In this document: positions 1-64,000 of the stretch, piece after piece
How positions within the stretch are numbered: position 1 is the stretch's first letter
How the letters are laid out: each line of letters starts with the position of its first letter
Notes under the pieces: model-generated
What the model was told of the DNA's origin: nothing
The model's input: only the letters and a program-made list of their open reading frames with translations
Databases searched by the model: none
Source: an uncultured beta proteobacterium
GTDB taxonomy: Bacteria > Pseudomonadota > Gammaproteobacteria > Burkholderiales > Burkholderiaceae_C
DNA: 64,000 bases
Assembly: GCA_903905735.1 (NCBI GenBank)
Contig: CAIVHU010000128.1
Coordinates: 1-64,000, forward strand
Reading direction: 5' to 3'
Position numbers and translations under genes: made by a program

Positions 1-986
1 AGCCAGACGACACACCGCGCCTGCGCTACAGCCCGTCGCCGGGGTTTCACCTGTTCTGGTTCAAGCGGCGGCTGATGTGGATGCAGCGCGAGATTGCCAT
101 GAACCTGCAGGTGGTCGAGACCATTCACCTGGGTGCGCTGTTTGCCAGTCGCAAGCTGATGGAGGAGTTGCTCGAAGGCGTGGCGCGCCATGCCGGTGAG
201 AGCCGCGCCAACCGCCTGACGCTGTACACCGTGGACCGATTTGGCGACGAGTGGCGCATGGCCGACAGCAAGCCCCGGCGCAGTCTTGACTCGGTTGTGC
301 TGGATGCGGGCGTGGCCAAGCTGTTGCACGACGATATTCACGAATTTTTCACGCGGCGCGAGTGGTATGCGCAGATGGGCATCCCGTGGCGGCGCGGTTA
401 CCTGTTTTTTGGCCCCCCGGGCACTGGCAAAACCAGCGTGGCGTTTGCGCTGGCGGGTGAATTGCGGCTGAAACTGTGCGCCCTGTCGCTGACCAACCCC
501 AAACTCACCGACAACGTGATGGCCGATCTGCTACAGCGCACTCCGCCGCGCTCATTGATCCTGATCGAAGACATTGACGCGTTTTTCAACGCCCGCGAGA
601 AGCAGGACACGCGAATACAGATCAGTTTTTCAGGCCTGCTCAACGCCATTGACGGCGTGGGCGCGCAGGAAGGCCGTGTGGTGGTGCTGACCACCAACCA
701 CCGTGAGTTGCTGGACGCGGCGCTGATCAGACCTGGGCGAATTGATCTGGAAGTGGAGCTGGGCAACGCTACGCCCTCGCAGTTGCAGGGTTTGTTGCTA
801 CGCTTTTATCCAGAGGCGGTGGAACGTATCGAGCGTTTGGTAGCGGATTACCCGGCGCGGCGGCTGTCACCGGCACAGATTCAGCAGGTGCTGATTGCGG
901 CGGATAGTCTGGACGAGGCAGACAGTGCGTTGCGGGGGTTGTTCGCATCTTTTGCAGCCCCGGCCAAGGCGACACCTTCGACTTAA
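1..986 (+). CDS. BCS1-like AAA ATPase (5' end outside window)
   Basis: The reading frame is open to the left edge, so the N-terminus is missing; about 327 residues are visible. The AAA core is complete: Walker A FGPPGTGKTS, Walker B LILIEDIDAF, and a second-region-of-homology segment TTNHRELLDAALIRPGRID with the arginine-finger region. The segment before it (GFHLFWFKRR, then a glycine-poor beta region) matches the BCS1 N-terminal domain layout. Mitochondrial BCS1 translocates the folded Rieske protein; the bacterial relatives have no settled substrate, so the role here is unknown. It ends in TAA and is followed by a non-coding, hairpin-rich stretch. Confidence 0.85.
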   Translation, partial: PDDTPRLRYSPSPGFHLFWFKRRLMWMQREIAMNLQVVETIHLGALFASRKLMEELLEGVARHAGESRANRLTLYTVDRFGDEWRMADSKPRRSLDSVVLDAGVAKLLHDDIHEFFTRREWYAQMGIPWRRGYLFFGPPGTGKTSVAFALAGELRLKLCALSLTNPKLTDNVMADLLQRTPPRSLILIEDIDAFFNAREKQDTRIQISFSGLLNAIDGVGAQEGRVVVLTTNHRELLDAALIRPGRIDLEVELGNATPSQLQGLLLRFYPEAVERIERLVADYPARRLSPAQIQQVLIAADSLDEADSALRGLFASFAAPAKATPST

Positions 987-1011
987 CGCTTGTAGTACTA
1001 CCCACAAGGCA

Positions 1012-1071
1012 GTCCCTCTGGGCAGCTTCCTCATACTGGAGTACCAGAAATCGTCAGCTGCCCAGAGGGAC
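1012..1071. repeat. hairpin with perfect 15-bp arms
   Basis: GTCCCTCTGGGCAGC at 1012-1026 is repeated in perfect inversion at 1057-1071. The 30-base loop contains CATACTGGAGTACCAG at 1032-1047, which recurs inverted in the hairpin at 1203-1271. This suggests a family of mobile or recombinogenic hairpins. Confidence 0.7.
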
Positions 1072-1202
1072 TTCCTCGCTAGCGCTTGCGCAAAACCGAT
1101 GGGTTTTGGTGAACCACCAGCGGTTGAAAAGCCAGACGCGGGTTCCGGGCCCAGGCTCCGGTATTCAACATCACCGCCTATCCGTCAACGCTATCGGCGA
1201 AG

Positions 1203-1271
1203 CAGTCGGTGGGGGTAGCCCCCGATTTCTGGTACCCCAGTATGAGGGGGATGCCCCCATCGGCTGCTGCG
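1203..1271. repeat. large imperfect palindrome sharing its loop with 1012-1071
   Basis: Arms of about 23 bases (GCAGTCGGTGGGGG... and ...CCCCCATCGGCTGC) flank a loop whose sequence at 1224-1245 is, with one mismatch, the reverse complement of the loop at 1032-1053. Similarity also extends into the stems. The stems of the two copies differ in sequence but both still pair. Confidence 0.65.
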
Positions 1272-1366
1272 CCGGGGTGTGCCAACTGCGTACGAGAAGT
1301 GGAAGTTATGCTTCGCCGATCATGTCCGCAACGACACTCGCTACAAGGCAAGACGAGCCTCAGCAC

Positions 1367-2104
1367 CTATCCGTTGGAAGCGCGCCCCCGCAACACCAGC
1401 ACTGCCTGCGCCAGCTCAAAATCTTCCGGGTAGGTCACCTTGAAGTTCTGCCCACTGCCGGGCACCAGTTTGGGCGACAGCCCCATGGCCTCAATGGCGC
1501 TGGATTCATCGGTGACCGCATCACCCGCCAGTTCCAAGGCTTCGAGCAGGCTACCGATGCGAAACATCTGCGGTGTTTGGGCCAGCCATTTGTCGGCCCG
1601 TGGCAAGGTGGCGGCCACCCGGCCCGCCTGCGCCGCTTTGAGCGTGTCTGGCAATGGCAGGGCCAGCAGGCCACCCACCTCATCGGCCAGACAGGCATCG
1701 AGCAACTGGTTGATCTGCTCAGGCGTGATCAGGCAACGCGCGGCGTCATGTACCAGCACCCAGTCATGCGCGACTGCGCCCTCGGCCAGCAAGGCACTTA
1801 AACCATTAAATACGCTTGTAGCCCTCGTGGAACCCCCGCAAGCAGCTATCAAACATGAAGCATTGGCGGTTTGCGGCGTCTGAAAAAAAGTGTCCTCAGG
1901 CGACACCACCACCAGGGTCTGGTCAATGCGCGGCACCTCGGCAAAGGCCGCCAGCGTGTGCATCACCATGGGTTTGCCAACCAGCATGTGGTATTGCTTG
2001 GGGCCTGCGGCACCAGCGCGTGAACCGGTGCCAGCGCATGGAATGAGGGCCCAGCAACGGGGTGTTGCACTGGGTTTAAGGGTGATGTCGTCGAGTTCTG
2101 TCAT
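1367..2104 (-). CDS. ispD: 2-C-methyl-D-erythritol 4-phosphate cytidylyltransferase
   Basis: IspD makes CDP-methylerythritol from MEP and CTP in the non-mevalonate isoprenoid pathway. The 245-residue protein is of normal length and shows the family landmarks in order: the N-terminal nucleotide loop IPCAGTGSRAGAAGPKQY, GGSTRATSVFNGL, VHDAARCLITPEQI, and ADKWLAQTPQMFR with the DESSAIEAMG segment near the C-terminus. It is divergent from mfd with about 110 bases between them. Its usual partner ispF is not adjacent in this window. Confidence 0.95.
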   Translation of the reverse strand: MTELDDITLKPSATPRCWALIPCAGTGSRAGAAGPKQYHMLVGKPMVMHTLAAFAEVPRIDQTLVVVSPEDTFFQTPQTANASCLIAACGGSTRATSVFNGLSALLAEGAVAHDWVLVHDAARCLITPEQINQLLDACLADEVGGLLALPLPDTLKAAQAGRVAATLPRADKWLAQTPQMFRIGSLLEALELAGDAVTDESSAIEAMGLSPKLVPGSGQNFKVTYPEDFELAQAVLVLRGRASNG

Positions 2105-2213
2105 GGTGTGGGCTGCATTCTAGAATCGACGGCAATACACCCTGCCACCTCTTGCGCAGGGTATTGGCGTTTTTGCCTCGACCATTTCACATTGCTCACC
2201 ACCGGCTGCCCCC

Positions 2214-5200
2214 ATGGACTTACCCAAACTCACTCCCGGCAAGCGCTACACCCTGCCCCGCCCGGTCGGCTCGGCCGATGCGCTGTTGCTGGCCAAGCTG
2301 GCGCTGCGGGACAAACACGCTGGCAAAGTCACCGCCATCATCACGGCCGACGCGCCCGATGCCCAGCGGCTGATCGATGAAATGGCATTTTTTGTCCCTG
2401 ACCTGCGCTGCGTGTTATTTCCAGACTGGGAAACGCTGCCCTACGACACTTTTTCGCCGCATCAGGACCTGATCAGCGAACGCCTGGCCACGCTGTGGCG
2501 CATCAGCCAGCACGACAAAGACACCGGGGCCGATGTGGTGGTGGTACCCGCCACCACCGCGTTGTACCGATTGGCCCCGCCGAGTTTTCTGGCAGGAACC
2601 ACCTTTCACTTCAAGGTCAAGCAGAAGCTCAACGAATCCAAACTCAAGGCCCAACTCACTCTGGCGAGTTACAGCCATGTGACGCAGGTGGTCAGCCCGG
2701 GTGAATATGCGGTGCGTGGCGGGCTAATTGACCTGTTCCCGATGGGTTCGCCGGTGCCGTACCGCGTCGATTTGTTTGACGACGAGATCGACAGCATCCG
2801 CACGTTCGATCCCGACAGCCAGCGCAGCCTGTACCCGGTGCCCGAAGTGCGGCTGCTGCCGGGGCGCGAATTCCCGATGGACGACGACGCGCGCGCGCGC
2901 TTCAGAAACCGCTGGCGTGAGCTGCTGGAAGGCGACCCGACCCGCAGCCGCATCTACAAGGACATGGGCAACGGCGTGGCCACGGCAGGCATCGAGTATT
3001 ACCTGCCGCTGTTTTTTGAGGAAACGGCAACCGTCTTTGACTACCTAGGCGATGCCGCCACGGTGGTGCTACACGGCAACCTGGAACCCGCGTTTGCCCA
3101 CTTCTGGCAGGACACGCGTGAGCGCTACCGGCTGGTGCAGGGTGACCCCGAGCGCCCAGTGTTACCGCCGGACGCGCTGTTTTTGAGTGCCGAGCAGTTT
3201 TATGCGCGGGTGAATCAGCATGCGCAGTTGGCGCTGCGGTCAGCGACCGCGCCTGCTGCCGCAGATGATGCCGACAAACAGAGCCAGTTGTTTGCCGCAG
3301 AGCAGCCCTCGGCCTACGCCGAATTCGACGCTCTACCCCCCATCACCGTCATTCGCGGTGCCGACGACCCGCTGGCCAGCCTGAAGCGCCACATTACCAA
3401 CACCCAGCAACGGGTGTTGGTGCTGGCTGAAAGCGACGGTCGGCGCGCCAGCTTGCTGGACTTTTTGCATTCCAGCCAATTCGACCCACCGTCGTTTGAC
3501 TCGTTGCAAGAGTTTTTGACCAGTGAGGAGAAGATCGGCATAGCGACTTCCAGCCTGGCTACCGGCTTCAGTTGGCTGGAGTCGGGTGTCGATTTCGTCA
3601 CTGAAACCGAGCTGTTTGCTGCCAGCCCGACCACCCGCCGGCGCAAAAAGCAGGAGCAGGTCAGCGATGTCGAAGCGCTGATCAAGGACCTGAGTGAACT
3701 GAAAGTCGGCGACCCGGTGGTGCACAGCGCCCACGGCATTGGCCGCTACCGGGGTTTGATCAACCTGGATCTGGGTAACAAATTACCCAATGGTGATAAA
3801 GAGATACAAGAGTTTCTTCATCTGGAATATGCCGACAAGGCGGTGCTGTATGTGCCGGTGAGCCAGTTGCAACTGATCAGCCGTTACACCGGCGTCAGTC
3901 CTGATGAAGCACCGCTACACAAGCTCGGCAGCGGCCAGTGGGACAAGGCCAAACGCAAAGCCGCCGAGCAGGTGCGCGACAGCGCCGCCGAGCTTTTGAA
4001 TATTTACGCCCGCCGCGCCGCACGCGAAGGCCATGCGTTCAGGTACTCGCCCAACGATTACGAAACCTTCGCCAACGACTTTGGTTTTGAAGAAACCGCC
4101 GACCAGAAAGCGGCCATTCACGCCGTGATCCAGGACATGATCAGCCCGCGCCCGATGGACCGGCTGGTCTGCGGCGACGTGGGTTTTGGCAAAACTGAAG
4201 TGGCTTTACGCGCCGCCTTCATTGCCATTACCGGTGGCAAACAGGTGGCGTTTCTGGCACCCACCACATTGCTGGCCGAGCAGCACTACCAGACGCTGGT
4301 GGACCGTTTTGCCAAATGGCCGGTGAAAGTGGCCGAGATGAGCCGCTTTCGCTCCGGCAAAGAGATCACCGCCGCACTCAAAGGGGTGGCCGATGGCACC
4401 ATCGACATCGTGGTTGGCACCCACAAGCTGTTGAGCGAATCGACCCATTTCAAAGACTTAGGCCTGCTGATCATCGACGAGGAACACCGCTTTGGTGTGC
4501 GTCACAAAGAGCAAATGAAGGCCCTGCGCGCCGAAGTGGATGTGCTCACCCTCACTGCCACACCGATCCCGCGCACGCTGGGCATGGCGCTGGAAGGTCT
4601 GCGAGACCTGAGCGTGATTGCCACCGCGCCGCAACGCCGCCTGGCCATCAAGACCTTTGTGCGCACCGAGGGCAACGGCGTGATCCGTGAGGCCGTGCTG
4701 CGCGAACTCAAACGTGGTGGCCAAGTTTACTTCTTGCACAACGAGGTGGAAACCATTGAAAACCGCCGCGCCAAGCTGGAAGAACTGCTGCCCGAAGCCC
4801 GCATTGCCGTCGCCCACGGCCAGATGCCCGAGCGCCAGCTGGAAGCCGTGATGCGCGACTTTGTGGCCCAGCGCTACAACCTACTGCTCTGCTCCACCAT
4901 CATCGAGACCGGCATTGACGTGCCCACAGCCAACACCATCGTCATGAGCCGCGCCGACAAGTTTGGCCTGGCGCAACTGCACCAGTTGCGCGGCCGGGTG
5001 GGTCGCAGCCACCACCAGGCCTACGCCTATCTGATGGTGCCGGACCTGGAAGGCCTGACCAAACAGGCCACCATGCGGCTCGATGCGATTCAGGCGATGG
5101 AAGAACTGGGCAGTGGTTTCTATTTGGCGATGCACGACCTGGAGATTCGCGGTGCCGGTGAGGTGCTGGGCGAAAACCAGAGTGGCAACATGCTTGAAGT

Positions 5201-5750
5201 GGGTTTTCAGCTTTACAACGAGATGCTGAGCGAGGCGGTGCGCTGCCTCAAAGCCGGTATTGAGCCTGATCTGCTGAGCCCCATGAACGTGGCCACCGAC
5301 ATCAATTTACACGCCCCGGCGCTGCTACCCGATGACTTCTGTGGCGATGTGCATCTGCGCCTGTCGTTCTACAAGAAGCTCGCCACCGCCAAGACCACGA
5401 ACCAGATCGACGCCCTGCTGGAAGAAATCATTGACCGCTTTGGCAAACTGCCGCCGCAGGTGCAAACCCTGATCGACGTGCACCGCTTGCGCGTGCTAAG
5501 CCAGCCTTATGGGGTGACCAAGGTCGATGCCGCGCCGGGTGTGATCACCATCACCTTCAAGAAAGATCCGCCGATTGATGCGATGAAGATCGTCCAGCTG
5601 ATCCAAAAAAACAAGCACATCAAGCTGGCGGGTAACGAAAAACTGCGCATTGAGCGCGCCCTGCCAGAGGCCAAAGACCGCGTTCAGATGGTGCGTGACG
5701 TGCTGAAGCATCTGGGGCAGCCCATGGTCGAAATGGCTGCCATCCCTTGA
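2214..5750 (+). CDS. mfd: transcription-repair coupling factor Mfd
   Basis: Mfd displaces RNA polymerase stalled at DNA damage and recruits UvrA/UvrB. The 1178-residue protein has the full layout: a UvrB-homology N-terminus (FPDWETLPYDTFSPHQDLISER near residue 70), the CarD-like RNA polymerase-interacting domain (GDPVVHSAHGIGRYRG near 500), helicase motif I GDVGFGKTEVALRAAF near 655, the DEEH box (LLIIDEEHRFGV) near 755, motif VI QLRGRVGRS, and a C-terminal TRCF domain. The ATG at 2214 starts MDLPKLTPGKRY. It converges with cphA, leaving only 17 bases between the stop codons. uvrB lies in the same window at 34489. Confidence 0.97.
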   Translation: MDLPKLTPGKRYTLPRPVGSADALLLAKLALRDKHAGKVTAIITADAPDAQRLIDEMAFFVPDLRCVLFPDWETLPYDTFSPHQDLISERLATLWRISQHDKDTGADVVVVPATTALYRLAPPSFLAGTTFHFKVKQKLNESKLKAQLTLASYSHVTQVVSPGEYAVRGGLIDLFPMGSPVPYRVDLFDDEIDSIRTFDPDSQRSLYPVPEVRLLPGREFPMDDDARARFRNRWRELLEGDPTRSRIYKDMGNGVATAGIEYYLPLFFEETATVFDYLGDAATVVLHGNLEPAFAHFWQDTRERYRLVQGDPERPVLPPDALFLSAEQFYARVNQHAQLALRSATAPAAADDADKQSQLFAAEQPSAYAEFDALPPITVIRGADDPLASLKRHITNTQQRVLVLAESDGRRASLLDFLHSSQFDPPSFDSLQEFLTSEEKIGIATSSLATGFSWLESGVDFVTETELFAASPTTRRRKKQEQVSDVEALIKDLSELKVGDPVVHSAHGIGRYRGLINLDLGNKLPNGDKEIQEFLHLEYADKAVLYVPVSQLQLISRYTGVSPDEAPLHKLGSGQWDKAKRKAAEQVRDSAAELLNIYARRAAREGHAFRYSPNDYETFANDFGFEETADQKAAIHAVIQDMISPRPMDRLVCGDVGFGKTEVALRAAFIAITGGKQVAFLAPTTLLAEQHYQTLVDRFAKWPVKVAEMSRFRSGKEITAALKGVADGTIDIVVGTHKLLSESTHFKDLGLLIIDEEHRFGVRHKEQMKALRAEVDVLTLTATPIPRTLGMALEGLRDLSVIATAPQRRLAIKTFVRTEGNGVIREAVLRELKRGGQVYFLHNEVETIENRRAKLEELLPEARIAVAHGQMPERQLEAVMRDFVAQRYNLLLCSTIIETGIDVPTANTIVMSRADKFGLAQLHQLRGRVGRSHHQAYAYLMVPDLEGLTKQATMRLDAIQAMEELGSGFYLAMHDLEIRGAGEVLGENQSGNMLEVGFQLYNEMLSEAVRCLKAGIEPDLLSPMNVATDINLHAPALLPDDFCGDVHLRLSFYKKLATAKTTNQIDALLEEIIDRFGKLPPQVQTLIDVHRLRVLSQPYGVTKVDAAPGVITITFKKDPPIDAMKIVQLIQKNKHIKLAGNEKLRIERALPEAKDRVQMVRDVLKHLGQPMVEMAAIP

Positions 5751-5767
5751 CTGGCAAGGGCGGGTAG

Positions 5768-8338
5768 CTATAGCTTTGATGCTTTGGCGCGAATGTGTGC
5801 CAGTGCCTCTTCCACCTGATCCACCAGGATCAGGCACAAATCGCCCTCGCCCAGCTTGTCCATCGCGGTATCAATCGCCAAGAACTCACCGGTGATTTCC
5901 TGCACGGTCTGGGCGCGGGCGCTGCCGCTTAAGCCCTCACGCAGCAGGGCAATCACCTCGCCGTCAGAGCGGCCACGCTGGCACTGGTCCTGATACAGCA
6001 CCACGTCATCAAAGGCCTGACCCAGGATTTGCGTCTGCTGGCGGATGTCGTCATCGCGCCGGTCACCCGCGCCGCTGATCACCACCGAGCGGCGCTTGGC
6101 CGGCATGGCTTGCACCGCTTGCACCAGTGCCAGCATCGCATCTGGGTTGTGGCCATAGTCCGCAATGACGGTGGCACCCCGGTAGTCAAACAGGTTGAAG
6201 CGGCCCAGGGCATTGTCATTGTCGTTCTCAAAACTGGCCAGCCCGGTTGCAATCACCTCCCATTCCAGACCCAGGCCCCACACAGCAGCTACTGCCGCCA
6301 TGACGTTTTCCACCTGAAAACCAATGGTGCCATCGCGGGTGATCGGCACCTCTGACAAAGCCAGCTTGTGTTGGACGTCGCCCTGAACCGCCACCAGGCA
6401 AGCATCCTCAACGTAAATGCCCCGGCTTCCTTGCAACAGATGCGTGGTCATGACGGGATGGTTCCGGTCGGCCGCAAAGAAGGTGACCGAGCCGGTGCAG
6501 TGTCTGGCCATGCCGGCGACGATGGGGTCGGCAGCGTTAAGCACAGCCACGCCGTGGGCGGCAATGTTCTGCACGATCACCCGCTTGAGCACTGCTAGAT
6601 CTTCCACCGTGGTGATGTAGTTCAGGCCCAGATGATCGCCACTGCCCACGTTGGTCACCACCGCCACATCACAGCGGTCAAACGCCAACCCCTCGCGCAA
6701 CATGCCACCACGCGCCGTTTCAAGCACGGCGGCGTCCACGTCCGGGTGGCCCAGCACATTGCGTGCGCTTTTGGGGCCGCTGCAATCACCGGTGTCGATG
6801 CGTTGACCGGCCACAAAAACACCATCGGTACTGGTCATGCCCACGCGCAGTCCGCTTTGCGTCAACAGATGGGAAATCAGGCGCACCGTAGTGGTCTTGC
6901 CGTTGGTGCCTGTCACGGCCACCACGGGAATGCGGCCATTGCCACGTTCGCCAAACATGTGGTTGATCACCGCCTCACCCACAGGGCGACCCTTGCCAAA
7001 TGATGGCGACACATGCATGCGCAGACCGGGTGCGGCGTTGACTTCAACCACGCCGCCACCCCTTTCTTCAAGCGTGTGGTGAATGCTGTCGGTCATCATG
7101 TCAACGCCACAAATGTCCAGCCCAATCATTTGGGCGGCCGCCACGGCACGGGCGGCCACTTCGGGGTGGACATCATCGGTGACATCGGTGGCGCTGCCAC
7201 CCGTTGACAGGTTGGCATTGCGCCGCAACAAAACGCGCTGGCCATTGGCGGGCACTGAGTCTGTCTCCAGGCCCTGCCCGGCCAGGCAAGCCAGGGCAAT
7301 ATCGTCAAAGCGGATTTTGGTCAGCGACGTGGCGTGGCCGGAGCCACGGCGCGGGTCGCTGTTGACACGATGCACCAATTCGCGAACGCTCAAGGTGCCA
7401 TCACCGACGACATGGGGCGCATCGCGGCGGGCGGCCGCCACCAGTTTGTCACCCACCACCAGCAAGCGAAAGTCATGTCCCGACAAGAACTTTTCAACCA
7501 GAATCTTGCTGCTGAACTCCGAGGCCGTGTGATAGGCTGCCAGTAGTTGGTCTCTGGAAGTGATGTTGACGGTCACCCCTTTACCCTGATTGCCGTCTTT
7601 GGGTTTCACAACCACCGGCAGATCAATCTCCAGGGCGGCCGCCCAGGCATCTTCGGCACTGTCCACCTCGCGTCCGTGCGGCACTGGCACACCAGCAGCG
7701 GCAAGCAGTTTTTTTGTGAGCTGTTTGTCCTGCGCAATGGCCTCAGCAATGGCGCTGGTGGCATCGATCTCGGCCGCCTGAATGCGGCGCTGCCGGCTGC
7801 CCCATCCAAACATGACCATGCTGCCCTCTGTCATGCGCCGATACGGAATATTGCGTGCCACCGCCGCATCCACAATGGTGCCGGTGCTCGGGCCCAGGCG
7901 CACGTCTTCATCGAGGTCGCGCAACTGAGTCAGCGCCAGCTGCAAATCAAAAGGGATGCCGTCCACCGCCGCTTGGCACAGCGTATGCGCCAGTTCAAGC
8001 GCCAGACGCCCAACCGGCTCTTGCGTGTATTCCACGATCACCTGAAAAGTGCCAGCCTCCAGCGTCGGTGTGGTACGTCGGAACGTCACCGGACACCCTG
8101 CCTGCGCCTGAAGACCCAGCGCCGTCACACCCAGCACATGTGCCAGACTGACAGGTCCGTCCTGTCCACCGGGCTGCACCACGCCAATAGCCGGAAAACA
8201 GACATGCAGTCGTGCATCGAATGCGGGATCGGCGCCCACGTCACACTCGGCAGCGGTGCAGGTCACCACCACCTCGATCGCGGTTCGCTGGGTCCAAAGG
8301 TTGGGGCCACGAAGGGCTCTGATGCGGGATAACTTCAT
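5768..8338 (-). CDS. cphA: cyanophycin synthetase, full length
   Basis: CphA polymerises cyanophycin (poly-Asp with Arg side chains) by alternating ATP-dependent addition of Asp and Arg. The 856-residue protein has the three family domains: an N domain (1-160), an ATP-grasp domain (about 165-470, with VVVKPKDGNQGKGVTV and an EVNAAPGLRMH metal/ATP end motif), and a Mur-ligase-like domain with intact P-loop VTGTNGKTTTVRL (Lys481) and the C-terminal segment DYGHNPDAM...SGAGDRRDDDI. It follows cphA' with only 3 bases between them, so they are almost certainly co-transcribed. No cyanophycinase (cphB) gene is present in the window. Confidence 0.96.
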   Translation of the reverse strand: MKLSRIRALRGPNLWTQRTAIEVVVTCTAAECDVGADPAFDARLHVCFPAIGVVQPGGQDGPVSLAHVLGVTALGLQAQAGCPVTFRRTTPTLEAGTFQVIVEYTQEPVGRLALELAHTLCQAAVDGIPFDLQLALTQLRDLDEDVRLGPSTGTIVDAAVARNIPYRRMTEGSMVMFGWGSRQRRIQAAEIDATSAIAEAIAQDKQLTKKLLAAAGVPVPHGREVDSAEDAWAAALEIDLPVVVKPKDGNQGKGVTVNITSRDQLLAAYHTASEFSSKILVEKFLSGHDFRLLVVGDKLVAAARRDAPHVVGDGTLSVRELVHRVNSDPRRGSGHATSLTKIRFDDIALACLAGQGLETDSVPANGQRVLLRRNANLSTGGSATDVTDDVHPEVAARAVAAAQMIGLDICGVDMMTDSIHHTLEERGGGVVEVNAAPGLRMHVSPSFGKGRPVGEAVINHMFGERGNGRIPVVAVTGTNGKTTTVRLISHLLTQSGLRVGMTSTDGVFVAGQRIDTGDCSGPKSARNVLGHPDVDAAVLETARGGMLREGLAFDRCDVAVVTNVGSGDHLGLNYITTVEDLAVLKRVIVQNIAAHGVAVLNAADPIVAGMARHCTGSVTFFAADRNHPVMTTHLLQGSRGIYVEDACLVAVQGDVQHKLALSEVPITRDGTIGFQVENVMAAVAAVWGLGLEWEVIATGLASFENDNDNALGRFNLFDYRGATVIADYGHNPDAMLALVQAVQAMPAKRRSVVISGAGDRRDDDIRQQTQILGQAFDDVVLYQDQCQRGRSDGEVIALLREGLSGSARAQTVQEITGEFLAIDTAMDKLGEGDLCLILVDQVEEALAHIRAKASKL

Positions 8339-8341
8339 GGC

Positions 8342-10522
8342 TCAATGCTTTTGTGAAGAGGTCAACTCAAAGGTGCGCAGGCCCGCACTTATCAATTCCG
8401 GGCTGATGTCCAGTGCCCAAGCGGCCGCCACCGCCGCCAACGCCGTGTCTGGACGCGCTCGGGCATCTGGCGAAAGCGTATTGAGGGCAATTTGGGCCAC
8501 AGCCGCCTGGCCTTGGGCCAACACCATGTGCGCTGCCTGTGCAAAGACCGCCCGTCCGCCAACCGCGCGGTGCACCACCATCGCCGACGAATCCGGGTTG
8601 CGGCCGTAAAAGATCACCTTGCCGTCACACAAGGATGCCAGGTCGGCCACCTGCGCATCATCGGCGTTGAGAACGGCTGTGCCGTGCGGCAGGATCACAT
8701 CGACCTGGGTTCGAACCACGTTGAAAAGTTTGTCCAGATCGTCAATATAAAACTCGGCCACACTTTCCAGACCGCTGACATCTGTGACCACACCCACGGT
8801 GCACTTGTCGTAGGCCAGGCCTTCACTCAGAATCCGGCGGCTGCTGTGCTCAAAAACGGCCACTTCCAGCGAGCGGTTGATCAGCAGGTTCTGCCCGGCA
8901 TCCCAGCCCGTGCTGTCCTTGGCACTCACCTGGCGCGCACCGAGGTAAAAACCGTCCTGGCATGCCAGACCCACTTTCTGGCCCTTGATGTGCAGCAACC
9001 AGGTAATCAGCCGTGCGATAGACGTGGTGCTGCGACTGCCAGTGACACCCACCAAGGGGATCCGCCCTACCCCGCCACGTGCCTGCTCCAGCCCAAAAAG
9101 GTGCGAAATGATGGCCTTGCCAATCGCGCGTGTGTGGCCGCTGGCGGGTTTCAGATGGGCCAGCAAGCCCGGGCTGGCGTTGACCTCAATCACTGCGCCG
9201 CGTTGCTCTGACAAGGGCCGGGAAGCATCTTCCATCACCATATCGACACCCGCAATATCGAGTCCAACCACCCGCGCCGCCAAGCTGGCCATGGCCGCCA
9301 CGCTAGGGTGCACGTCGTCAGTGATATCAAAGGCCACGTTGCCATTGCGCTGGATCAAAACCTGTTGACTCTGTTTGGGGACCGAATAGGCGGTAAGGCC
9401 CTGGCGCTCCAACTCAAGAATGATCTCGGCAGACTCATGCGGTTTGACTTCGTTGAGCGGGAAGTCCTCGGTGGTGCCACGACGCGGATCAGCATTGAGT
9501 TGCTGGTTCACCAGAGAAATAATGTTGGATTCACCATCGCCCGTGACCCATGCCGTCTCGCCGCGCGCGACAGCCACCACACGCCGCCCCACGACCAGCA
9601 GCCGGTGCTCGTTGCCGGGAATGAACTGTTCAACGATGACGCTGCTTTCGCCTTTGCGCAATGCCAGCGCGAACGCGGTCTCGACATCTTTTTGAGTGTT
9701 CAGGTTCAGCGACACGCCCCGGCCATGGTTACCGTTGTAGGGCTTGACGGCCACCGGCAAACCCACTGCCTGAGCCGCCTCCCAGGCCTCCTCGGCTGTT
9801 TTGACCACCTGCCCATGCGGCACCGGCACACCGCTCGATTGCAGCAGTGACTTGGTGAGGTCCTTGTCACAGGCAATTTCTTCGGCAATGGCCGAGGTCT
9901 GGTCAGTCTCGGCGGTCCAGATCCGGCGCTGGCTGGCCCCGTGACCGAGCTGAACCAGGTTGCCGTCGGTGAGTCGCAGATTTGGAATGCCACGATCGGT
10001 GGCCGCTTCCACGATATGTGCCGTGCTTGGGCCCATGCAGTGCGTATCGACCAGTTCACTGAGTTGTGCAATCGCTGCCGTCAAGTCAAAAGCCATGTCA
10101 TGGATGGCCGCATGCACCACGTCCAGCCCGACCGCCAGCGCAGCCCGGCCCACCTGCTCTTGCCGGGTGCGAAACGCCATTTTGTAAACACCGCGCACCG
10201 AGGTTTGCCGGGTTTTGCCAAAACCGGTGCGCATGCCAGCCATGTTTTGCAGTTCCAGCACCACATGCTCCAGGATGTGGCCCGCCCATGTGCCCTCGCG
10301 TAGCCGCTCCAGAAACCCGCCGGGTTCACCAATACCGCAGCGATGCACCGCCAGGCCGGGCAGCATGGCGGTCAAACGCTCATAAAATCCGGGCAAGGTA
10401 TTGGAGGGAAAATCTTCCAGGTCGCCAATGTCAACCCAAACTTCAATGACCGGACGGTAGGTCCAGATGTTGGGGCCGCGCAGATGGGACACGCGCAGCA
10501 ATTGAATGGTCTTCGTTGTCAT
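8342..10522 (-). CDS. cphA': cyanophycin synthetase paralog with degenerate Mur-ligase half (CphA'/CphA2-like)
   Basis: This 726-residue paralog is collinear with the neighbouring cphA through the N domain and a well-conserved ATP-grasp domain (VAVKPYNGNHGRGVSLNL, EVNASPGLLAHLKP). In the Mur-like half the P-loop reads GVTGSRSTTSIARL (Gly495 onward), so the second Gly and the catalytic Lys of GTNGKTT are gone. The protein stops about 130 residues early, lacking the third Mur-ligase domain that contains DYGHNPD in CphA. Cyanobacterial CphA2 enzymes are similarly reduced and polymerise beta-Asp-Arg dipeptides with one ATP site; whether that applies here is inference. It is the first gene of the pair and is divergent from the exporter gene. 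Confidence 0.9.
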   Translation of the reverse strand: MTTKTIQLLRVSHLRGPNIWTYRPVIEVWVDIGDLEDFPSNTLPGFYERLTAMLPGLAVHRCGIGEPGGFLERLREGTWAGHILEHVVLELQNMAGMRTGFGKTRQTSVRGVYKMAFRTRQEQVGRAALAVGLDVVHAAIHDMAFDLTAAIAQLSELVDTHCMGPSTAHIVEAATDRGIPNLRLTDGNLVQLGHGASQRRIWTAETDQTSAIAEEIACDKDLTKSLLQSSGVPVPHGQVVKTAEEAWEAAQAVGLPVAVKPYNGNHGRGVSLNLNTQKDVETAFALALRKGESSVIVEQFIPGNEHRLLVVGRRVVAVARGETAWVTGDGESNIISLVNQQLNADPRRGTTEDFPLNEVKPHESAEIILELERQGLTAYSVPKQSQQVLIQRNGNVAFDITDDVHPSVAAMASLAARVVGLDIAGVDMVMEDASRPLSEQRGAVIEVNASPGLLAHLKPASGHTRAIGKAIISHLFGLEQARGGVGRIPLVGVTGSRSTTSIARLITWLLHIKGQKVGLACQDGFYLGARQVSAKDSTGWDAGQNLLINRSLEVAVFEHSSRRILSEGLAYDKCTVGVVTDVSGLESVAEFYIDDLDKLFNVVRTQVDVILPHGTAVLNADDAQVADLASLCDGKVIFYGRNPDSSAMVVHRAVGGRAVFAQAAHMVLAQGQAAVAQIALNTLSPDARARPDTALAAVAAAWALDISPELISAGLRTFELTSSQKH

Positions 10523-10718
10523 GAATTTTTTAAGGTTGTCAATTAAGCGCCAAGCATGAATTTTCAGTTCATTTACGCACGTGTAACCCCAAAACGGCTG
10601 GAAAAATCATAATTATTTGTAAGCACCAGGTTCACGCGTACTATCCTCAAACATTTTGCCAATCGCAGCCAGCCTTCGTTGAGCCTGCGGTCACCTACTG
10701 CCAAAAACCCCGGCCTTT
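10523..10718. promoter_or_regulatory. divergent promoter region of the cyanophycin locus
   Basis: These 196 bases separate cphA' (minus) from the ABC exporter (plus). They are clearly AT-richer than the flanking genes, with runs such as AATCATAATTATTTGTAA near 10606, as expected of promoters. I could not assign a -35/-10 pair or a recognisable operator with confidence. Confidence 0.5.
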
Positions 10719-13001
10719 ATGACTCAAGACGCTGCCGTTCCTGAACCCGTATTGCAAGATATTCCAGCCGACCTGCGCCCGGAAGTCACGTCACAGCTTG
10801 ACAAAAATGAGAGCGTATTGGCCGCGCTGGTGTTTGATCTGGACAACCAGTTGCACTTCGTCAGAGGCATGGTGCTGGTCACCGAGCACCGTGTATTGAC
10901 CCAGGCACCCGATGCCAGCTGGCAGGTTTGGTGCTATCAGCCGGGGCTGGTCATGCATTTGCACGACCACGCTGGCGTGGGTCATCTCGACTTGCTGGAC
11001 AGCCAGGGCCGATTGGCCCACTGGAGCTTCACGCTGGCGCACAACCTGCAGGCGATTCGCCTGGTGGATCAGTTTCAAATCCATCAGACCAGCTTTGTGA
11101 CCGGCCAGCCGCCCATGCTGCCCGAAGGCCGACGCTGCCCGAGTTGCAAAGCCCCGCTTGAGCCCGATCAGGACGAATGTCCGATCTGCACTAAAGTCAT
11201 CCACACACCGCCTTCCACCTGGACGCTGTTCAGGCTCTGGCGCTTTGCCAAACCTTATAGCAAGCAACTGTTTGCGGGTCTGATGTTGACGCTGCTTGGC
11301 ACTGCCGCCAGCCTGGTGCCGCCGTATCTGTCCATGCCCTTGATGGACGAGGTGCTGATTCCGTTCCAGAACGGCCAGCACATCGACCCGATGCTGGTTG
11401 TCAAGTATCTGGGCGGTCTGTTTGGTGCCGCCGTGTTGGCCTGGGGCTTGTCCTGGGCCAAGACCTACATCCTGGCGCTGGTATCGGAGCGCATTGGCGC
11501 GGATTTGCGCACCACTACGTATGAACACCTGCTGCGCATGTCGCTGGAATATTTTGGTGGCAAACGCACGGGTGACCTGATGTCACGCATTGGCAGCGAA
11601 AGCGACCGCATCTGTGTGTTTTTGTCGCTGCACCTGTTGGACTTTGCCTCTGACATCCTGATGCTGATCATGACCGCCGTGATTCTGGTGTCGATCAATC
11701 CGATGCTGGCTCTGGTGACGCTGGTGCCACTGCCGTTCATTGTGTGGATGATCCGCTCGGTGCGGTTCCGGTTGCAAACCGGGTTTGAGAAGATTGACCG
11801 CGTCTGGTCGGCGGTGACCAGCGTGCTAGCCGACACCATTCCGGGTGTGCGCGTGGTCAAGGCATTTGCCCAGGAAGACCGCGAAGCCGCGCGTTTTCGC
11901 GAGGCCAACAAGCAAAACCTGATCGTCAATGACCGTATCAACAAGATCTGGTCAGTGTTTGCGCCCAGCATCTCACTGATGACAGAACTGGGACTACTGG
12001 TGGTCTGGGGCTTTGGCATCTGGCTGGTGTCCAAGTCCCAAATCACCGTGGGTGTGCTGGTGGCGTTTGTCTCCTACATCAGCCGTTTCTACGGGCGACT
12101 GGATTCGATGAGCCGCATCGTCTCGGTGACTGAAAAGTCGGCCTCGGCGGCCAAGCGCATATTTGACATTCTGGACCATGTCTCCAGCGTGCCGGAACCC
12201 ACCCAACCAGTCAAACTGGCGCATGTGCAGGGCCGCATTGAACTCAGCCACGTGAGCTTTCGCTATGGCAATCGCGAGGTCAACAAGGACATCAGTCTGA
12301 CGATCAACCCCGGTGAAATGATTGGTCTGGTGGGCCACAGCGGCTCGGGCAAAAGCACGCTGGTCAACCTGATCTGCCGTTTTTACGATGTATCTGAGGG
12401 TTCGATCAAGATAGATGGTGTTGACGTGCGCTCGCTGCCGGTGGCTGACTACCGCCGCCATATCGGCTTGGTGCTGCAAGAGCCGTTCCTGTTTTTCGGC
12501 ACGATCGCCGAGAACATCGCCTACGGTAAACCACATGCCACGCGAGCCGAGATCATTGCCGCTGCGCGGGCGGCCCATGCGCACGAGTTCATCCTGCGCC
12601 TGGCGCAGGGTTACGACTCGATGGTCGGTGAGCGCGGTCAGGGGTTGTCTGGCGGTGAACGCCAGCGCATCTCGATCGCGCGCGCCCTGCTGATTGACCC
12701 GCGCATCCTGATTCTGGACGAAGCCACCTCGTCGGTCGACTCCGAGACCGAGAAGGAGATCCAGAATGCGCTGGAGAACCTGGTCAAAGGCCGCACCACC
12801 ATCGCCATCGCCCACCGCCTGTCCACCCTGCACCGCGCTGACCGGCTGGTGGTGATGGACCGTGGCCAGATCGTCGAAGTGGGCACGCACGATGTGCTGA
12901 TGGCCGCCGAAGGCGCCTACTACAACCTGTATCAGGCCCAGGCACGCAACATGGATGTGGACATGGACGATGCCAAAGACCGCCGGAGTGATGACGAATG
13001 A
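10719..13001 (+). CDS. ABC exporter with N-terminal extra domain and zinc ribbon, cyanophycin-linked
   Basis: A 760-residue half-transporter. Residues 170-500 form the six-helix exporter domain and 520-740 the ATPase, with Walker A GHSGSGKST near 540, signature LSGGERQR near 644, Walker B ILILDEATS near 663, and the H-loop AIAHRLST. Unlike ordinary MsbA-type exporters it has about 165 extra N-terminal residues: a beta-rich domain (about 25-125, resembling bacterial PH/GRAM folds by eye) and a four-cysteine zinc ribbon, C140-x2-C143 and C154-x2-C157. The stop overlaps the DUF1854 start (ATGA). I recall this exporter plus DUF1854 as a recurrent companion of cphA in Burkholderiales. Its substrate is unknown. 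Confidence 0.88.
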   Translation: MTQDAAVPEPVLQDIPADLRPEVTSQLDKNESVLAALVFDLDNQLHFVRGMVLVTEHRVLTQAPDASWQVWCYQPGLVMHLHDHAGVGHLDLLDSQGRLAHWSFTLAHNLQAIRLVDQFQIHQTSFVTGQPPMLPEGRRCPSCKAPLEPDQDECPICTKVIHTPPSTWTLFRLWRFAKPYSKQLFAGLMLTLLGTAASLVPPYLSMPLMDEVLIPFQNGQHIDPMLVVKYLGGLFGAAVLAWGLSWAKTYILALVSERIGADLRTTTYEHLLRMSLEYFGGKRTGDLMSRIGSESDRICVFLSLHLLDFASDILMLIMTAVILVSINPMLALVTLVPLPFIVWMIRSVRFRLQTGFEKIDRVWSAVTSVLADTIPGVRVVKAFAQEDREAARFREANKQNLIVNDRINKIWSVFAPSISLMTELGLLVVWGFGIWLVSKSQITVGVLVAFVSYISRFYGRLDSMSRIVSVTEKSASAAKRIFDILDHVSSVPEPTQPVKLAHVQGRIELSHVSFRYGNREVNKDISLTINPGEMIGLVGHSGSGKSTLVNLICRFYDVSEGSIKIDGVDVRSLPVADYRRHIGLVLQEPFLFFGTIAENIAYGKPHATRAEIIAAARAAHAHEFILRLAQGYDSMVGERGQGLSGGERQRISIARALLIDPRILILDEATSSVDSETEKEIQNALENLVKGRTTIAIAHRLSTLHRADRLVVMDRGQIVEVGTHDVLMAAEGAYYNLYQAQARNMDVDMDDAKDRRSDDE

Positions 13002-13486
13002 ACACCCCCACAGCCATGACCACGGCCGCTTTTCAGCTCACGCGCAACCCGTTTGGCCGCCTTGTGCTTACCACGCCGCAAGGCGACGTGGTCGAAGACG
13101 TGGTGCCGGTTCGTGCCTTTCCGATCCAGTCACCCGAAGACGGCATCTCGCTGATCCACACCGACGGCCATGAAGTGGCCTGGGTGGACAACCTGGCCGC
13201 CCTGCCCGAACCAGCGCAAAGCTTGATCCGGGAAGATCTGCAAGGTCGCGAGTTCATGCCGACCATTTTGAGCATCGAGGGCGTCACCAGCTTTTCAACG
13301 CCCTGCACCTGGCGCGTCAAGACCGACCGGGGCGACACCAGCTTTGTGCTGCGCGGTGACGAAGACATCCGCCGTGTTGGGCCGACGATTTTGCTGGTGA
13401 CCGACTCGCACGGAATCCAGTTTTTGATTCGTGATGCCGCCACCTTGAGCCGGGAAAGCCGCAAGATTCTGGACCGATTTTTGTAG
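12998..13486 (+). CDS. DUF1854 protein, cyanophycin-linked
   Basis: A 162-residue soluble protein of the DUF1854 family. The ATG at 12998 overlaps the exporter stop codon by four bases, so translation is probably coupled; a second in-frame ATG at 13016 (MTTAAFQLTRN) is an alternative. The sequence is mostly predicted beta strand (RLVLTTPQGDVVEDVVPVRA, GISLIHTDGHEVAWVD, CTWRVKTDRGDTSFVL), with a C-terminal helix SRESRKILDRFL, no signal peptide and no membrane segment. The tight coupling suggests it works with, or regulates, the exporter. Molecular function is unknown. Confidence 0.85.
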   Translation: MNTPTAMTTAAFQLTRNPFGRLVLTTPQGDVVEDVVPVRAFPIQSPEDGISLIHTDGHEVAWVDNLAALPEPAQSLIREDLQGREFMPTILSIEGVTSFSTPCTWRVKTDRGDTSFVLRGDEDIRRVGPTILLVTDSHGIQFLIRDAATLSRESRKILDRFL

Positions 13487-13509
13487 ACATCCGACAGTCT
13501 CCAAGTGCC

Positions 13510-14127
13510 ATGGTCATCAACTTCACCCTGCTCATGCTGGCTCTAGTAGCCGCACTGCTCATGCGCCCTTGGCGCATGATGGCGGGTGCTACCCGACTCA
13601 CGCCGGTACTGGCTGCGCTCACCCTGATTCCCTGGTTGTGGGCCATGCCGAGCCTGCACAAGATGCCGCTGCAGTTGCAGGGCTCTGGCGCGTGCCTGCT
13701 GGTGCTCATGCTGGGCTGGCCGCTGGCCGTGCCGGTGTTGTGTCTGGTGGGGGTGATCGCCGCGCTGATCTCGCCCATGCCGTGGGAGACCGCGCTGGAC
13801 CTGACCGTCTGGCTCGGGCTGGTGCCCGCCACGCTGGCGCTGGGGTTGGGTCTGGCGGTGCGACGATGGATCGGGCCGCACATGTTCGTCTACATCCTGG
13901 GCCGCGCCTTCATTGGCACGGCCTTGTGCGTGTTTGCCGCGAGTTTGCTGGGGCAGTTGGCTGGCCACACCATGCCTGGCATCGACAGCGGCCTGAGTGT
14001 TGTGGCCCACTGGCTGGCCGCTTGGGGCGATGCGTTCATGACCGGCATGTTCACCTCGATGATGGTCGCCTTCAAGCCGGAGTGGCTGGCCACCTGGTCA
14101 GATCGTCTGTATCTGAAGAAATCCTGA
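13510..14127 (+). CDS. polytopic membrane protein, ECF-permease-like (COG3235 type)
   Basis: A 205-residue, very hydrophobic protein with about six predicted membrane helices and few charges except at the C-terminus (SDRLYLKKS). The acidic/aromatic segment MTGMFTSMMVAFKPEWLATW near the end and the overall size resemble the COG3235 family of CbiM-like energy-coupling-factor permeases. It lies 23 bases after the DUF1854 gene on the same strand and may belong to the same transcript. No ECF ATPase or T component is nearby, so a transport role is only inferred. Confidence 0.65.
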   Translation: MVINFTLLMLALVAALLMRPWRMMAGATRLTPVLAALTLIPWLWAMPSLHKMPLQLQGSGACLLVLMLGWPLAVPVLCLVGVIAALISPMPWETALDLTVWLGLVPATLALGLGLAVRRWIGPHMFVYILGRAFIGTALCVFAASLLGQLAGHTMPGIDSGLSVVAHWLAAWGDAFMTGMFTSMMVAFKPEWLATWSDRLYLKKS

Positions 14128-14162
14128 ACGCTCCGCAACCGACATAAAAATATATAACAAAT

Positions 14163-14200
14163 CGGCCTCTAGCCCTTATAGAGAAAGGGCGAGAAGCTCC
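14163..14200. repeat. AGCCCTTAT palindromic repeat, copy between COG3235 gene and serB
   Basis: CGGCCTCTAGCCCTTATAGA is followed by GAAAGGGCGAGAAGCTCC. This is one of about ten related copies in the window; the full form is AAATAGCT-N-AGCCCTTAT-N-ATAAGGGCT-N-AGCTATTT. Many Comamonadaceae genomes carry such elements in quantity. Here the hairpin could also act as a weak terminator ahead of serB. Confidence 0.75.
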
Positions 14201-14220
14201 TGAATATATAGTAAAAATTC

Positions 14221-14934
14221 ATGACACACACTGAATTCGCCCCCGGCCTGCGCATTGCAGGGATCACCCCGCCGCTGCGCCTGACAGACTTCAAACTCAT
14301 TGCCTTTGACATGGACTCCACCCTGATCGACATGGAATGTGTCGACGAAATTGCCGATGCGGTAGGCAAGAAACCTGAGGTGGCCGCCATCACCGAGGCG
14401 GCCATGCAGGGTGATATCACCGACTACAAAGAGAGCTTGAGACAGCGCGTGGCGCTACTCAAGGGTGTTACCACAGCGCAAATCGACCGCATCTACACCG
14501 AGCGCCTGCGCCTGAACCTGGGTGCGGCCGAACTGGTGGCCGCCTGCAAGCAGGCCGGGCTGAAGCTGTTGCTGGTTTCAGGAGGCTTCACCTACTTTAC
14601 CGACCGCTTGCGCGACCGATTGGGCATGGATGGCACCCGCGCCAATGTGCTGGAAGTGCAAGGAGGCATCCTCACCGGCCGCATGGTCGATCAGCCTTGG
14701 GGTGACATTTGCGATGGTGATGAAAAACGCAGCATGCTGCTGCAAACCTGCGCCCAACTGGGCATCGAGCCCCGTCAGGCCATTGCCGTGGGCGATGGTG
14801 CCAATGACCTGCCGATGATGGGTGTTGTCGGCCTGTCGGTGGCCTACCACGCCAAACCCGCGGTGATCGAACGCGCCAATGTGTCGATCGAGTCGGGTGG
14901 GCTCGATCGCTTGCTGGACATCCTCGTCCGTTAG
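14221..14934 (+). CDS. serB: phosphoserine phosphatase
   Basis: SerB hydrolyses L-phosphoserine in the last step of serine synthesis. The 237-residue HAD-family protein has the nucleophile motif FDMDSTLI (DxDST), the substrate-binding ECVDEIA helix, motif II LLVSGGFTYF, and motif III/IV VGDGANDLPMM. It is shorter than E. coli SerB because it lacks the N-terminal ACT-like region, as is common in this group. It converges with the TrpB-like gene 36 bases downstream. Confidence 0.95.
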   Translation: MTHTEFAPGLRIAGITPPLRLTDFKLIAFDMDSTLIDMECVDEIADAVGKKPEVAAITEAAMQGDITDYKESLRQRVALLKGVTTAQIDRIYTERLRLNLGAAELVAACKQAGLKLLLVSGGFTYFTDRLRDRLGMDGTRANVLEVQGGILTGRMVDQPWGDICDGDEKRSMLLQTCAQLGIEPRQAIAVGDGANDLPMMGVVGLSVAYHAKPAVIERANVSIESGGLDRLLDILVR

Positions 14935-14970
14935 GCGCTGCCGCCAGCGGGCCGCGCCACCCCGTCAGAA

Positions 14971-16341
14971 TTAAGCCGGTTCAGGCACGCTGGGCAGGCC
15001 CGCCAAAGCCATCGCCAATTCGCTCTCGGCATAGGTTTCGTCGGTCAACTCACCGGCAAAGTACTTTTGATACGAGGCCATGTCAAAGTGGCCGTGGCCT
15101 GACAAGTTAAACAGAATCGTCTCTGCCTTGCCTTCGCGCTTGCAGCGCAGCGCCTCTTCAATCGCGCCTTTGACCGCGTGGTTGGCCTCGGGTGCGGGCA
15201 CGATGCCTTCAGCGCGGGCAAACATCACGCCTGCGGCAAAACATTCGACCTGGTTGTAGGCCACGGCTTCCATCAGACCCAACTGCATCGCGTGCGACAC
15301 CATCGGGGCCATGCCGTGGTAGCGCAGGCCACCGGCATGAAAACCTGGCGGCGTGAACTGACTACCCAGCGTGTGCATCTTGGTCAGCGGGGTCATTTTG
15401 GCCGTGTCGCCAAAGTCATACGCGTATTTACCGCGGGTGAGCGACGGGCAGGCAGCGGGCTCGACCGCCACAAAACGTGAGGTCTGGCCGCCGCGCAAGC
15501 CATGCCCCATAAACGGGAACGCAATCCCGGCAAAGTTGGAGCCGCCACCCGTGCAACCCACCACCACGTCGGGCCAGGTGTCGGCCATCTCCATCTGCTT
15601 CATGCATTCCAGGCCAATGATGCTCTGGTGCACCAACACGTGGTTGAGGACCGAGCCGAGTGCATATTTGGTGTCATCTCGCTTGACAGCCTGTTCCACC
15701 GCCTCGGAAATCGCGATGCCCAGGCTGCCCGGATGATCCGGCCGCTTGGCAAGCACCGAGCGGCCGTATTCAGTTTCCATCGACGGTGATGCCACACAAC
15801 GCGCGCCATAGGTTTCCATCACAGCGCGGCGATACGGCTTCTGGTCATAGGATACGCGCACCTGAAACACCTCCACCTCCAATCCGAAATGCGCCCCCGC
15901 AAACGCCAGCGAGGTGCCCCACTGCCCGGCACCGGTTTCGGTGGTCAGACGCTTGACACCGGCCTCTTTGTTGTAGAACGCCTGCGCCACGGCGGTGTTC
16001 GGCTTGTGACTGCCCGCCGGGCTGACACCTTCATATTTGTAATAGATCTTGGCACAGGTGCCCAGCGCTTTTTCCAGGCCATGGGCGCGGTACAGCGGTG
16101 CCGGGCGCCACAGGCGGTACAGGTCACGCACGGGTTCAGGAATCTCAATCTCGCGCTCGGTGCTGACCTCCTGCATGATTAGCGCCATGGGGAACAGCGG
16201 TGCCAGATCTTCCGGGCCCACCGGCTGCATGGTGCCCGGGTGCAGAACTGCCGGCAGAGGCGTGGGATAGTCCGCCTGCAGGTTGTACCAGGCTTTGGGC
16301 ATCTGGTCTTCGTTGAGTAAAAACTTGGTCTGCTGGCTCAT
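14971..16341 (-). CDS. TrpB2-type tryptophan synthase beta-like PLP enzyme
   Basis: The 456-residue protein belongs to the TrpB2 branch, which is longer than TrpB1 and carries extra N-terminal segments (FLLNEDQMPKAWYNLQADYP). PLP-lysine region: YEGVSPAGSHKPNTA; phosphate loop: GCTGGGSNFAG; TTETGAGQWG is also conserved. TrpB2 enzymes condense indole with serine, or act as stand-alone salvage or phosphoserine-dependent enzymes; the adjacency to serB is suggestive. I chose the ATG at 16341, preceded by AAGGA at proper spacing, over longer in-frame starts. No trpA is adjacent. Confidence 0.9.
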   Translation of the reverse strand: MSQQTKFLLNEDQMPKAWYNLQADYPTPLPAVLHPGTMQPVGPEDLAPLFPMALIMQEVSTEREIEIPEPVRDLYRLWRPAPLYRAHGLEKALGTCAKIYYKYEGVSPAGSHKPNTAVAQAFYNKEAGVKRLTTETGAGQWGTSLAFAGAHFGLEVEVFQVRVSYDQKPYRRAVMETYGARCVASPSMETEYGRSVLAKRPDHPGSLGIAISEAVEQAVKRDDTKYALGSVLNHVLVHQSIIGLECMKQMEMADTWPDVVVGCTGGGSNFAGIAFPFMGHGLRGGQTSRFVAVEPAACPSLTRGKYAYDFGDTAKMTPLTKMHTLGSQFTPPGFHAGGLRYHGMAPMVSHAMQLGLMEAVAYNQVECFAAGVMFARAEGIVPAPEANHAVKGAIEEALRCKREGKAETILFNLSGHGHFDMASYQKYFAGELTDETYAESELAMALAGLPSVPEPA

Positions 16342-16427
16342 GGCGGGTCCTTGGGGGTTCAGGTGGTGAAAAAAGGCTTGAATTGACTCTGTCTTGGTCA
16401 CACAAATTGTGCACCATGACGGACGGC

Positions 16428-17552
16428 TCAAGGCGCTTGCTGACGGGTCTGACGACTGAAAAATTCCCACATCACGTCATTGGCCGAGATGGCGCTGGAA
16501 GGTGGCTCGTTGCTGCGGGGTTTGTGACCACCGGGCCAGGAATGACCGCCGGTTTCAGTCACACAAAGCTGCACTTCAACGCCGCTTTGGCAGGGTGAGT
16601 AGCGCTCACAGGTCGCGCCGGGTGCGTCGATCACGCGTTTGGGCTTGGCTGTGCAGCCGTCCATGGCGGTCCATTTGGCGATTGTGCCCGGTACCGACGT
16701 GTAGTCGGCCTCTGCCGATCGGTTCATCGCCGCAGGCCCTACGCCGCTCATGAACAGCACATGATCATCGTCTTTGGCATGAATGTGCAGCACCGACACG
16801 GGTCTGGCAGGCTGGCACTGGCGGATATTGTCCGTACCCGCCACGGCGGCAATGGCGCTGAACACGTCAGAGGCTTCACACGCCAGGCGGTAGGCCATCA
16901 TGCCGCCGTTGGACATGCCGGTGGCGTAGATGCGTTGCGGGTCAATATGGAGTTGTGCCGAAATACTGCTCACCATCTGGCGGATGAAGCCAACATCATC
17001 GACCTGCCTGTCGCGCGCACCGCCACAGCAGTTGCCGGCATTCCATGTGGCCAGTTTGCCGCTTTTGAAAGGGCTGGAGCCGTTGGGGAAGGCTACCACC
17101 GCGCCTTCACGCTCCGAGGTGGTGATCAGACCATATTTGCTGTCATCTGTCTGGTCATCCATGTTGCCCCCGCCGCCGTGCAGGGCCACCAGCAAGGGCG
17201 CAGGGTGTGACGGCGTGTAGCTTCTGGGGACATGCACCAGATACAGCCGCTCCAGCCCGTCATGGTTGAGGTTAAAGCGATAGTCGCCAGCCTGGGCACT
17301 TGCCCCCGGCCCTGCAGGTGCTGGCGCACGGGTGTCTGACTGAGACTCAGAGCGCGCCTGCGGGCGTTGCAGCAGACGCTCCTTCAAGCATTCGCGCAGC
17401 GAGCCGTCCTGCGCGGCACAGGGTTGCGACACCAGAAAACCCATGCTGACCAGCAGCATCAGGACCATGAGCCAAAGGGGGCGAAGATCGTTTGCTTTGC
17501 TTTGCGTTGCATGGAGGCTCCAGTCAGGGTTCTGCTGGCGCTGATTTTGCAC
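16428..17552 (-). CDS. secreted CE1-family esterase / PHB depolymerase-like protein (LpqC type)
   Basis: A 374-residue alpha/beta hydrolase. Landmarks: an oxyanion HGGGGNMDD, the nucleophile elbow GMSNGGMMAYRLA (Ser), a late Asp in HIHAKDDDHV, and the catalytic His in GGHSWPGG. This matches the COG3509 family of polyhydroxybutyrate depolymerase and feruloyl-esterase-like enzymes. A hydrophobic stretch LMVLMLLVSMGFLVSQPCAAQ indicates export. The start is uncertain: GTG 17552 gives a long n-region, while ATG 17468 starts just before the hydrophobic core. Six cysteines in the mature part suit a periplasmic or secreted protein. The true substrate is unknown. Confidence 0.8.
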   Translation of the reverse strand: MQNQRQQNPDWSLHATQSKANDLRPLWLMVLMLLVSMGFLVSQPCAAQDGSLRECLKERLLQRPQARSESQSDTRAPAPAGPGASAQAGDYRFNLNHDGLERLYLVHVPRSYTPSHPAPLLVALHGGGGNMDDQTDDSKYGLITTSEREGAVVAFPNGSSPFKSGKLATWNAGNCCGGARDRQVDDVGFIRQMVSSISAQLHIDPQRIYATGMSNGGMMAYRLACEASDVFSAIAAVAGTDNIRQCQPARPVSVLHIHAKDDDHVLFMSGVGPAAMNRSAEADYTSVPGTIAKWTAMDGCTAKPKRVIDAPGATCERYSPCQSGVEVQLCVTETGGHSWPGGHKPRSNEPPSSAISANDVMWEFFSRQTRQQAP

Positions 17553-17687
17553 ACAGTCGGGCCGCCTGACAGAACCTGCAAACCAGCTTTACCCCAGATT
17601 CACAAAAGCTTTATTCAAGTTCAAGTCAGGGGTCAACAATACAGCCAAACAAGGGTAAACCCTGAGTCATTAACTGAAAGGACCACC

Positions 17688-18206
17688 ATGAACTTGAACG
17701 CACACCGCCCCTGGATCACCCCGCTGGTGATCGGTATCTTTGGACTGATGGCCATCACCGGCAGCCTGATGTTTTTCCACCTGGACACCGGGCTCAACCA
17801 GAGCGCCCACGAATGGCTGGGCTGGGCCCTGGTGGCCGGTGTGGTGCTGCACGTTGTCTTGAATGTGAAAGCCTTCAAGCGGCATTTAACCAACACCACC
17901 GGCCGCTGGGTGCTGGGCGCTTGCACCGCCGTGCTGGCATTGAGCTTTGTGCCGCTGGGGGGGGAAGTCGGTGGCAAACCCCCATTTGCCGCACCCGTGC
18001 AGGCGCTGGCGCGCGCACCGCTGACCAAGGTGGCTGACGTGGCGGGCCTAAGCGTGACTGAGGTGCGCGCCAGGTTGAGCGCCGCCGGTGTGGCCAATCA
18101 GAGCAATACCCAAAGCATTCAGGACCTGGTCGGATCGGACATGGGCAACCAGATGCGAACCCTGGGCAAGGTCTTCACCGCCAACGATGCCAGCACCACA
18201 CGGTGA
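17688..18206 (+). CDS. DUF4405 membrane protein
   Basis: A 172-residue protein starting at the ATG preceded by GAAAGGA. It has three hydrophobic helices: PLVIGIFGLMAITGSLMFF, WLGWALVAGVVLHVVLNVKAF, and WVLGACTAVLALSFV. The HEWLGW and VVLHVVLN histidines suggest a possible haem-binding four-helix arrangement of the DUF4405/cytochrome-like type. The C-terminal 80 residues are soluble with a LSVTEVRARLSAAGV helix. It sits 107 bases before fdxA, a plausible redox partner, but its function is unknown. Confidence 0.75.
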   Translation: MNLNAHRPWITPLVIGIFGLMAITGSLMFFHLDTGLNQSAHEWLGWALVAGVVLHVVLNVKAFKRHLTNTTGRWVLGACTAVLALSFVPLGGEVGGKPPFAAPVQALARAPLTKVADVAGLSVTEVRARLSAAGVANQSNTQSIQDLVGSDMGNQMRTLGKVFTANDASTTR

Positions 18207-18313
18207 CTTGACGCACGTCAACATGAACAGAAGGCTGTTCTTTTATGCTCGCGGCCTGCATCCCGCAAGCATCTAAAATCCCGACTTTTCAATCTAACCG
18301 TAGATCACTCACC

Positions 18314-18643
18314 ATGACCCATGTCGTCACCGAAGCCTGTATCAAATGCAAGTACACCGATTGCGTTGACGTTTGTCCCGTGGACTGCTTCCGCGAAGGC
18401 CCGAACTTTTTGACCATTGACCCTGATGAGTGCATTGACTGCGCCGTCTGCATCCCCGAATGCCCGGTGAACGCCATCTACGCTGAAGAGGATGTGCCCA
18501 AAAACCAGCGCCACATGACCAAGATCAACGCTGAACTGGCGTTGCTGCCCAGCTGGAAAACCATCACCAAGCGCAAGGCCCCGCTGCCCGAAGCGGAAGA
18601 GTGGAAGGACAAAACCGACAAGCTGTCGCAACTGCTACGCTGA
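18314..18643 (+). CDS. fdxA: 7Fe ferredoxin FdxA
   Basis: A 109-residue [3Fe-4S][4Fe-4S] ferredoxin of the FdxA type. Cluster cysteines: [18 protein letters not shown] and [17 protein letters not shown]. The family's C-terminal extension ([15 protein letters not shown]) is present. The ATG at 18314 fits the normal N-terminus [12 protein letters not shown]; in-frame upstream codons are not conserved sequence. It is followed after 23 bases by a ferredoxin-NADP reductase, so the two probably form an electron-transfer pair. Confidence 0.96.
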
Positions 18644-18666
18644 TCGACACCCACTGACAAACTGCC

Positions 18667-19719
18667 GTGATTGAAACCGACGCACTGGTCATCGGTGCCG
18701 GTCCGATAGGGCTGTTTGCCGTGTTTGAACTGGGTTTGCAAGGTATTGCTACCCACGTGGTCGATGCGTTGGATGACGCGGGTGGCCAGTGCATCGCGCT
18801 GTATCCCGACAAACCCATTTATGACATTCCAGCGGTGCCGGTGAGCACCGGGCGTGAGCTGGTGCACAAGCTGATGCAGCAGATTGCACCGTTCAAACCC
18901 ACGTTCCATCTGGGCCAGCAGGTCAGCGATGTAGAGCGGCAAGCTGACGGCCGCTGGCGCGTGACCACCACCCGGCAACAGCAACCTTGCCAGGCGTTTT
19001 TGACACGCACCGTGATCATTGCGGCAGGCGTTGGCGCGTTTGTGACGAAAGAACTCAAGGTGGATGGCTTGCCCGCGCTGCTGGGTCGGCAGGTTTTTTA
19101 CCGGTCTGCACCACCTGCGGTATGTGCCGACAAACAGGTCATCGTGCTGGGCGGCGACGGCGACGCGGTGGCCAACGCACTGGCGCTCGCCCGGACAGGC
19201 CCAGACCAAGCCCAAAGCGTGACCCTGGTGCACCGGCGTGATGTGCTGCAGGCCAGTTCAGATCAACTCACCGAACTGGCTGCGCTGCGCCAAACTGGAA
19301 AAATCCACTTTATCGCCGGACAAATCACTGCCGTTCAGACCACGGGCGAGTTGCTAACCAGCGTTGTCATCAGCACGCCGGAAGACCAAACCCTCAGCCT
19401 GGCCGCCGATGTGCTGTTGGTGTGCCTGGGCATCAGCCCCAAGCTCGGCCCGATCGCGCAATGGGGTCTGGCCATGGAACGTAAGCAGTTGTGCGTAAGC
19501 CTGGAAACCTTTGCCACCAACGAACCCGGCATTTTTGCGGTGGGTGACATCATCACCTACCCGGGCAAGAAAAAGCTCATCGTCAGCGGTTTCCATGAAG
19601 CCACGCTGGCCGCCTTTGCCGCTGCCGCGCTGATCCACCCTGAAGCTTCCAGCGTGCTGCAGTACACCACCAGCAGCGCGCTGCTGCAGCAGCGTCTGGG
19701 TGTTTTGCCGACATCCTGA
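18667..19719 (+). CDS. thioredoxin-reductase-like ferredoxin--NADP(+) reductase
   Basis: A 350-residue FAD/NAD(P) oxidoreductase with the FAD motif VIGAGPIGLFAVFELGLQG, the GGQCIALYP segment typical of TrxB-like ferredoxin-NADP reductases, the nucleotide motif VIVLGGDGDAVANALAL, and the late FAD motif GIFAVGDIITYPG. It lacks the CxxC redox pair of true thioredoxin reductases. It starts at GTG 18667 and is directly downstream of fdxA, which supports the FNR assignment. Confidence 0.88.
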   Translation: MIETDALVIGAGPIGLFAVFELGLQGIATHVVDALDDAGGQCIALYPDKPIYDIPAVPVSTGRELVHKLMQQIAPFKPTFHLGQQVSDVERQADGRWRVTTTRQQQPCQAFLTRTVIIAAGVGAFVTKELKVDGLPALLGRQVFYRSAPPAVCADKQVIVLGGDGDAVANALALARTGPDQAQSVTLVHRRDVLQASSDQLTELAALRQTGKIHFIAGQITAVQTTGELLTSVVISTPEDQTLSLAADVLLVCLGISPKLGPIAQWGLAMERKQLCVSLETFATNEPGIFAVGDIITYPGKKKLIVSGFHEATLAAFAAAALIHPEASSVLQYTTSSALLQQRLGVLPTS

Positions 19720-19756
19720 TTTAGAATCCGCAAGCGCTCTCAAAAAAGCGCACACG

Positions 19757-19846
19757 CTAGGGGTGTTGGCCCGCAATTCAAACTGCAGGCCGACTGAGAA
19801 AGTCCCTTTGAACCTGATTGAGGTAATCCTCGCGCAGGGAAGCCAG
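19757..19846 (+). promoter_or_regulatory. TPP riboswitch (THI element) upstream of cytX
   Basis: The conserved thi-box parts appear in order: AGGGGTG, the CTGAGA at 19793, CCCTTTGAACCTGATTGAGG, and CGCGCAGGGAAGC near 19831. A strong hairpin (ACGGGTgTTGCC at 19854 pairing with GGCAACgtcAACCCGT to 19890) follows and probably belongs to the expression platform. There is no U-run directly after it, so control may be translational. It governs cytX-thiO-thiS-thiG-thiE. Confidence 0.93.
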
Positions 19847-19934
19847 TCTGACCACGGGTGTTGCCGCCTTCTCTGGCAACGTCAACCCGTCAAGATGTAC
19901 GCTGACCTGCCAACTTTTTGCATGGAGCAAATCG

Positions 19935-21263
19935 ATGGCAAATACACACAGTGCTGATCACACAAGCACAGCCCCGGCGAATCCGCCGAATTCGGCCCTC
20001 TCACCGGTCTCCCACAGCGAACGCGTTTTCAGCTGGCACGACCACACCTCGTTGTGGTTCAGCATGGGCGTCGGGCTGTTGGTGATCCAGGTGGGTGCCT
20101 ATCTGGTGCCTGCGGTAGGCAGCCGTGATGCGGCGATTGCCATCGTGTTGGGCTCACTGATCGGGTCCGGTCTGCTGGCCTGGACGGCGCGGCTGGGTTG
20201 CGAGAGCGGCCTGTCCAGTGCCGGATTGATGCACGCCACCTTTGGCAGCAGCTTTGCCCGCTTGCCCGTGCTCTTGAACATGGCGCAACTGATTGGCTGG
20301 ACCACGTTTGAGCTGGTCATCATGCGCGACGGCACCGCCGCCATTGGCAAACAGTCATTCGGCCTGAGTCTGGACGGCATGGGCGGGATGATCGCCACGA
20401 CGCTGTTGTGGGGCGCGGTCCTGCTGCTGTTGCTGGCCGGCTCCATGACCCGGCTGGTACGCAAGCTGATCGCCCGCATCGGCCTGCCGCTGGTGGTGGC
20501 ATCGCTGGTGTGGCTGACCTGGCAATTTGGCAGTCTGATGCACACCCAGGGCCTGGCTGCTTTCTGGGCACGCCATGGGGACGGCAGCATGGGCATGCTG
20601 TCGGCCATGGATCTGGTGATCGCCATGCCGGTGTCGTGGTTGCCGCTGGTGGCCGACTATGCGCGCTACGGTAAAAAGGGTCGCAGCGCACTGAGCGGAA
20701 CCTGGCTGGGTTATGCGCTGGCCAATATCTGGTGTTATGCGCTGGGTGTGCTGGTCGTCAGCGTGGTGCCGGCTGGTTCTGACTTGGTGGGTGCCTTGCT
20801 GCTGGCGCAAGGCGGCTTGCTGGCTTTGAGCCTGATTCTGGTCGATGAAATCGACAATGCCTATGGCGATGTCTACTCCAGCGCGGTCTCTGGCCACAGC
20901 ATCCTGCCAACCTGGAGCGTTCGCAAATGGGGCCTGCTACTGGCAGTCCTGTGCATGGCCCTGGCCATGGTGCTGCCGATGCACAGTCTGGAGCCCTTCC
21001 TGTTGCTGCTGAGTTCGGTGTTTGTGCCACTGTATGGCGTGATTCTGGGGCGGTTGGCGGTGGGCTCGCCCGCCCTGAGCGTATCTGACAAAAAAGTGGA
21101 CTGGATGGCCGCTGGCCTATGGCTGCTGGGCATTGCTTGCTATCATTTCTTGACCAACTATGCGCCGCAATGGGGCTCTGCCCTGCCGACGCTGGCACTG
21201 ACCTTCACGCTGGCATGGCTAACTCGCCCGGCCGCCGCTGCCCTGCGCGAGGTGCGTGCATGA
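19935..21263 (+). CDS. cytX: putative hydroxymethylpyrimidine transporter CytX
   Basis: A 442-residue member of the cytosine/purine permease (NCS1, CodB-like) family with about twelve hydrophobic helices and the N-terminal signature FSWHDHTSLWFSMGVGLLVIQ. CytX permeases are recognised by their TPP-riboswitch and thi gene context and are thought to import the thiamin pyrimidine moiety HMP. Here the gene lies right behind a THI element and overlaps thiO (ATGA at 21260), which supports that reading. GGAG lies upstream of the ATG. Confidence 0.9.
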   Translation: MANTHSADHTSTAPANPPNSALSPVSHSERVFSWHDHTSLWFSMGVGLLVIQVGAYLVPAVGSRDAAIAIVLGSLIGSGLLAWTARLGCESGLSSAGLMHATFGSSFARLPVLLNMAQLIGWTTFELVIMRDGTAAIGKQSFGLSLDGMGGMIATTLLWGAVLLLLLAGSMTRLVRKLIARIGLPLVVASLVWLTWQFGSLMHTQGLAAFWARHGDGSMGMLSAMDLVIAMPVSWLPLVADYARYGKKGRSALSGTWLGYALANIWCYALGVLVVSVVPAGSDLVGALLLAQGGLLALSLILVDEIDNAYGDVYSSAVSGHSILPTWSVRKWGLLLAVLCMALAMVLPMHSLEPFLLLLSSVFVPLYGVILGRLAVGSPALSVSDKKVDWMAAGLWLLGIACYHFLTNYAPQWGSALPTLALTFTLAWLTRPAAAALREVRA

Positions 21264-22336
21264 ACATCGTCATTTTGGGTGCCGGCCTGATGGGTCGGCT
21301 GCTGGCGTGCTCGCTGGCGCGGGCCGGCCACACACTGAGCGTTTTTGAAGAGCGCGAAGCCGCTTCCCGTGGCGCTGCTGCTTTTGCCGCTGCCGCCATG
21401 CTGGCCCCGTTGGCGGAGTCGGCGATTGCCGAAGACGGGGTGGTGCGTCTGGGCCAACACGGCCTGGAGCGCTGGCCAGAGCTGATTGGCGCGCTCGATG
21501 CGCCCGTCTTTTTCCAGCGCGAAGGCACGCTGGTGGTCTGGCACCGCCAGGACGCACCAGATGCCCAGCGCTTCAGCCAGTTGCTGGCCGCCACCGGCCA
21601 GCGGCTACCCGACCTGCCCCGAGCACAGTCGCTGGACGCTGCCGCGCTGGACGCACTGGAACCCGGCATGGGCGCACGTTTTGCCCAGGGCCTGCTGCTA
21701 CCCGGTGAAGGCCAGTTGGACAACCACCAGCTGATGGACGCGCTGCTGGCGCAAATGCAGCGCCTGGGTGTGGCGCTGCACTGGAGCTGTCCGCGCAGCC
21801 CGGAGGATTTCAACCCCGGACAGACCGGTGAGCCCGACTGGCTGCTGGACTGCCGGGGCCTGGGCGCGCAGGCGCAATGGCCCGAGCTGCGCGGTGTGCG
21901 TGGCGAAATCGTCACACTGCATGCGCCCAACGTGACCTTGTCGCGCCCGACCCGGCTGATCCACCCGCGTTACCCGATCTACATCGCACCCAAGCTGGAG
22001 GGCTATTTTTTGGTCGGTGCCACCGAGATCGAATCCGACGACACGTCGCCCATGAGCCTGCGCTCGGCACTCGAATTGCTCAGCGCCGCCTACACCGTGG
22101 ACAGCGGGTTTGGCGAGGCGCGCATCATCGAGCTGGTAGCGCAATGCCGCCCGGCCCTGCCCGATAACCAGCCCGCCGTGCGCTGGCTGGGCGAGCGCAC
22201 ACTGCAAGTCAACGGGCTGTACCGCCACGGCTATTTGATCTCGCCCGCCATGCACGACATCGTGCTGGAACTGGTGAAGACCGGCACATCGCCGCTGGCT
22301 GACAAGCTGGGCCTGGCGCTGGAGGCTGCGCCATGA
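21260..22336 (+). CDS. thiO: glycine oxidase ThiO
   Basis: ThiO oxidises glycine to the dehydroglycine used in thiazole synthesis. The 358-residue FAD protein begins MNIVILGAGLMGRLLACSLA (dinucleotide-binding loop) and shows EEREAASRGAAAFAAAAMLAP, GQLDNHQLMDALLAQ, and the DAO-family late segment YPIYIAPKLEGYFLVGATEIES with GLYRHGYLISPAM. It is translationally coupled on both sides (ATGA overlaps with cytX and thiS). A DAO enzyme in place of ThiH indicates the aerobic route. Confidence 0.93.
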   Translation: MNIVILGAGLMGRLLACSLARAGHTLSVFEEREAASRGAAAFAAAAMLAPLAESAIAEDGVVRLGQHGLERWPELIGALDAPVFFQREGTLVVWHRQDAPDAQRFSQLLAATGQRLPDLPRAQSLDAAALDALEPGMGARFAQGLLLPGEGQLDNHQLMDALLAQMQRLGVALHWSCPRSPEDFNPGQTGEPDWLLDCRGLGAQAQWPELRGVRGEIVTLHAPNVTLSRPTRLIHPRYPIYIAPKLEGYFLVGATEIESDDTSPMSLRSALELLSAAYTVDSGFGEARIIELVAQCRPALPDNQPAVRWLGERTLQVNGLYRHGYLISPAMHDIVLELVKTGTSPLADKLGLALEAAP

Positions 22337-22530
22337 AGGTGCTGATCAACCAGACCCCTTGCGAACTGGCGGCAGATGCGACGTTGGCCCAGGCGGTGGC
22401 CGCCAGCCAGATCCCGCCGCCTTTTGCTGCTGCGCTGAACCGGCAGTTTGTGCCCAAAACGCAATATGCGCAGACCCCGCTGGCGGAGGGCGACCAGATC
22501 GAACTGATTGCGCCGTTGGTGGGTGGTTAG
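22333..22530 (+). CDS. thiS: sulfur carrier protein ThiS
   Basis: A 65-residue ubiquitin-like protein ending in the required Gly-Gly (IAPLVGG), which is adenylated and converted to thiocarboxylate to donate sulfur to the thiazole ring. The start overlaps the thiO stop. The N-terminus MKVLINQTPCELAADATLAQ follows the beta-grasp pattern. Confidence 0.95.
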   Translation: MKVLINQTPCELAADATLAQAVAASQIPPPFAAALNRQFVPKTQYAQTPLAEGDQIELIAPLVGG

Positions 22531-22610
22531 CCAGGCTGCCCTGGCGGGCCACCACCCGCCATCCCAACCGCTGATCCAGACAAGCCTGAATTTTCAACAC
22601 CTTCAAGACC

Positions 22611-23432
22611 ATGAACACGCCTCCCGTCTTCCCGCAAACCGCGCCTCTTGACCCGCTGGTCTTGTATGGTGAAACCTTCACCAGCCGTTTGCTGCTGGGC
22701 ACCTCACGCTATCCTTCTCCTAGCGTCTTGCAAGCGGCGGTGCAACTTGCCAAACCCGCCATGCTGACCGCCTCGCTACGCCGACAAAACCTGGTCAACC
22801 CTGAAACAAGCAACCGTTTCTGGCAGCTGCTGGACGACCTCAAGGTGCCAGTGCTGCCCAACACCGCCGGTTGCCACAGCGTGTCGGAGCTAATCACCAC
22901 CGCGCACATGGCGCGCGAGGTGTTTGCCACGGACTGGATCAAGTTGGAGCTGATCGGCGACGACTACACGCTGCAGCCCGACACGCTGAACATGGTTGAT
23001 GCCGCCCGCCAGCTGATCCACGACGGCTTCAAGGTGCTGCCCTACTGCACCGACGACCTGGTGCTGTGCCAGCGTCTGGTCGATGTCGGTTGCCAGGCGC
23101 TCATGCCCTGGGCCGCGCCGATCGGCACCGGCAAAGGCCCGATCAACCCTTACGCCATGAAAACCCTGCGCGCGCGCCTGAAGGTACCGATGATTGTGGA
23201 TGCGGGCCTGGGCCTGCCATCGCACGCGGCGCAGGTGATGGAATGGGGCTTTGACGGCGTGCTGCTCAACACCGCCGTGGCGCTGGCCAACGACCCGATC
23301 CGCATGGCCGGGGCCTTTGCCGCCGCCACCCAGGCCGGGCGCGATGCATTTCTGGCAGGCACCATGACCGAGAAAGACGCCGCTGAACCCAGCACGCCGG
23401 TGCTGGGCACACCGTTTTGGCACGAGGCATGA
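22611..23432 (+). CDS. thiG: thiazole synthase ThiG
   Basis: ThiG forms the thiazole phosphate from DXP, dehydroglycine and ThiS-thiocarboxylate. The 273-residue TIM barrel shows LLLGTSRYPSPSVLQ, PNTAGCHSVSE, DWIKLELIGD, PWAAPIGTGKGP, DAGLGLPSHAAQVMEWGFDGVLLNTA. The DXP Schiff-base lysine normally lies in the WIKLE strand and is present. The stop overlaps the thiE start (ATGA at 23429). Confidence 0.96.
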   Translation: MNTPPVFPQTAPLDPLVLYGETFTSRLLLGTSRYPSPSVLQAAVQLAKPAMLTASLRRQNLVNPETSNRFWQLLDDLKVPVLPNTAGCHSVSELITTAHMAREVFATDWIKLELIGDDYTLQPDTLNMVDAARQLIHDGFKVLPYCTDDLVLCQRLVDVGCQALMPWAAPIGTGKGPINPYAMKTLRARLKVPMIVDAGLGLPSHAAQVMEWGFDGVLLNTAVALANDPIRMAGAFAAATQAGRDAFLAGTMTEKDAAEPSTPVLGTPFWHEA

Positions 23433-24382
23433 GCACCCCGATCAACATGGCTCAAGCCATCGTCAGCGCCCATGCTGCGCTGGCACTTCAGGCCTTACCA
23501 AATAATATGTCTTTTATGGCTTCAGCCCATATATCCAAGGGGCTGGCAGCTATTAAAAATGATGCGGCCACAGGGGTTTTCCAAGCTGTCAAAGCAGCCT
23601 GCCTGGCGCTGGATTTCATTGAAACGGACACCGACTGCATCGCCCACGCCTGGCATGCGCAGACGCTGCGCACCGGTCAGTTTGACGCACAAACGTGGCC
23701 CACCGAGCCGTCAGACTTTGGCCTGCGCCCCGGGCCGGGCACCGATGCGTTTGCCCCCTGTCCGCGTCAACTTGGCCTCTACGCCGTATTGCCCGATGCC
23801 GCGTGGGTGGGCCGCATGGCGCGCGCCGGGGTGCCGACGGTGCAATTGCGCTTCAAGTCCGCTGGCCCCGAAGCGGTGGCGCGCGAAGTGAAGGCCGCTG
23901 TGCAGGCCGTTCAGGGCACCCCGGCGCTGCTGTTCATCAACGACCATTGGCAAGCCGCCATCGCCGCCGAAGCTTACGGCGTGCACTTGGGTCAGGAAGA
24001 CCTGCAAACCCTGCAAGCCACCGACCTGGCCGCCATCCGCGCAGCCGGTTTGCGCCTGGGCGTGAGCAGCCACGGTTATGCCGAGATGCTGCGCGCCGCC
24101 GCCGTGTTGCCCAGCTACATCGCGCTGGGGGCGGTGTTTGCCACCACGCTCAAACGCATGGCCACGCCGCCGCAGGGTGTGGCGCGACTCACGGTGTATG
24201 CCCAGCTGTTGCGCCATCTGCCAACGGTGGCGATTGGCGGGATTGATCTGACGAACCTGGACAGCGTGCTGGCGAGCGGCGTGGGCTCAGTGGGTGTGGT
24301 GCGGGCGCTGGTGGCTGCGGACAAGCCCGAGGACATGGCCCAGACATTGATTCAAAAAATGCCTATAGCCCTCGTCAAATAA
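23429..24382 (+). CDS. thiE: thiamin phosphate synthase-like protein, N-terminally extended and divergent
   Basis: A 317-residue protein whose last 205 residues are ThiE-like: VPTVQLRFKS, LFINDHWQAA, GVHLGQEDLQ, GAVFATTLKRMATPPQG, VAIGGIDLTNLDSVL. Two usual active-site residues differ: QLREK reads QLRFK and the NDR motif reads NDH. About 110 residues precede the barrel with no motif I recognise. A palindromic repeat lies inside this extension and another supplies the last codons and stop. A canonical ThiE is encoded at 25475, so this copy may be specialised or weak. It is coupled to thiG by ATGA. Confidence 0.8.
   Translation: MSTPINMAQAIVSAHAALALQALPNNMSFMASAHISKGLAAIKNDAATGVFQAVKAACLALDFIETDTDCIAHAWHAQTLRTGQFDAQTWPTEPSDFGLRPGPGTDAFAPCPRQLGLYAVLPDAAWVGRMARAGVPTVQLRFKSAGPEAVAREVKAAVQAVQGTPALLFINDHWQAAIAAEAYGVHLGQEDLQTLQATDLAAIRAAGLRLGVSSHGYAEMLRAAAVLPSYIALGAVFATTLKRMATPPQGVARLTVYAQLLRHLPTVAIGGIDLTNLDSVLASGVGSVGVVRALVAADKPEDMAQTLIQKMPIALVK
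23517..23559. repeat. AGCCC palindromic repeat inside thiE
   Basis: TTCAGCCCATAT...AAGGGGCTGGCAGCTATTAA is a degenerate copy of the dispersed palindrome, read in frame as part of the N-terminal extension (residues around MASAHISKGLAAIKND). Confidence 0.6.
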
Positions 24383-24412
24383 GCGCTAACAGCTATCTAA
24401 AATATAGCGCCC
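24364..24412. repeat. palindromic repeat at the thiE 3' end
   Basis: TATAGCCCTCGTCAAATAAG followed by CGCTAACAGCTATC is a degenerate copy that encodes the last thiE codons and the TAA, then fills the gap to the convergent thiD gene. Confidence 0.55.
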
Positions 24413-24431
24413 GGCAGGAATGCAGCAAGCA

Positions 24432-25277
24432 TCACCCAGCCTGGCGAATGAGGTGCATCGGCTTCGGCGCAAAGCTGTGGTTGAGCGGGCCGCTGCACTG
24501 CCCGGTTTTCACGCAGGCCCCAGCTTGCAGCGCACCGCGCACGTAGGCGCGGGCCTGCTGCACAGCATCTGGGAGCCGCAGCCCCAGCGCCAGGTGCGCG
24601 GCAATCGCGCTGGACAAGGTGCAGCCGGTGCCATGCGTGTTGGCGCTGTCGATGCGCGTGGCCTGCATCCACAGCGGTTCCGCATCGGCGGTCAGCAACA
24701 AATCCACCACTTCATCGCCGGGCAAATGGCCGCCTTTGAGCAACACGGCGCGCGCGCCCTGCGCGAGCAGCGTTTGCGCGGCCTGCAACATGTCCTGCAC
24801 CGTTTTTAAAGGCTGGCCGACCAGCAGAGCGGCTTCATCGAGATTGGGCGTGATGACCGCCGCGCGTGGAAACAGTTCGGTCACCAGCACGGTAATCGCT
24901 TCATCGGTGATGAGTTTGGCACCGCTGGTGGCCACCATCACCGGGTCAAACACCACATGAGGCAGACTGTGCCGCGCCACCGCCTGCGCCACCGTGCGCA
25001 CAATCTCGGGCGAGTGCAACATGCCGATCTTGACCGCGTCCACGCCAATGTCTTCCACCACTGCGTCGATCTGATCGCGCAGCATGTCGGGCGGCACACC
25101 GTGGATGGCGCGCACGCCGCAGGTGTTTTGCGCCGTGAGCGCGGTAATCGCCGTCATGCCGTAGCAGCCCAGTGCGGCAATTGTCTTCAAATCGGCCTGG
25201 ATGCCGGCACCGCCACCGCTGTCGGAACCAGCGATGGAGAGCACTCTGGAATAGTGGTGAGTCAGTTCAATAGTCAT
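24432..25277 (-). CDS. thiD: hydroxymethylpyrimidine / phosphomethylpyrimidine kinase
   Basis: ThiD phosphorylates HMP and HMP-P to HMP-PP. The 281-residue ribokinase-fold protein has SIAGSDSGGGAGIQADLKT, the substrate loop AITALTAQNT, VFDPVMVATSGA, TPNLDEAALL, VLLKGGH, and the anion-hole NTHGTGCTLSSAIAA. It is the last gene of the minus-strand thiM-thiE-thiD group and starts at the ATG giving MTIELTHHYSRV. It converges with the extended thiE. Confidence 0.96.
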   Translation of the reverse strand: MTIELTHHYSRVLSIAGSDSGGGAGIQADLKTIAALGCYGMTAITALTAQNTCGVRAIHGVPPDMLRDQIDAVVEDIGVDAVKIGMLHSPEIVRTVAQAVARHSLPHVVFDPVMVATSGAKLITDEAITVLVTELFPRAAVITPNLDEAALLVGQPLKTVQDMLQAAQTLLAQGARAVLLKGGHLPGDEVVDLLLTADAEPLWMQATRIDSANTHGTGCTLSSAIAAHLALGLRLPDAVQQARAYVRGALQAGACVKTGQCSGPLNHSFAPKPMHLIRQAG

Positions 25278-25474
25278 AGTGGTCAGCGCTTATTCTGTAA
25301 GGGCTGGAGGGCTAAAAAGCATATAAAAAACAACGAGTACGGGTCGTCTCGCAGAGTGCAACTTGGCCGTCATTGCGAACCCCGACGAGCTTGCACTGAA
25401 ACTTGATCCGGGGCAATTCATGCCCCCAATGGATCGGATGTCGGGTCGGTGACCGGGATGGCAGCCGGGTGCTT
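25278..25474. other. thiE-thiD spacer with repeat-like sequence
   Basis: This 197-base spacer has no gene that I can support. It contains a degenerate CAGCGCTTATTCTGTAAGGG palindrome copy (25284-25317) next to the thiD start, and a CGTCATTGCGAACCCCGACG segment near 25369 that resembles the GTCATTGCGA-type intergenic repeats seen in many bacteria. Confidence 0.45.
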
Positions 25475-26128
25475 TCACTTGAAAAGCGCCCAAAAAGACT
25501 GCGCCGCCGCTCGCGGGTCGTCTGCCGAACACAGCGCGCTAACCACTGCGAGCCCGTGCGCACCAGCGTCCAACACGTCCCTGGCGTTGTGCAGGTGAAT
25601 GCCGCCAATGGCCACCAGCGGCAGGTCGGTCATGGTCCGCACCTGGCGCAGGCCATCCAAGCCCCAGGGCGGCGCAGTGTCAGTTTTGGTGGGGGTGGCA
25701 AACACCGGGCTCACGCCCAGATAGGCCACCGGCAGACTGGCGGCGCGCTGCACATCAGCAGGGGTTTCCACCGACCAGCCAATGAAAACCTCGGGTGGCA
25801 GCACCGCGCGGGCCGTATCCACCGGCATGTCCGACTGGCCCAGATGCACGCCTTGCGCGCCACAAGCCAGCGCCACGTCAATGCGGTCGTTGATGACCAG
25901 CGGCACATCAAACGGCTTGAGCAACGCGCTCAAAGCGCAGGCCAGCGCCACAAAGTCACGCGTATTGGCCGACTTTTCACGCAGTTGCACGCAGGTCACG
26001 CCGCCCTGCACCGCTTGTTTCACCACATCGGTGAGGCTGCGGCCCAGCAACGAGGGCTGGTCCGTCACCAAGTAAACACGCAGCGCATCGACCAGGCGCG
26101 GGCCGCTCCAGGGAACTGAATTGCTCAT
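25475..26128 (-). CDS. thiE: thiamin phosphate synthase
   Basis: ThiE joins HMP-PP and thiazole phosphate to thiamin phosphate. The 217-residue barrel is canonical in length and motifs: YLVTDQPSLLGRS, VQLREKSANTRDF, LVINDRIDVALACGAQGVHLGQSDMP, GVSPVFATPTKTD, VAIGGIHLHNARDVL. All active-site residues that differ in the other ThiE-like protein (23429) are intact here. It lies 21 bases after thiM and 197 bases before thiD. Confidence 0.96.
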   Translation of the reverse strand: MSNSVPWSGPRLVDALRVYLVTDQPSLLGRSLTDVVKQAVQGGVTCVQLREKSANTRDFVALACALSALLKPFDVPLVINDRIDVALACGAQGVHLGQSDMPVDTARAVLPPEVFIGWSVETPADVQRAASLPVAYLGVSPVFATPTKTDTAPPWGLDGLRQVRTMTDLPLVAIGGIHLHNARDVLDAGAHGLAVVSALCSADDPRAAAQSFWALFK

Positions 26129-26132
26129 GATT

Positions 26133-26176
26133 CAATAGCTCTCTGCCCTTTACACACTTGGGCTAAGGTGCATTTT
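26133..26176. repeat. degenerate palindromic repeat at the thiM 3' end
   Basis: CAATAGCTCTCTGCCCTTTA followed by CACACTTGGGCTAAGGTGCATTTT: half-arms of the dispersed repeat, overlapping the thiM stop codon and the thiM-thiE spacer. Confidence 0.5.
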
Positions 26177-26986
26177 CAGCCTTGAAGTGAAGCTGACCTC
26201 ATCGAGCAACTGCAACTGGTCCAGCAGCGCGATCTGCAGACTGCCCACGCCCTGGCCCCGCGCCATCACCTGCTCGGCAGCCACTTCACCCACCACACCC
26301 AGATAAGCCATGGCTGAGAGCGTGGCGCGCCAGGCATCGGGCTGCACCGCGCAAAACGCACCCACCAGTGCCGTGGCCGAGCAGCCCACACCGGTGATGC
26401 GCGTCATCCACTCATGGCCGTTGGAAAGACTGGCGTGGCGGCCGCTGGCGTCCAGCACATGGTCCACCTCGCCACTCACACACACCACGCCGCCGGTGCT
26501 GGTTGCCAGATCACGCGCGGCTTGCAATGCGTCGGTCACGGCCGCGCCGCTATCGACCCCGCGCGTCTGCACGGCAACACCCGCCACGCTCATGATCTCG
26601 GACGCATTGCCACGAATCACCGACGGGCTGGCCTGCGCCAGCAAGGCTGCAATGCTCTGGTTCCGATAGCTCGTAGCCCCCGCCCCGACTGGATCCAGCA
26701 CGGTTTTGATGCCACGTTTGGCGGCGATCTCCAGGCCTAAGCGCATGCTCTCGATCCAATACGGTTCGAGCGTGCCGATGTTGAGCACCAGCGCCTGCGC
26801 GATGGCGGCCATGTCACACACCTCTTCATGCGCGTGCGCCATCACGGGCGAGGCGCCCATGGCCAGCAGGAAATTGGCGTTGTAGTTCATCACCACCAGA
26901 TTGGTGATGGAATGCACCAGCGGGCGCTGCGCGCGCACGGCGAGCACGTCTGCCCAAAGGTCAGATGCTTGAAGTTGATCAATCAC
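26150..26986 (-). CDS. thiM: hydroxyethylthiazole kinase
   Basis: ThiM phosphorylates the salvaged thiazole alcohol. Motifs: [70 protein letters not shown], and the C-terminal [15 protein letters not shown] (Cys of the GxGC loop). I chose GTG 26986, which has GGGA seven bases upstream; TTG 27001, five codons earlier, is possible. The 278-residue protein is of normal length. It is preceded by a TPP riboswitch. The C-terminal codons lie in a degenerate palindromic repeat (26133-26176). Confidence 0.92.
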
Positions 26987-27054
26987 AAACAGATCCCACA
27001 AAAGTCAGGTTTCAGGGTGATCTGGATAGCACAAGCAAAAGCCGCTTGTAAACG

Positions 27055-27139
27055 CTTTCCTACGCTGGCACGACCCAGATCAGGTGATGGGTCAGTTCAG
27101 CAATATCTTGCACATTTGACTCGCCAGCTGCACAAGCTA
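27055..27139 (-). promoter_or_regulatory. TPP riboswitch upstream of thiM
   Basis: On the minus strand the order is AGCTTGTGC (P1 and the GTGC box), GCTGAACTGACCC, CACCTGATCTGGGTCGTGCC, AGCGTAGGAAAGC, with GCTT/AAGC closing P1. The usual CTGAGA box reads CTGAAC, a mild deviation. A small hairpin ACAAGC/GCTTGT follows at 27032-27050 before thiM. It would control thiM-thiE-thiD. Confidence 0.8.
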
Positions 27140-27236
27140 CCGCTGAATTGACCCTAAGAGTATTTCTCAGCCATCGAAAACGGGCGGCACCTCTAGCGGG
27201 GGGGATTATGACGGATGCGATCCTCACATCGCCACT

Positions 27237-27268
27237 TGACTCAGCGTACGCTTTCGCGTACTGTACAG
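27237..27268 (+). promoter_or_regulatory. yefM-yoeB promoter/operator
   Basis: A TTGACT hexamer at 27237 is followed by the palindrome GTACGCTTTCGCGTAC and by TGTACA at 27262-27267. YefM antitoxins are known to autorepress by binding TGTACA-core palindromes, so this is the likely operator, placed 22 bases before the antitoxin start. Confidence 0.6.
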
Positions 27269-27289
27269 ATTTCATTGAAGGAGCACCAA

Positions 27290-27532
27290 TTGAACACACT
27301 GACCGCCAGCGAAGCTCGCGCCAATCTGTATCGGCTGATTGACCAGACAGTCGAGTCACACGAGCCAATTTTTATTTCCGGAAAACGCAGCAGTGCCGTG
27401 CTGCTGTCCACGGAAGATTGGAGCGCGATTCAAGAGACTTTGTATTTGTTGGCTGTGCCTGGCATGCGCGAATCGATCAAGGCCGGTATGGCCGAGCCTC
27501 TCGCAGAAAGCGCCAAGGAGCTTGAGTGGTGA
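27290..27532 (+). CDS. yefM: YefM-family antitoxin
   Basis: An 80-residue Phd/YefM antitoxin beginning at TTG 27290 with AAGGA nine bases upstream: MNTLTASEARANLYRLIDQ, then EPIFISGKRSSAVLLSTEDWSAIQETLYLL. The N-terminal DNA-binding/dimer part and the acidic C-terminal neutralising tail (PLAESAKELEW) are both present. Longer in-frame starts would read through the operator. The stop overlaps the toxin start (GTGA). Confidence 0.9.
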   Translation: MNTLTASEARANLYRLIDQTVESHEPIFISGKRSSAVLLSTEDWSAIQETLYLLAVPGMRESIKAGMAEPLAESAKELEW

Positions 27533-27792
27533 GTTGGGCCATTGTTTATGCCAAGCAGGCCATTAAGGATGCAAAAAAGCTTGATGCGAATGGTCACAAA
27601 CAAAAGGCGCAGGAATTGCTCACCCTTCTTGCCAATGACCCGTTCCAGAACCCACCGCCTTACGAAAAACTGGTCGGTGATCTTGCTGGTGCCTACTCCC
27701 GACGCATCAATATTCAACACCGCATCGTCTATGAAGTTTTTACTGAAGCGAGAACAGTTCGCGTCTTGCGTCTGTGGACGCACTATGACTGA
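27529..27792 (+). CDS. yoeB: YoeB-family mRNA interferase toxin
   Basis: An 87-residue RelE/YoeB-fold toxin that would cleave mRNA at the ribosome. Family features: WAIVYAKQAIKDAKKL, the PPPYEKLVGDLAGAYSRRINIQHRIVYEV core (Glu, Arg and His of the active site), and the C-terminal LRLWTHYD. GTG 27529 overlaps the antitoxin stop; GTG 27526 is one codon earlier. No truncation is visible, so the pair looks functional. Confidence 0.92.
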   Translation: MSWAIVYAKQAIKDAKKLDANGHKQKAQELLTLLANDPFQNPPPYEKLVGDLAGAYSRRINIQHRIVYEVFTEARTVRVLRLWTHYD

Positions 27793-27840
27793 GAGCCAAC
27801 CAGGCCATTAACACAGACGTCAACAACACCCGCAGTCCGC

Positions 27841-28560
27841 TCAGCCAGCTGCCACAGGCTCCAGCACCCGCCAGACCGTTTTGCCTTTGCTATCCTTGTC
27901 GATCTGTTTCAACACGGCCTCATGAGCGGACAGTTCCTGCTCGTTGGCCGTCAGCACCGGCAAGGTAAAGGCACGCAGATCCAGCAGCGGGGCACCGTTG
28001 CCTGATGCCTCATTAGCCGAGCTGTCGTCCATCAGCAACACGTTTTGACCGCGCGTGAGGTTGATGAACACATCGGCCAGCAGTTCGGCGTCCAGCAGCG
28101 CGCCGTGCAGGGTGCGGCCCGAGTTGTCCACTTCCAGACGGTCACACAGCGCGTCGAGTGAATTGCGTTTGCCGGGGTACAGCTCTTTGGCCATGACCAA
28201 GGTATCGGTCACGCTAGCCACAATCTCGCACACCTTGGGGTGGCCGAGCTTGCCAAACTCCATGTCCAGAAAACCCAGGTCAAACGGCGCGTTGTGGATG
28301 ACCACGTCGGCACCCGTCAGATATGCCAGCAGGTCGTCAGCAATTTCCTCGAACTTGGGTTTGTCACGCAGGAATTCGCTGGTGATGCCGTGCACCTTGA
28401 GCGCTTCCTCATGGCTGTCGCGCCCCGGGTTCACATAGATGTGGCGGTTGTTGCCGGTGAGTTTGCGGTTGACCATCTCCACACAACCGATCTCGATGAT
28501 GCGGTCGCCGTTGTCGGCAGACAGGCCGGTGGTTTCGGTGTCGAGGAAGATTTGGCGCAT
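27841..28560 (-). CDS. dnaQ: DNA polymerase III epsilon subunit (3'-5' exonuclease)
   Basis: The proofreading exonuclease of the replicative polymerase. The 239-residue protein has ExoI IFLDTETTGL, ExoII HNAPFDLGFLD, and the ExoIII-epsilon HGALLDAELLADVF (His/Asp). The C-terminal tail after residue 185 is the flexible region that contacts the alpha subunit. It converges with yoeB. Confidence 0.95.
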   Translation of the reverse strand: MRQIFLDTETTGLSADNGDRIIEIGCVEMVNRKLTGNNRHIYVNPGRDSHEEALKVHGITSEFLRDKPKFEEIADDLLAYLTGADVVIHNAPFDLGFLDMEFGKLGHPKVCEIVASVTDTLVMAKELYPGKRNSLDALCDRLEVDNSGRTLHGALLDAELLADVFINLTRGQNVLLMDDSSANEASGNGAPLLDLRAFTLPVLTANEQELSAHEAVLKQIDKDSKGKTVWRVLEPVAAG

Positions 28561-28794
28561 GGGTTCGGATCAAAAAAAGGAGTCTAACTCGCAGAGCGTA
28601 CTGCCCGCCCAATCTGTCCATGCCATAACCAGTAAGCGGCTAGCGGCGTGCGTTGGGTGTCCGGCGTAGCGACATAAAGGAGGAGGCTTAAGGCGCAGCC
28701 GCAAGCCGGGGGACAGTCGCGGAGTCGGATACTCAGCGCGCGCTGCGGGTTAACCCAAGATAGCTGTCAAGGACGACGATCAGCTCAGCAAGGG
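28561..28794. other. intergenic spacer without identified feature
   Basis: These 234 bases upstream of dnaQ and downstream of fdx are GC-rich and contain no gene or structured RNA that I can support. Confidence 0.5.
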
Positions 28795-29133
28795 TCAGTG
28801 GTTTTCTTTGGCGTGGTTGATGGAGTATTTGGGTATCTCAATCACCAGGTCCTTTTGCGTCAGGATCGCCTGGCAGCTCAGGCGTGACTGCGGTTGCAGG
28901 CCCCAGGCGCGGTCCAGCAGGTCGTCTTCTTCTTCCTCAGATGGGGCCAAAGACTCAAAACCTTCTTTCACGATCACGTGGCAGGTGGTGCAGGCGCAGC
29001 TCATCTCGCAGGCGTGCTCAATGTTGATGTGGTTTTCAAGCAACGCCTCGCAGATCGAGGTGCCCGCCGGGGCCGACACTTCAGCACCCTGTGGGCAGTA
29101 TTCGGCGTGAGGCAGGATTTTGATGGTGGGCAT
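28795..29133 (-). CDS. fdx: ISC-type [2Fe-2S] ferredoxin
   Basis: A 112-residue ferredoxin that supplies electrons in ISC iron-sulfur assembly. The cluster cysteines lie in HACEMSCACTTCHVIV with the fourth in LSCQAIL; the acidic patch SEEEEDDLLDRAWGL is the IscS-interacting region. It is the last gene of the isc operon in this window. Confidence 0.95.
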   Translation of the reverse strand: MPTIKILPHAEYCPQGAEVSAPAGTSICEALLENHINIEHACEMSCACTTCHVIVKEGFESLAPSEEEEDDLLDRAWGLQPQSRLSCQAILTQKDLVIEIPKYSINHAKENH

Positions 29134-29193
29134 AGTTGATTCGTTGGGGTCAGTGCACGTTTGCTGCGCAAAGTGGTCTGACCCACAATGTCC

Positions 29194-31134
29194 TTAAATT
29201 GTTTCAATATTCTTGCCGGACAGCGCCCGCTGGATGCCACGGTTCATGCGCAGTGCCGCAAAGGCTTCGGTCTTCTTGGCCAGCACGGCGGTGATGGCTT
29301 CGATGGCGGCCGGGTCTTCCAGATCGCAGGCGGCGCGCACCTGGCGCATGAGCTGCTCCAGTTCGGCGCGCTGGGCGTCGTCCAGCAGGTCACCATCGGC
29401 AGCCACCGCACTTTGGGTGGCCAGAATCATGCGGTCAGCGTCTACCCGCGCTTCAACAATCGCGCGCACAAACATGTCGCGTTCTGCCGAGGCAAAGCTG
29501 TCTTGCAGCATGCGGGTGATGAGCTCGTCACCCAGGCCGTAAGACGGCTTGACGGTGATGTGCGCCTCGACCCCACTCACCTGCTCCAGTGCCGACACGC
29601 TCAGCAGGCCGTCAGCATCCACCGTAAAGGTGACTCGGATGCGCGCCGCGCCGGCCGCCATCGGCGGGATGCCACGCAGGGTAAAACGCGCCAGGCTGCG
29701 GCAGTCGGACACCAAGTCACGCTCGCCCTGCACCACATGCAGCGCCAGCGCGGTCTGACCATCAATATACGTGGTGAAGTCTTGCGCTTTGGCGGTGGGG
29801 ATGGTTTCGTTGCGCAGCACAATGCGTTCGACCAGGCCACCCATGGTTTCCACGCCCAGGCTCAACGGGATCACGTCCAGCAGCAACAAGTCACCACCGG
29901 GGTTATTGCCCGCCAGCTGGTTGGCCTGGATGGCGGCACCCAGCGCCACCACTTCGTCAGGGTTCAGATTGTTGAGAGGGGCCTGACCAAAGAAGTCACC
30001 CACGGCCTTCTGGATTTGCGGCATGCGGGTGGAGCCACCGACCATCACCACGCCTTTGACCTCCGCCACCGTGAGCTTGGCATCACGCAGCGCCTTGCGT
30101 ACCGCGCTCAGGGTGCGGGCGGTCAGCGCTTGGGTGGCAGCGTCAAAGTCGGCACGTTTCACGTCAAAAGTGACTGTAGCCCCCGTCAATAGTGCGCTAA
30201 ATGTTACAGATTCTGTAGCAGTGAGCGCTTCTTTGCAGGCACGGGCTGCGGCTTTCAGGGCGGCTTTGTCGGCCGGGCTGCGGCTGTTGGAGGTGCCGTA
30301 GTTGGCACAACTGGCGGCGCACTGAGGTTCAGCGCCCAAATTGCTGCACACATTGGCAGCGCTTGCCGATGGCCCGCTCACCTGTGCCAGCACCCAGTCG
30401 GCCAGTGCGTGGTCGTAATCATCGCCACCCAGGGCCGAGTCGCCACCCGTGGCCACCACCTCAAAAACACCTTGTGTCAGGCGCAGGATGGAGATGTCAA
30501 AGGTGCCGCCGCCCAGGTCATAAATCGCGTAAACGCCTTCGGCAGCGTTGTCCAGCCCGTAAGCGATGGCTGCGGCGGTGGGTTCGTTGATCAGGCGCAG
30601 CACATTCAGGCCAGCGAGTTGCGCGGCATCCTTGGTAGCCTGGCGCTGGGCCTCGTCAAAATAGGCCGGCACGGTGATGACCGCGCCGTACAAGTCATCG
30701 TTGAAGGTGTCTTCAGCCCGGTACAACAGCGTGGCCAGGATGTCGCCACTCACTTCCACCGGGGATTTTTCGCCCTGCACGGTTTGCAGGCCCAACATGC
30801 CGGGGTGGTCGACAAACTGGTACGGCAGTTTGGCCGCCAGCGCCACGTCTTTCAAACCCCGGCCCATGAAACGCTTGACCGAGGCGATGGTGTTCACCGG
30901 GTCGTCCACGCCACCCGTGACGGCATCCCAGCCAATCTGCCGACCGCGGCCTGCCAGGTAACGCACCACGGACGGCAAGAGGACACGACCTTCGCCGTCG
31001 GGCAAACACTCGGCCACGCCGTGCCGCACCGAGGCGACCAGCGAATGCGTGGTGCCCAGGTCAATACCCACGGCAATGCGCCGCTGATGCGGGTCGGGTG
31101 TCTGGCCGGGTTCGGAAATTTGGAGTAACGCCAT
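29194..31134 (-). CDS. hscA: Fe-S assembly chaperone HscA with a Cys-rich insertion
   Basis: A specialised Hsp70 that releases clusters from IscU with HscB. The 646-residue protein has [61 protein letters not shown], and the substrate-binding half. Relative to the family there is an insertion at about residues 253-286, after DWVLAQ and before SPADKAAL, rich in Ala/Ser/Asn with Cys263, Cys272 and Cys276. It lies in a surface position of the nucleotide-binding domain. Confidence 0.94.
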
Positions 31135-31173
31135 GGGGTCTAAAGAGTGGCGGGCCGTTTGCAGGCCCGGAGC

Positions 31174-31695
31174 TTAAATTTCAAGTTGGTCGAGTCGTTT
31201 GTCCACATCGGCAGCGAAGCGTTCCACAAACATGAGCGCGCGAACCTGACCCACCGCCTCGGTCCAGGCCTGCTGGTCGTCGATCAGTCGCTCTATTTTT
31301 TGCAGCACCTCACGCCCGGCCCGCTTGACCTGCAGGCTGATTCGTTCCAGGTCTTCGGCACTGTGAGCTTCGTCCAGTTCCTCACGCCATTCCATTTGCT
31401 GCATCAAAAAAGCAGCGGGCATGGCGGTGTTGTTCTCGGCGTTGACGGGCGCGCCATGTAATTCGCACAAATAGGCCGCGCGTTTGAGCGGGTCTTTGAG
31501 GCGCTGGTAGGCCTCGTTGATGCGCACCGACCACTGCATGGCAACACGCTGCGCCGCTGCGCCCTGGTCGGCAAATTTGTCCGGATGCGCCTGGCGCTGC
31601 AGCTCTTTCCAGCGCGCATCGAGCTGCGAGCGGTCTTGCGCAAAGCGCTGTTCCAGCCCGAACAGCTCAAAATCATCGGATTGCAAAGATTTCAA
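31174..31695 (-). CDS. hscB: Fe-S assembly co-chaperone HscB
   Basis: A 173-residue J-protein. The J domain holds the HPD motif (LQRQAHPDKFADQG) and the family segment WSVRINEAYQRLKDPLKRAAYLCELHG; the C-terminal three-helix bundle binds IscU. It lies between iscA and hscA, as expected. Confidence 0.96.
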   Translation of the reverse strand: MKSLQSDDFELFGLEQRFAQDRSQLDARWKELQRQAHPDKFADQGAAAQRVAMQWSVRINEAYQRLKDPLKRAAYLCELHGAPVNAENNTAMPAAFLMQQMEWREELDEAHSAEDLERISLQVKRAGREVLQKIERLIDDQQAWTEAVGQVRALMFVERFAADVDKRLDQLEI

Positions 31696-31713
31696 TTCAG
31701 CCGCGCAGTCGCT

Positions 31714-32037
31714 TTAAACACGAAACGACTCGCCGCATCCGCAACGGTCTCTTTCCTTGGGGTTGTTGAACTTGAACCCCTCATTCAACCCCTCACGCGC
31801 AAAGTCAAGCTCGGTGCCGTCCAGATACACAAAACTCTTGGGGTCCACGATGACCTTGACACCCTGGGCTTCCAGCACCATATCTTCTTCACTCACCGAG
31901 TCCACATATTCCAGCGTGTAGGCCATGCCCGAGCAGCCGGTGGTCTTGACACCCAGGCGCACACCCACGCCCTGTCCGCGTTTGGTCAGGTAGCGGGCAA
32001 GCTGCGCGATGGCCCTGTCTGTGAGCGTAATAGCCAT
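31714..32037 (-). CDS. iscA: iron-sulfur assembly protein IscA
   Basis: A 107-residue A-type carrier with the three conserved cysteines: [11 protein letters not shown] and the C-terminal CGCGES. It starts [13 protein letters not shown]. It lies 66 bases after iscU. Confidence 0.95.
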
Positions 32038-32103
32038 GATGTCTTGAAGTTTCTGATTCAGTTCAACGCCACGGCCATGTCTGACCGGGCGTTGCGAGGG
32101 AAA

Positions 32104-32502
32104 TTAAGCGGTTAAAGCGTCGGTGTGTTTCTGGCGGTAGTCATTGACAGCTGCCTTGATGGCATCCTCCGCCAAAATCGAACAGTGGATTTTGACAGGT
32201 GGCAACGCCAATTCTTCGGCGATCTCGCTATTTTTCAGCGCGGCAGCTTGATCGAGCGTCTTGCCCTTGACCCATTCGGTCACCAGCGAGCTTGACGCTA
32301 TGGCCGAACCGCAACCATAGGTCTTGAAGCGTGCGTCTTCAATCACACCGGTATCGGCGTTGACCTTGATCTGCAACTTCATCACGTCGCCGCAGGCGGG
32401 CGCACCCACCATGCCGGTGCCGACCGAGTCGTCACCCTTGTCAAACGAGCCGACATTGCGGGGGTTTTCGTAGTGATCTACAACTTTTTCAGAATATGCC
32501 AT
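32104..32502 (-). CDS. iscU: Fe-S cluster scaffold IscU
   Basis: A 132-residue scaffold. Ligands: Cys in GAPACGDVMKL, Cys in TYGCGSAIASSSLVTEW, Cys in IHCSILAEDAI. The usual HscA-recognition LPPVK is present as ALPPVKIHC. It follows iscS with a 12-base gap. Confidence 0.97.
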   Translation of the reverse strand: MAYSEKVVDHYENPRNVGSFDKGDDSVGTGMVGAPACGDVMKLQIKVNADTGVIEDARFKTYGCGSAIASSSLVTEWVKGKTLDQAAALKNSEIAEELALPPVKIHCSILAEDAIKAAVNDYRQKHTDALTA

Positions 32503-32514
32503 GGTGTTTCTCCT

Positions 32515-33735
32515 TTAGTGAGCTGCCCACTGGATGGTGGATATGTCAATACCTTCTTTGTACATGTCCCACAGCGGGCTCAAATCGCGCAGCTTGGCGA
32601 CATTGAGCTTGATGGTTTCGACGGCGTAGTCAATCTCGGCCTCGGTGGTCCAGCGGCCAATCGTCATGCGTAGGCTGCTGTGGGCCAGCTCATCGCTGCG
32701 GCCCAGAGCGCGCAGCACGTAACTGGGCTCCAGACTGGCCGAAGTACAGGCCGATCCACTGGATACCGCCAAGCCCTTGATGCCCATGATCAGCGACTCG
32801 CCTTCGACGTAGTTGAAGCTCATGTTCAGGTTGTGCGGTACACGCTGGGTCAGGTGGCCGTTGATGAAGACCTGTTCCACGTCTTTCAGACCGGCCAGCA
32901 TACGGTCATGCAGCGCCTGGATACGCACGTTTTCCTCGGCCATCTCTTCTTTGGCAATGCGGTAGGCCTCGCCCATGCCCACACACTGGTGCGTGGGCAG
33001 TGTGCCGCTGCGCATGCCGCGCTCGTGCCCGCCGCCGTGCATTTGCGCCTCGATGCGGATACGCGGTTTGCGGCGCACAAACAGGGCACCAATGCCTTTG
33101 GGGCCGTAGGTTTTGTGCGATGTCAGGCTCATCAGATCGACCGGCATCTTGCTCAAATCGAAGGCCACGCGGCCAGTGGCTTGGGCAGCGTCCACGTGAA
33201 AAATCACTCCCTTGGCACGGCAAATGGCGCCGATCGCCTCAATGTCCTGAATCACGCCAATCTCATTGTTGACATACATGACACTGGCCAGGATGGTGTC
33301 GGGACGGATGGCGGCTTTGAACACCTCCAGATCGACCAGACCATCGGACTGCACGTCGAGATAAGTCACTTCAAAACCTTGGCGCTCCAGCTCGCGGCAG
33401 GTGTCGAGCACGGCTTTGTGCTCGGTTTTGACGGTGATGATATGTTTGCCTTTGGACTGGTAAAAGTGGGCAGCGCCCTTCAACGCGAGGTTGTTGGACT
33501 CGGTAGCTCCACTGGTCCATACAATCTCACGCGGGTCGGCACCAATCAACGCGGCGACCTGTTCGCGGGCTTTTTCAACTGCGGCTTCAGCTTCCCAGCC
33601 CCAGGCGTGGCTGCGGGAAGCAGGGTTGCCAAAGTGCTCGCGCAACCAAGGGATCATCGCGTCCACCACGCGCTGGTCGCACGGGTTGGTGGCGCTGTAA
33701 TCCATGTAAATCGGGAAATGCGGGGTGGTATCCAT
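32515..33735 (-). CDS. iscS: cysteine desulfurase IscS
   Basis: A PLP enzyme that provides sulfur for clusters and tRNA thiolation. In the 406-residue protein the PLP-lysine motif is [16 protein letters not shown] and the active-site loop is [13 protein letters not shown] (Cys330). I chose the ATG at 33735 ([18 protein letters not shown]), which aligns with the family start; an upstream in-frame ATG would add 21 unconserved residues. Confidence 0.96.
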
Positions 33736-33766
33736 GCTTTGGGTCCCTGGCTGGTGAGAGAAAAAT

Positions 33767-34303
33767 TTATATCTTGGAGTAAACGTTGCCCAGGGCAAAT
33801 ACCGAGTTGGGCGCGTTCACACGAATCGGCGTGATGACCGGCATGCTGGAGATGGCGCGCTTGAGCGACGGTTTTTCTTCCATCTGGAAGCCTTTGGCGA
33901 GCTGCTCGTCCACAAGCTTTTGCAGGCTGACCGAGTCCAGAAACTCGACCATCTTGACGTTGAGTGAGTCCCACAGATCATGCGTCATGCAGCGATGGCC
34001 CTCGCCCAGGCAATTGCCCTTGCCGCCGCATTGGGTGGCATCCATCGGCTCATCGACCGAAGTGATGATTTCGGCCACCGTGATGTCGTTGGCCGATTTG
34101 GCCAGCGTGTAACCACCGCCGGGGCCACGGGTAGATTCCACCAGTGCGTGGCGGCGCAACTTGCCAAACAGCTGCTCCAGGTAAGACAGGGAAATCTGCT
34201 GGCGCTGGCTGATGGCTGCCAACGTGACCGGGCCGGAAGATTGACGCAGCCCCAGATCAATCATCGCTGTGACCGCAAAACGGCCTTTGGTGGTAAGACG
34301 CAT
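33767..34303 (-). CDS. iscR: Rrf2-family Fe-S regulator IscR
   Basis: A 178-residue regulator with an N-terminal winged helix ([31 protein letters not shown]) and the cluster-binding [14 protein letters not shown]. It represses the isc operon when loaded with [2Fe-2S]. The ATG at 34303 fits the family start. An IscR site lies about 45 bases upstream. Confidence 0.96.
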
Positions 34304-34346
34304 GGCAATCTCCTGACATTCTGTTGAAGACCAGCCGACCGTTTTG

Positions 34347-34367
34347 TCGACTAGTTGAGTCAAGTAT
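34347..34367 (-). promoter_or_regulatory. IscR type 1 binding site
   Basis: On the minus strand ATACTTGACTCAACTAGTCG(A) matches the type 1 consensus ATASYYGACTR-wwwY-AGTCRR at nearly all positions. A further half-like TCCGACTAAA lies about 25 bases upstream. Position before iscR implies autoregulation. Confidence 0.7.
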
Positions 34368-34447
34368 ACCCAAAAACCAAGCGCTTTAGTCGGATAACTA
34401 GACTGAACAGTAATTTTTTAAGGGTATTCCATAATTTAGCTAATTTT

Positions 34448-34488
34448 CATAGCTATTGAGCCTTTATACATAAGGGCTAGAGCCAGAT
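34448..34488. repeat. palindromic repeat at the uvrB 3' end
   Basis: ATAGCTATTGAGCCTTTATA followed by CATAAGGGCTAGAGCC, one of the better-preserved copies, directly abutting the uvrB stop codon. It may also serve as a terminator. Confidence 0.7.
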
Positions 34489-36624
34489 TTAGTCTTGATC
34501 TTTTACCGGGACGAGGACCGCGATGTTGTCTGTGCCCGCCGCACCAAAGGCCTGCTCTTTCAAGATGGCCAGTTGATCCCGCACCCGCGCGGCCTTCTCG
34601 AACTCCAGATTGCGGGCATGCTCCATCATGAGTTTTTCCAGGCGCTTGATCTCGCGTGAGATGTCTTTTTCGCTCATCTCTTCCACCTGCGCGCGCTGCA
34701 TCGCGTCGCGTTCCAGCTTCTCAGCCTCTTTACCAGCCTTCTCGCTGTAAACGCCGTCGATCAGATCACGCACCTCTTTGACGATGCTGCGCGGCGTGAT
34801 GCCGTTTTTCAGGTTGTGCGCCACCTGTTTGGCGCGACGACGCTGGGTTTCACCCATGGCGCGGTCCATCGAGTCTGTGATCTTGTCGGCGTACAAAATC
34901 GCCCTGCCCTCCACATTGCGGGCGGCGCGGCCAATGGTCTGGATCAGCGAGCGCTCGGAGCGCAAAAAACCTTCCTTGTCAGCATCCAGAATCGCCACCA
35001 GCGAGACCTCGGGAATGTCCAGCCCTTCGCGCAGCAGGTTGATACCCACCAGCACATCAAACGCGCCCAGGCGCAGGTCGCGGATGATCTCGACCCGCTC
35101 AACGGTGTCAATGTCGCTGTGCAGGTAACGCACCTTGACGCCGTTGTCGCTCAAATAGTCGGTGAGCTGCTCGGCCATGCGTTTGGTCAGGGTGGTGATC
35201 AGCACCCGCTCGTGTTTGTCCACACGGATGCGGATTTCCTGTAACACATCATCGACCTGGCTGGTGGCCGGGCGCACTTCCACTTCAGGATCGACCAGCC
35301 CGGTGGGGCGCACCAGTTGCTCCACCACCTGACCAGCGTGGTCCTTTTCCCACTGGGCTGGCGTGGCCGAGACAAAAATCGCCTGGCGCATACGCGTCTC
35401 AAACTCTTCAAAGCGCAGCGGCCGGTTGTCCAGCGCACTGGGCAGCCGAAAGCCGTATTCCACCAGCGTGGTTTTGCGCGAGCGGTCGCCGTTGTACATA
35501 CCGCCAAACTGGCCGATGAGCACATGCGATTCGTCCAGAAACATCACCGCATCCTTGGGCAGATAGTCGGTCAGCGTGGCGGGCGGCTCGCCGGGGGCGG
35601 CACCACTCAGATGGCGGGAGTAGTTCTCGATGCCTTTGCAGTGCCCCACTTCACTGAGCATTTCCAGGTCAAAGCGGGTGCGCTGCTCAATGCGCTGTGC
35701 TTCCACCAGCTTGCCCTGCGAGACAAACTGCTTGATGCGCTCGGCCAGTTCAATTTTGATAGCTTCCACCGCAGACAGCACCTGCTCTCTGGGCGTGACG
35801 TAATGGCTGCTCGGATACACGGTAAAGCGTGGAATCTTCTGCCGGATACGCCCGGTGAGCGGGTCAAACAGTTGCAGACTCTCGATCTCGTCGTCAAACA
35901 GTTCGACGCGGATCGCCATCTCGGAATGTTCCGCCGGAAACACGTCGATGGTGTCGCCGCGCACCCGGAACGTGCCCCGGCTGAAGTCAATGTCGTTGCG
36001 CTGGTACTGCATACGCACCAACTGGGCAATCATGTCGCGCTGGCCCATTTTGTCGCCCGCGCGCAGGGTCATCACCATCTTGTGGTACGCCTCGGGCTGG
36101 CCAATGCCGTAGATCGCCGACACGGTGGCGACGATCACCACATCACGCCGCTCCAACACGCTCTTGGTGCAACTCAGACGCATTTGTTCGATGTGTTCGT
36201 TGATGGCCGAGTCTTTTTCAATGAACAGATCGCGCTGCGGTACATAGGCCTCAGGCTGGTAATAGTCGTAGTAGCTGACGAAATACTCCACGGCGTTCTT
36301 AGGGAAGAACTCGCGGAATTCGCTGTACAACTGCGCCGCCAATGTTTTGTTGGGTGCAAAAACAATCGCAGGTCGCCCCAGCCGGGCAATCACATTGGCC
36401 ATGGTGAAGGTTTTGCCAGAGCCGGTCACGCCGAGCAGCGTCTGGTAAACCTCGCCGTTTTCCACTCCTTCGACCAGCTGGTTGATGGCCTCGGGCTGGT
36501 CACCCGCAGGAGGGTACGGCTGGTACAGCTCGAACGGCGAGCCAGGGAAGCTGACGAACTGGCCGGTGCGGACGTGCTCGGTGTCGTCAGGGGGAGCAAG
36601 TGTGATCTGGGAGGGTGCGGGCAT
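34489..36624 (-). CDS. uvrB: excinuclease ABC subunit B
   Basis: UvrB verifies damage and loads UvrC. The 711-residue protein has Walker [18 protein letters not shown], the beta-hairpin region [21 protein letters not shown], the motif with [15 protein letters not shown], helicase motif [11 protein letters not shown], and the C-terminal UVR domain ([22 protein letters not shown]) that binds UvrC. I chose ATG 36624; a TTG at 36651 would add nine residues. Confidence 0.96.
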
Positions 36625-36776
36625 GTCGTGGGGTTCAATCAGTCGGGGCAACCGGGCATGTTATCCAAATGTCATGGCCAGCATGCCGTTGACTTGAAAG
36701 CCCCGATCGATAGGTATCGATATCTCCGCCTCAAATACCCCTTGCGTAAACGCGTGTTTGTGATCGCAGCAAAATG

Positions 36777-36830
36777 GAACCGGTTGGTCACGTTGTGCCT
36801 ATCGGGTACAGAACACTAACCAGCCGGTTC
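36777..36830. repeat. inverted repeat GAACCGGTTGGT / ACCAGCCGGTTC
   Basis: Twelve-base arms with one mismatch, 30 bases apart, lie just upstream of the small membrane protein gene. They could be a paired operator or an RNA hairpin. Confidence 0.45.
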
Positions 36831-36862
36831 ATTGACTCTCCATTCCTTTTGACGAGGTGTTT

Positions 36863-37036
36863 ATGCGCTCTGATCTGAATGAATTTGTGACCAAGTACCT
36901 CACCCTGGTGGGTGCGACCGTGATGGCGGTGGGTTTTGTGACGTTTGTGGTCACGTCTTATGATGAAAACCGGGCTGAGGACCAGACATCGGCACTGCAA
37001 AGCACCACCGTGCCAGCCCAGACTGCCGGTTCCTGA
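36863..37036 (+). CDS. 57-residue single-pass membrane protein
   Basis: ATG at 36863 with GAGG eight bases upstream. The protein has a polar N-terminus (MRSDLNEFVTKYLT), one strong hydrophobic helix (LVGATVMAVGFVTFVVTS), and a polar Ser/Thr/Gln-rich tail ending QTAGS. I do not recognise a family. It stands alone between uvrB (divergent) and the convergent TauE gene, so it should have its own promoter in 36652-36850. Confidence 0.65.
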   Translation: MRSDLNEFVTKYLTLVGATVMAVGFVTFVVTSYDENRAEDQTSALQSTTVPAQTAGS

Positions 37037-37100
37037 ACCACCACTTGGTGGTATCGCCCCTGATCGTGCAATGCCACAAGTCTGGCTGTTCTTTTAAAAG

Positions 37101-37838
37101 CTAAATCGGCTTCAGGAACAGCCCCACGGTCAGGCTGATGCCGATGCAGACGATGGCCACGCGCAGCACGCGCTCATTGATGCGGTGCAGCGCCCAGGCC
37201 CCCATCAGGCCACCAGCGATCGCACCGATACCCAGCACGATAGCCTCGTGCCAATGCACCATTGGCGAGGTCACAAACAACACCACGGCCGACGCATTCA
37301 TCACCCCCGCCAGCGCATTTTTGGTGGCCCCAGCGTTGCGCGTGGGCAGCCCCGCCATGGTCAGTGCTGCCATCATCAGAATACCGATACCACCGCCGAA
37401 ATAGCCGCCGTAAATGGCGATCACAAACTGCGCCAGCCCTGCGCCTGCTGGGCCGAGATGCAGCGCAGCCTGCCCGGGCTTCTTGTAAAAACTGCCCCAG
37501 GCAAACACCGTCGTGGCGAACAGCACCAACCACGGCACCAGGTGGGCAAACACCCTTGAAGGTGTGTTGAGCAACAACAGGCCACCCAGCGCACCGCCCA
37601 GAATACTCAACGCGAACAGCACCCAAAACGGCAACCGCGCAGCCCCCGTGACAAGCTTCTTGCCAGCCAGGCCCGAGGTCACCTGACCGGGAAACAGCGC
37701 CACGGTGGAGGTGATGTTGGCCGCCAAAGGGGTCATGCCCGACAGAATCAGCATCGGCAAGGTGACAAACGAGCCACCGCCCGCCAGCGCGTTTTGTAGA
37801 CCGGCCCACAAACCAGCGGCAAAGATCAAGTAAATCAA
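37101..37838 (-). CDS. sulfite exporter TauE/SafE-family membrane protein
   Basis: A 245-residue protein with about eight helices and the TauE signature near the N-terminus (AAGLWAGLQNALAGGGSFVTLPML) and again in the second half (GYFGGGIGILMMAALTMAG). Family members export sulfite or other organosulfonate/anion products; the substrate here is unknown. The start is probably TTG 37838, with AGGTG upstream. A 34-codon open frame (37835-37939) ends by overlapping this start (TTGA) but has no clear ribosome site. Confidence 0.85.
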   Translation of the reverse strand: MIYLIFAAGLWAGLQNALAGGGSFVTLPMLILSGMTPLAANITSTVALFPGQVTSGLAGKKLVTGAARLPFWVLFALSILGGALGGLLLLNTPSRVFAHLVPWLVLFATTVFAWGSFYKKPGQAALHLGPAGAGLAQFVIAIYGGYFGGGIGILMMAALTMAGLPTRNAGATKNALAGVMNASAVVLFVTSPMVHWHEAIVLGIGAIAGGLMGAWALHRINERVLRVAIVCIGISLTVGLFLKPI

Positions 37839-38157
37839 GAGGTGGCACCTGGCTGTGCAGCCGAGGACGGCGTCAGGCGCACATCCAGCGTGCGCAAGTT
37901 GGCGTTACCAAACGCATATGTTGTGAAATCGTGTTCCATCAGAATCGTTGTCGTCAATAGTTGGCGCGTCCAGTCGGTTGGCAAGCACACATGCCAGTCC
38001 GCTGGGAATCGCAAACGAGTATAGGGGCGCGGATTGCTGGCAGCTCGTGGACAGGTCATTGGGCGGCGCGGCTTCTCGGCGGTAAAATATCTGGCCTGCA
38101 AAACGCAGACGCGCCACAGAGCACACCCCCTTTCAAACTCCGTTACTGGACCTACCC
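37839..38157. other. intergenic region between TauE gene and aminotransferase
   Basis: These 319 bases must hold the divergent promoters of the TauE-type gene and the aminotransferase. On the minus strand the open frame 37835-37939 (MEHDFTTYAFGNANLRTLD...) could encode a coupled small peptide, but it lacks a Shine-Dalgarno sequence. I see no other feature. Confidence 0.4.
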
Positions 38158-39354
38158 ATGTCACTCTTTTCCGCTGTCGAAATGGCCCCCCGCGACCCGA
38201 TTCTGGGTCTCAACGAGCAATACAACGCCGACACCAATCCCGCCAAGGTCAACCTGGGCGTGGGCGTGTACTTCGACGACAACGGCAAGCTGCCGCTGCT
38301 GCAATGCGTACAGGCCTTCGAGAAAACCATGATGGACAAGCCCACCGCCCGTGGCTACCTGCCCATCGACGGTATCGCCGCCTACGACGCCGCTGTCAAG
38401 AGTCTGGTGTTTGGAGCCGAGAGCGAGCCAGTCAAGAGCGGCCGTGTCGCCACCATCCAGGCACTGGGCGGCACTGGCGGTCTGAAGGTGGGCGCGGATT
38501 TCCTGAAAAAGATCAACCCCGATGCCAAGGTGCTGATCAGCGACCCAAGCTGGGAAAACCACCGCGCCCTGTTCTCCAACGCCGGTTTCAAGGTGGAAAA
38601 CTATCGCTACTACGACGCCGCCACCCGTGGGCTGGACTTTGGCGGCATGCTGGCTGACCTGAATGCCGCCGCACCGGGCACCATCGTCGTGCTGCACGCC
38701 TGCTGCCACAACCCCACTGGCTACGACATCACCCCCGCGCAGTGGGACGAAGTCATTGCCGTGGTCAAGGCCAAGGCCCTGACACCGTTTCTGGACATGG
38801 CTTATCAGGGTTTTGGTTATGGCATCACGGAAGACGGCGCGGTCATCGGGAAGTTTGTTGCCGCCGGGCTTGACTTCTTCGTGTCCACCTCTTTCAGCAA
38901 GAGCTTCAGCCTGTACGGCGAGCGCGTCGGTGCCCTGAGCGTGCTATGCGCCAGCAAGGAAGAAGCTGGCCGCGTGCTGAGCCAGCTCAAGATCGTGATC
39001 CGCACCAACTACAGCAACCCGCCCACCCACGGCGGCGCGATTGTGGCCGGTGTGCTGAACAACCCCGAACTACGCGCTCTGTGGGAAGGCGAACTCGGTG
39101 AAATGCGCGTGCGCATCAAAGCCATGCGCCAGAAGCTGGTCGATGGGTTGAAAGCTGCCGGCGTGACACAGGACATGAGCTTCATCACCCGCCAGATCGG
39201 CATGTTCAGCTACTCGGGCTTGTCCAAAGACCAGATGGTTCGCCTGCGCGACGAGTTTGGCGTGTACGGCACCGACACCGGCCGCATGTGCGTGGCCGCG
39301 CTCAACAGCAAGAACATTGACTACGTTTGCGCCTGCATCGCCAAAGTGATCTGA
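38158..39354 (+). CDS. tyrB: aromatic amino acid / aspartate aminotransferase
   Basis: A 398-residue class I aminotransferase. The PLP-lysine motif TSFSKSFSLYGERVGAL (Lys248) is closer to TyrB (SFSKIFSLYGERVG) than to AspC. Also CHNPTGYDIT, DMAYQGFGYG, and the substrate-carboxylate arginine in the C-terminal GMFSYSGL...GTDTGRMCVAAL segment. It probably transaminates aromatic amino acids and Asp. It lies in the common Burkholderiales position near uvrB. Confidence 0.88.
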   Translation: MSLFSAVEMAPRDPILGLNEQYNADTNPAKVNLGVGVYFDDNGKLPLLQCVQAFEKTMMDKPTARGYLPIDGIAAYDAAVKSLVFGAESEPVKSGRVATIQALGGTGGLKVGADFLKKINPDAKVLISDPSWENHRALFSNAGFKVENYRYYDAATRGLDFGGMLADLNAAAPGTIVVLHACCHNPTGYDITPAQWDEVIAVVKAKALTPFLDMAYQGFGYGITEDGAVIGKFVAAGLDFFVSTSFSKSFSLYGERVGALSVLCASKEEAGRVLSQLKIVIRTNYSNPPTHGGAIVAGVLNNPELRALWEGELGEMRVRIKAMRQKLVDGLKAAGVTQDMSFITRQIGMFSYSGLSKDQMVRLRDEFGVYGTDTGRMCVAALNSKNIDYVCACIAKVI

Positions 39355-39372
39355 TTTTTAAAATAATATAAG

Positions 39373-39416
39373 AAATAGCTGCCTAGCCCTTATGCAGTAA
39401 GGGCAGGCAGCTATTT
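39373..39416. repeat. near-perfect copy of the palindromic repeat / terminator
   Basis: AAATAGCTGCCTAGCCCTTA and TAAGGGCAGGCAGCTATTT form a long perfect stem with a five-base loop, ending in a T-run. This is the best-preserved copy in the window and should terminate transcription of the aminotransferase gene in the plus direction. Confidence 0.85.
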
Positions 39417-39438
39417 TTGTTATGAGTGACATACTGCC

Positions 39439-40272
39439 ATGAACAGCTTGAACATTATCGGTGCAGGCCGCGTCGGGCAGACGCTGGGACGCCTGTGGAC
39501 AGCTGCTGACGTGTTCGAGGTTCGGTCTGTGCTGGCCCGCTCGGCTGCCAGTGCGCAAGTAGCGGTGGGCGTCATCGGCGCGGGTCAGGCGGCCCCAAAC
39601 CTGGCCGCCCTGCCTGAGGCCGATGTCTGGATGCTGTCGGTGCCTGATGCGCAGATTACCCCAACGGCCCAGGCCCTGGCGGCGCTAACCGCCCCCGCAG
39701 GTACTGTTCGCCCTGCCCTCGCTTTTCATTGCAGCGGTGCGCTGGGCTCGGACGTGCTGGCACCCTTGCGCATGGCGGGCTGGCAGGTGGCCAGTGCGCA
39801 TCCTTTGCTGAGTTTTGCCCGGCCTGAGTTGGCGGCCACCCAATTTGCAGGCAGCCCCTGCGCACTGGAAGGTGATGCCATCGCGCTGGCGGCGCTGGAG
39901 GCAGTTTTCACACCTATCGGCGGCCAGTGTTTTACCCTGTCCGCGCAAGACAAGTTGCTCTACCACGCGGGTGCCGTGTTGGCCACCAACTTTCTGCCGG
40001 TGCTGCAAGACCTGGCCGAACAGCTCTGGCAACGCACTGGCATGCCCGTTGAACTGGCCCGGCAGATGCGTGCCACCCTGTTGCAAAACGCGGTGAACAA
40101 CATCGTGGGGCTGGGCCCGCAGGCGGCGCTGACTGGCCCGGCCGCACGCGGTGACACCGATTTGGTGACCCGTCAGACCCAGGCTGTCGCTGCCTGGAAC
40201 CCTGATGCAGGCGCAGCCTACGCAGCCCTCAGTCAACTCGCCAGCCAACTGGCGCGCCGCAAACCTGGGTGA
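39439..40272 (+). CDS. Rossmann-fold / DUF2520 protein
   Basis: A 277-residue protein with an NADP-type Rossmann loop at the N-terminus (LNIIGAGRVGQTLGRLW) and the all-helical DUF2520 domain in the second half (YHAGAVLATNFLPVLQDLAEQLW, NAVNNIVGLGPQAALTGPAARGD). It resembles a ProC/6-phosphogluconate-dehydrogenase-like reductase; the substrate is unknown. AFHCSGALGSDVL and ASAHPLLSF are typical of the family. Confidence 0.85.
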   Translation: MNSLNIIGAGRVGQTLGRLWTAADVFEVRSVLARSAASAQVAVGVIGAGQAAPNLAALPEADVWMLSVPDAQITPTAQALAALTAPAGTVRPALAFHCSGALGSDVLAPLRMAGWQVASAHPLLSFARPELAATQFAGSPCALEGDAIALAALEAVFTPIGGQCFTLSAQDKLLYHAGAVLATNFLPVLQDLAEQLWQRTGMPVELARQMRATLLQNAVNNIVGLGPQAALTGPAARGDTDLVTRQTQAVAAWNPDAGAAYAALSQLASQLARRKPG

Positions 40273-40486
40273 GCGGTCATTTTCAGACCATCCAGCGCGT
40301 GGAGATAGAAGTCGCCTGCGAAAGCCACCCAAGTCCTGGTTACCGATAACCGACCTGAGGTTTGTCAACTTTTCACGGTGAGCTCGGTCCTGTTGACTTT
40401 TTTGGCGCCGAGTTGATGCAACAGGTGTTATTCGGAACCAGTCCTGTTATATTGCATTGCAACATTTTTAATCCAAAGGTTCTGCC

Positions 40487-42130
40487 GTGCTCTACAAACT
40501 CTACGAAACCCAGCGTTCGCTGATGGAGCCTTTCACCGATCTGGCCGCGTCTGCCGCCAAGTTGTACGCCAACCCGCTGTCCTTGTGGGGCCAGCACCCT
40601 CTGTCGCAGCGCATTTCTGCGGGCTATGACTTGATGCACCGCCTGGGCAAGGACTACGAAAAACCCGAGTTCGGCCTGCGCACTGCCGATGTGGATGGTG
40701 TCGATGTGGCCATCCATGAACGTGTTGAGCTCAAAAAGCCGTTTTGCGAATTGCGCCGCTTCAAGCGCTACACCGACGACCAGGCCACGCTGACCAAGCT
40801 CAAGGACCAGCCTGCGGTGCTGATCGTCGCCCCGCTGTCAGGTCATTACGCCACGCTGTTGCGCGACACGGTCAAGACCATGCTCAAAGACCACAAGGTC
40901 TATATCACCGACTGGACCAACGCGCGGCTGGTGCCACTGTCTGAGGGCGACTTCCACCTGGACGACTACATCAACTACGTGCAGGAGTTCATCCGCCACG
41001 TGCAGGCGCGTTACGGCAACTGCCACGTGATGAGCGTCTGCCAGCCCACCGTGCCGGTGCTGGCCGCCGTGTCGCTGATGGCCAGCCGCGGTGAACTCAC
41101 GCCCTTGAGCATGGTGATGATGGGCGGCCCGATTGATGCCAGCAAGTCGCCCACCAAGGTCAACAACCTGGCCATGAACAAGAGCCTGGGCTGGTTTGAG
41201 CACAACGTGATTTACCGCGTGCCAACGCGCTTCCCCGGTGCCGGGCGCAAGGTATACCCGGGCTTTTTGCAGCATTCGGGCTTTGTGGCCATGAACCCCA
41301 GCAACCACGCCCGCAGCCACTACGATTATTTTCAGGACCTGATCAAGGGCGACCGCTCCAGCGCCGAAACCCACCGCGCGTTTTACGACGAGTACAACGC
41401 CGTGCTGGACATGGACGCGCACTACTACCTGCAAACCATTCAGACCGTGTTTCAGGACTTCAAACTCGTCAATGGCACCTGGGATGTGCGCGGTGTAGAC
41501 GGCCAAGTGGAACATGTGCGCCCGCAGGACATCAAAACCACCGCGCTGCTGAGCGTGGAAGGTGAGCTGGATGACATTTCCGGCTCCGGCCAGACTGCCG
41601 CCGTGCACAGCATCTGCAGCGGCGTACCCAAGTCCATGCAGGAGCACTACGAAGTGGAAGGTGCCGGCCACTACGGCATCTTTGCCGGACGACGCTGGCG
41701 CGAGTTGGTGTACCCCAAGGTCAAAGCCTTTATCCTGCGCTACCAACCGCAGCCGGTAGCCAGCACGCCTGCTCTGCCCGCCAACCCGGTAGTTGCAGTG
41801 GCCGCCGAGGCCGCTGCTGTTGAAACAAAGCCCGCCGCGTTGACAGTGCAGCCTGTGGCCGCACCCGCCGCCCCTGCGCCGAAAAAACCCGCGAAAACCG
41901 TGGCTAAAGCGATGGTCAAGAGGGTGAAGGCGGCCGCCCCGGCCAAAACGGCGGCTGCCCCTGTAGCAGCCGTCTTGGCTCAAGTGGAGGCAGCTGCCGT
42001 ACCAGTTGCAGAAGCGCTGGCAGTGGCTACCTCCGCCCCCGTGGCGACACCAACAGCCGCTGCCACACCCGCAGCCGTAACTGCACCGACAAAACCTGCC
42101 CCCCGCAAGGCTGTACCGCGCAAAAAATGA
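40487..42130 (+). CDS. phaZ: intracellular polyhydroxybutyrate depolymerase with Ala/Pro/Lys-rich tail
   Basis: PhaZ mobilises the stored polyester. The first ~420 residues match the Cupriavidus-type intracellular depolymerase, with the cysteine nucleophile in [10 protein letters not shown] (Cys185, in place of the usual lipase-box serine), [18 protein letters not shown], and [12 protein letters not shown] (catalytic His). Residues ~425-547 are an extra low-complexity tail of Ala, Pro, Val and Lys with KKPAKT- and KPAPRK-type segments, reminiscent of PhaF or histone H1-like tails. GTG start; the stop overlaps rsxB (ATGA). Confidence 0.92.
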
Positions 42131-42792
42131 CCGAGCTGGCGCAGCAGGTTCTGGCGGCCTTGCCGCAAACCCAGTGCACCCGCTGCGGCTACCCGGACTG
42201 CGCCGCCTACTCGCAGGCGTTGGCAAGTGGTGAAGCTGGCATCAATCAGTGCCCGCCTGGCGGGGCTGAAGGTGTGGCACGGCTGGCCGACCTCACTGGT
42301 CAGAGCGTCAAACCGCTGAACACGGACAACGGCGAGGAAGCACCGCGCAGCATGATGTTCATAGACGAGGACTGGTGCATTGGCTGCACGCTGTGCATCA
42401 AGGCTTGCCCGGTGGATGCGATTGTGGGTAGCAACAAGCTCATGCACACGGTGATCGAAGCGTATTGCACCGGCTGCGCGTTGTGCCTGCCGGTGTGCCC
42501 GGTGGATTGCATTCTGGTGGAAAACGCCTCAGGCACCGCCACCGGTTGGGCGGCTTGGTCACAAGCGGATGCTGATTTGGCCCGTGATCGCTATGCCCTC
42601 CATAGCTACAGAGTCAAGCGGGACGAAGGCGAGAACGACAAAAGGCTTCAAGAAAAAGCGCTGATGAAGCTGGCCGACCTGGAGCACCACTCCCAGTACA
42701 AAGATGCGGCCGTGCTGGACAAAAAACGCGCTGTGATTGAAGCCGCGCTGGCCCGGGCGCGGGCCAAGCGCGAAGACAGCGCAGCGCAGTAG
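42127..42792 (+). CDS. rsxB: RnfB/RsxB-type iron-sulfur protein
   Basis: A 221-residue protein with the RnfB Fes motif ([12 protein letters not shown]...GINQCPPGG) followed by two [4Fe-4S] ferredoxin motifs ([16 protein letters not shown] and [16 protein letters not shown]). Unlike full RnfB it has no N-terminal membrane helix; such short forms are common in Burkholderiales. It starts inside the phaZ stop codon, so it is translated with phaZ; no other rnf gene is here. Confidence 0.88.
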
Positions 42793-42795
42793 CGT

Positions 42796-43278
42796 TCAGC
42801 CTGCCAGTTTGGCAAACGCCTCGATCACTTCGGCAGGCGCCTGCACCATCTCGATCAACACACCTTCACCGCTGATCGGAAACTCGTCGTTGCCCTTGGG
42901 GTGCAAAAAGCAGATGTCAAACCCGGCTGCCCCTTTGCGGATGCCACCGGGTGCAAAACGCACGCCTTGCGAGGTCAGCCATTCCACCGCTTTAGGCAGA
43001 TCGTCGATCCAGATGCCGACGTGGTTGAGCGGCGTGGCGTGCACGGCGGGCTTTTTCTCGATGTCGACCGGCTGCATCAGATCGACCTCGACCTTGAACG
43101 GCCCCTTGCCCATGGCGCAAATGTCTTCATCGACGTTTTCGCGCTCACTTTTGAACGTGCCGGTCAGCTCCAGCCCCAGCATATCGACCCACAGGGTTTG
43201 CAGGCGCTGCTTGCTGGTGGCACCAATGGCGATTTGCTGGATACCCAGGGTTTTAAAAGGACGGGTGGTCGTGTTCAT
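42796..43278 (-). CDS. VOC-family protein, probable methylmalonyl-CoA epimerase
   Basis: A 160-residue vicinal-oxygen-chelate protein with two beta-alpha-beta modules: [26 protein letters not shown] and [25 protein letters not shown], ending [10 protein letters not shown] with the metal-binding glutamate. Together with the pcc and mutase genes immediately upstream on the same strand, it is best read as the epimerase converting (S)- to (R)-methylmalonyl-CoA. By sequence alone it could be another lactoylglutathione-lyase-type enzyme. Confidence 0.78.
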
Positions 43279-43310
43279 CTCGGTTTCCTTGATTAAAGTA
43301 CTACAAATAA

Positions 43311-43353
43311 ACTAGCTACTCACGCTTATGGCGATTGGTCTAGAGGCCGATTT
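43311..43353. repeat. degenerate palindromic repeat
   Basis: ACTAGCTACTCACGCTTATG followed by GCGATTGGTCTAGAGGCCGATTT: a decayed copy between pccA and the epimerase gene. Confidence 0.5.
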
Positions 43354-43418
43354 CTTATACAACTTCGGGCTGATCAGCCAGCCCGGTCACAACACCCGGT
43401 TTGACCCGGCAAAATGCG

Positions 43419-45467
43419 TCAGGCAAACTCCACAATCGGCTGGTCCACCGCCAGGCTTTCGCCCTTGTTGGCCAGCACCTTGCCCACCACGCCGTCGGCG
43501 GTGGCGAACAGCACGTTTTCCATCTTCATGGCCTCAATCACCGCCACGCGCTCACCGGCCTGCACCTTCTGGCCGGGCTGCACTGCCACATCCACCAGCA
43601 GGCCAGGCATCGGCGACAGCACATAACGGCTCATGTCCGGCGGTGCCTTGTAAGGCATCAGCGCGTGCAACTCGGCAGCGCGCGGCAGCAGCACCATCAC
43701 GTCGAGCATGGTGCCGTTGTGGATGACGCGAATCGCCAGCGGCTTTTTGGGCGTGCCGCGCTCGACCTGTGAGCAGAAGTGAACGCCGTTGCAGGTGCCC
43801 GACATGCGCACCTGGCCAAACTTGGATTCGCTATGAATGTCATAGCTCTTGTCGCCCACCAGGATTCGGCCACGGCGGGCTTTGTCATCAAATTTGTCAA
43901 AGTGCACGGGGTAGGAAATGCCGTTGCCCTCCTGGCCCAGCGCCACCACCACAAAGTCGTCACCAATTCGCAATTCGTGCCCTTCGAGCTGGCCGGTGAT
44001 GGCCTTGGAGCGACTCAGGTAACGGCGGTTGACAAAGGCTGCCAGCGCGACCAGAAACGCCACATCGGTATGCGGCACGTCTTCGGCACGGAAACCTTTG
44101 CCGTAGTTTTCAGCAATAAAGCCGGTGTTGAAGTCACCCGCCACAAACTTCGGATGCGCCAGTAGCGCCGCCTGGAACGGGATGTTGCTCGACACGCCGC
44201 GAATCACAAAACCATTCAAAGCCTGGCGCATCTTGGCGATGGCTTCCAGACGGTCTTTGCCGTGAACGATGAGCTTGGCAATCATCGAGTCGTAAAACAT
44301 CGGGATCTCGCCGCCGTCCTGCACACCGGTATCCACGCGCACGCCATGCCATTTGGACACATCCGATGCAAACATGGTCTCGGGCGGCGGCTGAAAGCGT
44401 ACCAGCCGACCAGTGGACGGTAAAAAATTGCGGAAAGGGTCTTCGGCGTTGATACGACATTCAATCGCCCAGCCGTCGCGCTTGACATCGGCTTGGGTCA
44501 TCGGCAGGGGTTCGCCCGCAGCCACGCGGATCATCAGCTCCACCAGGTCCAGCCCGGTGATGCACTCGGTGACCGGGTGTTCCACCTGCAAGCGGGTGTT
44601 CATTTCCAGGAAGTAAAAGCTCTGGTCCTTGCCAACGACAAATTCAACCGTGCCAGCGCTCTGGTACTTGACGGCCTTGGCCAGCGCCACAGCCTGCTCA
44701 CCCATGGCTTTGCGGGTGGCATCGCTGATGAAGGGGCTGGGGGCCTCTTCAATGACCTTCTGGTGACGGCGCTGAATGGAGCATTCACGCTCGTTGAGGT
44801 ACAGCACGTTGCCCTGGGCATCGCCAATGAGCTGGATTTCGATGTGGCGAGGTTCTTCAACAAATTTTTCGATGAACACGCGGTCGTCACCAAAGCTGTT
44901 GCGCGCTTCGTTCTTGCAACTGGTAAAGCCTTCAAAGGCTTCCTTGTCGTTGAACGCCACACGCAAGCCCTTGCCACCGCCGCCCGCGCTGGCCTTGATC
45001 ATGACCGGGTAACCAATACTCTTGGCGATTTCAACGGCCTGTTCAGCGCCGTCGATGGCATCGTTGACACCGGGGATGCAGTTCACCCCGGCCGCACCGG
45101 CGAGTTTCTTGGACTCGATCTTGTCGCCCATGGCGGCAATCGAGTAGTGCTTGGGGCCAATGAAGACGATGCCTTCTTCTTCCACCCGCTTGGCAAAACC
45201 GGCGTTTTCGCTCAAAAAGCCGTAGCCCGGATGCACGGCTTGAGCGCCGGTCTGTTTGCAGGCGGCAATGATCTTGTCAGCCACCAGATAACTCTCCCGG
45301 CTGGGAGCCGGGCCAATGAACACGGCCTCATCAGCCAGTTCCACATGGCGCGCGTCTCGGTCAGCGTCAGAGTACACAGCCACGGTTTTGATGCCCATCT
45401 TGCGGGCAGTGAGGATGACGCGGCAGGCAATTTCGCCACGGTTGGCGATCAGAATTTTGGTAAACAT
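43419..45467 (-). CDS. pccA: propionyl/acetyl-CoA carboxylase alpha subunit (biotin carboxylase + carrier)
   Basis: The 682-residue protein has a biotin carboxylase half (ILIANRGEIACRVILTARKMG, SAGGGGKGLRVAF, FLEMNTRLQVEHPVTE, ECRINAED) and a C-terminal biotin carrier with AMKMENVLF, biotinylation at Lys648. The BT-interaction region lies between. With PccB it carboxylates propionyl-CoA to (S)-methylmalonyl-CoA. It starts at the ATG giving MFTKILIANRG. Confidence 0.95.
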   Translation of the reverse strand: MFTKILIANRGEIACRVILTARKMGIKTVAVYSDADRDARHVELADEAVFIGPAPSRESYLVADKIIAACKQTGAQAVHPGYGFLSENAGFAKRVEEEGIVFIGPKHYSIAAMGDKIESKKLAGAAGVNCIPGVNDAIDGAEQAVEIAKSIGYPVMIKASAGGGGKGLRVAFNDKEAFEGFTSCKNEARNSFGDDRVFIEKFVEEPRHIEIQLIGDAQGNVLYLNERECSIQRRHQKVIEEAPSPFISDATRKAMGEQAVALAKAVKYQSAGTVEFVVGKDQSFYFLEMNTRLQVEHPVTECITGLDLVELMIRVAAGEPLPMTQADVKRDGWAIECRINAEDPFRNFLPSTGRLVRFQPPPETMFASDVSKWHGVRVDTGVQDGGEIPMFYDSMIAKLIVHGKDRLEAIAKMRQALNGFVIRGVSSNIPFQAALLAHPKFVAGDFNTGFIAENYGKGFRAEDVPHTDVAFLVALAAFVNRRYLSRSKAITGQLEGHELRIGDDFVVVALGQEGNGISYPVHFDKFDDKARRGRILVGDKSYDIHSESKFGQVRMSGTCNGVHFCSQVERGTPKKPLAIRVIHNGTMLDVMVLLPRAAELHALMPYKAPPDMSRYVLSPMPGLLVDVAVQPGQKVQAGERVAVIEAMKMENVLFATADGVVGKVLANKGESLAVDQPIVEFA

Positions 45468-45559
45468 GGTTTTCTTACTTTCAGAACTCGGCAGGATTGG
45501 AATTCGTTACAGAACTGGGTTTTCGCCCGTATGACAAGGCTGTGTGTATCGCTGAGCCC

Positions 45560-45654
45560 GCAGCAGGGTGGGGGTACACACCGCCGTTCGTGTCCTGCGG
45601 TCAGCGCCCTCCCCCTTGACCTCACTTTGGTGTGCACCCCCACCCCGCTGCTGC
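45560..45654. repeat. inverted repeat in the pccB-pccA spacer, first
   Basis: GCAGCAGGGTGGGGGTACAC (45560 onward, arm to 45582) pairs with GTGCACCCCCACCCCGCTGC (arm 45629-45654) with few mismatches, leaving a 46-base loop. Confidence 0.65.
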
Positions 45655-45705
45655 GACGCGCCAACTAAGGCTTTCACGCCGAAATACCAGCGGCCCAGCA
45701 GGAGC

Positions 45706-45783
45706 GGGCTGTCTGGGCGTTTTGCGCAGGTCAAGGAGGAGCGCGCAGCGCGGGAGACACGGAGCAAATCGCCCGGACAGCCC
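45706..45783. repeat. inverted repeat in the pccB-pccA spacer, second
   Basis: GGGCTGTCTGGGCGTTTTGC (45706-45725) is the near-perfect inverse of GCAAATCGCCCGGACAGCCC (45764-45783), 18 of 20 positions. The 38-base loop is purine-rich. Confidence 0.7.
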
Positions 45784-45817
45784 ACGCCAGCGCGACAAGT
45801 ACACATGGTCATGGAAA

Positions 45818-47350
45818 TTACAGCGGGATGTTGCCGTGTTTGCGCCACGGGTTTTCGATCTTTTTCTCCCGCAGCATCACCAATGAGCGGCAGATGCGCT
45901 TGCGAGTTTCGTGCGGCTGGATCACGTCGTCAATGAAGCCACGCGCACCGGCCACAAACGGGTTGGCAAAACGGGCCTTGTATTCGGCTTCTTTGGCAGC
46001 GAGTTTTTCAGGGTGGCCCTTGTCTTCGCGGAAGATGATTTCCACCGCGCCCTTAGCACCCATCACGGCGATTTCGGCATTGGGCCAGGCCAAATTCACG
46101 TCGCCGCGCAGGTGCTTGGAGCTCATCACGTCGTAGGCACCACCATAGGCTTTGCGAGTGATCAGCGTGATCTTGGGCACGGTGCACTCTGCGTAGGCGT
46201 AGAGCAGCTTGGCACCATGCTTGATGATGCCGCCGTACTCCTGCGCGGTGCCGGGCATGAAGCCGGGCACATCGACAAAAGTAATCACCGGGATATTGAA
46301 CGCGTCGCAAAAACGCACAAAACGCGCCGCCTTGATGGAACTTTTGATGTCCAGGCAACCGGCCAGCACCAGCGGCTGGTTGGCCACAAAACCAACGGTC
46401 TGGCCTTCCATCCGGCCAAAACCGATGATGATGTTCTTGGCATATTCCGGCTGCAACTCGAAGAAGTCGCCGTCATCCACCGTCTTGGTGATCAGCTCCT
46501 TCATGTCATACGCCTTGTTGGCGTTGTCGGGCACCAAGGTATCCAGACTGAAGTCTTGCCGGTCGGCCGGGTCGCCACTCTTGCGCACCGGGGGCTTTTC
46601 GCGGTTGTTGAGCGGCAGGTAGTTGTACAGGCGGCGCAGCAGCAGCAGCGCTTCCACGTCGTTCTCAAATGCCAGGTCGGCCACGCCGCTCTTGGTGGAG
46701 TGGCTGATGGCACCACCGAGTTCTTCGGCGGTCACGTCTTCGTGCGTGACGGTCTTGACCACTTCGGGGCCGGTCACAAACATGTAGCTGGAATCCTTCA
46801 CCATGAAGATGAAGTCGGTCATGGCCGGTGAATACACCGCACCACCGGCGCACGGGCCCATGATCAGGCTGATCTGCGGAATCACGCCGCTGGCCATCAC
46901 GTTGCGCTGGAACACGTCGGCGTAGCCGCCCAGGGAGGCCACACCTTCCTGAATCCGCGCGCCACCTGAGTCGTTCAGGCCGATCACCGGTGCGCCGACC
47001 TTCATGGCCTGGTCCATGATCTTGCAGATTTTTTCGGCATGCGCCTCAGAGAGCGCACCGCCAAACACGGTGAAATCCTGGCTGAACACAAACACCAGGC
47101 GGCCGCTGATCATGCCGTAGCCGGTGACCACACCGTCGCCGGGGATCTTGTTGTCTTCCATGCCGAAATCGACACAGCGATGCTCGACAAACATGTCCCA
47201 TTCTTCAAACGTGCCTTCGTCGAGCAGCATCTCGATGCGTTCGCGGGCGGTGAGTTTGCCCTTTTTGTGTTGGGCATCGATACGCTTTTGGCCACCGCCC
47301 AGGCGGGCCAGGTCGCGCTTTTTATCAAGTAAGGCAATGATGTCGTGCAT
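45818..47350 (-). CDS. pccB: propionyl-CoA carboxylase beta subunit (carboxyltransferase)
   Basis: A 510-residue carboxyltransferase with [24 protein letters not shown] and [22 protein letters not shown] (acyl-CoA oxyanion site) in the first half, and [29 protein letters not shown] and [15 protein letters not shown] in the second. It pairs with PccA. The length and motifs are those of propionyl- rather than acetyl-specific enzymes, which the mutase neighbours support. Confidence 0.95.
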
Positions 47351-47399
47351 GGTTTTGGATCTCTCGGGTCAGGGAAAAAGTCAAAAGAAAAGTATGAAT

Positions 47400-47441
47400 T
47401 TGATAGCTTTCAGCCCTTATCCGGTCTGGGCGTAGAGCATA
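47400..47441. repeat. palindromic repeat at the meaB 3' end
   Basis: GATAGCTTTCAGCCCTTATC followed by CGGTCTGGGCGTAGAGCAT: a partial copy that encodes the last meaB residues and stop. Confidence 0.55.
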
Positions 47442-48493
47442 TTTCTTGCTGCGGTTGAGGCGGCCAGGCGGCCTTCAAGCACATCTTGCGTGAGTTGCGG
47501 CAGCAGCGCTTGTACCGCAGGATGCTGTCGGAAAGCTTGCTTCAAGCCTGCATCAATGCGCTCCCACATCCAGGCCAGTGCCTGGTTCTGGCGGCGCGAG
47601 GCCTGCTTGCCGTTGGCCAGCTGCAAGGCTTTGAATTCGAGCACTTTGGCCCAGAACGCATCCACGCCAGTGCCTTGCAGGGCGCTGAGCTGCATCACCT
47701 GCGGGTGCCAGATGTGCTCGTTGTGGTGGGCGTTGTCCGGGTTGCCATGCAGGCCCAGCAGCCGCAGGCTCGACGTGATCTGCGCCTGCGCGCGCGTAGC
47801 GGCGTTGGCATCCAGGTCGGCCTTGTTGATGACCACCAGGTCCGCCAGTTCCATCACGCCTTTTTTGATGGCCTGCAAATCGTCACCTGCGTTGGGCAAC
47901 TGCATCAGCACAAACATGTCGGTCATATTGGCCACCGTGGTCTCACTCTGGCCGACACCGACGGTTTCCACAATCACCACGTCGTAACCGGCGGCCTCGC
48001 AGACCAGCATGGCCTCGCGGGTTTTTTCAGCCACGCCGCCCAGCGTGCCGCTGCTCGGGCTGGGACGGATGTAGGCCTGCGGGTTGACCGACAGGTGTTC
48101 CATACGGGTCTTGTCACCCAGAATCGAGCCGCCCGAGACACTGCTGGATGGGTCCACGGCCAGCACTGCTACGCGGTACCCCAGGCTGATCAGATACAGA
48201 CCAAGCGCTTCAATGAACGTCGATTTGCCCACGCCCGGGACGCCGCTGATGCCTAAGCGAAACGAACGTCCTGTATGCGGCAGCAAGGCAGTCAGCAGCT
48301 CGTCGGCCTGCAGGCGGTGGTCTGCGCGGGTGGATTCGAGCAGCGTGATGGCTTTGGCGACGGCGCGGCGCTGCAGCAAGGCTTGGCCATGCACGATACC
48401 CGCCAGCAGCCCCGTCGGATGACGCACTGACGACGCTTCAACAGCTACAAAATCAGAAGCAACTTGCACAGACTGGCCGGTCACTACAGGCAT
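47417..48493 (-). CDS. meaB: methylmalonyl-CoA mutase-associated GTPase MeaB
   Basis: A G-protein chaperone that gates cobalamin loading and protects the mutase. In the 358-residue protein: P-loop [18 protein letters not shown], switch region [33 protein letters not shown], and the base-specificity motif VINKADLD. It lies 38 bases after the mutase gene, as expected for a partner. Confidence 0.95.
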
Positions 48494-48531
48494 ATTTCTT
48501 ACAAAATCTCAACAGCTCACCCGTCTTCGGT

Positions 48532-50691
48532 TTACTCGCTCAACGCTTTCTTGATCTGCTCCAGCACGTCCTTGGCGCTGGCCGGAATCGGCGTGCCGGG
48601 GCCGTAGATGCCTTTGACACCGGATTCATAGAGCATGTCGTAGTCTTGCCGGGGGATCACACCACCCACAAACACCACAATGTCGTCGCCGCCCTGTTTT
48701 TTGAGTTCGGCAATGATGGCGGGCACCAGGGTTTTGTGACCTGCGGCCAGCGTGCTCACGCCCACAGCATGCACGTCGTTTTCAATCGCCTGGCGGGCAC
48801 ATTCCTCGGGGGTCTGGAATAACGGGCCAATGTCCACGTCAAATCCGAGGTCGGCAAACGCTGTGGACACCACTTTGGCACCCCGGTCATGGCCGTCCTG
48901 ACCGAGTTTGGCAATCATCACGCGTGGGCGACGGCCTTGCGCGGTGGCAAATTCGGCAATCTCGGTCTTGAGCTTGTCCCAACCTTCGGCGCTGTCATAA
49001 GCGGCTGCATACACACCGGTCACCTTTTGCGTGTCGGCGCGATGGCGGCCGAATGATTTTTCCATGGCGTCGCTGATTTCACCCACCGTGGCGCGCGCAC
49101 GCATGGCGTTGATGGACAGTTCCAGCAGATTACCCGCGCCACTGGCCGCTGCGCTTTCAATAGCTGCCAGCGCTTGCTGCACCTGGGCTGGATCACGTTT
49201 TAGCTTGATAGCGTTGAGGCGGGCGATTTGGGAATCGCGCACCGCCACGTTGTCAATGTCACGCGCTTCAATGGCATCTTCGGTCTTGAGCTTGTATTTG
49301 TTGACACCCACGATCACGTCGCGGCCAGAGTCAATACGCGCCTGCTTTTGCGCCGCTGCGGCTTCGATCTTCAGCTTGGCCCAGCCGGAATCCACGGCTT
49401 TGGTCATGCCGCCCATGGCTTCCACTTCTTCAATGATGGCCCAGGCGGCATCAGCCATGTCCTGGGTGAGCTTTTCCATCATGTAGGAACCCGCCCAAGG
49501 GTCAATCACGCTGGTGATGTGAGTTTCTTCCTGGATGATGAGCTGGGTGTTACGGGCAATGCGGCTGGAAAACTCGGTGGGCAGCGCGATGGCTTCGTCG
49601 AAAGAGTTGGTGTGCAGGCTTTGCGTGCCGCCAAATACGGCGGCCATGGCCTCGATGGTGGTGCGCACGATGTTGTTGTATGGGTCCTGTTCGGTGAGTG
49701 ACCAGCCGCTGGTCTGGCTGTGGGTGCGCAGCATCAGGCTCTTGGGTTTCTTGGCATCAAATCCTTTCATGATGCGGCACCACAGCAGGCGCGCGGCGCG
49801 CATTTTGGCCACTTCCAGGTAGAAGTTCATGCCGACGGCCCAGAAAAAGCTCAGGCGACCGGCAAAGTCGTCCACGTCCATGCCCTTGGCGATGGCGGTC
49901 TTGACGTATTCCTTGCCATCGGCCAGCGTGAAGGCCAGTTCCAGCGCCTGATTAGCCCCGGCTTCCTGCATGTGGTAGCCCGAAATCGAGATCGAGTTGA
50001 ACTTCGGCATGTTTTTGGCCGTGTACTCGATGATGTCGCCAATGATCTTCATCGACGGCTCGGGCGGGTAAATGTAGGTGTTGCGCACCATGAACTCTTT
50101 CAGAATGTCGTTCTGAATGGTTCCGCTGAGCTTGTCCTGCGATACGCCCTGCTCTTCCGCGGCCACCACGTAACCCGCCAGCACCGGCAGCACCGCGCCA
50201 TTCATCGTCATGGAGACACTCACTTTGTCAAGCGGAATCTGGTCGAAAAGAATTTTCATGTCCTCGACCGAATCAATCGCCACGCCTGCCTTGCCCACGT
50301 CGCCAGTCACACGCGGATGATCCGAGTCATAACCACGGTGGGTGGCCAGATCGAATGCAACCGACACACCCTGCCCGCCAGCGGCCAGCGCCTTGCGATA
50401 AAACGCGTTGGACTCTTCAGCGGTGGAAAACCCCGCGTACTGGCGAATCGTCCAGGGACGCACGGCGTACATGGTGGCTTGCGGGCCGCGCAGATACGGC
50501 TCAAAACCCGGCAAGGTGTTGGTGTAAGGCAGGCTATGGATGTCTTCAGCGGTGTACAGCGGCTTGACGGTGATGCCGTCCGGCGTTTGCCAGTTCAATG
50601 CATCGACATTGCCGTTGGGTGCAGACTTGGCGGCGGCTTTGGCCCAGGCCTGAAGGTCTGCGCTCTGGAATTCGGGGGATTTTGAGGTCAT
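48532..50691 (-). CDS. scpA: methylmalonyl-CoA mutase, single-chain
   Basis: A B12-dependent mutase converting (R)-methylmalonyl-CoA to succinyl-CoA. The 719-residue protein has the catalytic TIM barrel ([27 protein letters not shown], then [19 protein letters not shown]) and the C-terminal cobalamin domain with [11 protein letters not shown] (axial His601) and the GG-containing [14 protein letters not shown] 50691 is preceded by GGAG; an upstream frame extension is not conserved. It is the first gene of the pathway operon. Confidence 0.96.
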
Positions 50692-50830
50692 GAGGGGTAG
50701 CTCCTGTCGGAGGTTCAAACGGTACATCGCCAACGCCAAACATGCAATGACGCGTTGAGTACAGCCTGTAGAGTTTACGTTATTTATAATTATTGATACA
50801 AAAAATTCCTTGCAGCTTACACTTTGCCAT
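50692..50830. promoter_or_regulatory. divergent promoter region of the propionate operon
   Basis: A 139-base AT-rich gap between the mutase gene and the GntR regulator. TTATTTATAATTATTGATAC around 50779 is the AT-rich core and includes an imperfect AT dyad that could be the regulator's site. Confidence 0.5.
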
Positions 50831-51478
50831 ATGGCCGCACTCTCCTTAGCTCCACGCGCACTTTACGAGGAAGTGGCTGAGTTGCTGCGCCAGCGTATTT
50901 TCAGCCGCGAGTTGGAGCCGGGTAGCTGGATTGACGAGCTGAAAATCGCCGAAGCCTACGGCATCAGCCGCACGCCTTTGCGTGAGGCTCTGAAAGTGTT
51001 GGCGGCAGAGGGGCTGGTCACCATGAAGGTGCGCCGGGGTGCGTATGTGACCGAGGTGTCCGAGCGTGATTTGCAGGATGTCTATCACCTGCTGGGCTTG
51101 CTTGAATCAGATGGTGCGGCCATGGTCGCGCAAAACGCCTCGGCCGCCCAGATGGCGCAATTACAGTCACTTCACGATGCCCTGGAGCAATCGGTGTTGC
51201 CAGAGCAGTTTGACCGCGAACAGTTTTTCATCATCAACGAGCGGTTTCACATGCTGCTGTTGGAATTTGCCGACAACCGCTGGCGCAACCAGATGGTGAC
51301 CGACCTGCGTAAGGTCATGAAGCTCAATCGGCACAACTCGCTACTGAAGTCCGGCCGCGTAGAAGAGTCGCTCAATGAACACCGCGCGTTAATGTCAGCG
51401 CTGTTGGCACGAGACCCCGCACTGAGTCACCAGCGCATGGAGGAACACTTCAAAAATGGCCTTGAAGCCGCGAACTGA
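50831..51478 (+). CDS. GntR-family (FCD) transcriptional regulator
   Basis: A 215-residue regulator with an N-terminal winged helix ([54 protein letters not shown]) and a helical FCD ligand domain ([40 protein letters not shown]). Divergent from the mutase operon, it is the likely regulator of propionate/methylmalonate use. I chose ATG 50831 over an in-frame ATG seven codons earlier. Confidence 0.88.
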
Positions 51479-51510
51479 TTGTATTTGGAAGTTTGGGGCA
51501 ACCGCATCAG

Positions 51511-51587
51511 TGGCCTGCCCGACAGGGGTCGAACCTGTGACCTACAGCTTAGAAGGCTGTTGCTCTATCCAACTGAGCTACGGGCAG
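51511..51587 (-). tRNA. tRNA-Arg (anticodon TCT)
   Basis: The 77-base cloverleaf reads CTGCCCG/CGGGCAG acceptor, GCTCAGTTGGATAGAGC D arm, ACAGC-CTTCTAA-GCTGT anticodon arm (TCT), and ACAGGTTCGACCCCTGT T arm. The CCA end is encoded (51511-51513). Confidence 0.95.
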
Positions 51588-51604
51588 AGATCACGAGAAA
51601 CGAA

Positions 51605-51681
<77 letters not shown>

Positions 51682-51762
51682 ACCCCTGCATTGTAATGGG
51701 TCGAAGAGCCTTTTTTGGCTTGCCCCGCTCAAAGGCAGCTGTTTCACTGGCGTTTATTGATC

Positions 51763-52527
51763 ATGAGCGGTGACCCCCCCGTCCTGACTTGGCTGGAATT
51801 CGGCGACACGTTTCCTGCCGTTCATCACGCCTGGGGTGCAAACTCCGATGCGCCGGGCTTGCTGTGTGCCGGCGGGGATTTATCAACAGACACGTTGCAA
51901 CGGGCCTACCGGTCTGGTGTTTTCCCTTGGTTCAGCGCTGGGCAGCCGGTGTTGTGGTGGAGCCCTGATCCCCGGATGGTTTTGAGACCCACTGAATTTC
52001 GCTTGCACCCCTCATTGAAAAAACGGCTCAAAAAATTCATCCAATCTCCGCATCACGACATCCGGGTGGACTCAGCATTTGAAGAGGTCATCAAAGCCTG
52101 TGCCGACAGCGCCCGGCAGGGTCAGTCAGGCACCTGGATCGTGCCGACCATGGTTCAAGCCTATGTGGCTCTGCATCAGGCTGGTGTGGCGCATAGCGTG
52201 GAGACCTGGGTTGATGGTGAATTGGCAGGTGGGCTGTACTTTGTGGCTATTGGGCGAGCCGTCTTTGGGGAATCGATGTTCCACCGGCAAACGGATGCCT
52301 CGAAAATTGCCCTGGCTGCGCTGGTTGCCATGTGCCGTCAGTTTGGCATCGACCAGGTCGACTGCCAGCAAAACACCCGGCATCTGGCTTCCATGGGCGC
52401 AGCGGAAATGCCCCGAGCCCTGTTTGTTGAACGGGTAGCGACCGCGGCAGCCGAGCCCAACCCCGATTGGACGTTCTCGCCCCTATACTGGAACTGTCTC
52501 ATGGCTCCACAACCCGCCACAACGTGA
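51763..52527 (+). CDS. aat: leucyl/phenylalanyl-tRNA--protein transferase
   Basis: Aat adds Leu or Phe to N-terminal Arg/Lys, marking proteins for ClpAP. In the 254-residue protein: GLLCAGGDLSTDTLQRAYRSGVFPWFSAGQPVLWWSPDPRMVL, GTWIVPTMVQAYVALH, HSVETWVDGELAGGLYFVAIGRAVFGESMF, DCQQNTRHLASMGA. ATG 51763 fits the family start. It is coupled to bpt by a GTGA overlap. Confidence 0.95.
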   Translation: MSGDPPVLTWLEFGDTFPAVHHAWGANSDAPGLLCAGGDLSTDTLQRAYRSGVFPWFSAGQPVLWWSPDPRMVLRPTEFRLHPSLKKRLKKFIQSPHHDIRVDSAFEEVIKACADSARQGQSGTWIVPTMVQAYVALHQAGVAHSVETWVDGELAGGLYFVAIGRAVFGESMFHRQTDASKIALAALVAMCRQFGIDQVDCQQNTRHLASMGAAEMPRALFVERVATAAAEPNPDWTFSPLYWNCLMAPQPATT

Positions 52528-53261
52528 ACCATTCCGAGCGATTCGTCACCGACATTCAGTACTACGCGACTGCGGCGTACCCTTGCAGTTATCTGGAAGG
52601 ACGGCTGGCCAGGTCGCAAGTGGCCGCGCCGAGCGAGGCGATAGACGCTGCCAACTATGACGTGCTGATTCAGCATGGCTTTCGGCGCAGTGGTTCGTTT
52701 GTTTATCGCCCCCAATGCGACAACTGCAACGCTTGCTTGTCGATTCGCCTGCCGGTCGCTGACTTCATGCCCAATCGAAGCCAGAAGCGCGCTTGGGCGC
52801 AGCATGCGTCACTGATTTGCACCGTCACCGAACCCTCCTTTTCGCAGGAGCATTACGCGCTGTACCAGCGCTATCAACGCTCCCGCCACCCCGGCGGTGG
52901 CATGGACATTGATGACGAAGTGCAGTACTCCGATTTTCTAGTGCGGTCCAACGTGCGCTCATGGATGGTGGAGTTCCGTGCACCCTTGCAAGATCAATCT
53001 GGCACAGAGCTCAAGATGGTGTCCATCATCGACGTGCTCAAAGAGGGTCTCTCTGCGGTCTACACCTTTTATGACCCTGAGCCAGGGCAAAACTTCGGCA
53101 CATTCAATGTCCTGTGGCAGATAGAGCGCGCGCGCGCCATGGGGCTGCGCCACCTGTATCTCGGATACTGGATCAAATCCTGCAAAAAAATGGCCTACAA
53201 GTCACATTTCAGACCGTATGAACTTCTGTCTAACGGGCTATGGGAAACGATGGCTCATTAG
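52524..53261 (+). CDS. bpt: aspartate/glutamate leucyltransferase (arginyltransferase family)
   Basis: Bpt transfers Leu to N-terminal Asp/Glu. The 245-residue ATE1-family protein has YPCSYLEGRLARSQVA near the N-terminus, QHGFRRSGSFVYRPQCDNCNACLSIRLPVADF (Cys cluster), SRHPGGGMD, and YLGYWIKSCKKMAYKSHFRPYELL. GTG 52524 overlaps the aat stop. Together aat and bpt give both bacterial N-degron transferases. Confidence 0.93.
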   Translation: MNHSERFVTDIQYYATAAYPCSYLEGRLARSQVAAPSEAIDAANYDVLIQHGFRRSGSFVYRPQCDNCNACLSIRLPVADFMPNRSQKRAWAQHASLICTVTEPSFSQEHYALYQRYQRSRHPGGGMDIDDEVQYSDFLVRSNVRSWMVEFRAPLQDQSGTELKMVSIIDVLKEGLSAVYTFYDPEPGQNFGTFNVLWQIERARAMGLRHLYLGYWIKSCKKMAYKSHFRPYELLSNGLWETMAH

Positions 53262-53304
53262 AATTTCATAGGGTAAAATATATTGAACATTTGTAGGGAG
53301 TCGT

Positions 53305-54084
53305 ATGCGAAAGTCAGATCCAGGAATTCCATCAGTCCCCACCGTTCAGGTGATTGAGCGGATGTTTACCTTGATCGATATTCTGGCCTCTCGTGAAGAA
53401 GCCATGTCACTCAAGGAAATCAGCGAAAAGGCTGGCTTACATGCCTCGACGACGCACCGCATCCTGAACGATTTGGCCACCGGACGTTTTGTGGATCGAC
53501 CCCAGGCTGGTAATTACCGATTGGGTATGCGCCTGTTGGAACTGGGCAACCTGGTCAAGAACCGGCTCAATGTGCGTGACGCGGCACTGGAGCCGATGCG
53601 CGAGTTACACCGCATCACCCAGCAACCGGTCAACCTGAGCATGCGCCAAGGCGATGAAATTGTGTATGTGGAGCGCGCTTACAGCGAACGATCGGGTATG
53701 CAGGTGATTCGTGCGATTGGTGGCAGAGCACCTTTGCATCTCACATCAGTCGGCAAGCTTTTTCTGGCATCAGACGAGCCACAGAGAATTCGCACCTATG
53801 CCACACGCACCGGTTTGAGTGGACACACCAAAAACAGCCTAACCCAGCTGCCTGCGCTTGAAAAAGAGCTGTCGAAGGTACGCCGTGAAACCTACGCTAC
53901 CGACAACGAAGAGCTTGAACTGGGCGTGCGCTGCATGGCAGCCGGCATTCTTGATGATCAGGGCAGGTTGGTCGCTGGCTTGTCAATTTCAGCGCCTGCC
54001 GGGCGCATGGATGAAGCATGGTTACCCAAATTGATGGCGACCGCCGCTGAGATATCGCGCAATCTGGGCTATCACCCAGCGTGA
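53305..54084 (+). CDS. IclR-family transcriptional regulator
   Basis: A 259-residue regulator: winged helix with AMSLKEISEKAGLHASTTHRILNDLATGRFVDR, and an IclR effector domain (YSERSGMQVIRAIGGRAPLHLTSVGKLFLASD, DNEELELGVRCMAAGILDDQGRLVAGLSISAPAGRM). The target is not evident: neighbours are bpt and a convergent endopeptidase gene. Confidence 0.88.
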   Translation: MRKSDPGIPSVPTVQVIERMFTLIDILASREEAMSLKEISEKAGLHASTTHRILNDLATGRFVDRPQAGNYRLGMRLLELGNLVKNRLNVRDAALEPMRELHRITQQPVNLSMRQGDEIVYVERAYSERSGMQVIRAIGGRAPLHLTSVGKLFLASDEPQRIRTYATRTGLSGHTKNSLTQLPALEKELSKVRRETYATDNEELELGVRCMAAGILDDQGRLVAGLSISAPAGRMDEAWLPKLMATAAEISRNLGYHPA

Positions 54085-54085
54085 A

Positions 54086-55168
54086 CTAACCATTGATGGT
54101 GGGCACGCCTGCTTTGGCAGATACCCCACGTTCCGTCGTTTGGATCCAGTGCCGAACGCGCTCGGCATCAGCAAAACGGCTGAGTTTGCCAGCGGAGTCC
54201 AGGAAGACCATGATGAGATTGCGCCCCGCCACACTCGCTTGCATGACCAGGCAACGACCTGCTTCAGTGATGTAGCCGGTTTTTTGCAAGCCAATATCCC
54301 AGGTGGGATTCTTGACCAGCCGGTTGGTGTTGTTGAACTGAAGTGTTCTCCGCCCCACATCCACCTCAAACCCTGGTGACGTTGTCAGTTCCCGCAGCAA
54401 CGGGTGCTGATGTGCGATATCCACAAGTTTCACCAGATCACGCGCACTGGAACGGTTGCTGCTGGACAAGCCCGTCGGTTCGACATAAACGGTGTCAGTC
54501 ATGCCAAGACTGCGCGCCCTGGCATTCATCTGTGCCACAAAAACTGACAGACCACCAGGTGCAGTCCTAGCCAAGGCGTGGGCAGCGCGGTTTTCACTGG
54601 ACATCAGCGCCAAGTGCATCAACTCGCCGCGTGTCAGCACACTGCCAACTTGCAGCCGCGAGCGGCTATTTTTTTCTGTATCGACATCGTCTGAAGTGAT
54701 CGTGATGGGCTCGTCCATCGGTAGGTGAGCATCACTGATCAGTAAGCCGGTCATGAGTTTGGTCAGGGAAGCAATAGGCAAGACCGCTGTGTCATTTTTT
54801 CGGTAAAGCACTTCATTAGTCTGTTGATCCACCACGAGAGCAACACTCGACTTCAGGTTGAGGGAATCAGAAGTTGCATGCAAGCCTTCCATTTGCCCGA
54901 CGGAGGGTGTCTCCGCCACGACAACCTGTTGTTTGGCTCGCACATTTTTTTTGACCACGACAACCTTGCCACGATGTCGTCCTTGCACAACAACTTTCCT
55001 GGATTTACCAACCGGAGCCTTGACCACATGTTGCTTGGCAACACGCACCTTGCTGGTGGCCGCATGCGAAATTGACAACGGAGCCAATGCGATGGAAACA
55101 AAAAATCCCAGCAGAAAAATCAAGCCGCGAGACTTTCTGCCCAGAGAATTCTGTAGAAAAGTTGTCAT
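54086..55168 (-). CDS. pbpG: D-alanyl-D-alanine endopeptidase (PBP7/PbpG-like)
   Basis: A serine peptidase of class S11: SxxK in IASLTKLMTG (Ser134), SxN in MSSENRAAHALA, and KTG in GLQKTGYITEAG. A signal peptide (LIFLLGFFVSIALAPLSISHAA) exports it. Between the signal and the catalytic domain is an unusual ~45-residue, very basic stretch (KVRVAKQHVVKAPVGKSRK... KGKVVVVKKNVR type). I chose ATG 55168, which has AGGAG at eight bases. It would cut peptidoglycan cross-links in the periplasm. Confidence 0.88.
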   Translation of the reverse strand: MTTFLQNSLGRKSRGLIFLLGFFVSIALAPLSISHAATSKVRVAKQHVVKAPVGKSRKVVVQGRHRGKVVVVKKNVRAKQQVVVAETPSVGQMEGLHATSDSLNLKSSVALVVDQQTNEVLYRKNDTAVLPIASLTKLMTGLLISDAHLPMDEPITITSDDVDTEKNSRSRLQVGSVLTRGELMHLALMSSENRAAHALARTAPGGLSVFVAQMNARARSLGMTDTVYVEPTGLSSSNRSSARDLVKLVDIAHQHPLLRELTTSPGFEVDVGRRTLQFNNTNRLVKNPTWDIGLQKTGYITEAGRCLVMQASVAGRNLIMVFLDSAGKLSRFADAERVRHWIQTTERGVSAKAGVPTING

Positions 55169-55212
55169 GACCATGGCTCCTGACCGCACTGTACCGAAGG
55201 TCAGAGTTTAAA

Positions 55213-55252
55213 CGGAAAAAGTCTCGCAGTACCAAGTACTTGCGAGACTTTC
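55213..55252 (-). terminator. leuA rho-independent terminator
   Basis: Minus strand: AAAGTCTCGCA, loop, then TGCGAGACTTTTT. The long stem and T-run lie 20 bases past the leuA stop; the sequence is symmetric enough to work in both directions. Confidence 0.8.
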
Positions 55253-55271
55253 TTCAACCTTCCCCTTGGCT

Positions 55272-56810
55272 TTAGCCTTGGGCAGCCACACGTTCAGCCT
55301 GACTGCTCAGTTTGTTCAGTGCACTCAGATAGGCTTTGGCCGAGGCAACCACAATATCCGGGTCCGCACCCACACCATTGACGACCCGCCCACTGTTTTG
55401 CAGGCGCACCGTGACTTCGCCCTGACTTTCAGTGGAGCCGCTGATGGCGTTGACCGAATAAAGCACCATTTCAGCACCACTTTTGACATTGGCCTCAATG
55501 GCTTTGAGCGACGCATCCACCGGGCCATTGCCGTTGGACTGGCCGGTCACCTCCTTGCCGTCCATCGTCATGATCACAGTGGCCTGAGGCATCTCACCGG
55601 TTTCGCTGTGTTGCGACAGTGACACAAACCCGAAGCGATCATGACTTTGAGCGACGTTTTCTTCGCTGACCAGGGCCAGGATGTCTTCGTCAAAGATCTC
55701 GCTCTTGCGGTCGGCCAGATCCTTGAACTTGATGAACGCATTGTTGATCTCGGCCTCGCTGTCCATCGTCACGCCCAGTTCCTGCAGGCGAAGTTTGAAG
55801 GCGTTGCGACCGCTGAGCTTGCCCATCACGATCTTGTTGTTGCTCCAGCCCACGTCTTCCGCCCGCATGATTTCGTAGGTGTCACGGGCCTTCAACACGC
55901 CATCCTGGTGGATGCCAGACGCATGGGCAAACGCATTCGCACCCACTACGGCCTTGTTGGGCTGTACCACAAAGCCCGTGGTCTGACTGACCAAACGGCT
56001 GGCAGCCAGAATGTGTTTGGTGTCAATACCCAGTTCCAGACCAAAATAGTCTTTGCGCGTCTTGACCGCCATGACAATTTCTTCCAAAGAGCAATTCCCG
56101 GCACGTTCACCAAGACCATTGATGGTGCACTCCACTTGGCGCGCACCGCCAATTTTCACACCTGCTAATGAGTTGGCTACCGCCATGCCCAGGTCATTGT
56201 GGCAATGCACGGACCAGATCGCCTTGTCGCTGTTCGGAATACGCTCGCGCAAATCCTTGATGAAATTGCCATACAACTCGGGGATGGCGTAGCCCACTGT
56301 GTCAGGCACATTGATGGTGGTCGCACCTTCATTGATCACGGCCTCAAACACACGGCACAAAAAGTCCGGATCAGAACGATACGCATCTTCGGCGCTGAAC
56401 TCAATGTCGCCCATGAGGTTACGGGCAAACCGCACAGCCAGTTTGGATTGCTCAAACACCTGATCTGGCGTCATGCGCAGCTTCTTCTCCATGTGCAGCG
56501 GGCTGGTCGCCAAAAACAGGTGCAGCCGACCCGAGTTGGCTGACTTCAGTGCTTCGGCAGCGCGCGAGATGTCGCGGTCACTGGCGCGAGCCAGCGAACA
56601 CACGGTCGAATCCTTGATCACCTCGGCGATGGCCTTGATGCATTCGAAATCACCATTGGAACTGGCGGCAAAACCCGCCTCAATCACGTCCACCTTCAGG
56701 CGTTCCAGCTGGCGGGCAATGCGCAGCTTTTCGTCGCGAGTCATGGAAGCGCCCGGAGACTGCTCGCCGTCACGCAAGGTGGTGTCAAAAATCACTAACT
56801 TGTCTGTCAT
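55272..56810 (-). CDS. leuA: 2-isopropylmalate synthase
   Basis: LeuA condenses acetyl-CoA with 2-oxoisovalerate, the first step of leucine synthesis. The 512-residue protein shows [73 protein letters not shown], and a complete C-terminal regulatory domain (ending [16 protein letters not shown]) for leucine feedback. It has its own leader with an apparent attenuator. Confidence 0.96.
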
Positions 56811-56864
56811 CTCGTCACTCCTGGGTTTTCAATGAATTCGCAATCGAAAATTTGTTCATGCCAA

Positions 56865-56899
56865 CAAAAAAGCCCGTTGCGAATGGCATACGGGCTTTT
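56865..56899 (-). terminator. attenuator terminator upstream of leuA
   Basis: Minus strand: AAGCCCGT, 12-base loop, ACGGGCTT then TTTTTGTT. It lies between the leader peptide and leuA. ACGGGT in the leader (56932-56937) can pair with the GCCCGT arm to form an alternative antiterminator. Confidence 0.75.
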
Positions 56900-56920
56900 C
56901 GGGGTTGATGCAATCAAGCG

Positions 56921-56974
56921 CTAACAACTCCACCCGTTGGATGTTGGTAGTAGCGCTAGAGATTGGATTTGCAT
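56921..56974 (-). CDS. leuL: leucine leader peptide of leuA
   Basis: A 17-codon frame, MQIQSLALLPTSNGWSC, with three leucines close together, all using the rare CTA codon (CTA GCG CTA CTA). It is followed by an intrinsic terminator before leuA. This is the arrangement of ribosome-mediated leucine attenuation. No Shine-Dalgarno is visible before the ATG, and a TATATT lies just upstream, so translation may be leaderless. Confidence 0.65.
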   Translation of the reverse strand: MQIQSLALLPTSNGWSC

Positions 56975-56996
56975 GATCAAAATATACCACATGTGG

Positions 56997-57809
56997 CTAA
57001 TTGTGAAGCCCGCGCTCATCGGGCTCATCGGTCGATGTGCTGATCACACTGGTCGGGATACCTTTGTACTTGCGCCAGAAGTAAACCATGTATCCACTCA
57101 GGCCGTACGCCACGAAAATTCCAAACAGCACGGTCGGCGGGTCGATATTGATGAGTGCAATCGCAATCGCAATCAGCACAATCACCACAAACGGGACACT
57201 GCGCTTCATGCGCACATCCTTGAAACTGTAAAAGGGCACGTTGGTGACCATGGTCAAACCTGCATACAGTGACACTGCGAACATGGGCCATGCCAATGTG
57301 CTGCCCGAAATACCAGAATCTGTCGCCACCCAGATCAAACCTGCCACCAAAGCGGCGGCTGCAGGCGACGGCAAACCTTGAAAGTAGCGCTTGTCCACAA
57401 TCGTCGTATTGACATTGAATCGCGCCAAGCGCAGGGCAGCGCAAGCGCAGTACACAAAGGCCGCCAACCAGCCCCAGCGCCCTAGCCCCTTGAGCGCCCA
57501 GACGTAGCTGATCAGCGCGGGTGCAGCGCCAAAAGACACCATGTCGGACAGCGAATCCATTTGCTCGCCAAATGCACTTTGCGTGTTGGTCATGCGAGCG
57601 ACCCGGCCGTCCAGACTGTCCAGGATCATGGCACAAAAGACACCGATGGCCGCCATGTCAAAGCGACCGTTGATCGCCATCACAATGGCATAAAAACCAC
57701 CGAACAGGGCTGCCAGCGTAAACAGGTTGGGTAAGACGTATATGCCTTTGCGACGCTTTTTGAGGGGCGCATCGAGCTCGGCAAAATCAGAGTTGTTGTT
57801 TTCGTCCAT
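56997..57809 (-). CDS. pssA: CDP-diacylglycerol--serine O-phosphatidyltransferase
   Basis: Makes phosphatidylserine, precursor of phosphatidylethanolamine. In the 270-residue membrane protein the CDP-alcohol phosphotransferase motif is DSLDGRVARMTNTQSAFGEQMDSLSDMVSFGAAPA. About six further hydrophobic helices follow. ATG 57809 (MDENNNSDFAE) fits; in-frame codons upstream run through the ilvC terminator. Its place between ilvC and leuA is usual in Burkholderiales. Confidence 0.93.
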   Translation of the reverse strand: MDENNNSDFAELDAPLKKRRKGIYVLPNLFTLAALFGGFYAIVMAINGRFDMAAIGVFCAMILDSLDGRVARMTNTQSAFGEQMDSLSDMVSFGAAPALISYVWALKGLGRWGWLAAFVYCACAALRLARFNVNTTIVDKRYFQGLPSPAAAALVAGLIWVATDSGISGSTLAWPMFAVSLYAGLTMVTNVPFYSFKDVRMKRSVPFVVIVLIAIAIALINIDPPTVLFGIFVAYGLSGYMVYFWRKYKGIPTSVISTSTDEPDERGLHN

Positions 57810-57840
57810 TCCAGCGGCCTTTTGAGTCAAACCATAATAA

Positions 57841-57867
57841 CAAAAGGCCACCGAAGTGGCCTTTTTC
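57841..57867 (-). terminator. ilvC rho-independent terminator
   Basis: Minus strand: AAAAAGGCCACTTCGGTGGC then CTTTTGTT: a ten-pair stem capped by a TTCG tetraloop with a T-run, 17 bases after the ilvC stop. Confidence 0.9.
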
Positions 57868-57883
57868 CTGAGCTCGATGCCGC

Positions 57884-58900
<1,017 letters not shown>

Positions 58901-58982
58901 CTATCTCTCCGTTATAAAAAAACTAATGACTTTGCGGGGCAGACCAAGATTTGAGCAGCATATTTGCTCTGTCCCCAATTGA

Positions 58983-59474
58983 CTAGACCCGCAAAATTCG
59001 CTCGCCGCGGCCAATACCGCAGGCACCGGTTCGCACGGTTTCCAAAATCGCACCATTTTCAATGGCACTCAAAAATGCATCGTTCTTGGACTGGTCGCCC
59101 GTCAGTTCAATGGTGTAGCTTTTCTCCGTGACGTCGATGATGCGGCCACGGAATATATCAGCCATGCGCTTCATCTCTTCGCGCTCCTTGCCCACCGCGC
59201 GGACCTTGACCAGCATCAGCTCACGCTCGGTATAGGCACCTTCGGTCAAATCAACCACCTTGACGACTTCAATCAGGCGGTTCAGGTGCTTGGTGATCTG
59301 TTCAATGACCTCTTCCGAGCCGGCGGTCTGGATAGTCATACGCGACAGGCTTGGATCTTCCGTCGGCGCAACGGTCAGGGACTCGATGTTGTAGCCACGG
59401 GCCGAAAACAATCCCACCACACGCGACAACGCACCGGCTTCGTTTTCCAGCAATACTGCAATGATATGTTTCAT
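58983..59474 (-). CDS. ilvH: acetolactate synthase small subunit
   Basis: A 163-residue regulatory subunit with the ACT domain MKHIIAVLLENEAGALSRVVGLFSARGYNIESLTVAPTEDPSLSRMTI, which binds valine for feedback control, and the C-terminal domain. Ribosome site GAGGAG lies upstream. It follows ilvB after a 107-base spacer containing a strong branched palindrome. Confidence 0.96.
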   Translation of the reverse strand: MKHIIAVLLENEAGALSRVVGLFSARGYNIESLTVAPTEDPSLSRMTIQTAGSEEVIEQITKHLNRLIEVVKVVDLTEGAYTERELMLVKVRAVGKEREEMKRMADIFRGRIIDVTEKSYTIELTGDQSKNDAFLSAIENGAILETVRTGACGIGRGERILRV

Positions 59475-59493
59475 GATGAATGACTCCTCTTTT

Positions 59494-59557
59494 CGCCAAC
59501 GCGAAAGCTTGCACTTTCGCCGCCCTCATCCTCACACGGTAATGTGAGGAGTTGGCG
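59494..59557. repeat. three-way-junction palindrome between ilvB and ilvH
   Basis: An outer stem CGCCAAC/GTTGGCG (59494-59500, 59551-59557) encloses two perfect seven-base hairpins: GCGAAAG/CTTTCGC (59501-59520) and CCTCACA/TGTGAGG (59530-59549). On the minus-strand mRNA it ends about 20 bases before the ilvH start. Confidence 0.8.
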
Positions 59558-59581
59558 AGCAATAGATTCGTTCAGGTTGGG

Positions 59582-61384
59582 TTAAAGATCTTCGGAACTC
59601 AGCAGCATCTCGGTGATGCCGTTGCCTGCACGCACCATCGGGAACACGTTTTCGGTCGGGTCGGTACGGAAGTCCATGAACACCGTACGGTCCTTGAGTC
59701 TGCGCGCTTCACGCAGAGCACCTTCCACATCCGAGGCATGTTCAATAAGCATGCCCACGTGACCATAAGACTCCGCCAATTTGACGAAATTGGGCAGCGC
59801 ATCCATATAGCTATGGCTGTAACGGCCCGAGTATTCGATCTCTTGCCACTGGCGCACCATGCCCAGGTAACGGTTGTTCAGCGACACGATCTTGATCGGC
59901 GTGTTGTATTGCAGGCAGGTCGATAGTTCCTGAATGCACATCTGCACCGAACCCTCGCCGGTGACGCAGAACACTTCACTCTCGGGCTTGGCCAGCTTGA
60001 TGCCCATGGCGTAGGGAATGCCCACGCCCATGGTACCCAGGCCACCCGAGTTGATCCAGCGCCTTGGCTCATCAAAGCGGTAATACTGTGCGGCCCACAT
60101 CTGGTGCTGACCCACATCGGAGGTGATGTAGGTATCAGCGTCCTTGGTCATGTTCCACAGTGTTTCCACCACGTATTGCGGCTTGATCACGTCGTTGCTG
60201 CCGTGGTCGTACTTCAGGCAGTCACGCTTGCGCCAGCCCTCAATCGTGTCCCACCAGGCCCCCAAGGCGTTGGCATCAGGCTTGATCGTGCTTTCCTTGA
60301 TCATGGCGATGAGTTCGTTGAGAACTTCCTTGACATCGCCCACGATGGGAATATCCACGCGCACACGCTTGGAAATGCTTGACGGGTCAATATCTATATG
60401 GATGATCTTGCGTTCGTTTTGCGCAAAATGTTTGGGATTGCCAATCACCCGGTCATCAAAGCGCGCGCCCACCGCCAGCAGCACGTCGCAGTTCTGCATA
60501 GCGCTGTTGGCTTCCAGGGTGCCGTGCATGCCCAACATGCCCAAAAACTTGCGATCACTGGCCGGGTAGGCACCCAGACCCATCAGCGTGTGGGTCACCG
60601 GGTAACCCAGCATGTTCACCAATTGGCGCAACTCGTTGGAGGCGTTGCTCAGCAACACACCGCCGCCGGTGTAGATGTAGGGCCGCTTGGCCGCCAGTAA
60701 CAACTGCAAGGCCTTGCGGATCTGTCCACCGTGGCCCTTGCGCACCGGGTTGTAAGACCGCATTTCGACCTTGTCGGGGTAGCCGTGGTAGGGCACCTTC
60801 TTGAAAGACACATCCTTCGGGATATCCACCACCACCGGGCCGGGGCGGCCACTGCGGGCGATGTGGAAGGCTTTCTTCATGGTCATGGCCAGATCGCGTG
60901 CATCTTTGACCAGAAAGTTGTGTTTGACCACCGGACGGGTGATGCCAACCGTGTCACACTCCTGGAAAGCGTCCATACCGATTGCTGCCGTTGGCACCTG
61001 CCCGCTGATGATCACCATCGGGATGCTGTCCATGTACGCCGTGGCAATGCCTGTGACGGCATTGGTGGCACCGGGACCCGAGGTGACCAGCGCCACACCC
61101 ACGTCACCCGTGGCGCGGGCGTAACCGTCAGCGGCGTGCACCGCAGCCTGCTCGTGGCGTACCAGAATGTGCTGGATGGTGTCCTGCTTGAACACGGCAT
61201 CGTAAATGTGCAGCACCGCGCCGCCGGGGTAACCCCAGACGTACTTGACGTTCTCGGCCTGCAGGGCCTTGATCAGGATTTCTGCTCCGCGCAGCTCTTG
61301 CACACCCGAATCGTGGGCAGACTTGCTGTGGTTGGCGGCTGAGGTGTTTGACACCGAACTGGTTTCGGCTTTGGATATTTCCAT
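59582..61384 (-). CDS. ilvB: acetolactate synthase large subunit
   Basis: A ThDP enzyme making acetolactate. In the 600-residue protein: GYPGGAVLHIYDAV, HEQAAVHAADGYARATG (catalytic Glu), GPGATNAVTGIATAYMDSIPMVIISGQV, and the ThDP motif GEGSVQMCIQELSTCLQYNTPIKIVSLNN. The first ~25 residues are a Ser/Ala-rich extension. It is the first gene of ilvB-ilvH-ilvC. Confidence 0.96.
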   Translation of the reverse strand: MEISKAETSSVSNTSAANHSKSAHDSGVQELRGAEILIKALQAENVKYVWGYPGGAVLHIYDAVFKQDTIQHILVRHEQAAVHAADGYARATGDVGVALVTSGPGATNAVTGIATAYMDSIPMVIISGQVPTAAIGMDAFQECDTVGITRPVVKHNFLVKDARDLAMTMKKAFHIARSGRPGPVVVDIPKDVSFKKVPYHGYPDKVEMRSYNPVRKGHGGQIRKALQLLLAAKRPYIYTGGGVLLSNASNELRQLVNMLGYPVTHTLMGLGAYPASDRKFLGMLGMHGTLEANSAMQNCDVLLAVGARFDDRVIGNPKHFAQNERKIIHIDIDPSSISKRVRVDIPIVGDVKEVLNELIAMIKESTIKPDANALGAWWDTIEGWRKRDCLKYDHGSNDVIKPQYVVETLWNMTKDADTYITSDVGQHQMWAAQYYRFDEPRRWINSGGLGTMGVGIPYAMGIKLAKPESEVFCVTGEGSVQMCIQELSTCLQYNTPIKIVSLNNRYLGMVRQWQEIEYSGRYSHSYMDALPNFVKLAESYGHVGMLIEHASDVEGALREARRLKDRTVFMDFRTDPTENVFPMVRAGNGITEMLLSSEDL

Positions 61385-61633
61385 GATGAACCTTTGTGAA
61401 TTTCTCTGACGAAAAACCTTGGGTGCTTCTTTGCAAACACTTGTGGCGTTGCATCGAAACTTAAGACCAAAGCCACAAGCGTAATGAATAGTCCGCCAGA
61501 CTTTGACCCGTTTGCTTTAATTTGCAGCGCGCATTATGGCACTGTGCCAGCGCTAGCGGTGATTGCCCCCGAAAATCAAGTAAAGTCGGCGGCTCGCGGA
61601 TCACCCGCCGTGCCCTGTCCGCCCTTGCCAGCC
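61385..61633. promoter_or_regulatory. ilvB / RDD divergent upstream region
   Basis: 249 bases. On the minus strand CTTGTGGC ... GCCACAAG forms a perfect eight-base stem 90 bases before ilvB. No leader peptide rich in Ile/Leu/Val with a following terminator is visible, in contrast to leuA. Confidence 0.5.
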
Positions 61634-62155
61634 ATGACCCATCCTATCTCCGGTTCTCCCGACTCCCCTGTTCTTGAAACCCCCAGCCTGCTGCGCCGCA
61701 TGTCGTGCTGGCTGTATGAGGGCATCCTGCTATTTGGCGTGGTGTTCATTGCCGGTTATCTGTTTGGTGCCCTGAGCCAGACCAAAAACGCCATGGACAA
61801 CCGGCATGCGCTGCAGGCCTTTATTTTTGTGGTGTTTGGCATTTACTTTGGCTGGCTGTGGTCCAAGGGGCAGACCCTGGCCATGAAAACCTGGCGCATC
61901 CGCGTGGTTGACCTGCAAGGCCAGCCTCTGACCCAGGGCCGTGCTTTGATTCGCTACGTGTGGAGCTGGTTATGGCTGCTGCCGCCGCTGATGGCCGCGT
62001 GGTGGTTTAGCCTGTCGGGAGGTGAAACGACGGTAATCACCATCGGTTGGGTGGCTATCTGGGCGTTGCTGAGCCGCTTTCACCCGAAACGGCAGTTCTG
62101 GCATGACGCCCTGGCCGGCACCCAACTGGTGAATGCTGAGCCTGGCAAAAAATAA
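61634..62155 (+). CDS. RDD-family membrane protein
   Basis: A 173-residue protein starting at ATG 61634. Helices: LYEGILLFGVVFIAGYLFGAL, ALQAFIFVVFGIYFGWLW, WSWLWLLPPLMAAWWFSL, and VITIGWVAIWALLSRF. RDD features are LLRRMSCWLYEGILLFG, GQTLAMKTWRIRVVDLQGQPLTQGRALIRYVW, and QFWHDALAGTQLV. Function is unknown. Confidence 0.88.
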   Translation: MTHPISGSPDSPVLETPSLLRRMSCWLYEGILLFGVVFIAGYLFGALSQTKNAMDNRHALQAFIFVVFGIYFGWLWSKGQTLAMKTWRIRVVDLQGQPLTQGRALIRYVWSWLWLLPPLMAAWWFSLSGGETTVITIGWVAIWALLSRFHPKRQFWHDALAGTQLVNAEPGKK

Positions 62156-62193
62156 ATTGATGCCCGGCGGTCACGGCGCGCGGCACAACCTCT

Positions 62194-62571
<378 letters not shown>

Positions 62572-62639
62572 TCAAGCGGGCGTGATTAGCGACTTGCATG
62601 CACCGTGATTGTGCATGAAGGCAGCAGCTTCAGCACCCG

Positions 62640-64000
62640 TCAGGCACGAAACCGGTTGGTGATGGGGTAGCGCCAGTCCTTGCCAAAGCTGCGGTGGGTC
62701 ACGCGGATGCCCACTGGGGACTGTCGTCGCTTGTACTCGTTGATCTTGATGAGCCGCGTGACACGCTCCACATCGGTGCGTTCGAACCCGGCGGCGATGA
62801 TGGCTTCGATGCTCTGGTCGTTTTCCATATAGCGCTCCAGAATCGCGTCCAGCACCTCGTAAGGCGGCAGGCTGTCCTGGTCGGTCTGGTCGGGGCGCAA
62901 TTCGGCACTCGGCGGGCGGGTGATGATGCGCTCAGGGATCGGCTGCTGACCGGTGCCGTACGGGTCATGCAAATTGCGCCAGCGCGCCAACCGGAACACC
63001 GTGGTTTTGGCTAGGTCCTTGATCACCGCAAAGCCACCCGCCATGTCGCCATACAACGTGCAATAGCCAGTGGCCATCTCACTCTTGTTGCCAGTGGTCA
63101 ACACAATGCTGCCGAGCTTGTTGGAGAGCGCCATCAGCAGCGTGCCGCGAATGCGGGCCTGGATGTTTTCTTCGGTGGTGTCCTCAGCCATGCCCTTGAA
63201 CTCACCGGCCAGCGTCGCTTTGAAGGCTTCAAACTCGGGCACGATGGACAGCTCGTCATACCGCACGCCCAGGCGCGCCGCCATGTCACGCGCGTCAATC
63301 CAGCTGATGTCGGCCGTGTAGGGCGACGGCATCATCACCGCGCGCACCCGCTCCTTGCCCAGCGCATCGACCGCAATTGCCAGCACCAAAGCCGAATCGA
63401 TGCCGCCCGACAGCCCGAGCAGCACCGACGGGAAGCCGTTTTTGTTGATGTAGTCACGCACACCGAGCACCAGCGCGTCCCACAGGTCTTCATCGGGCGT
63501 TCTGTTTGGTGCGATCAGTGCTTTTATATTGATAGCTTCTTGCGCTTTATCTATAAGGGCTAGAAGGCAATTTTCCTTAAAACTCGGAGCGCGCCCAACC
63601 AGCGTGCCATCGACACTCAGAATGAAGGAATGACCCTCGAACACCACTTCGTCCTGCCCACCCACCAAGTGCGCGTAAACCAGTGGCAGGCCGCAGTCGA
63701 GCACGCGCGCGCGCATCATCTGCTCGCGCTCCAGACCCTTGCCCACATGAAACGGCGAGGCGTTGATGACCGCCAACAGCTCGGCACCGGCCTCACGCGT
63801 CTGGCGCGCCGGGGCCTCAAACCAGGCATCTTCACAAATCAGGAGGCCGACTTTGACCGTATTGCCCGGTTCACCGGCCTCAAAAACGCAAACATCCTGC
63901 CCGGGCGTGAAGTAGCGGCGTTCATCAAACACCTGGTAATTGGGCAACTCGCGCTTGGCATAGGTGGCCACCACCTGCCCTTCACGCAGCACGCTGGCAG
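62640..64000 (-). CDS. nadE: glutamine-dependent NAD(+) synthetase (5' end outside window)
   Basis: The last step of NAD synthesis. The C-terminal ~450 residues are visible: part of the nitrilase-type glutaminase domain (VGLLICEDAWFE with the catalytic Cys, INASPFHVGK), then the synthetase with P-loop GLSGGIDSALVL, and TGNKSEMATGYCTLYGDMAGG. The frame stays open to the right edge, so roughly 100 N-terminal residues are missing. A palindromic repeat lies in frame in the linker between the domains. Confidence 0.95.
   Translation of the reverse strand, partial: ASVLREGQVVATYAKRELPNYQVFDERRYFTPGQDVCVFEAGEPGNTVKVGLLICEDAWFEAPARQTREAGAELLAVINASPFHVGKGLEREQMMRARVLDCGLPLVYAHLVGGQDEVVFEGHSFILSVDGTLVGRAPSFKENCLLALIDKAQEAINIKALIAPNRTPDEDLWDALVLGVRDYINKNGFPSVLLGLSGGIDSALVLAIAVDALGKERVRAVMMPSPYTADISWIDARDMAARLGVRYDELSIVPEFEAFKATLAGEFKGMAEDTTEENIQARIRGTLLMALSNKLGSIVLTTGNKSEMATGYCTLYGDMAGGFAVIKDLAKTTVFRLARWRNLHDPYGTGQQPIPERIITRPPSAELRPDQTDQDSLPPYEVLDAILERYMENDQSIEAIIAAGFERTDVERVTRLIKINEYKRRQSPVGIRVTHRSFGKDWRYPITNRFRA
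63531..63574. repeat. palindromic repeat in frame inside nadE
   Basis: GATAGCTTCTTGCGCTTTAT followed by CTATAAGGGCTAGAAGGCAATTTT. It is translated as part of the inter-domain linker (NCLLALIDKAQEAINIKAL) and keeps the frame open. Confidence 0.75.

Follow-up and report, generated by a model that had tools for sequence, protein, structure and literature searches.

Apparently divided active sites in a cyanophycin-type synthetase pair beside an ABC exporter and a DUF1854 protein: a possible export-coupled system in Burkholderiales

The window analyzed here, a stretch of 64,000 nucleotides from an uncultured beta proteobacterium (contig CAIVHU010000128.1), carries two adjacent genes of the cyanophycin synthetase family that are divergent from genes for an ABC exporter, a DUF1854 protein and a membrane protein, as follows.

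5768-8338, minus strand: cphA, 856 aa, 962.7 bits against TIGR02068; CphA, the putative G (Asp-adding) plus M (Arg-adding) subunit, which no longer has the N-domain peptidase site
8342-10522, minus strand: cphA', 726 aa, 993.9 bits against NF010623; CphA', the putative N-domain subunit with an intact Cx19HxxEH site
10265-10339, minus strand: Cx19HxxEH metallopeptidase-like motif of CphA' (C62 to H86), located in the translation and aligned to SuCphA1 C59, H79, E82 and H83
10523-10718, no strand: divergent region between cphA' and the exporter gene, 196 bases
10719-13001, plus strand: half-size ABC exporter, 760 aa, 1382.3 bits against NF052233; PF00664 and PF00005
10719-11108, plus strand: PH-like domain, exporter residues 1-130
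11136-11189, plus strand: CxxC-x10-CxxC zinc ribbon, exporter residues 140-157 (PF13248, E 2.4e-4, below the gathering score)
12998-13486, plus strand: DUF1854 partner protein, 162 aa, 223.4 bits against NF052234 and 160.8 bits against PF08909
13510-14127, plus strand: membrane protein gene, starting 23 bases past the DUF1854 gene

The two synthetase genes are separated by 3 bases and the exporter and DUF1854 genes overlap by 4 bases, which confirms the presence, orientation and overlap of the four genes reported in the preliminary description of this DNA. CphA scores above the curated TIGR02068 cut-off for cyanophycin synthetase (850 bits), and CphA' falls below it (705.4 bits); its 993.9 bits against NF010623 exceed the cut-off of that model (877 bits). 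The exporter exceeds the cut-off of NF052233, "cyanophycin metabolism-associated ABC transporter" (880 bits), and the DUF1854 protein that of NF052234, the CphA-associated DUF1854 family (150 bits), so both window proteins are members. Since NCBIfam names both families as cyanophycin-associated, the association is already recorded and is not new; the names record the association only and assign no function, in agreement with the preliminary description, which knew of none. No sigma-70-like site was found in the 196-base divergent region, a promoter and terminator scan gave nothing above shuffled expectation, and conservation of the region between cphA' and the exporter gene is low.

Overall, the pair belongs to the same synthetase family and has the same N, G and M sites as the canonical storage system of a single CphA1 and a cyanophycinase; unlike that system, it appears to carry these sites on two proteins, lacks the cyanophycinase and is accompanied by the exporter and DUF1854. 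In SuCphA1 numbering, the window CphA keeps K499, T500, D585 and H586 as well as R309, R323, N394, S396 and R458, has Q in place of H267, and has lost C59, E82 and H83. The window CphA' keeps H57, C59, R70, H79, E82, H83 and H267; here R323 is replaced by G, S396 is deleted and R458 is replaced by L, so that three Asp-binding residues are gone. The Asp-binding loop is shortened, and the Mur-like domain is degenerate with its C-terminal part missing. Neither protein alone has a complete set of N, G and M sites, CphA being without the N site and CphA' without the three Asp-binding residues and the M-domain residues. The tandem pair of the preliminary description is real, but the catalytic half of its second member is degenerate, which makes that protein a partner subunit. 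The same complementary losses recur in most sampled-genome loci and in three genomes of another order. Among the named-genome loci, leaving out one CphA and one CphA' that scored 300 bits or less (of 71 and 74 matches, respectively), the N site is lost in 70 of 70 aligned CphA, a family that retains the other two sites, and the N-domain chain-cutting site is retained in 73 of 73 aligned CphA'. In the CphA' family the three Asp-binding residues are gone and, as a rule, so is the Arg-adding domain; M-domain motifs are retained in some members (L038, L047, L048, L049, L062 and the fragment L054). CphA' is under purifying selection (omega 0.06-0.22), which together with the strict conservation of its N site rules out a pseudogene. 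These residue patterns make it very probable that the synthetase active sites are split between CphA and CphA'. The G domain of CphA' is not proven dead, since H267 (73 of 73 CphA' of named genomes) and R309 are kept, and we treat CphA as G-competent because it retains the reported Asp-binding residues. The N motif is not a universal CphA1 feature, since about 17% of CphA1 lack it in a published survey.

The five CphA1 sequences found by matching against the PDB all have H267. CphA resembles the primer-dependent TmCphA1 of Tatumella, which we take to be one of 7lgn/7lgm, in the absence of the Cx19HxxEH site; a partner protein is, however, not described as required for TmCphA1. A division of active sites between protomers like that proposed here has been engineered in SuCphA1, where N-G+M+/N+G-M- heterodimers, in which the N+G-M- protomer supports the N-G+M+ one, equal the undivided form in activity when primer is supplied and are somewhat less active without it (PMC9262961); those are man-made mutants of one protein, whereas the present pair is natural. 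A candidate for an ancestral unsplit exporter-linked CphA occurs in G378, on an 11.8 kb contig of a genome that is 8% contaminated, and is the sole match among 48 genomes of its order.

We surveyed 200 Burkholderiales genomes (order sample) and 200 genomes of the phylum. The order-sample genomes with the exporter and those with DUF1854 are the same 68, and all 68 carry CphA', which bears out the statement in the preliminary description that both recur with cphA in Burkholderiales (exporter against cphA, p = 1.8e-40, a value that takes genomes as independent of phylogeny). The divergent arrangement is found within 1 kb in 59 of the 68, and the genes co-occur even when unlinked, at 777 kb in G146 and 2.3 Mb in G183. 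For the subfamily above the curated cut-offs, exporter and DUF1854 are not found mostly in genomes without cphA: CphA is present in six of the seven class-sample genomes with an over-cut-off exporter and DUF1854, and the seventh, G690, is 78% complete. CphA is above its cut-off in 72 order-sample genomes, 65 of which have an over-cut-off exporter; in G122 the exporter is interrupted by a contig end, and the remaining six (G041, G086, G113, G127, G165 and G199), which have no exporter, all carry a cyanophycinase (233-251 bits), which in five of them lies no more than 2.2 kb from cphA and in G086 is on another contig. G136, 79% complete, has a sub-cut-off CphA fragment and neither exporter nor cyanophycinase. 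The surroundings of the 68 exporters, taken to 50 kb or to the contig end where that came first, gave no cyanophycinase match, and neither did the 80 named-genome loci, whose flanks reach up to 9 kb. In the phylum sample, a search at E 1e-30 gave no cyanophycinase in the seven genomes that have both CphA and DUF1854, and the two other CphA genomes carry one within 0.2 kb. The window's own genome (G000), unlike one with a storage-type system, gave no match to the cyanophycinase model TIGR02069 at E 1e-3; a breakdown dipeptide, one of the cargoes that the preliminary description had considered, is therefore less likely, and an exported short chain fits better. The earlier interpretation of the locus is partly supported; it did not yet include the complementarity of the two synthetases or the position of the exporter where cyanophycinase is missing.

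The exporter is composed of a PH-like domain, a zinc ribbon, a membrane domain and an ATPase, the first of these having the seven-stranded barrel with a C-terminal helix expected of the fold. In an alignment of exporters longer than 650 residues, the Walker A Lys, Walker B Asp-Glu, signature motif and H-loop His are present in 112 of 112 exporters and the first Cys of the zinc ribbon in 104 of 112; the acidic TM3 residues D308 and D312 are invariant in all 112 and absent from two CphA-less homologues. The protein shares the ABC fold of half-size lipid and polymer exporters such as MsbA and the glucan exporter ChvA but adds to it the PH-like domain, the zinc ribbon and the invariant acidic TM3 residues, and it scores below the MsbA model TIGR02203 (454.7 against 602 bits) and the chvA model TIGR01192 (310.9 against 585.4 bits). 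A Pfam scan of 17 window ORFs (75-25277) recognized no type I secretion partners, either membrane-fusion or outer-membrane. The structure model of the DUF1854 protein is beta-rich, with two halves, and has no confident PDB match. A search of plasmids for DUF1854 gave no match, and our literature search gave no mention of DUF1854 and no title or abstract tying the exporter to cphA or describing a split synthetase.

A synthetase pair that is accompanied by an exporter and its partner in place of a breakdown enzyme suggests that the product leaves the cytoplasm. With confidence a little short of even, we favor the idea that the locus encodes an export-coupled two-subunit synthetase of the cyanophycin type, whose short isopeptide chains would be handed to the exporter instead of being stored and remobilized. 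The complementary residue losses, the strict co-occurrence and the absence of cyanophycinase from exporter loci are read directly from the sequences compared; the heteromer, the shortness of the chains, what is transported and in which direction, and the part played by DUF1854 are inferences. CphA would contribute functional ligase domains for the backbone (G) and the side chains (M), and CphA', which has the only intact N-domain chain-cutting site, would trim nascent chains to primers and short chains, as does the N domain of Synechocystis CphA1. The N domain is reported to cleave chains mainly to 4- and 8-mers (PMC9262961). Cutting probably takes place within a CphA/CphA' heteromer, and because cutter and ligase would be separate polypeptides, the cell could make short soluble chains in preference to granules. 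The exporter, whose head comprises the PH-like domain and the zinc ribbon, would then carry beta-Asp-Arg-type chains over the inner membrane with DUF1854 as its cytoplasmic binding partner, and a cyanophycinase would be missing because the product goes outside the cytoplasm. Against export, an over-cut-off cyanophycinase is encoded elsewhere in four exporter genomes (G021, G056, G068 and G102), no membrane-fusion or outer-membrane partner is among the 17 window ORFs scanned, and G566 and G392, which lack cphA, have divergent exporter-DUF1854 pairs that score below the cut-offs, so that cyanophycin is not inherently what the module serves; co-inheritance and exclusion could also in part reflect one old synthetase clade.

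Ordinary storage seems unlikely, although several observations speak for it. Here normal granules would be remobilized by an unknown hydrolase, and the exporter would be an accessory that, for example, relieves excess arginine or dipeptide. Between them, the two proteins retain every one of the G, M and N sites and could thus still make an unaltered polymer; unknown cyanophycinases have been suggested for genomes with cphA1 but no known one (Sharon and Schmeing, PMC10206079), storage or acid buffering is put forward in a paper on a Sideroxydans genome (PMC5178258), and the window's own genome has an IaaA-family gene. The strict co-occurrence of exporter and DUF1854 and the exporter loci without cyanophycinase argue the other way, as does the fact that no further widely conserved neighbor presents itself as a hydrolase candidate; in addition, R. 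eutropha H16 has two CphA homologues and the wild type is without cyanophycin, according to a review (PMC11362209). That the exporter-linked clade makes and exports a different isopeptide or other peptide is quite improbable. In the synthetase tree, the cyanophycinase-linked enzymes and SuCphA1 do form a separate group (100/99 support), position 267 is Q in 69 of 69 named-genome CphA, and the Ala mutant of H267 serves as the G-inactive form of SuCphA1. As a sign of an inactive CphA G domain, however, H267Q is weakened by the presence of H267 in some exporter-linked CphA (L042, L046, L169 and L170) and of Q267 in the cyanophycinase-linked pair L051, and the Asp-binding residues of CphA and the cyanophycin-cutting N site of CphA' are strictly kept. 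There is still less to recommend remobilization through the module itself, with DUF1854 as the missing cyanophycinase or the exporter delivering polymer for periplasmic hydrolysis and re-uptake: the distribution of DUF1854 is largely complementary to that of locus-linked cyanophycinase, but no hydrolase confidently matches its structure model, the positions that are invariant across 34 diverse members include no His, Cys or Asp (yet 46 closer ones all share S98, D123 and H138), and DUF1854 and exporter also occur together in genomes without cphA. Mere neighborhood, in which linkage reflects ancestry and no common function, would account for the one ancestral arrangement in most loci but is scarcely credible given that the genes are retained jointly when unlinked, that the same split occurs in another order, and that the exporter and DUF1854 sets differ by none in 200 genomes, with CphA' in every exporter genome.

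Export of the product would account for a pattern noted in a survey of CphA1, in which beta-proteobacteria are the largest CphA1-bearing group (903 of 1,614 genomes) and just 2.8% of them have a recognizable cyanophycinase, a result its authors call unanticipated (PMC10206079). The presence of exporter and DUF1854 where a locus-linked cyanophycinase is absent, and vice versa, offers a concrete and testable explanation of why these bacteria have CphA yet almost never cyanophycinase. The division of sites could explain why a Burkholderiales CphA expressed alone may make no polymer, and the ratio of cutter to ligase is a possible means of setting chain length. More speculatively, hundreds of Burkholderiales and their relatives might secrete cyanophycin-type oligomers, with ligating and cutting subunits feeding the exporter and DUF1854 acting as an adaptor; if so, "cyanophycin" in these bacteria would be an exported molecule (an extracellular nitrogen currency, a surface polymer or a metal ligand) and not a storage granule.

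The preliminary description had also counted the membrane protein at 13510-14127 as a member of the locus. We reject it as part of the module, as it is absent from all 40 other sampled-genome loci, 33 of which have the exporter. It has weak similarity to CbiM (E 0.028) and is present in four of the 80 named-genome loci, all of them titled Rhodoferax and each with SerB.

All five open reading frames of the preliminary description are present in the window at the coordinates given there:

5768-8338, minus strand: cphA, the first cyanophycin synthetase gene
8342-10522, minus strand: cphA', the second synthetase gene
10719-13001, plus strand: half-size ABC exporter, 1382.3 bits to model NF052233 (cut-off 880)
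12998-13486, plus strand: DUF1854 gene, overlapping the exporter gene by 4 bases, 223.4 bits to NF052234 (cut-off 150)
13510-14127, plus strand: membrane protein of 205 amino acids

NF052233 and NF052234 are existing NCBIfam equivalog models whose names both say cyanophycin-associated and do not give a function; thus the locus is genuine, and the databases already record its association. The literature we searched contained no mention of "DUF1854". The closest named relatives of the window's DUF1854 protein are from Rhodoferax. The membrane protein is common only to Rhodoferax loci, where it adjoins SerB, and has a weak but full-length similarity to CbiM (E 0.028); it is possibly an orphan uptake component. 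Further along, positions 19935-25277 hold in series a cytosine/thiamine-type permease, an FAD oxidoreductase, ThiG, thiamine-phosphate synthase and phosphomethylpyrimidine kinase, an ordinary thiamine cluster.

The preliminary description has exporter and DUF1854 recurring near cphA in Burkholderiales and proposes a table of their co-occurrence and distances. We searched the same 200 Burkholderiales genomes with four profiles, scoring the four best candidates per genome for CphA and the exporter. DUF1854 is over cut-off in 68 genomes and cyanophycinase in 13; among the matches listed, the exporter is over cut-off in 68 and CphA in 72. The exporter and DUF1854 sets are the same 68 genomes, and a CphA' match is listed in every one, so the recurrence holds in this sample and the converse, exporter and DUF1854 mostly in genomes without cphA, was not found. 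CphA and the exporter are strongly associated (Fisher's p = 1.8e-40 over the 200 genomes, kinship ignored). DUF1854 lies at most 250 bases after the exporter on the same strand in 66 of the 68 (in the other two, the profile matches stand 297 and 478 bases apart), and cphA' is divergent from the exporter and less than 1 kb away in 59. Among the rest, the distance is 1.4 kb (G014), 7.8 kb (G034), 13 kb (G115), 777 kb (G146) or 2.3 Mb (G183); in G063 and G111 the two genes share a strand and are no more than about 1 kb apart, and in G172 and G195 they are on different contigs. At the G034 and G115 loci (L040 and L041) the interval between exporter and cphA', about 8 and 13 kb, is filled by other genes, and both halves are kept. 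Three exporter genomes have no over-cut-off CphA: G030 and G174, with only a CphA' match or a fragment besides, and G011, where CphA is in two pieces in overlapping frames (L034:10533-13350), an apparent frameshift or assembly error. In the set of DUF1854 loci from named genomes (the best 80 of 567, with flanks of at most 9 kb and some short contigs), the exporter is found in 77, CphA' in 74 and CphA in 71. One contig titled as an Akkermansia muciniphila metagenome-assembled genome (L079) carries a Burkholderiales-type cluster, its DUF1854 protein 68% identical, and is probably mis-binned.

Only seven of the 72 CphA genomes lack an over-cut-off exporter. One of these, G122, has CphA' and an exporter truncated at the contig end (base 8438), which places it in the exporter type. 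Each of the remaining six (G041, G086, G113, G127, G165 and G199, five of them one genus) has a cyanophycinase match of 233-251 bits, within 2.2 kb of cphA in five; in G086 the two genes are on different contigs, and cphA is far from the ends of its contig. Both types of locus occur in G056, separated by 1.9 Mb: one has the exporter-type pair. Its second locus (L051) holds a CphA pair with degenerate N sites and Q267 in both, the nearer about 0.1 kb from cyanophycinase. Against this pattern, the exporter genomes G021, G056, G068 and G102 have over-cut-off cyanophycinase elsewhere, the nearest on an exporter's contig being about 185 kb away (G102); a few more have weaker matches, the nearest to a CphA pair at 58 kb (G183, 71.9 bits). 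In G136 (79% complete) there is a CphA fragment scoring below the cut-off, and neither exporter nor cyanophycinase. No cyanophycinase was found in the 80 named DUF1854 loci (best 80 of 567; flanks up to 9 kb, some contigs short). A 200-genome phylum sample contains nine CphA genomes: seven carry DUF1854 and show no cyanophycinase at E 1e-30, and two (G280, G283) lack DUF1854 and have a cyanophycinase within 0.2 kb; this sample is only partly independent, since six of the seven are also in the Burkholderiales sample. We found no account of this exclusion between the exporter and locus-linked cyanophycinase in the literature examined. At three storage-type loci a separate ORF adjoining cphA matches the CphA M domain only, with P-loop and DH motif (L055:5566-7728, L056:9686-11443, L057:8803-10542), and is perhaps a free side-chain ligase.

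The two synthetase genes stand in tandem as described, but they are not equivalent. In Synechocystis CphA1 (SuCphA1), a Cx19HxxEH site in the N domain produces primers by cutting chains, the G domain adds Asp and the M domain adds Arg (PMC9262961); the residues reported as important are, for G, H267, R309, R323, N394, S396 and R458 and, for M, K499 and T500 (PMC9427784), with D585/H586 as M-inactivating mutation sites (PMC9262961). We compared 73 CphA' and 70 CphA proteins of named genomes, which are related since they come from the best 80 of 567 loci found with one alignment query. CphA' keeps the N site (H57, C59, H79, E82, H83) in 73/73, and has lost R323 (to G) and S396 (deleted) in all 73, R458 in 72 (to L; a gap in one) and K499 in all but one of 72. 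Its G domain is likely dead, although H267 and R309 are kept in all 73. CphA shows the complementary losses: none of the 70 has C59, and all have another residue in place of H83. H267 is Q in 69/69, and the Asp and M residues are kept in every row that has a letter at the position (67-69 rows). PDB-matched CphA1 enzymes have H267 in 5/5 distinct sequences. The split recurs in a broader locus sample, with exceptions (two CphA keep H267, and six CphA', one a fragment, still have M-domain motifs), and in G477, G692 and G595 of another order, where CphA' has L, R or a gap at 267 and CphA H or Q. No account of a fixed split was found in the literature examined.

CphA' in the window is under purifying selection against six Rhodoferax loci. 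Among its three parts, dN is lowest for the N domain in 6/6 comparisons (omega 0.08-0.11, below that of G in four of the six) and highest for the M remnant (0.13-0.22). In an unrooted 45-row tree, the 18 CphA' group together (100/100), and SuCphA1 falls into a second group with the cyanophycinase-linked enzymes (100/99).

The natural pair has the same division of sites as an engineered one: according to Sharon et al. (PMC9262961), N+G-M- SuCphA1 can act in support of an N-G+M+ partner, (beta-Asp-Arg)12 yields mainly 8- and 4-mers on cutting by the N domain, and the balance of cutting and ligation in a single polypeptide is not settable by expression. Unlike one polypeptide, the CphA/CphA' pair can have that balance set by expression. 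That the two would form a heteromer, and what chain length their product would have, we infer. We consider an export-coupled two-part synthetase the best single explanation of the locus, with ordinary storage plus an unknown hydrolase as the main rival. Neither cyanophycinase nor IadA is matched in the genome from which the window comes, and an IaaA-family gene is present. In published reports, cyanophycinase is found in 2.8% of 903 beta-proteobacterial CphA1 genomes (PMC10206079), the Herminiimonas (PMC5670224) and Sideroxydans (PMC5178258) genomes have two CphA genes and no cyanophycinase, and, per a review, cyanophycin was not observed in R. eutropha H16 with its two CphA homologues (PMC11362209).

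The exporter-DUF1854 module predates or extends beyond its link to cyanophycin, since G566 and G392 have such pairs below the curated cut-offs and no CphA (a Mur-like match in G392, at 113 bits, is far under the CphA cut-off). In G431 the DUF1854 match is partial and CphA is not matched; in G690 (78% complete, 3.6-kb contig) exporter and DUF1854 are present and CphA was not found. Divergent exporter-DUF1854 pairs at L172:7480-10218 and L173:2606-5304, in genomes without CphA, fall short of the NF052233 cut-off with 589 and 561 bits. In the control genome of Sulfolobus acidocaldarius, a DUF1854 match exceeds the Pfam cut-off.
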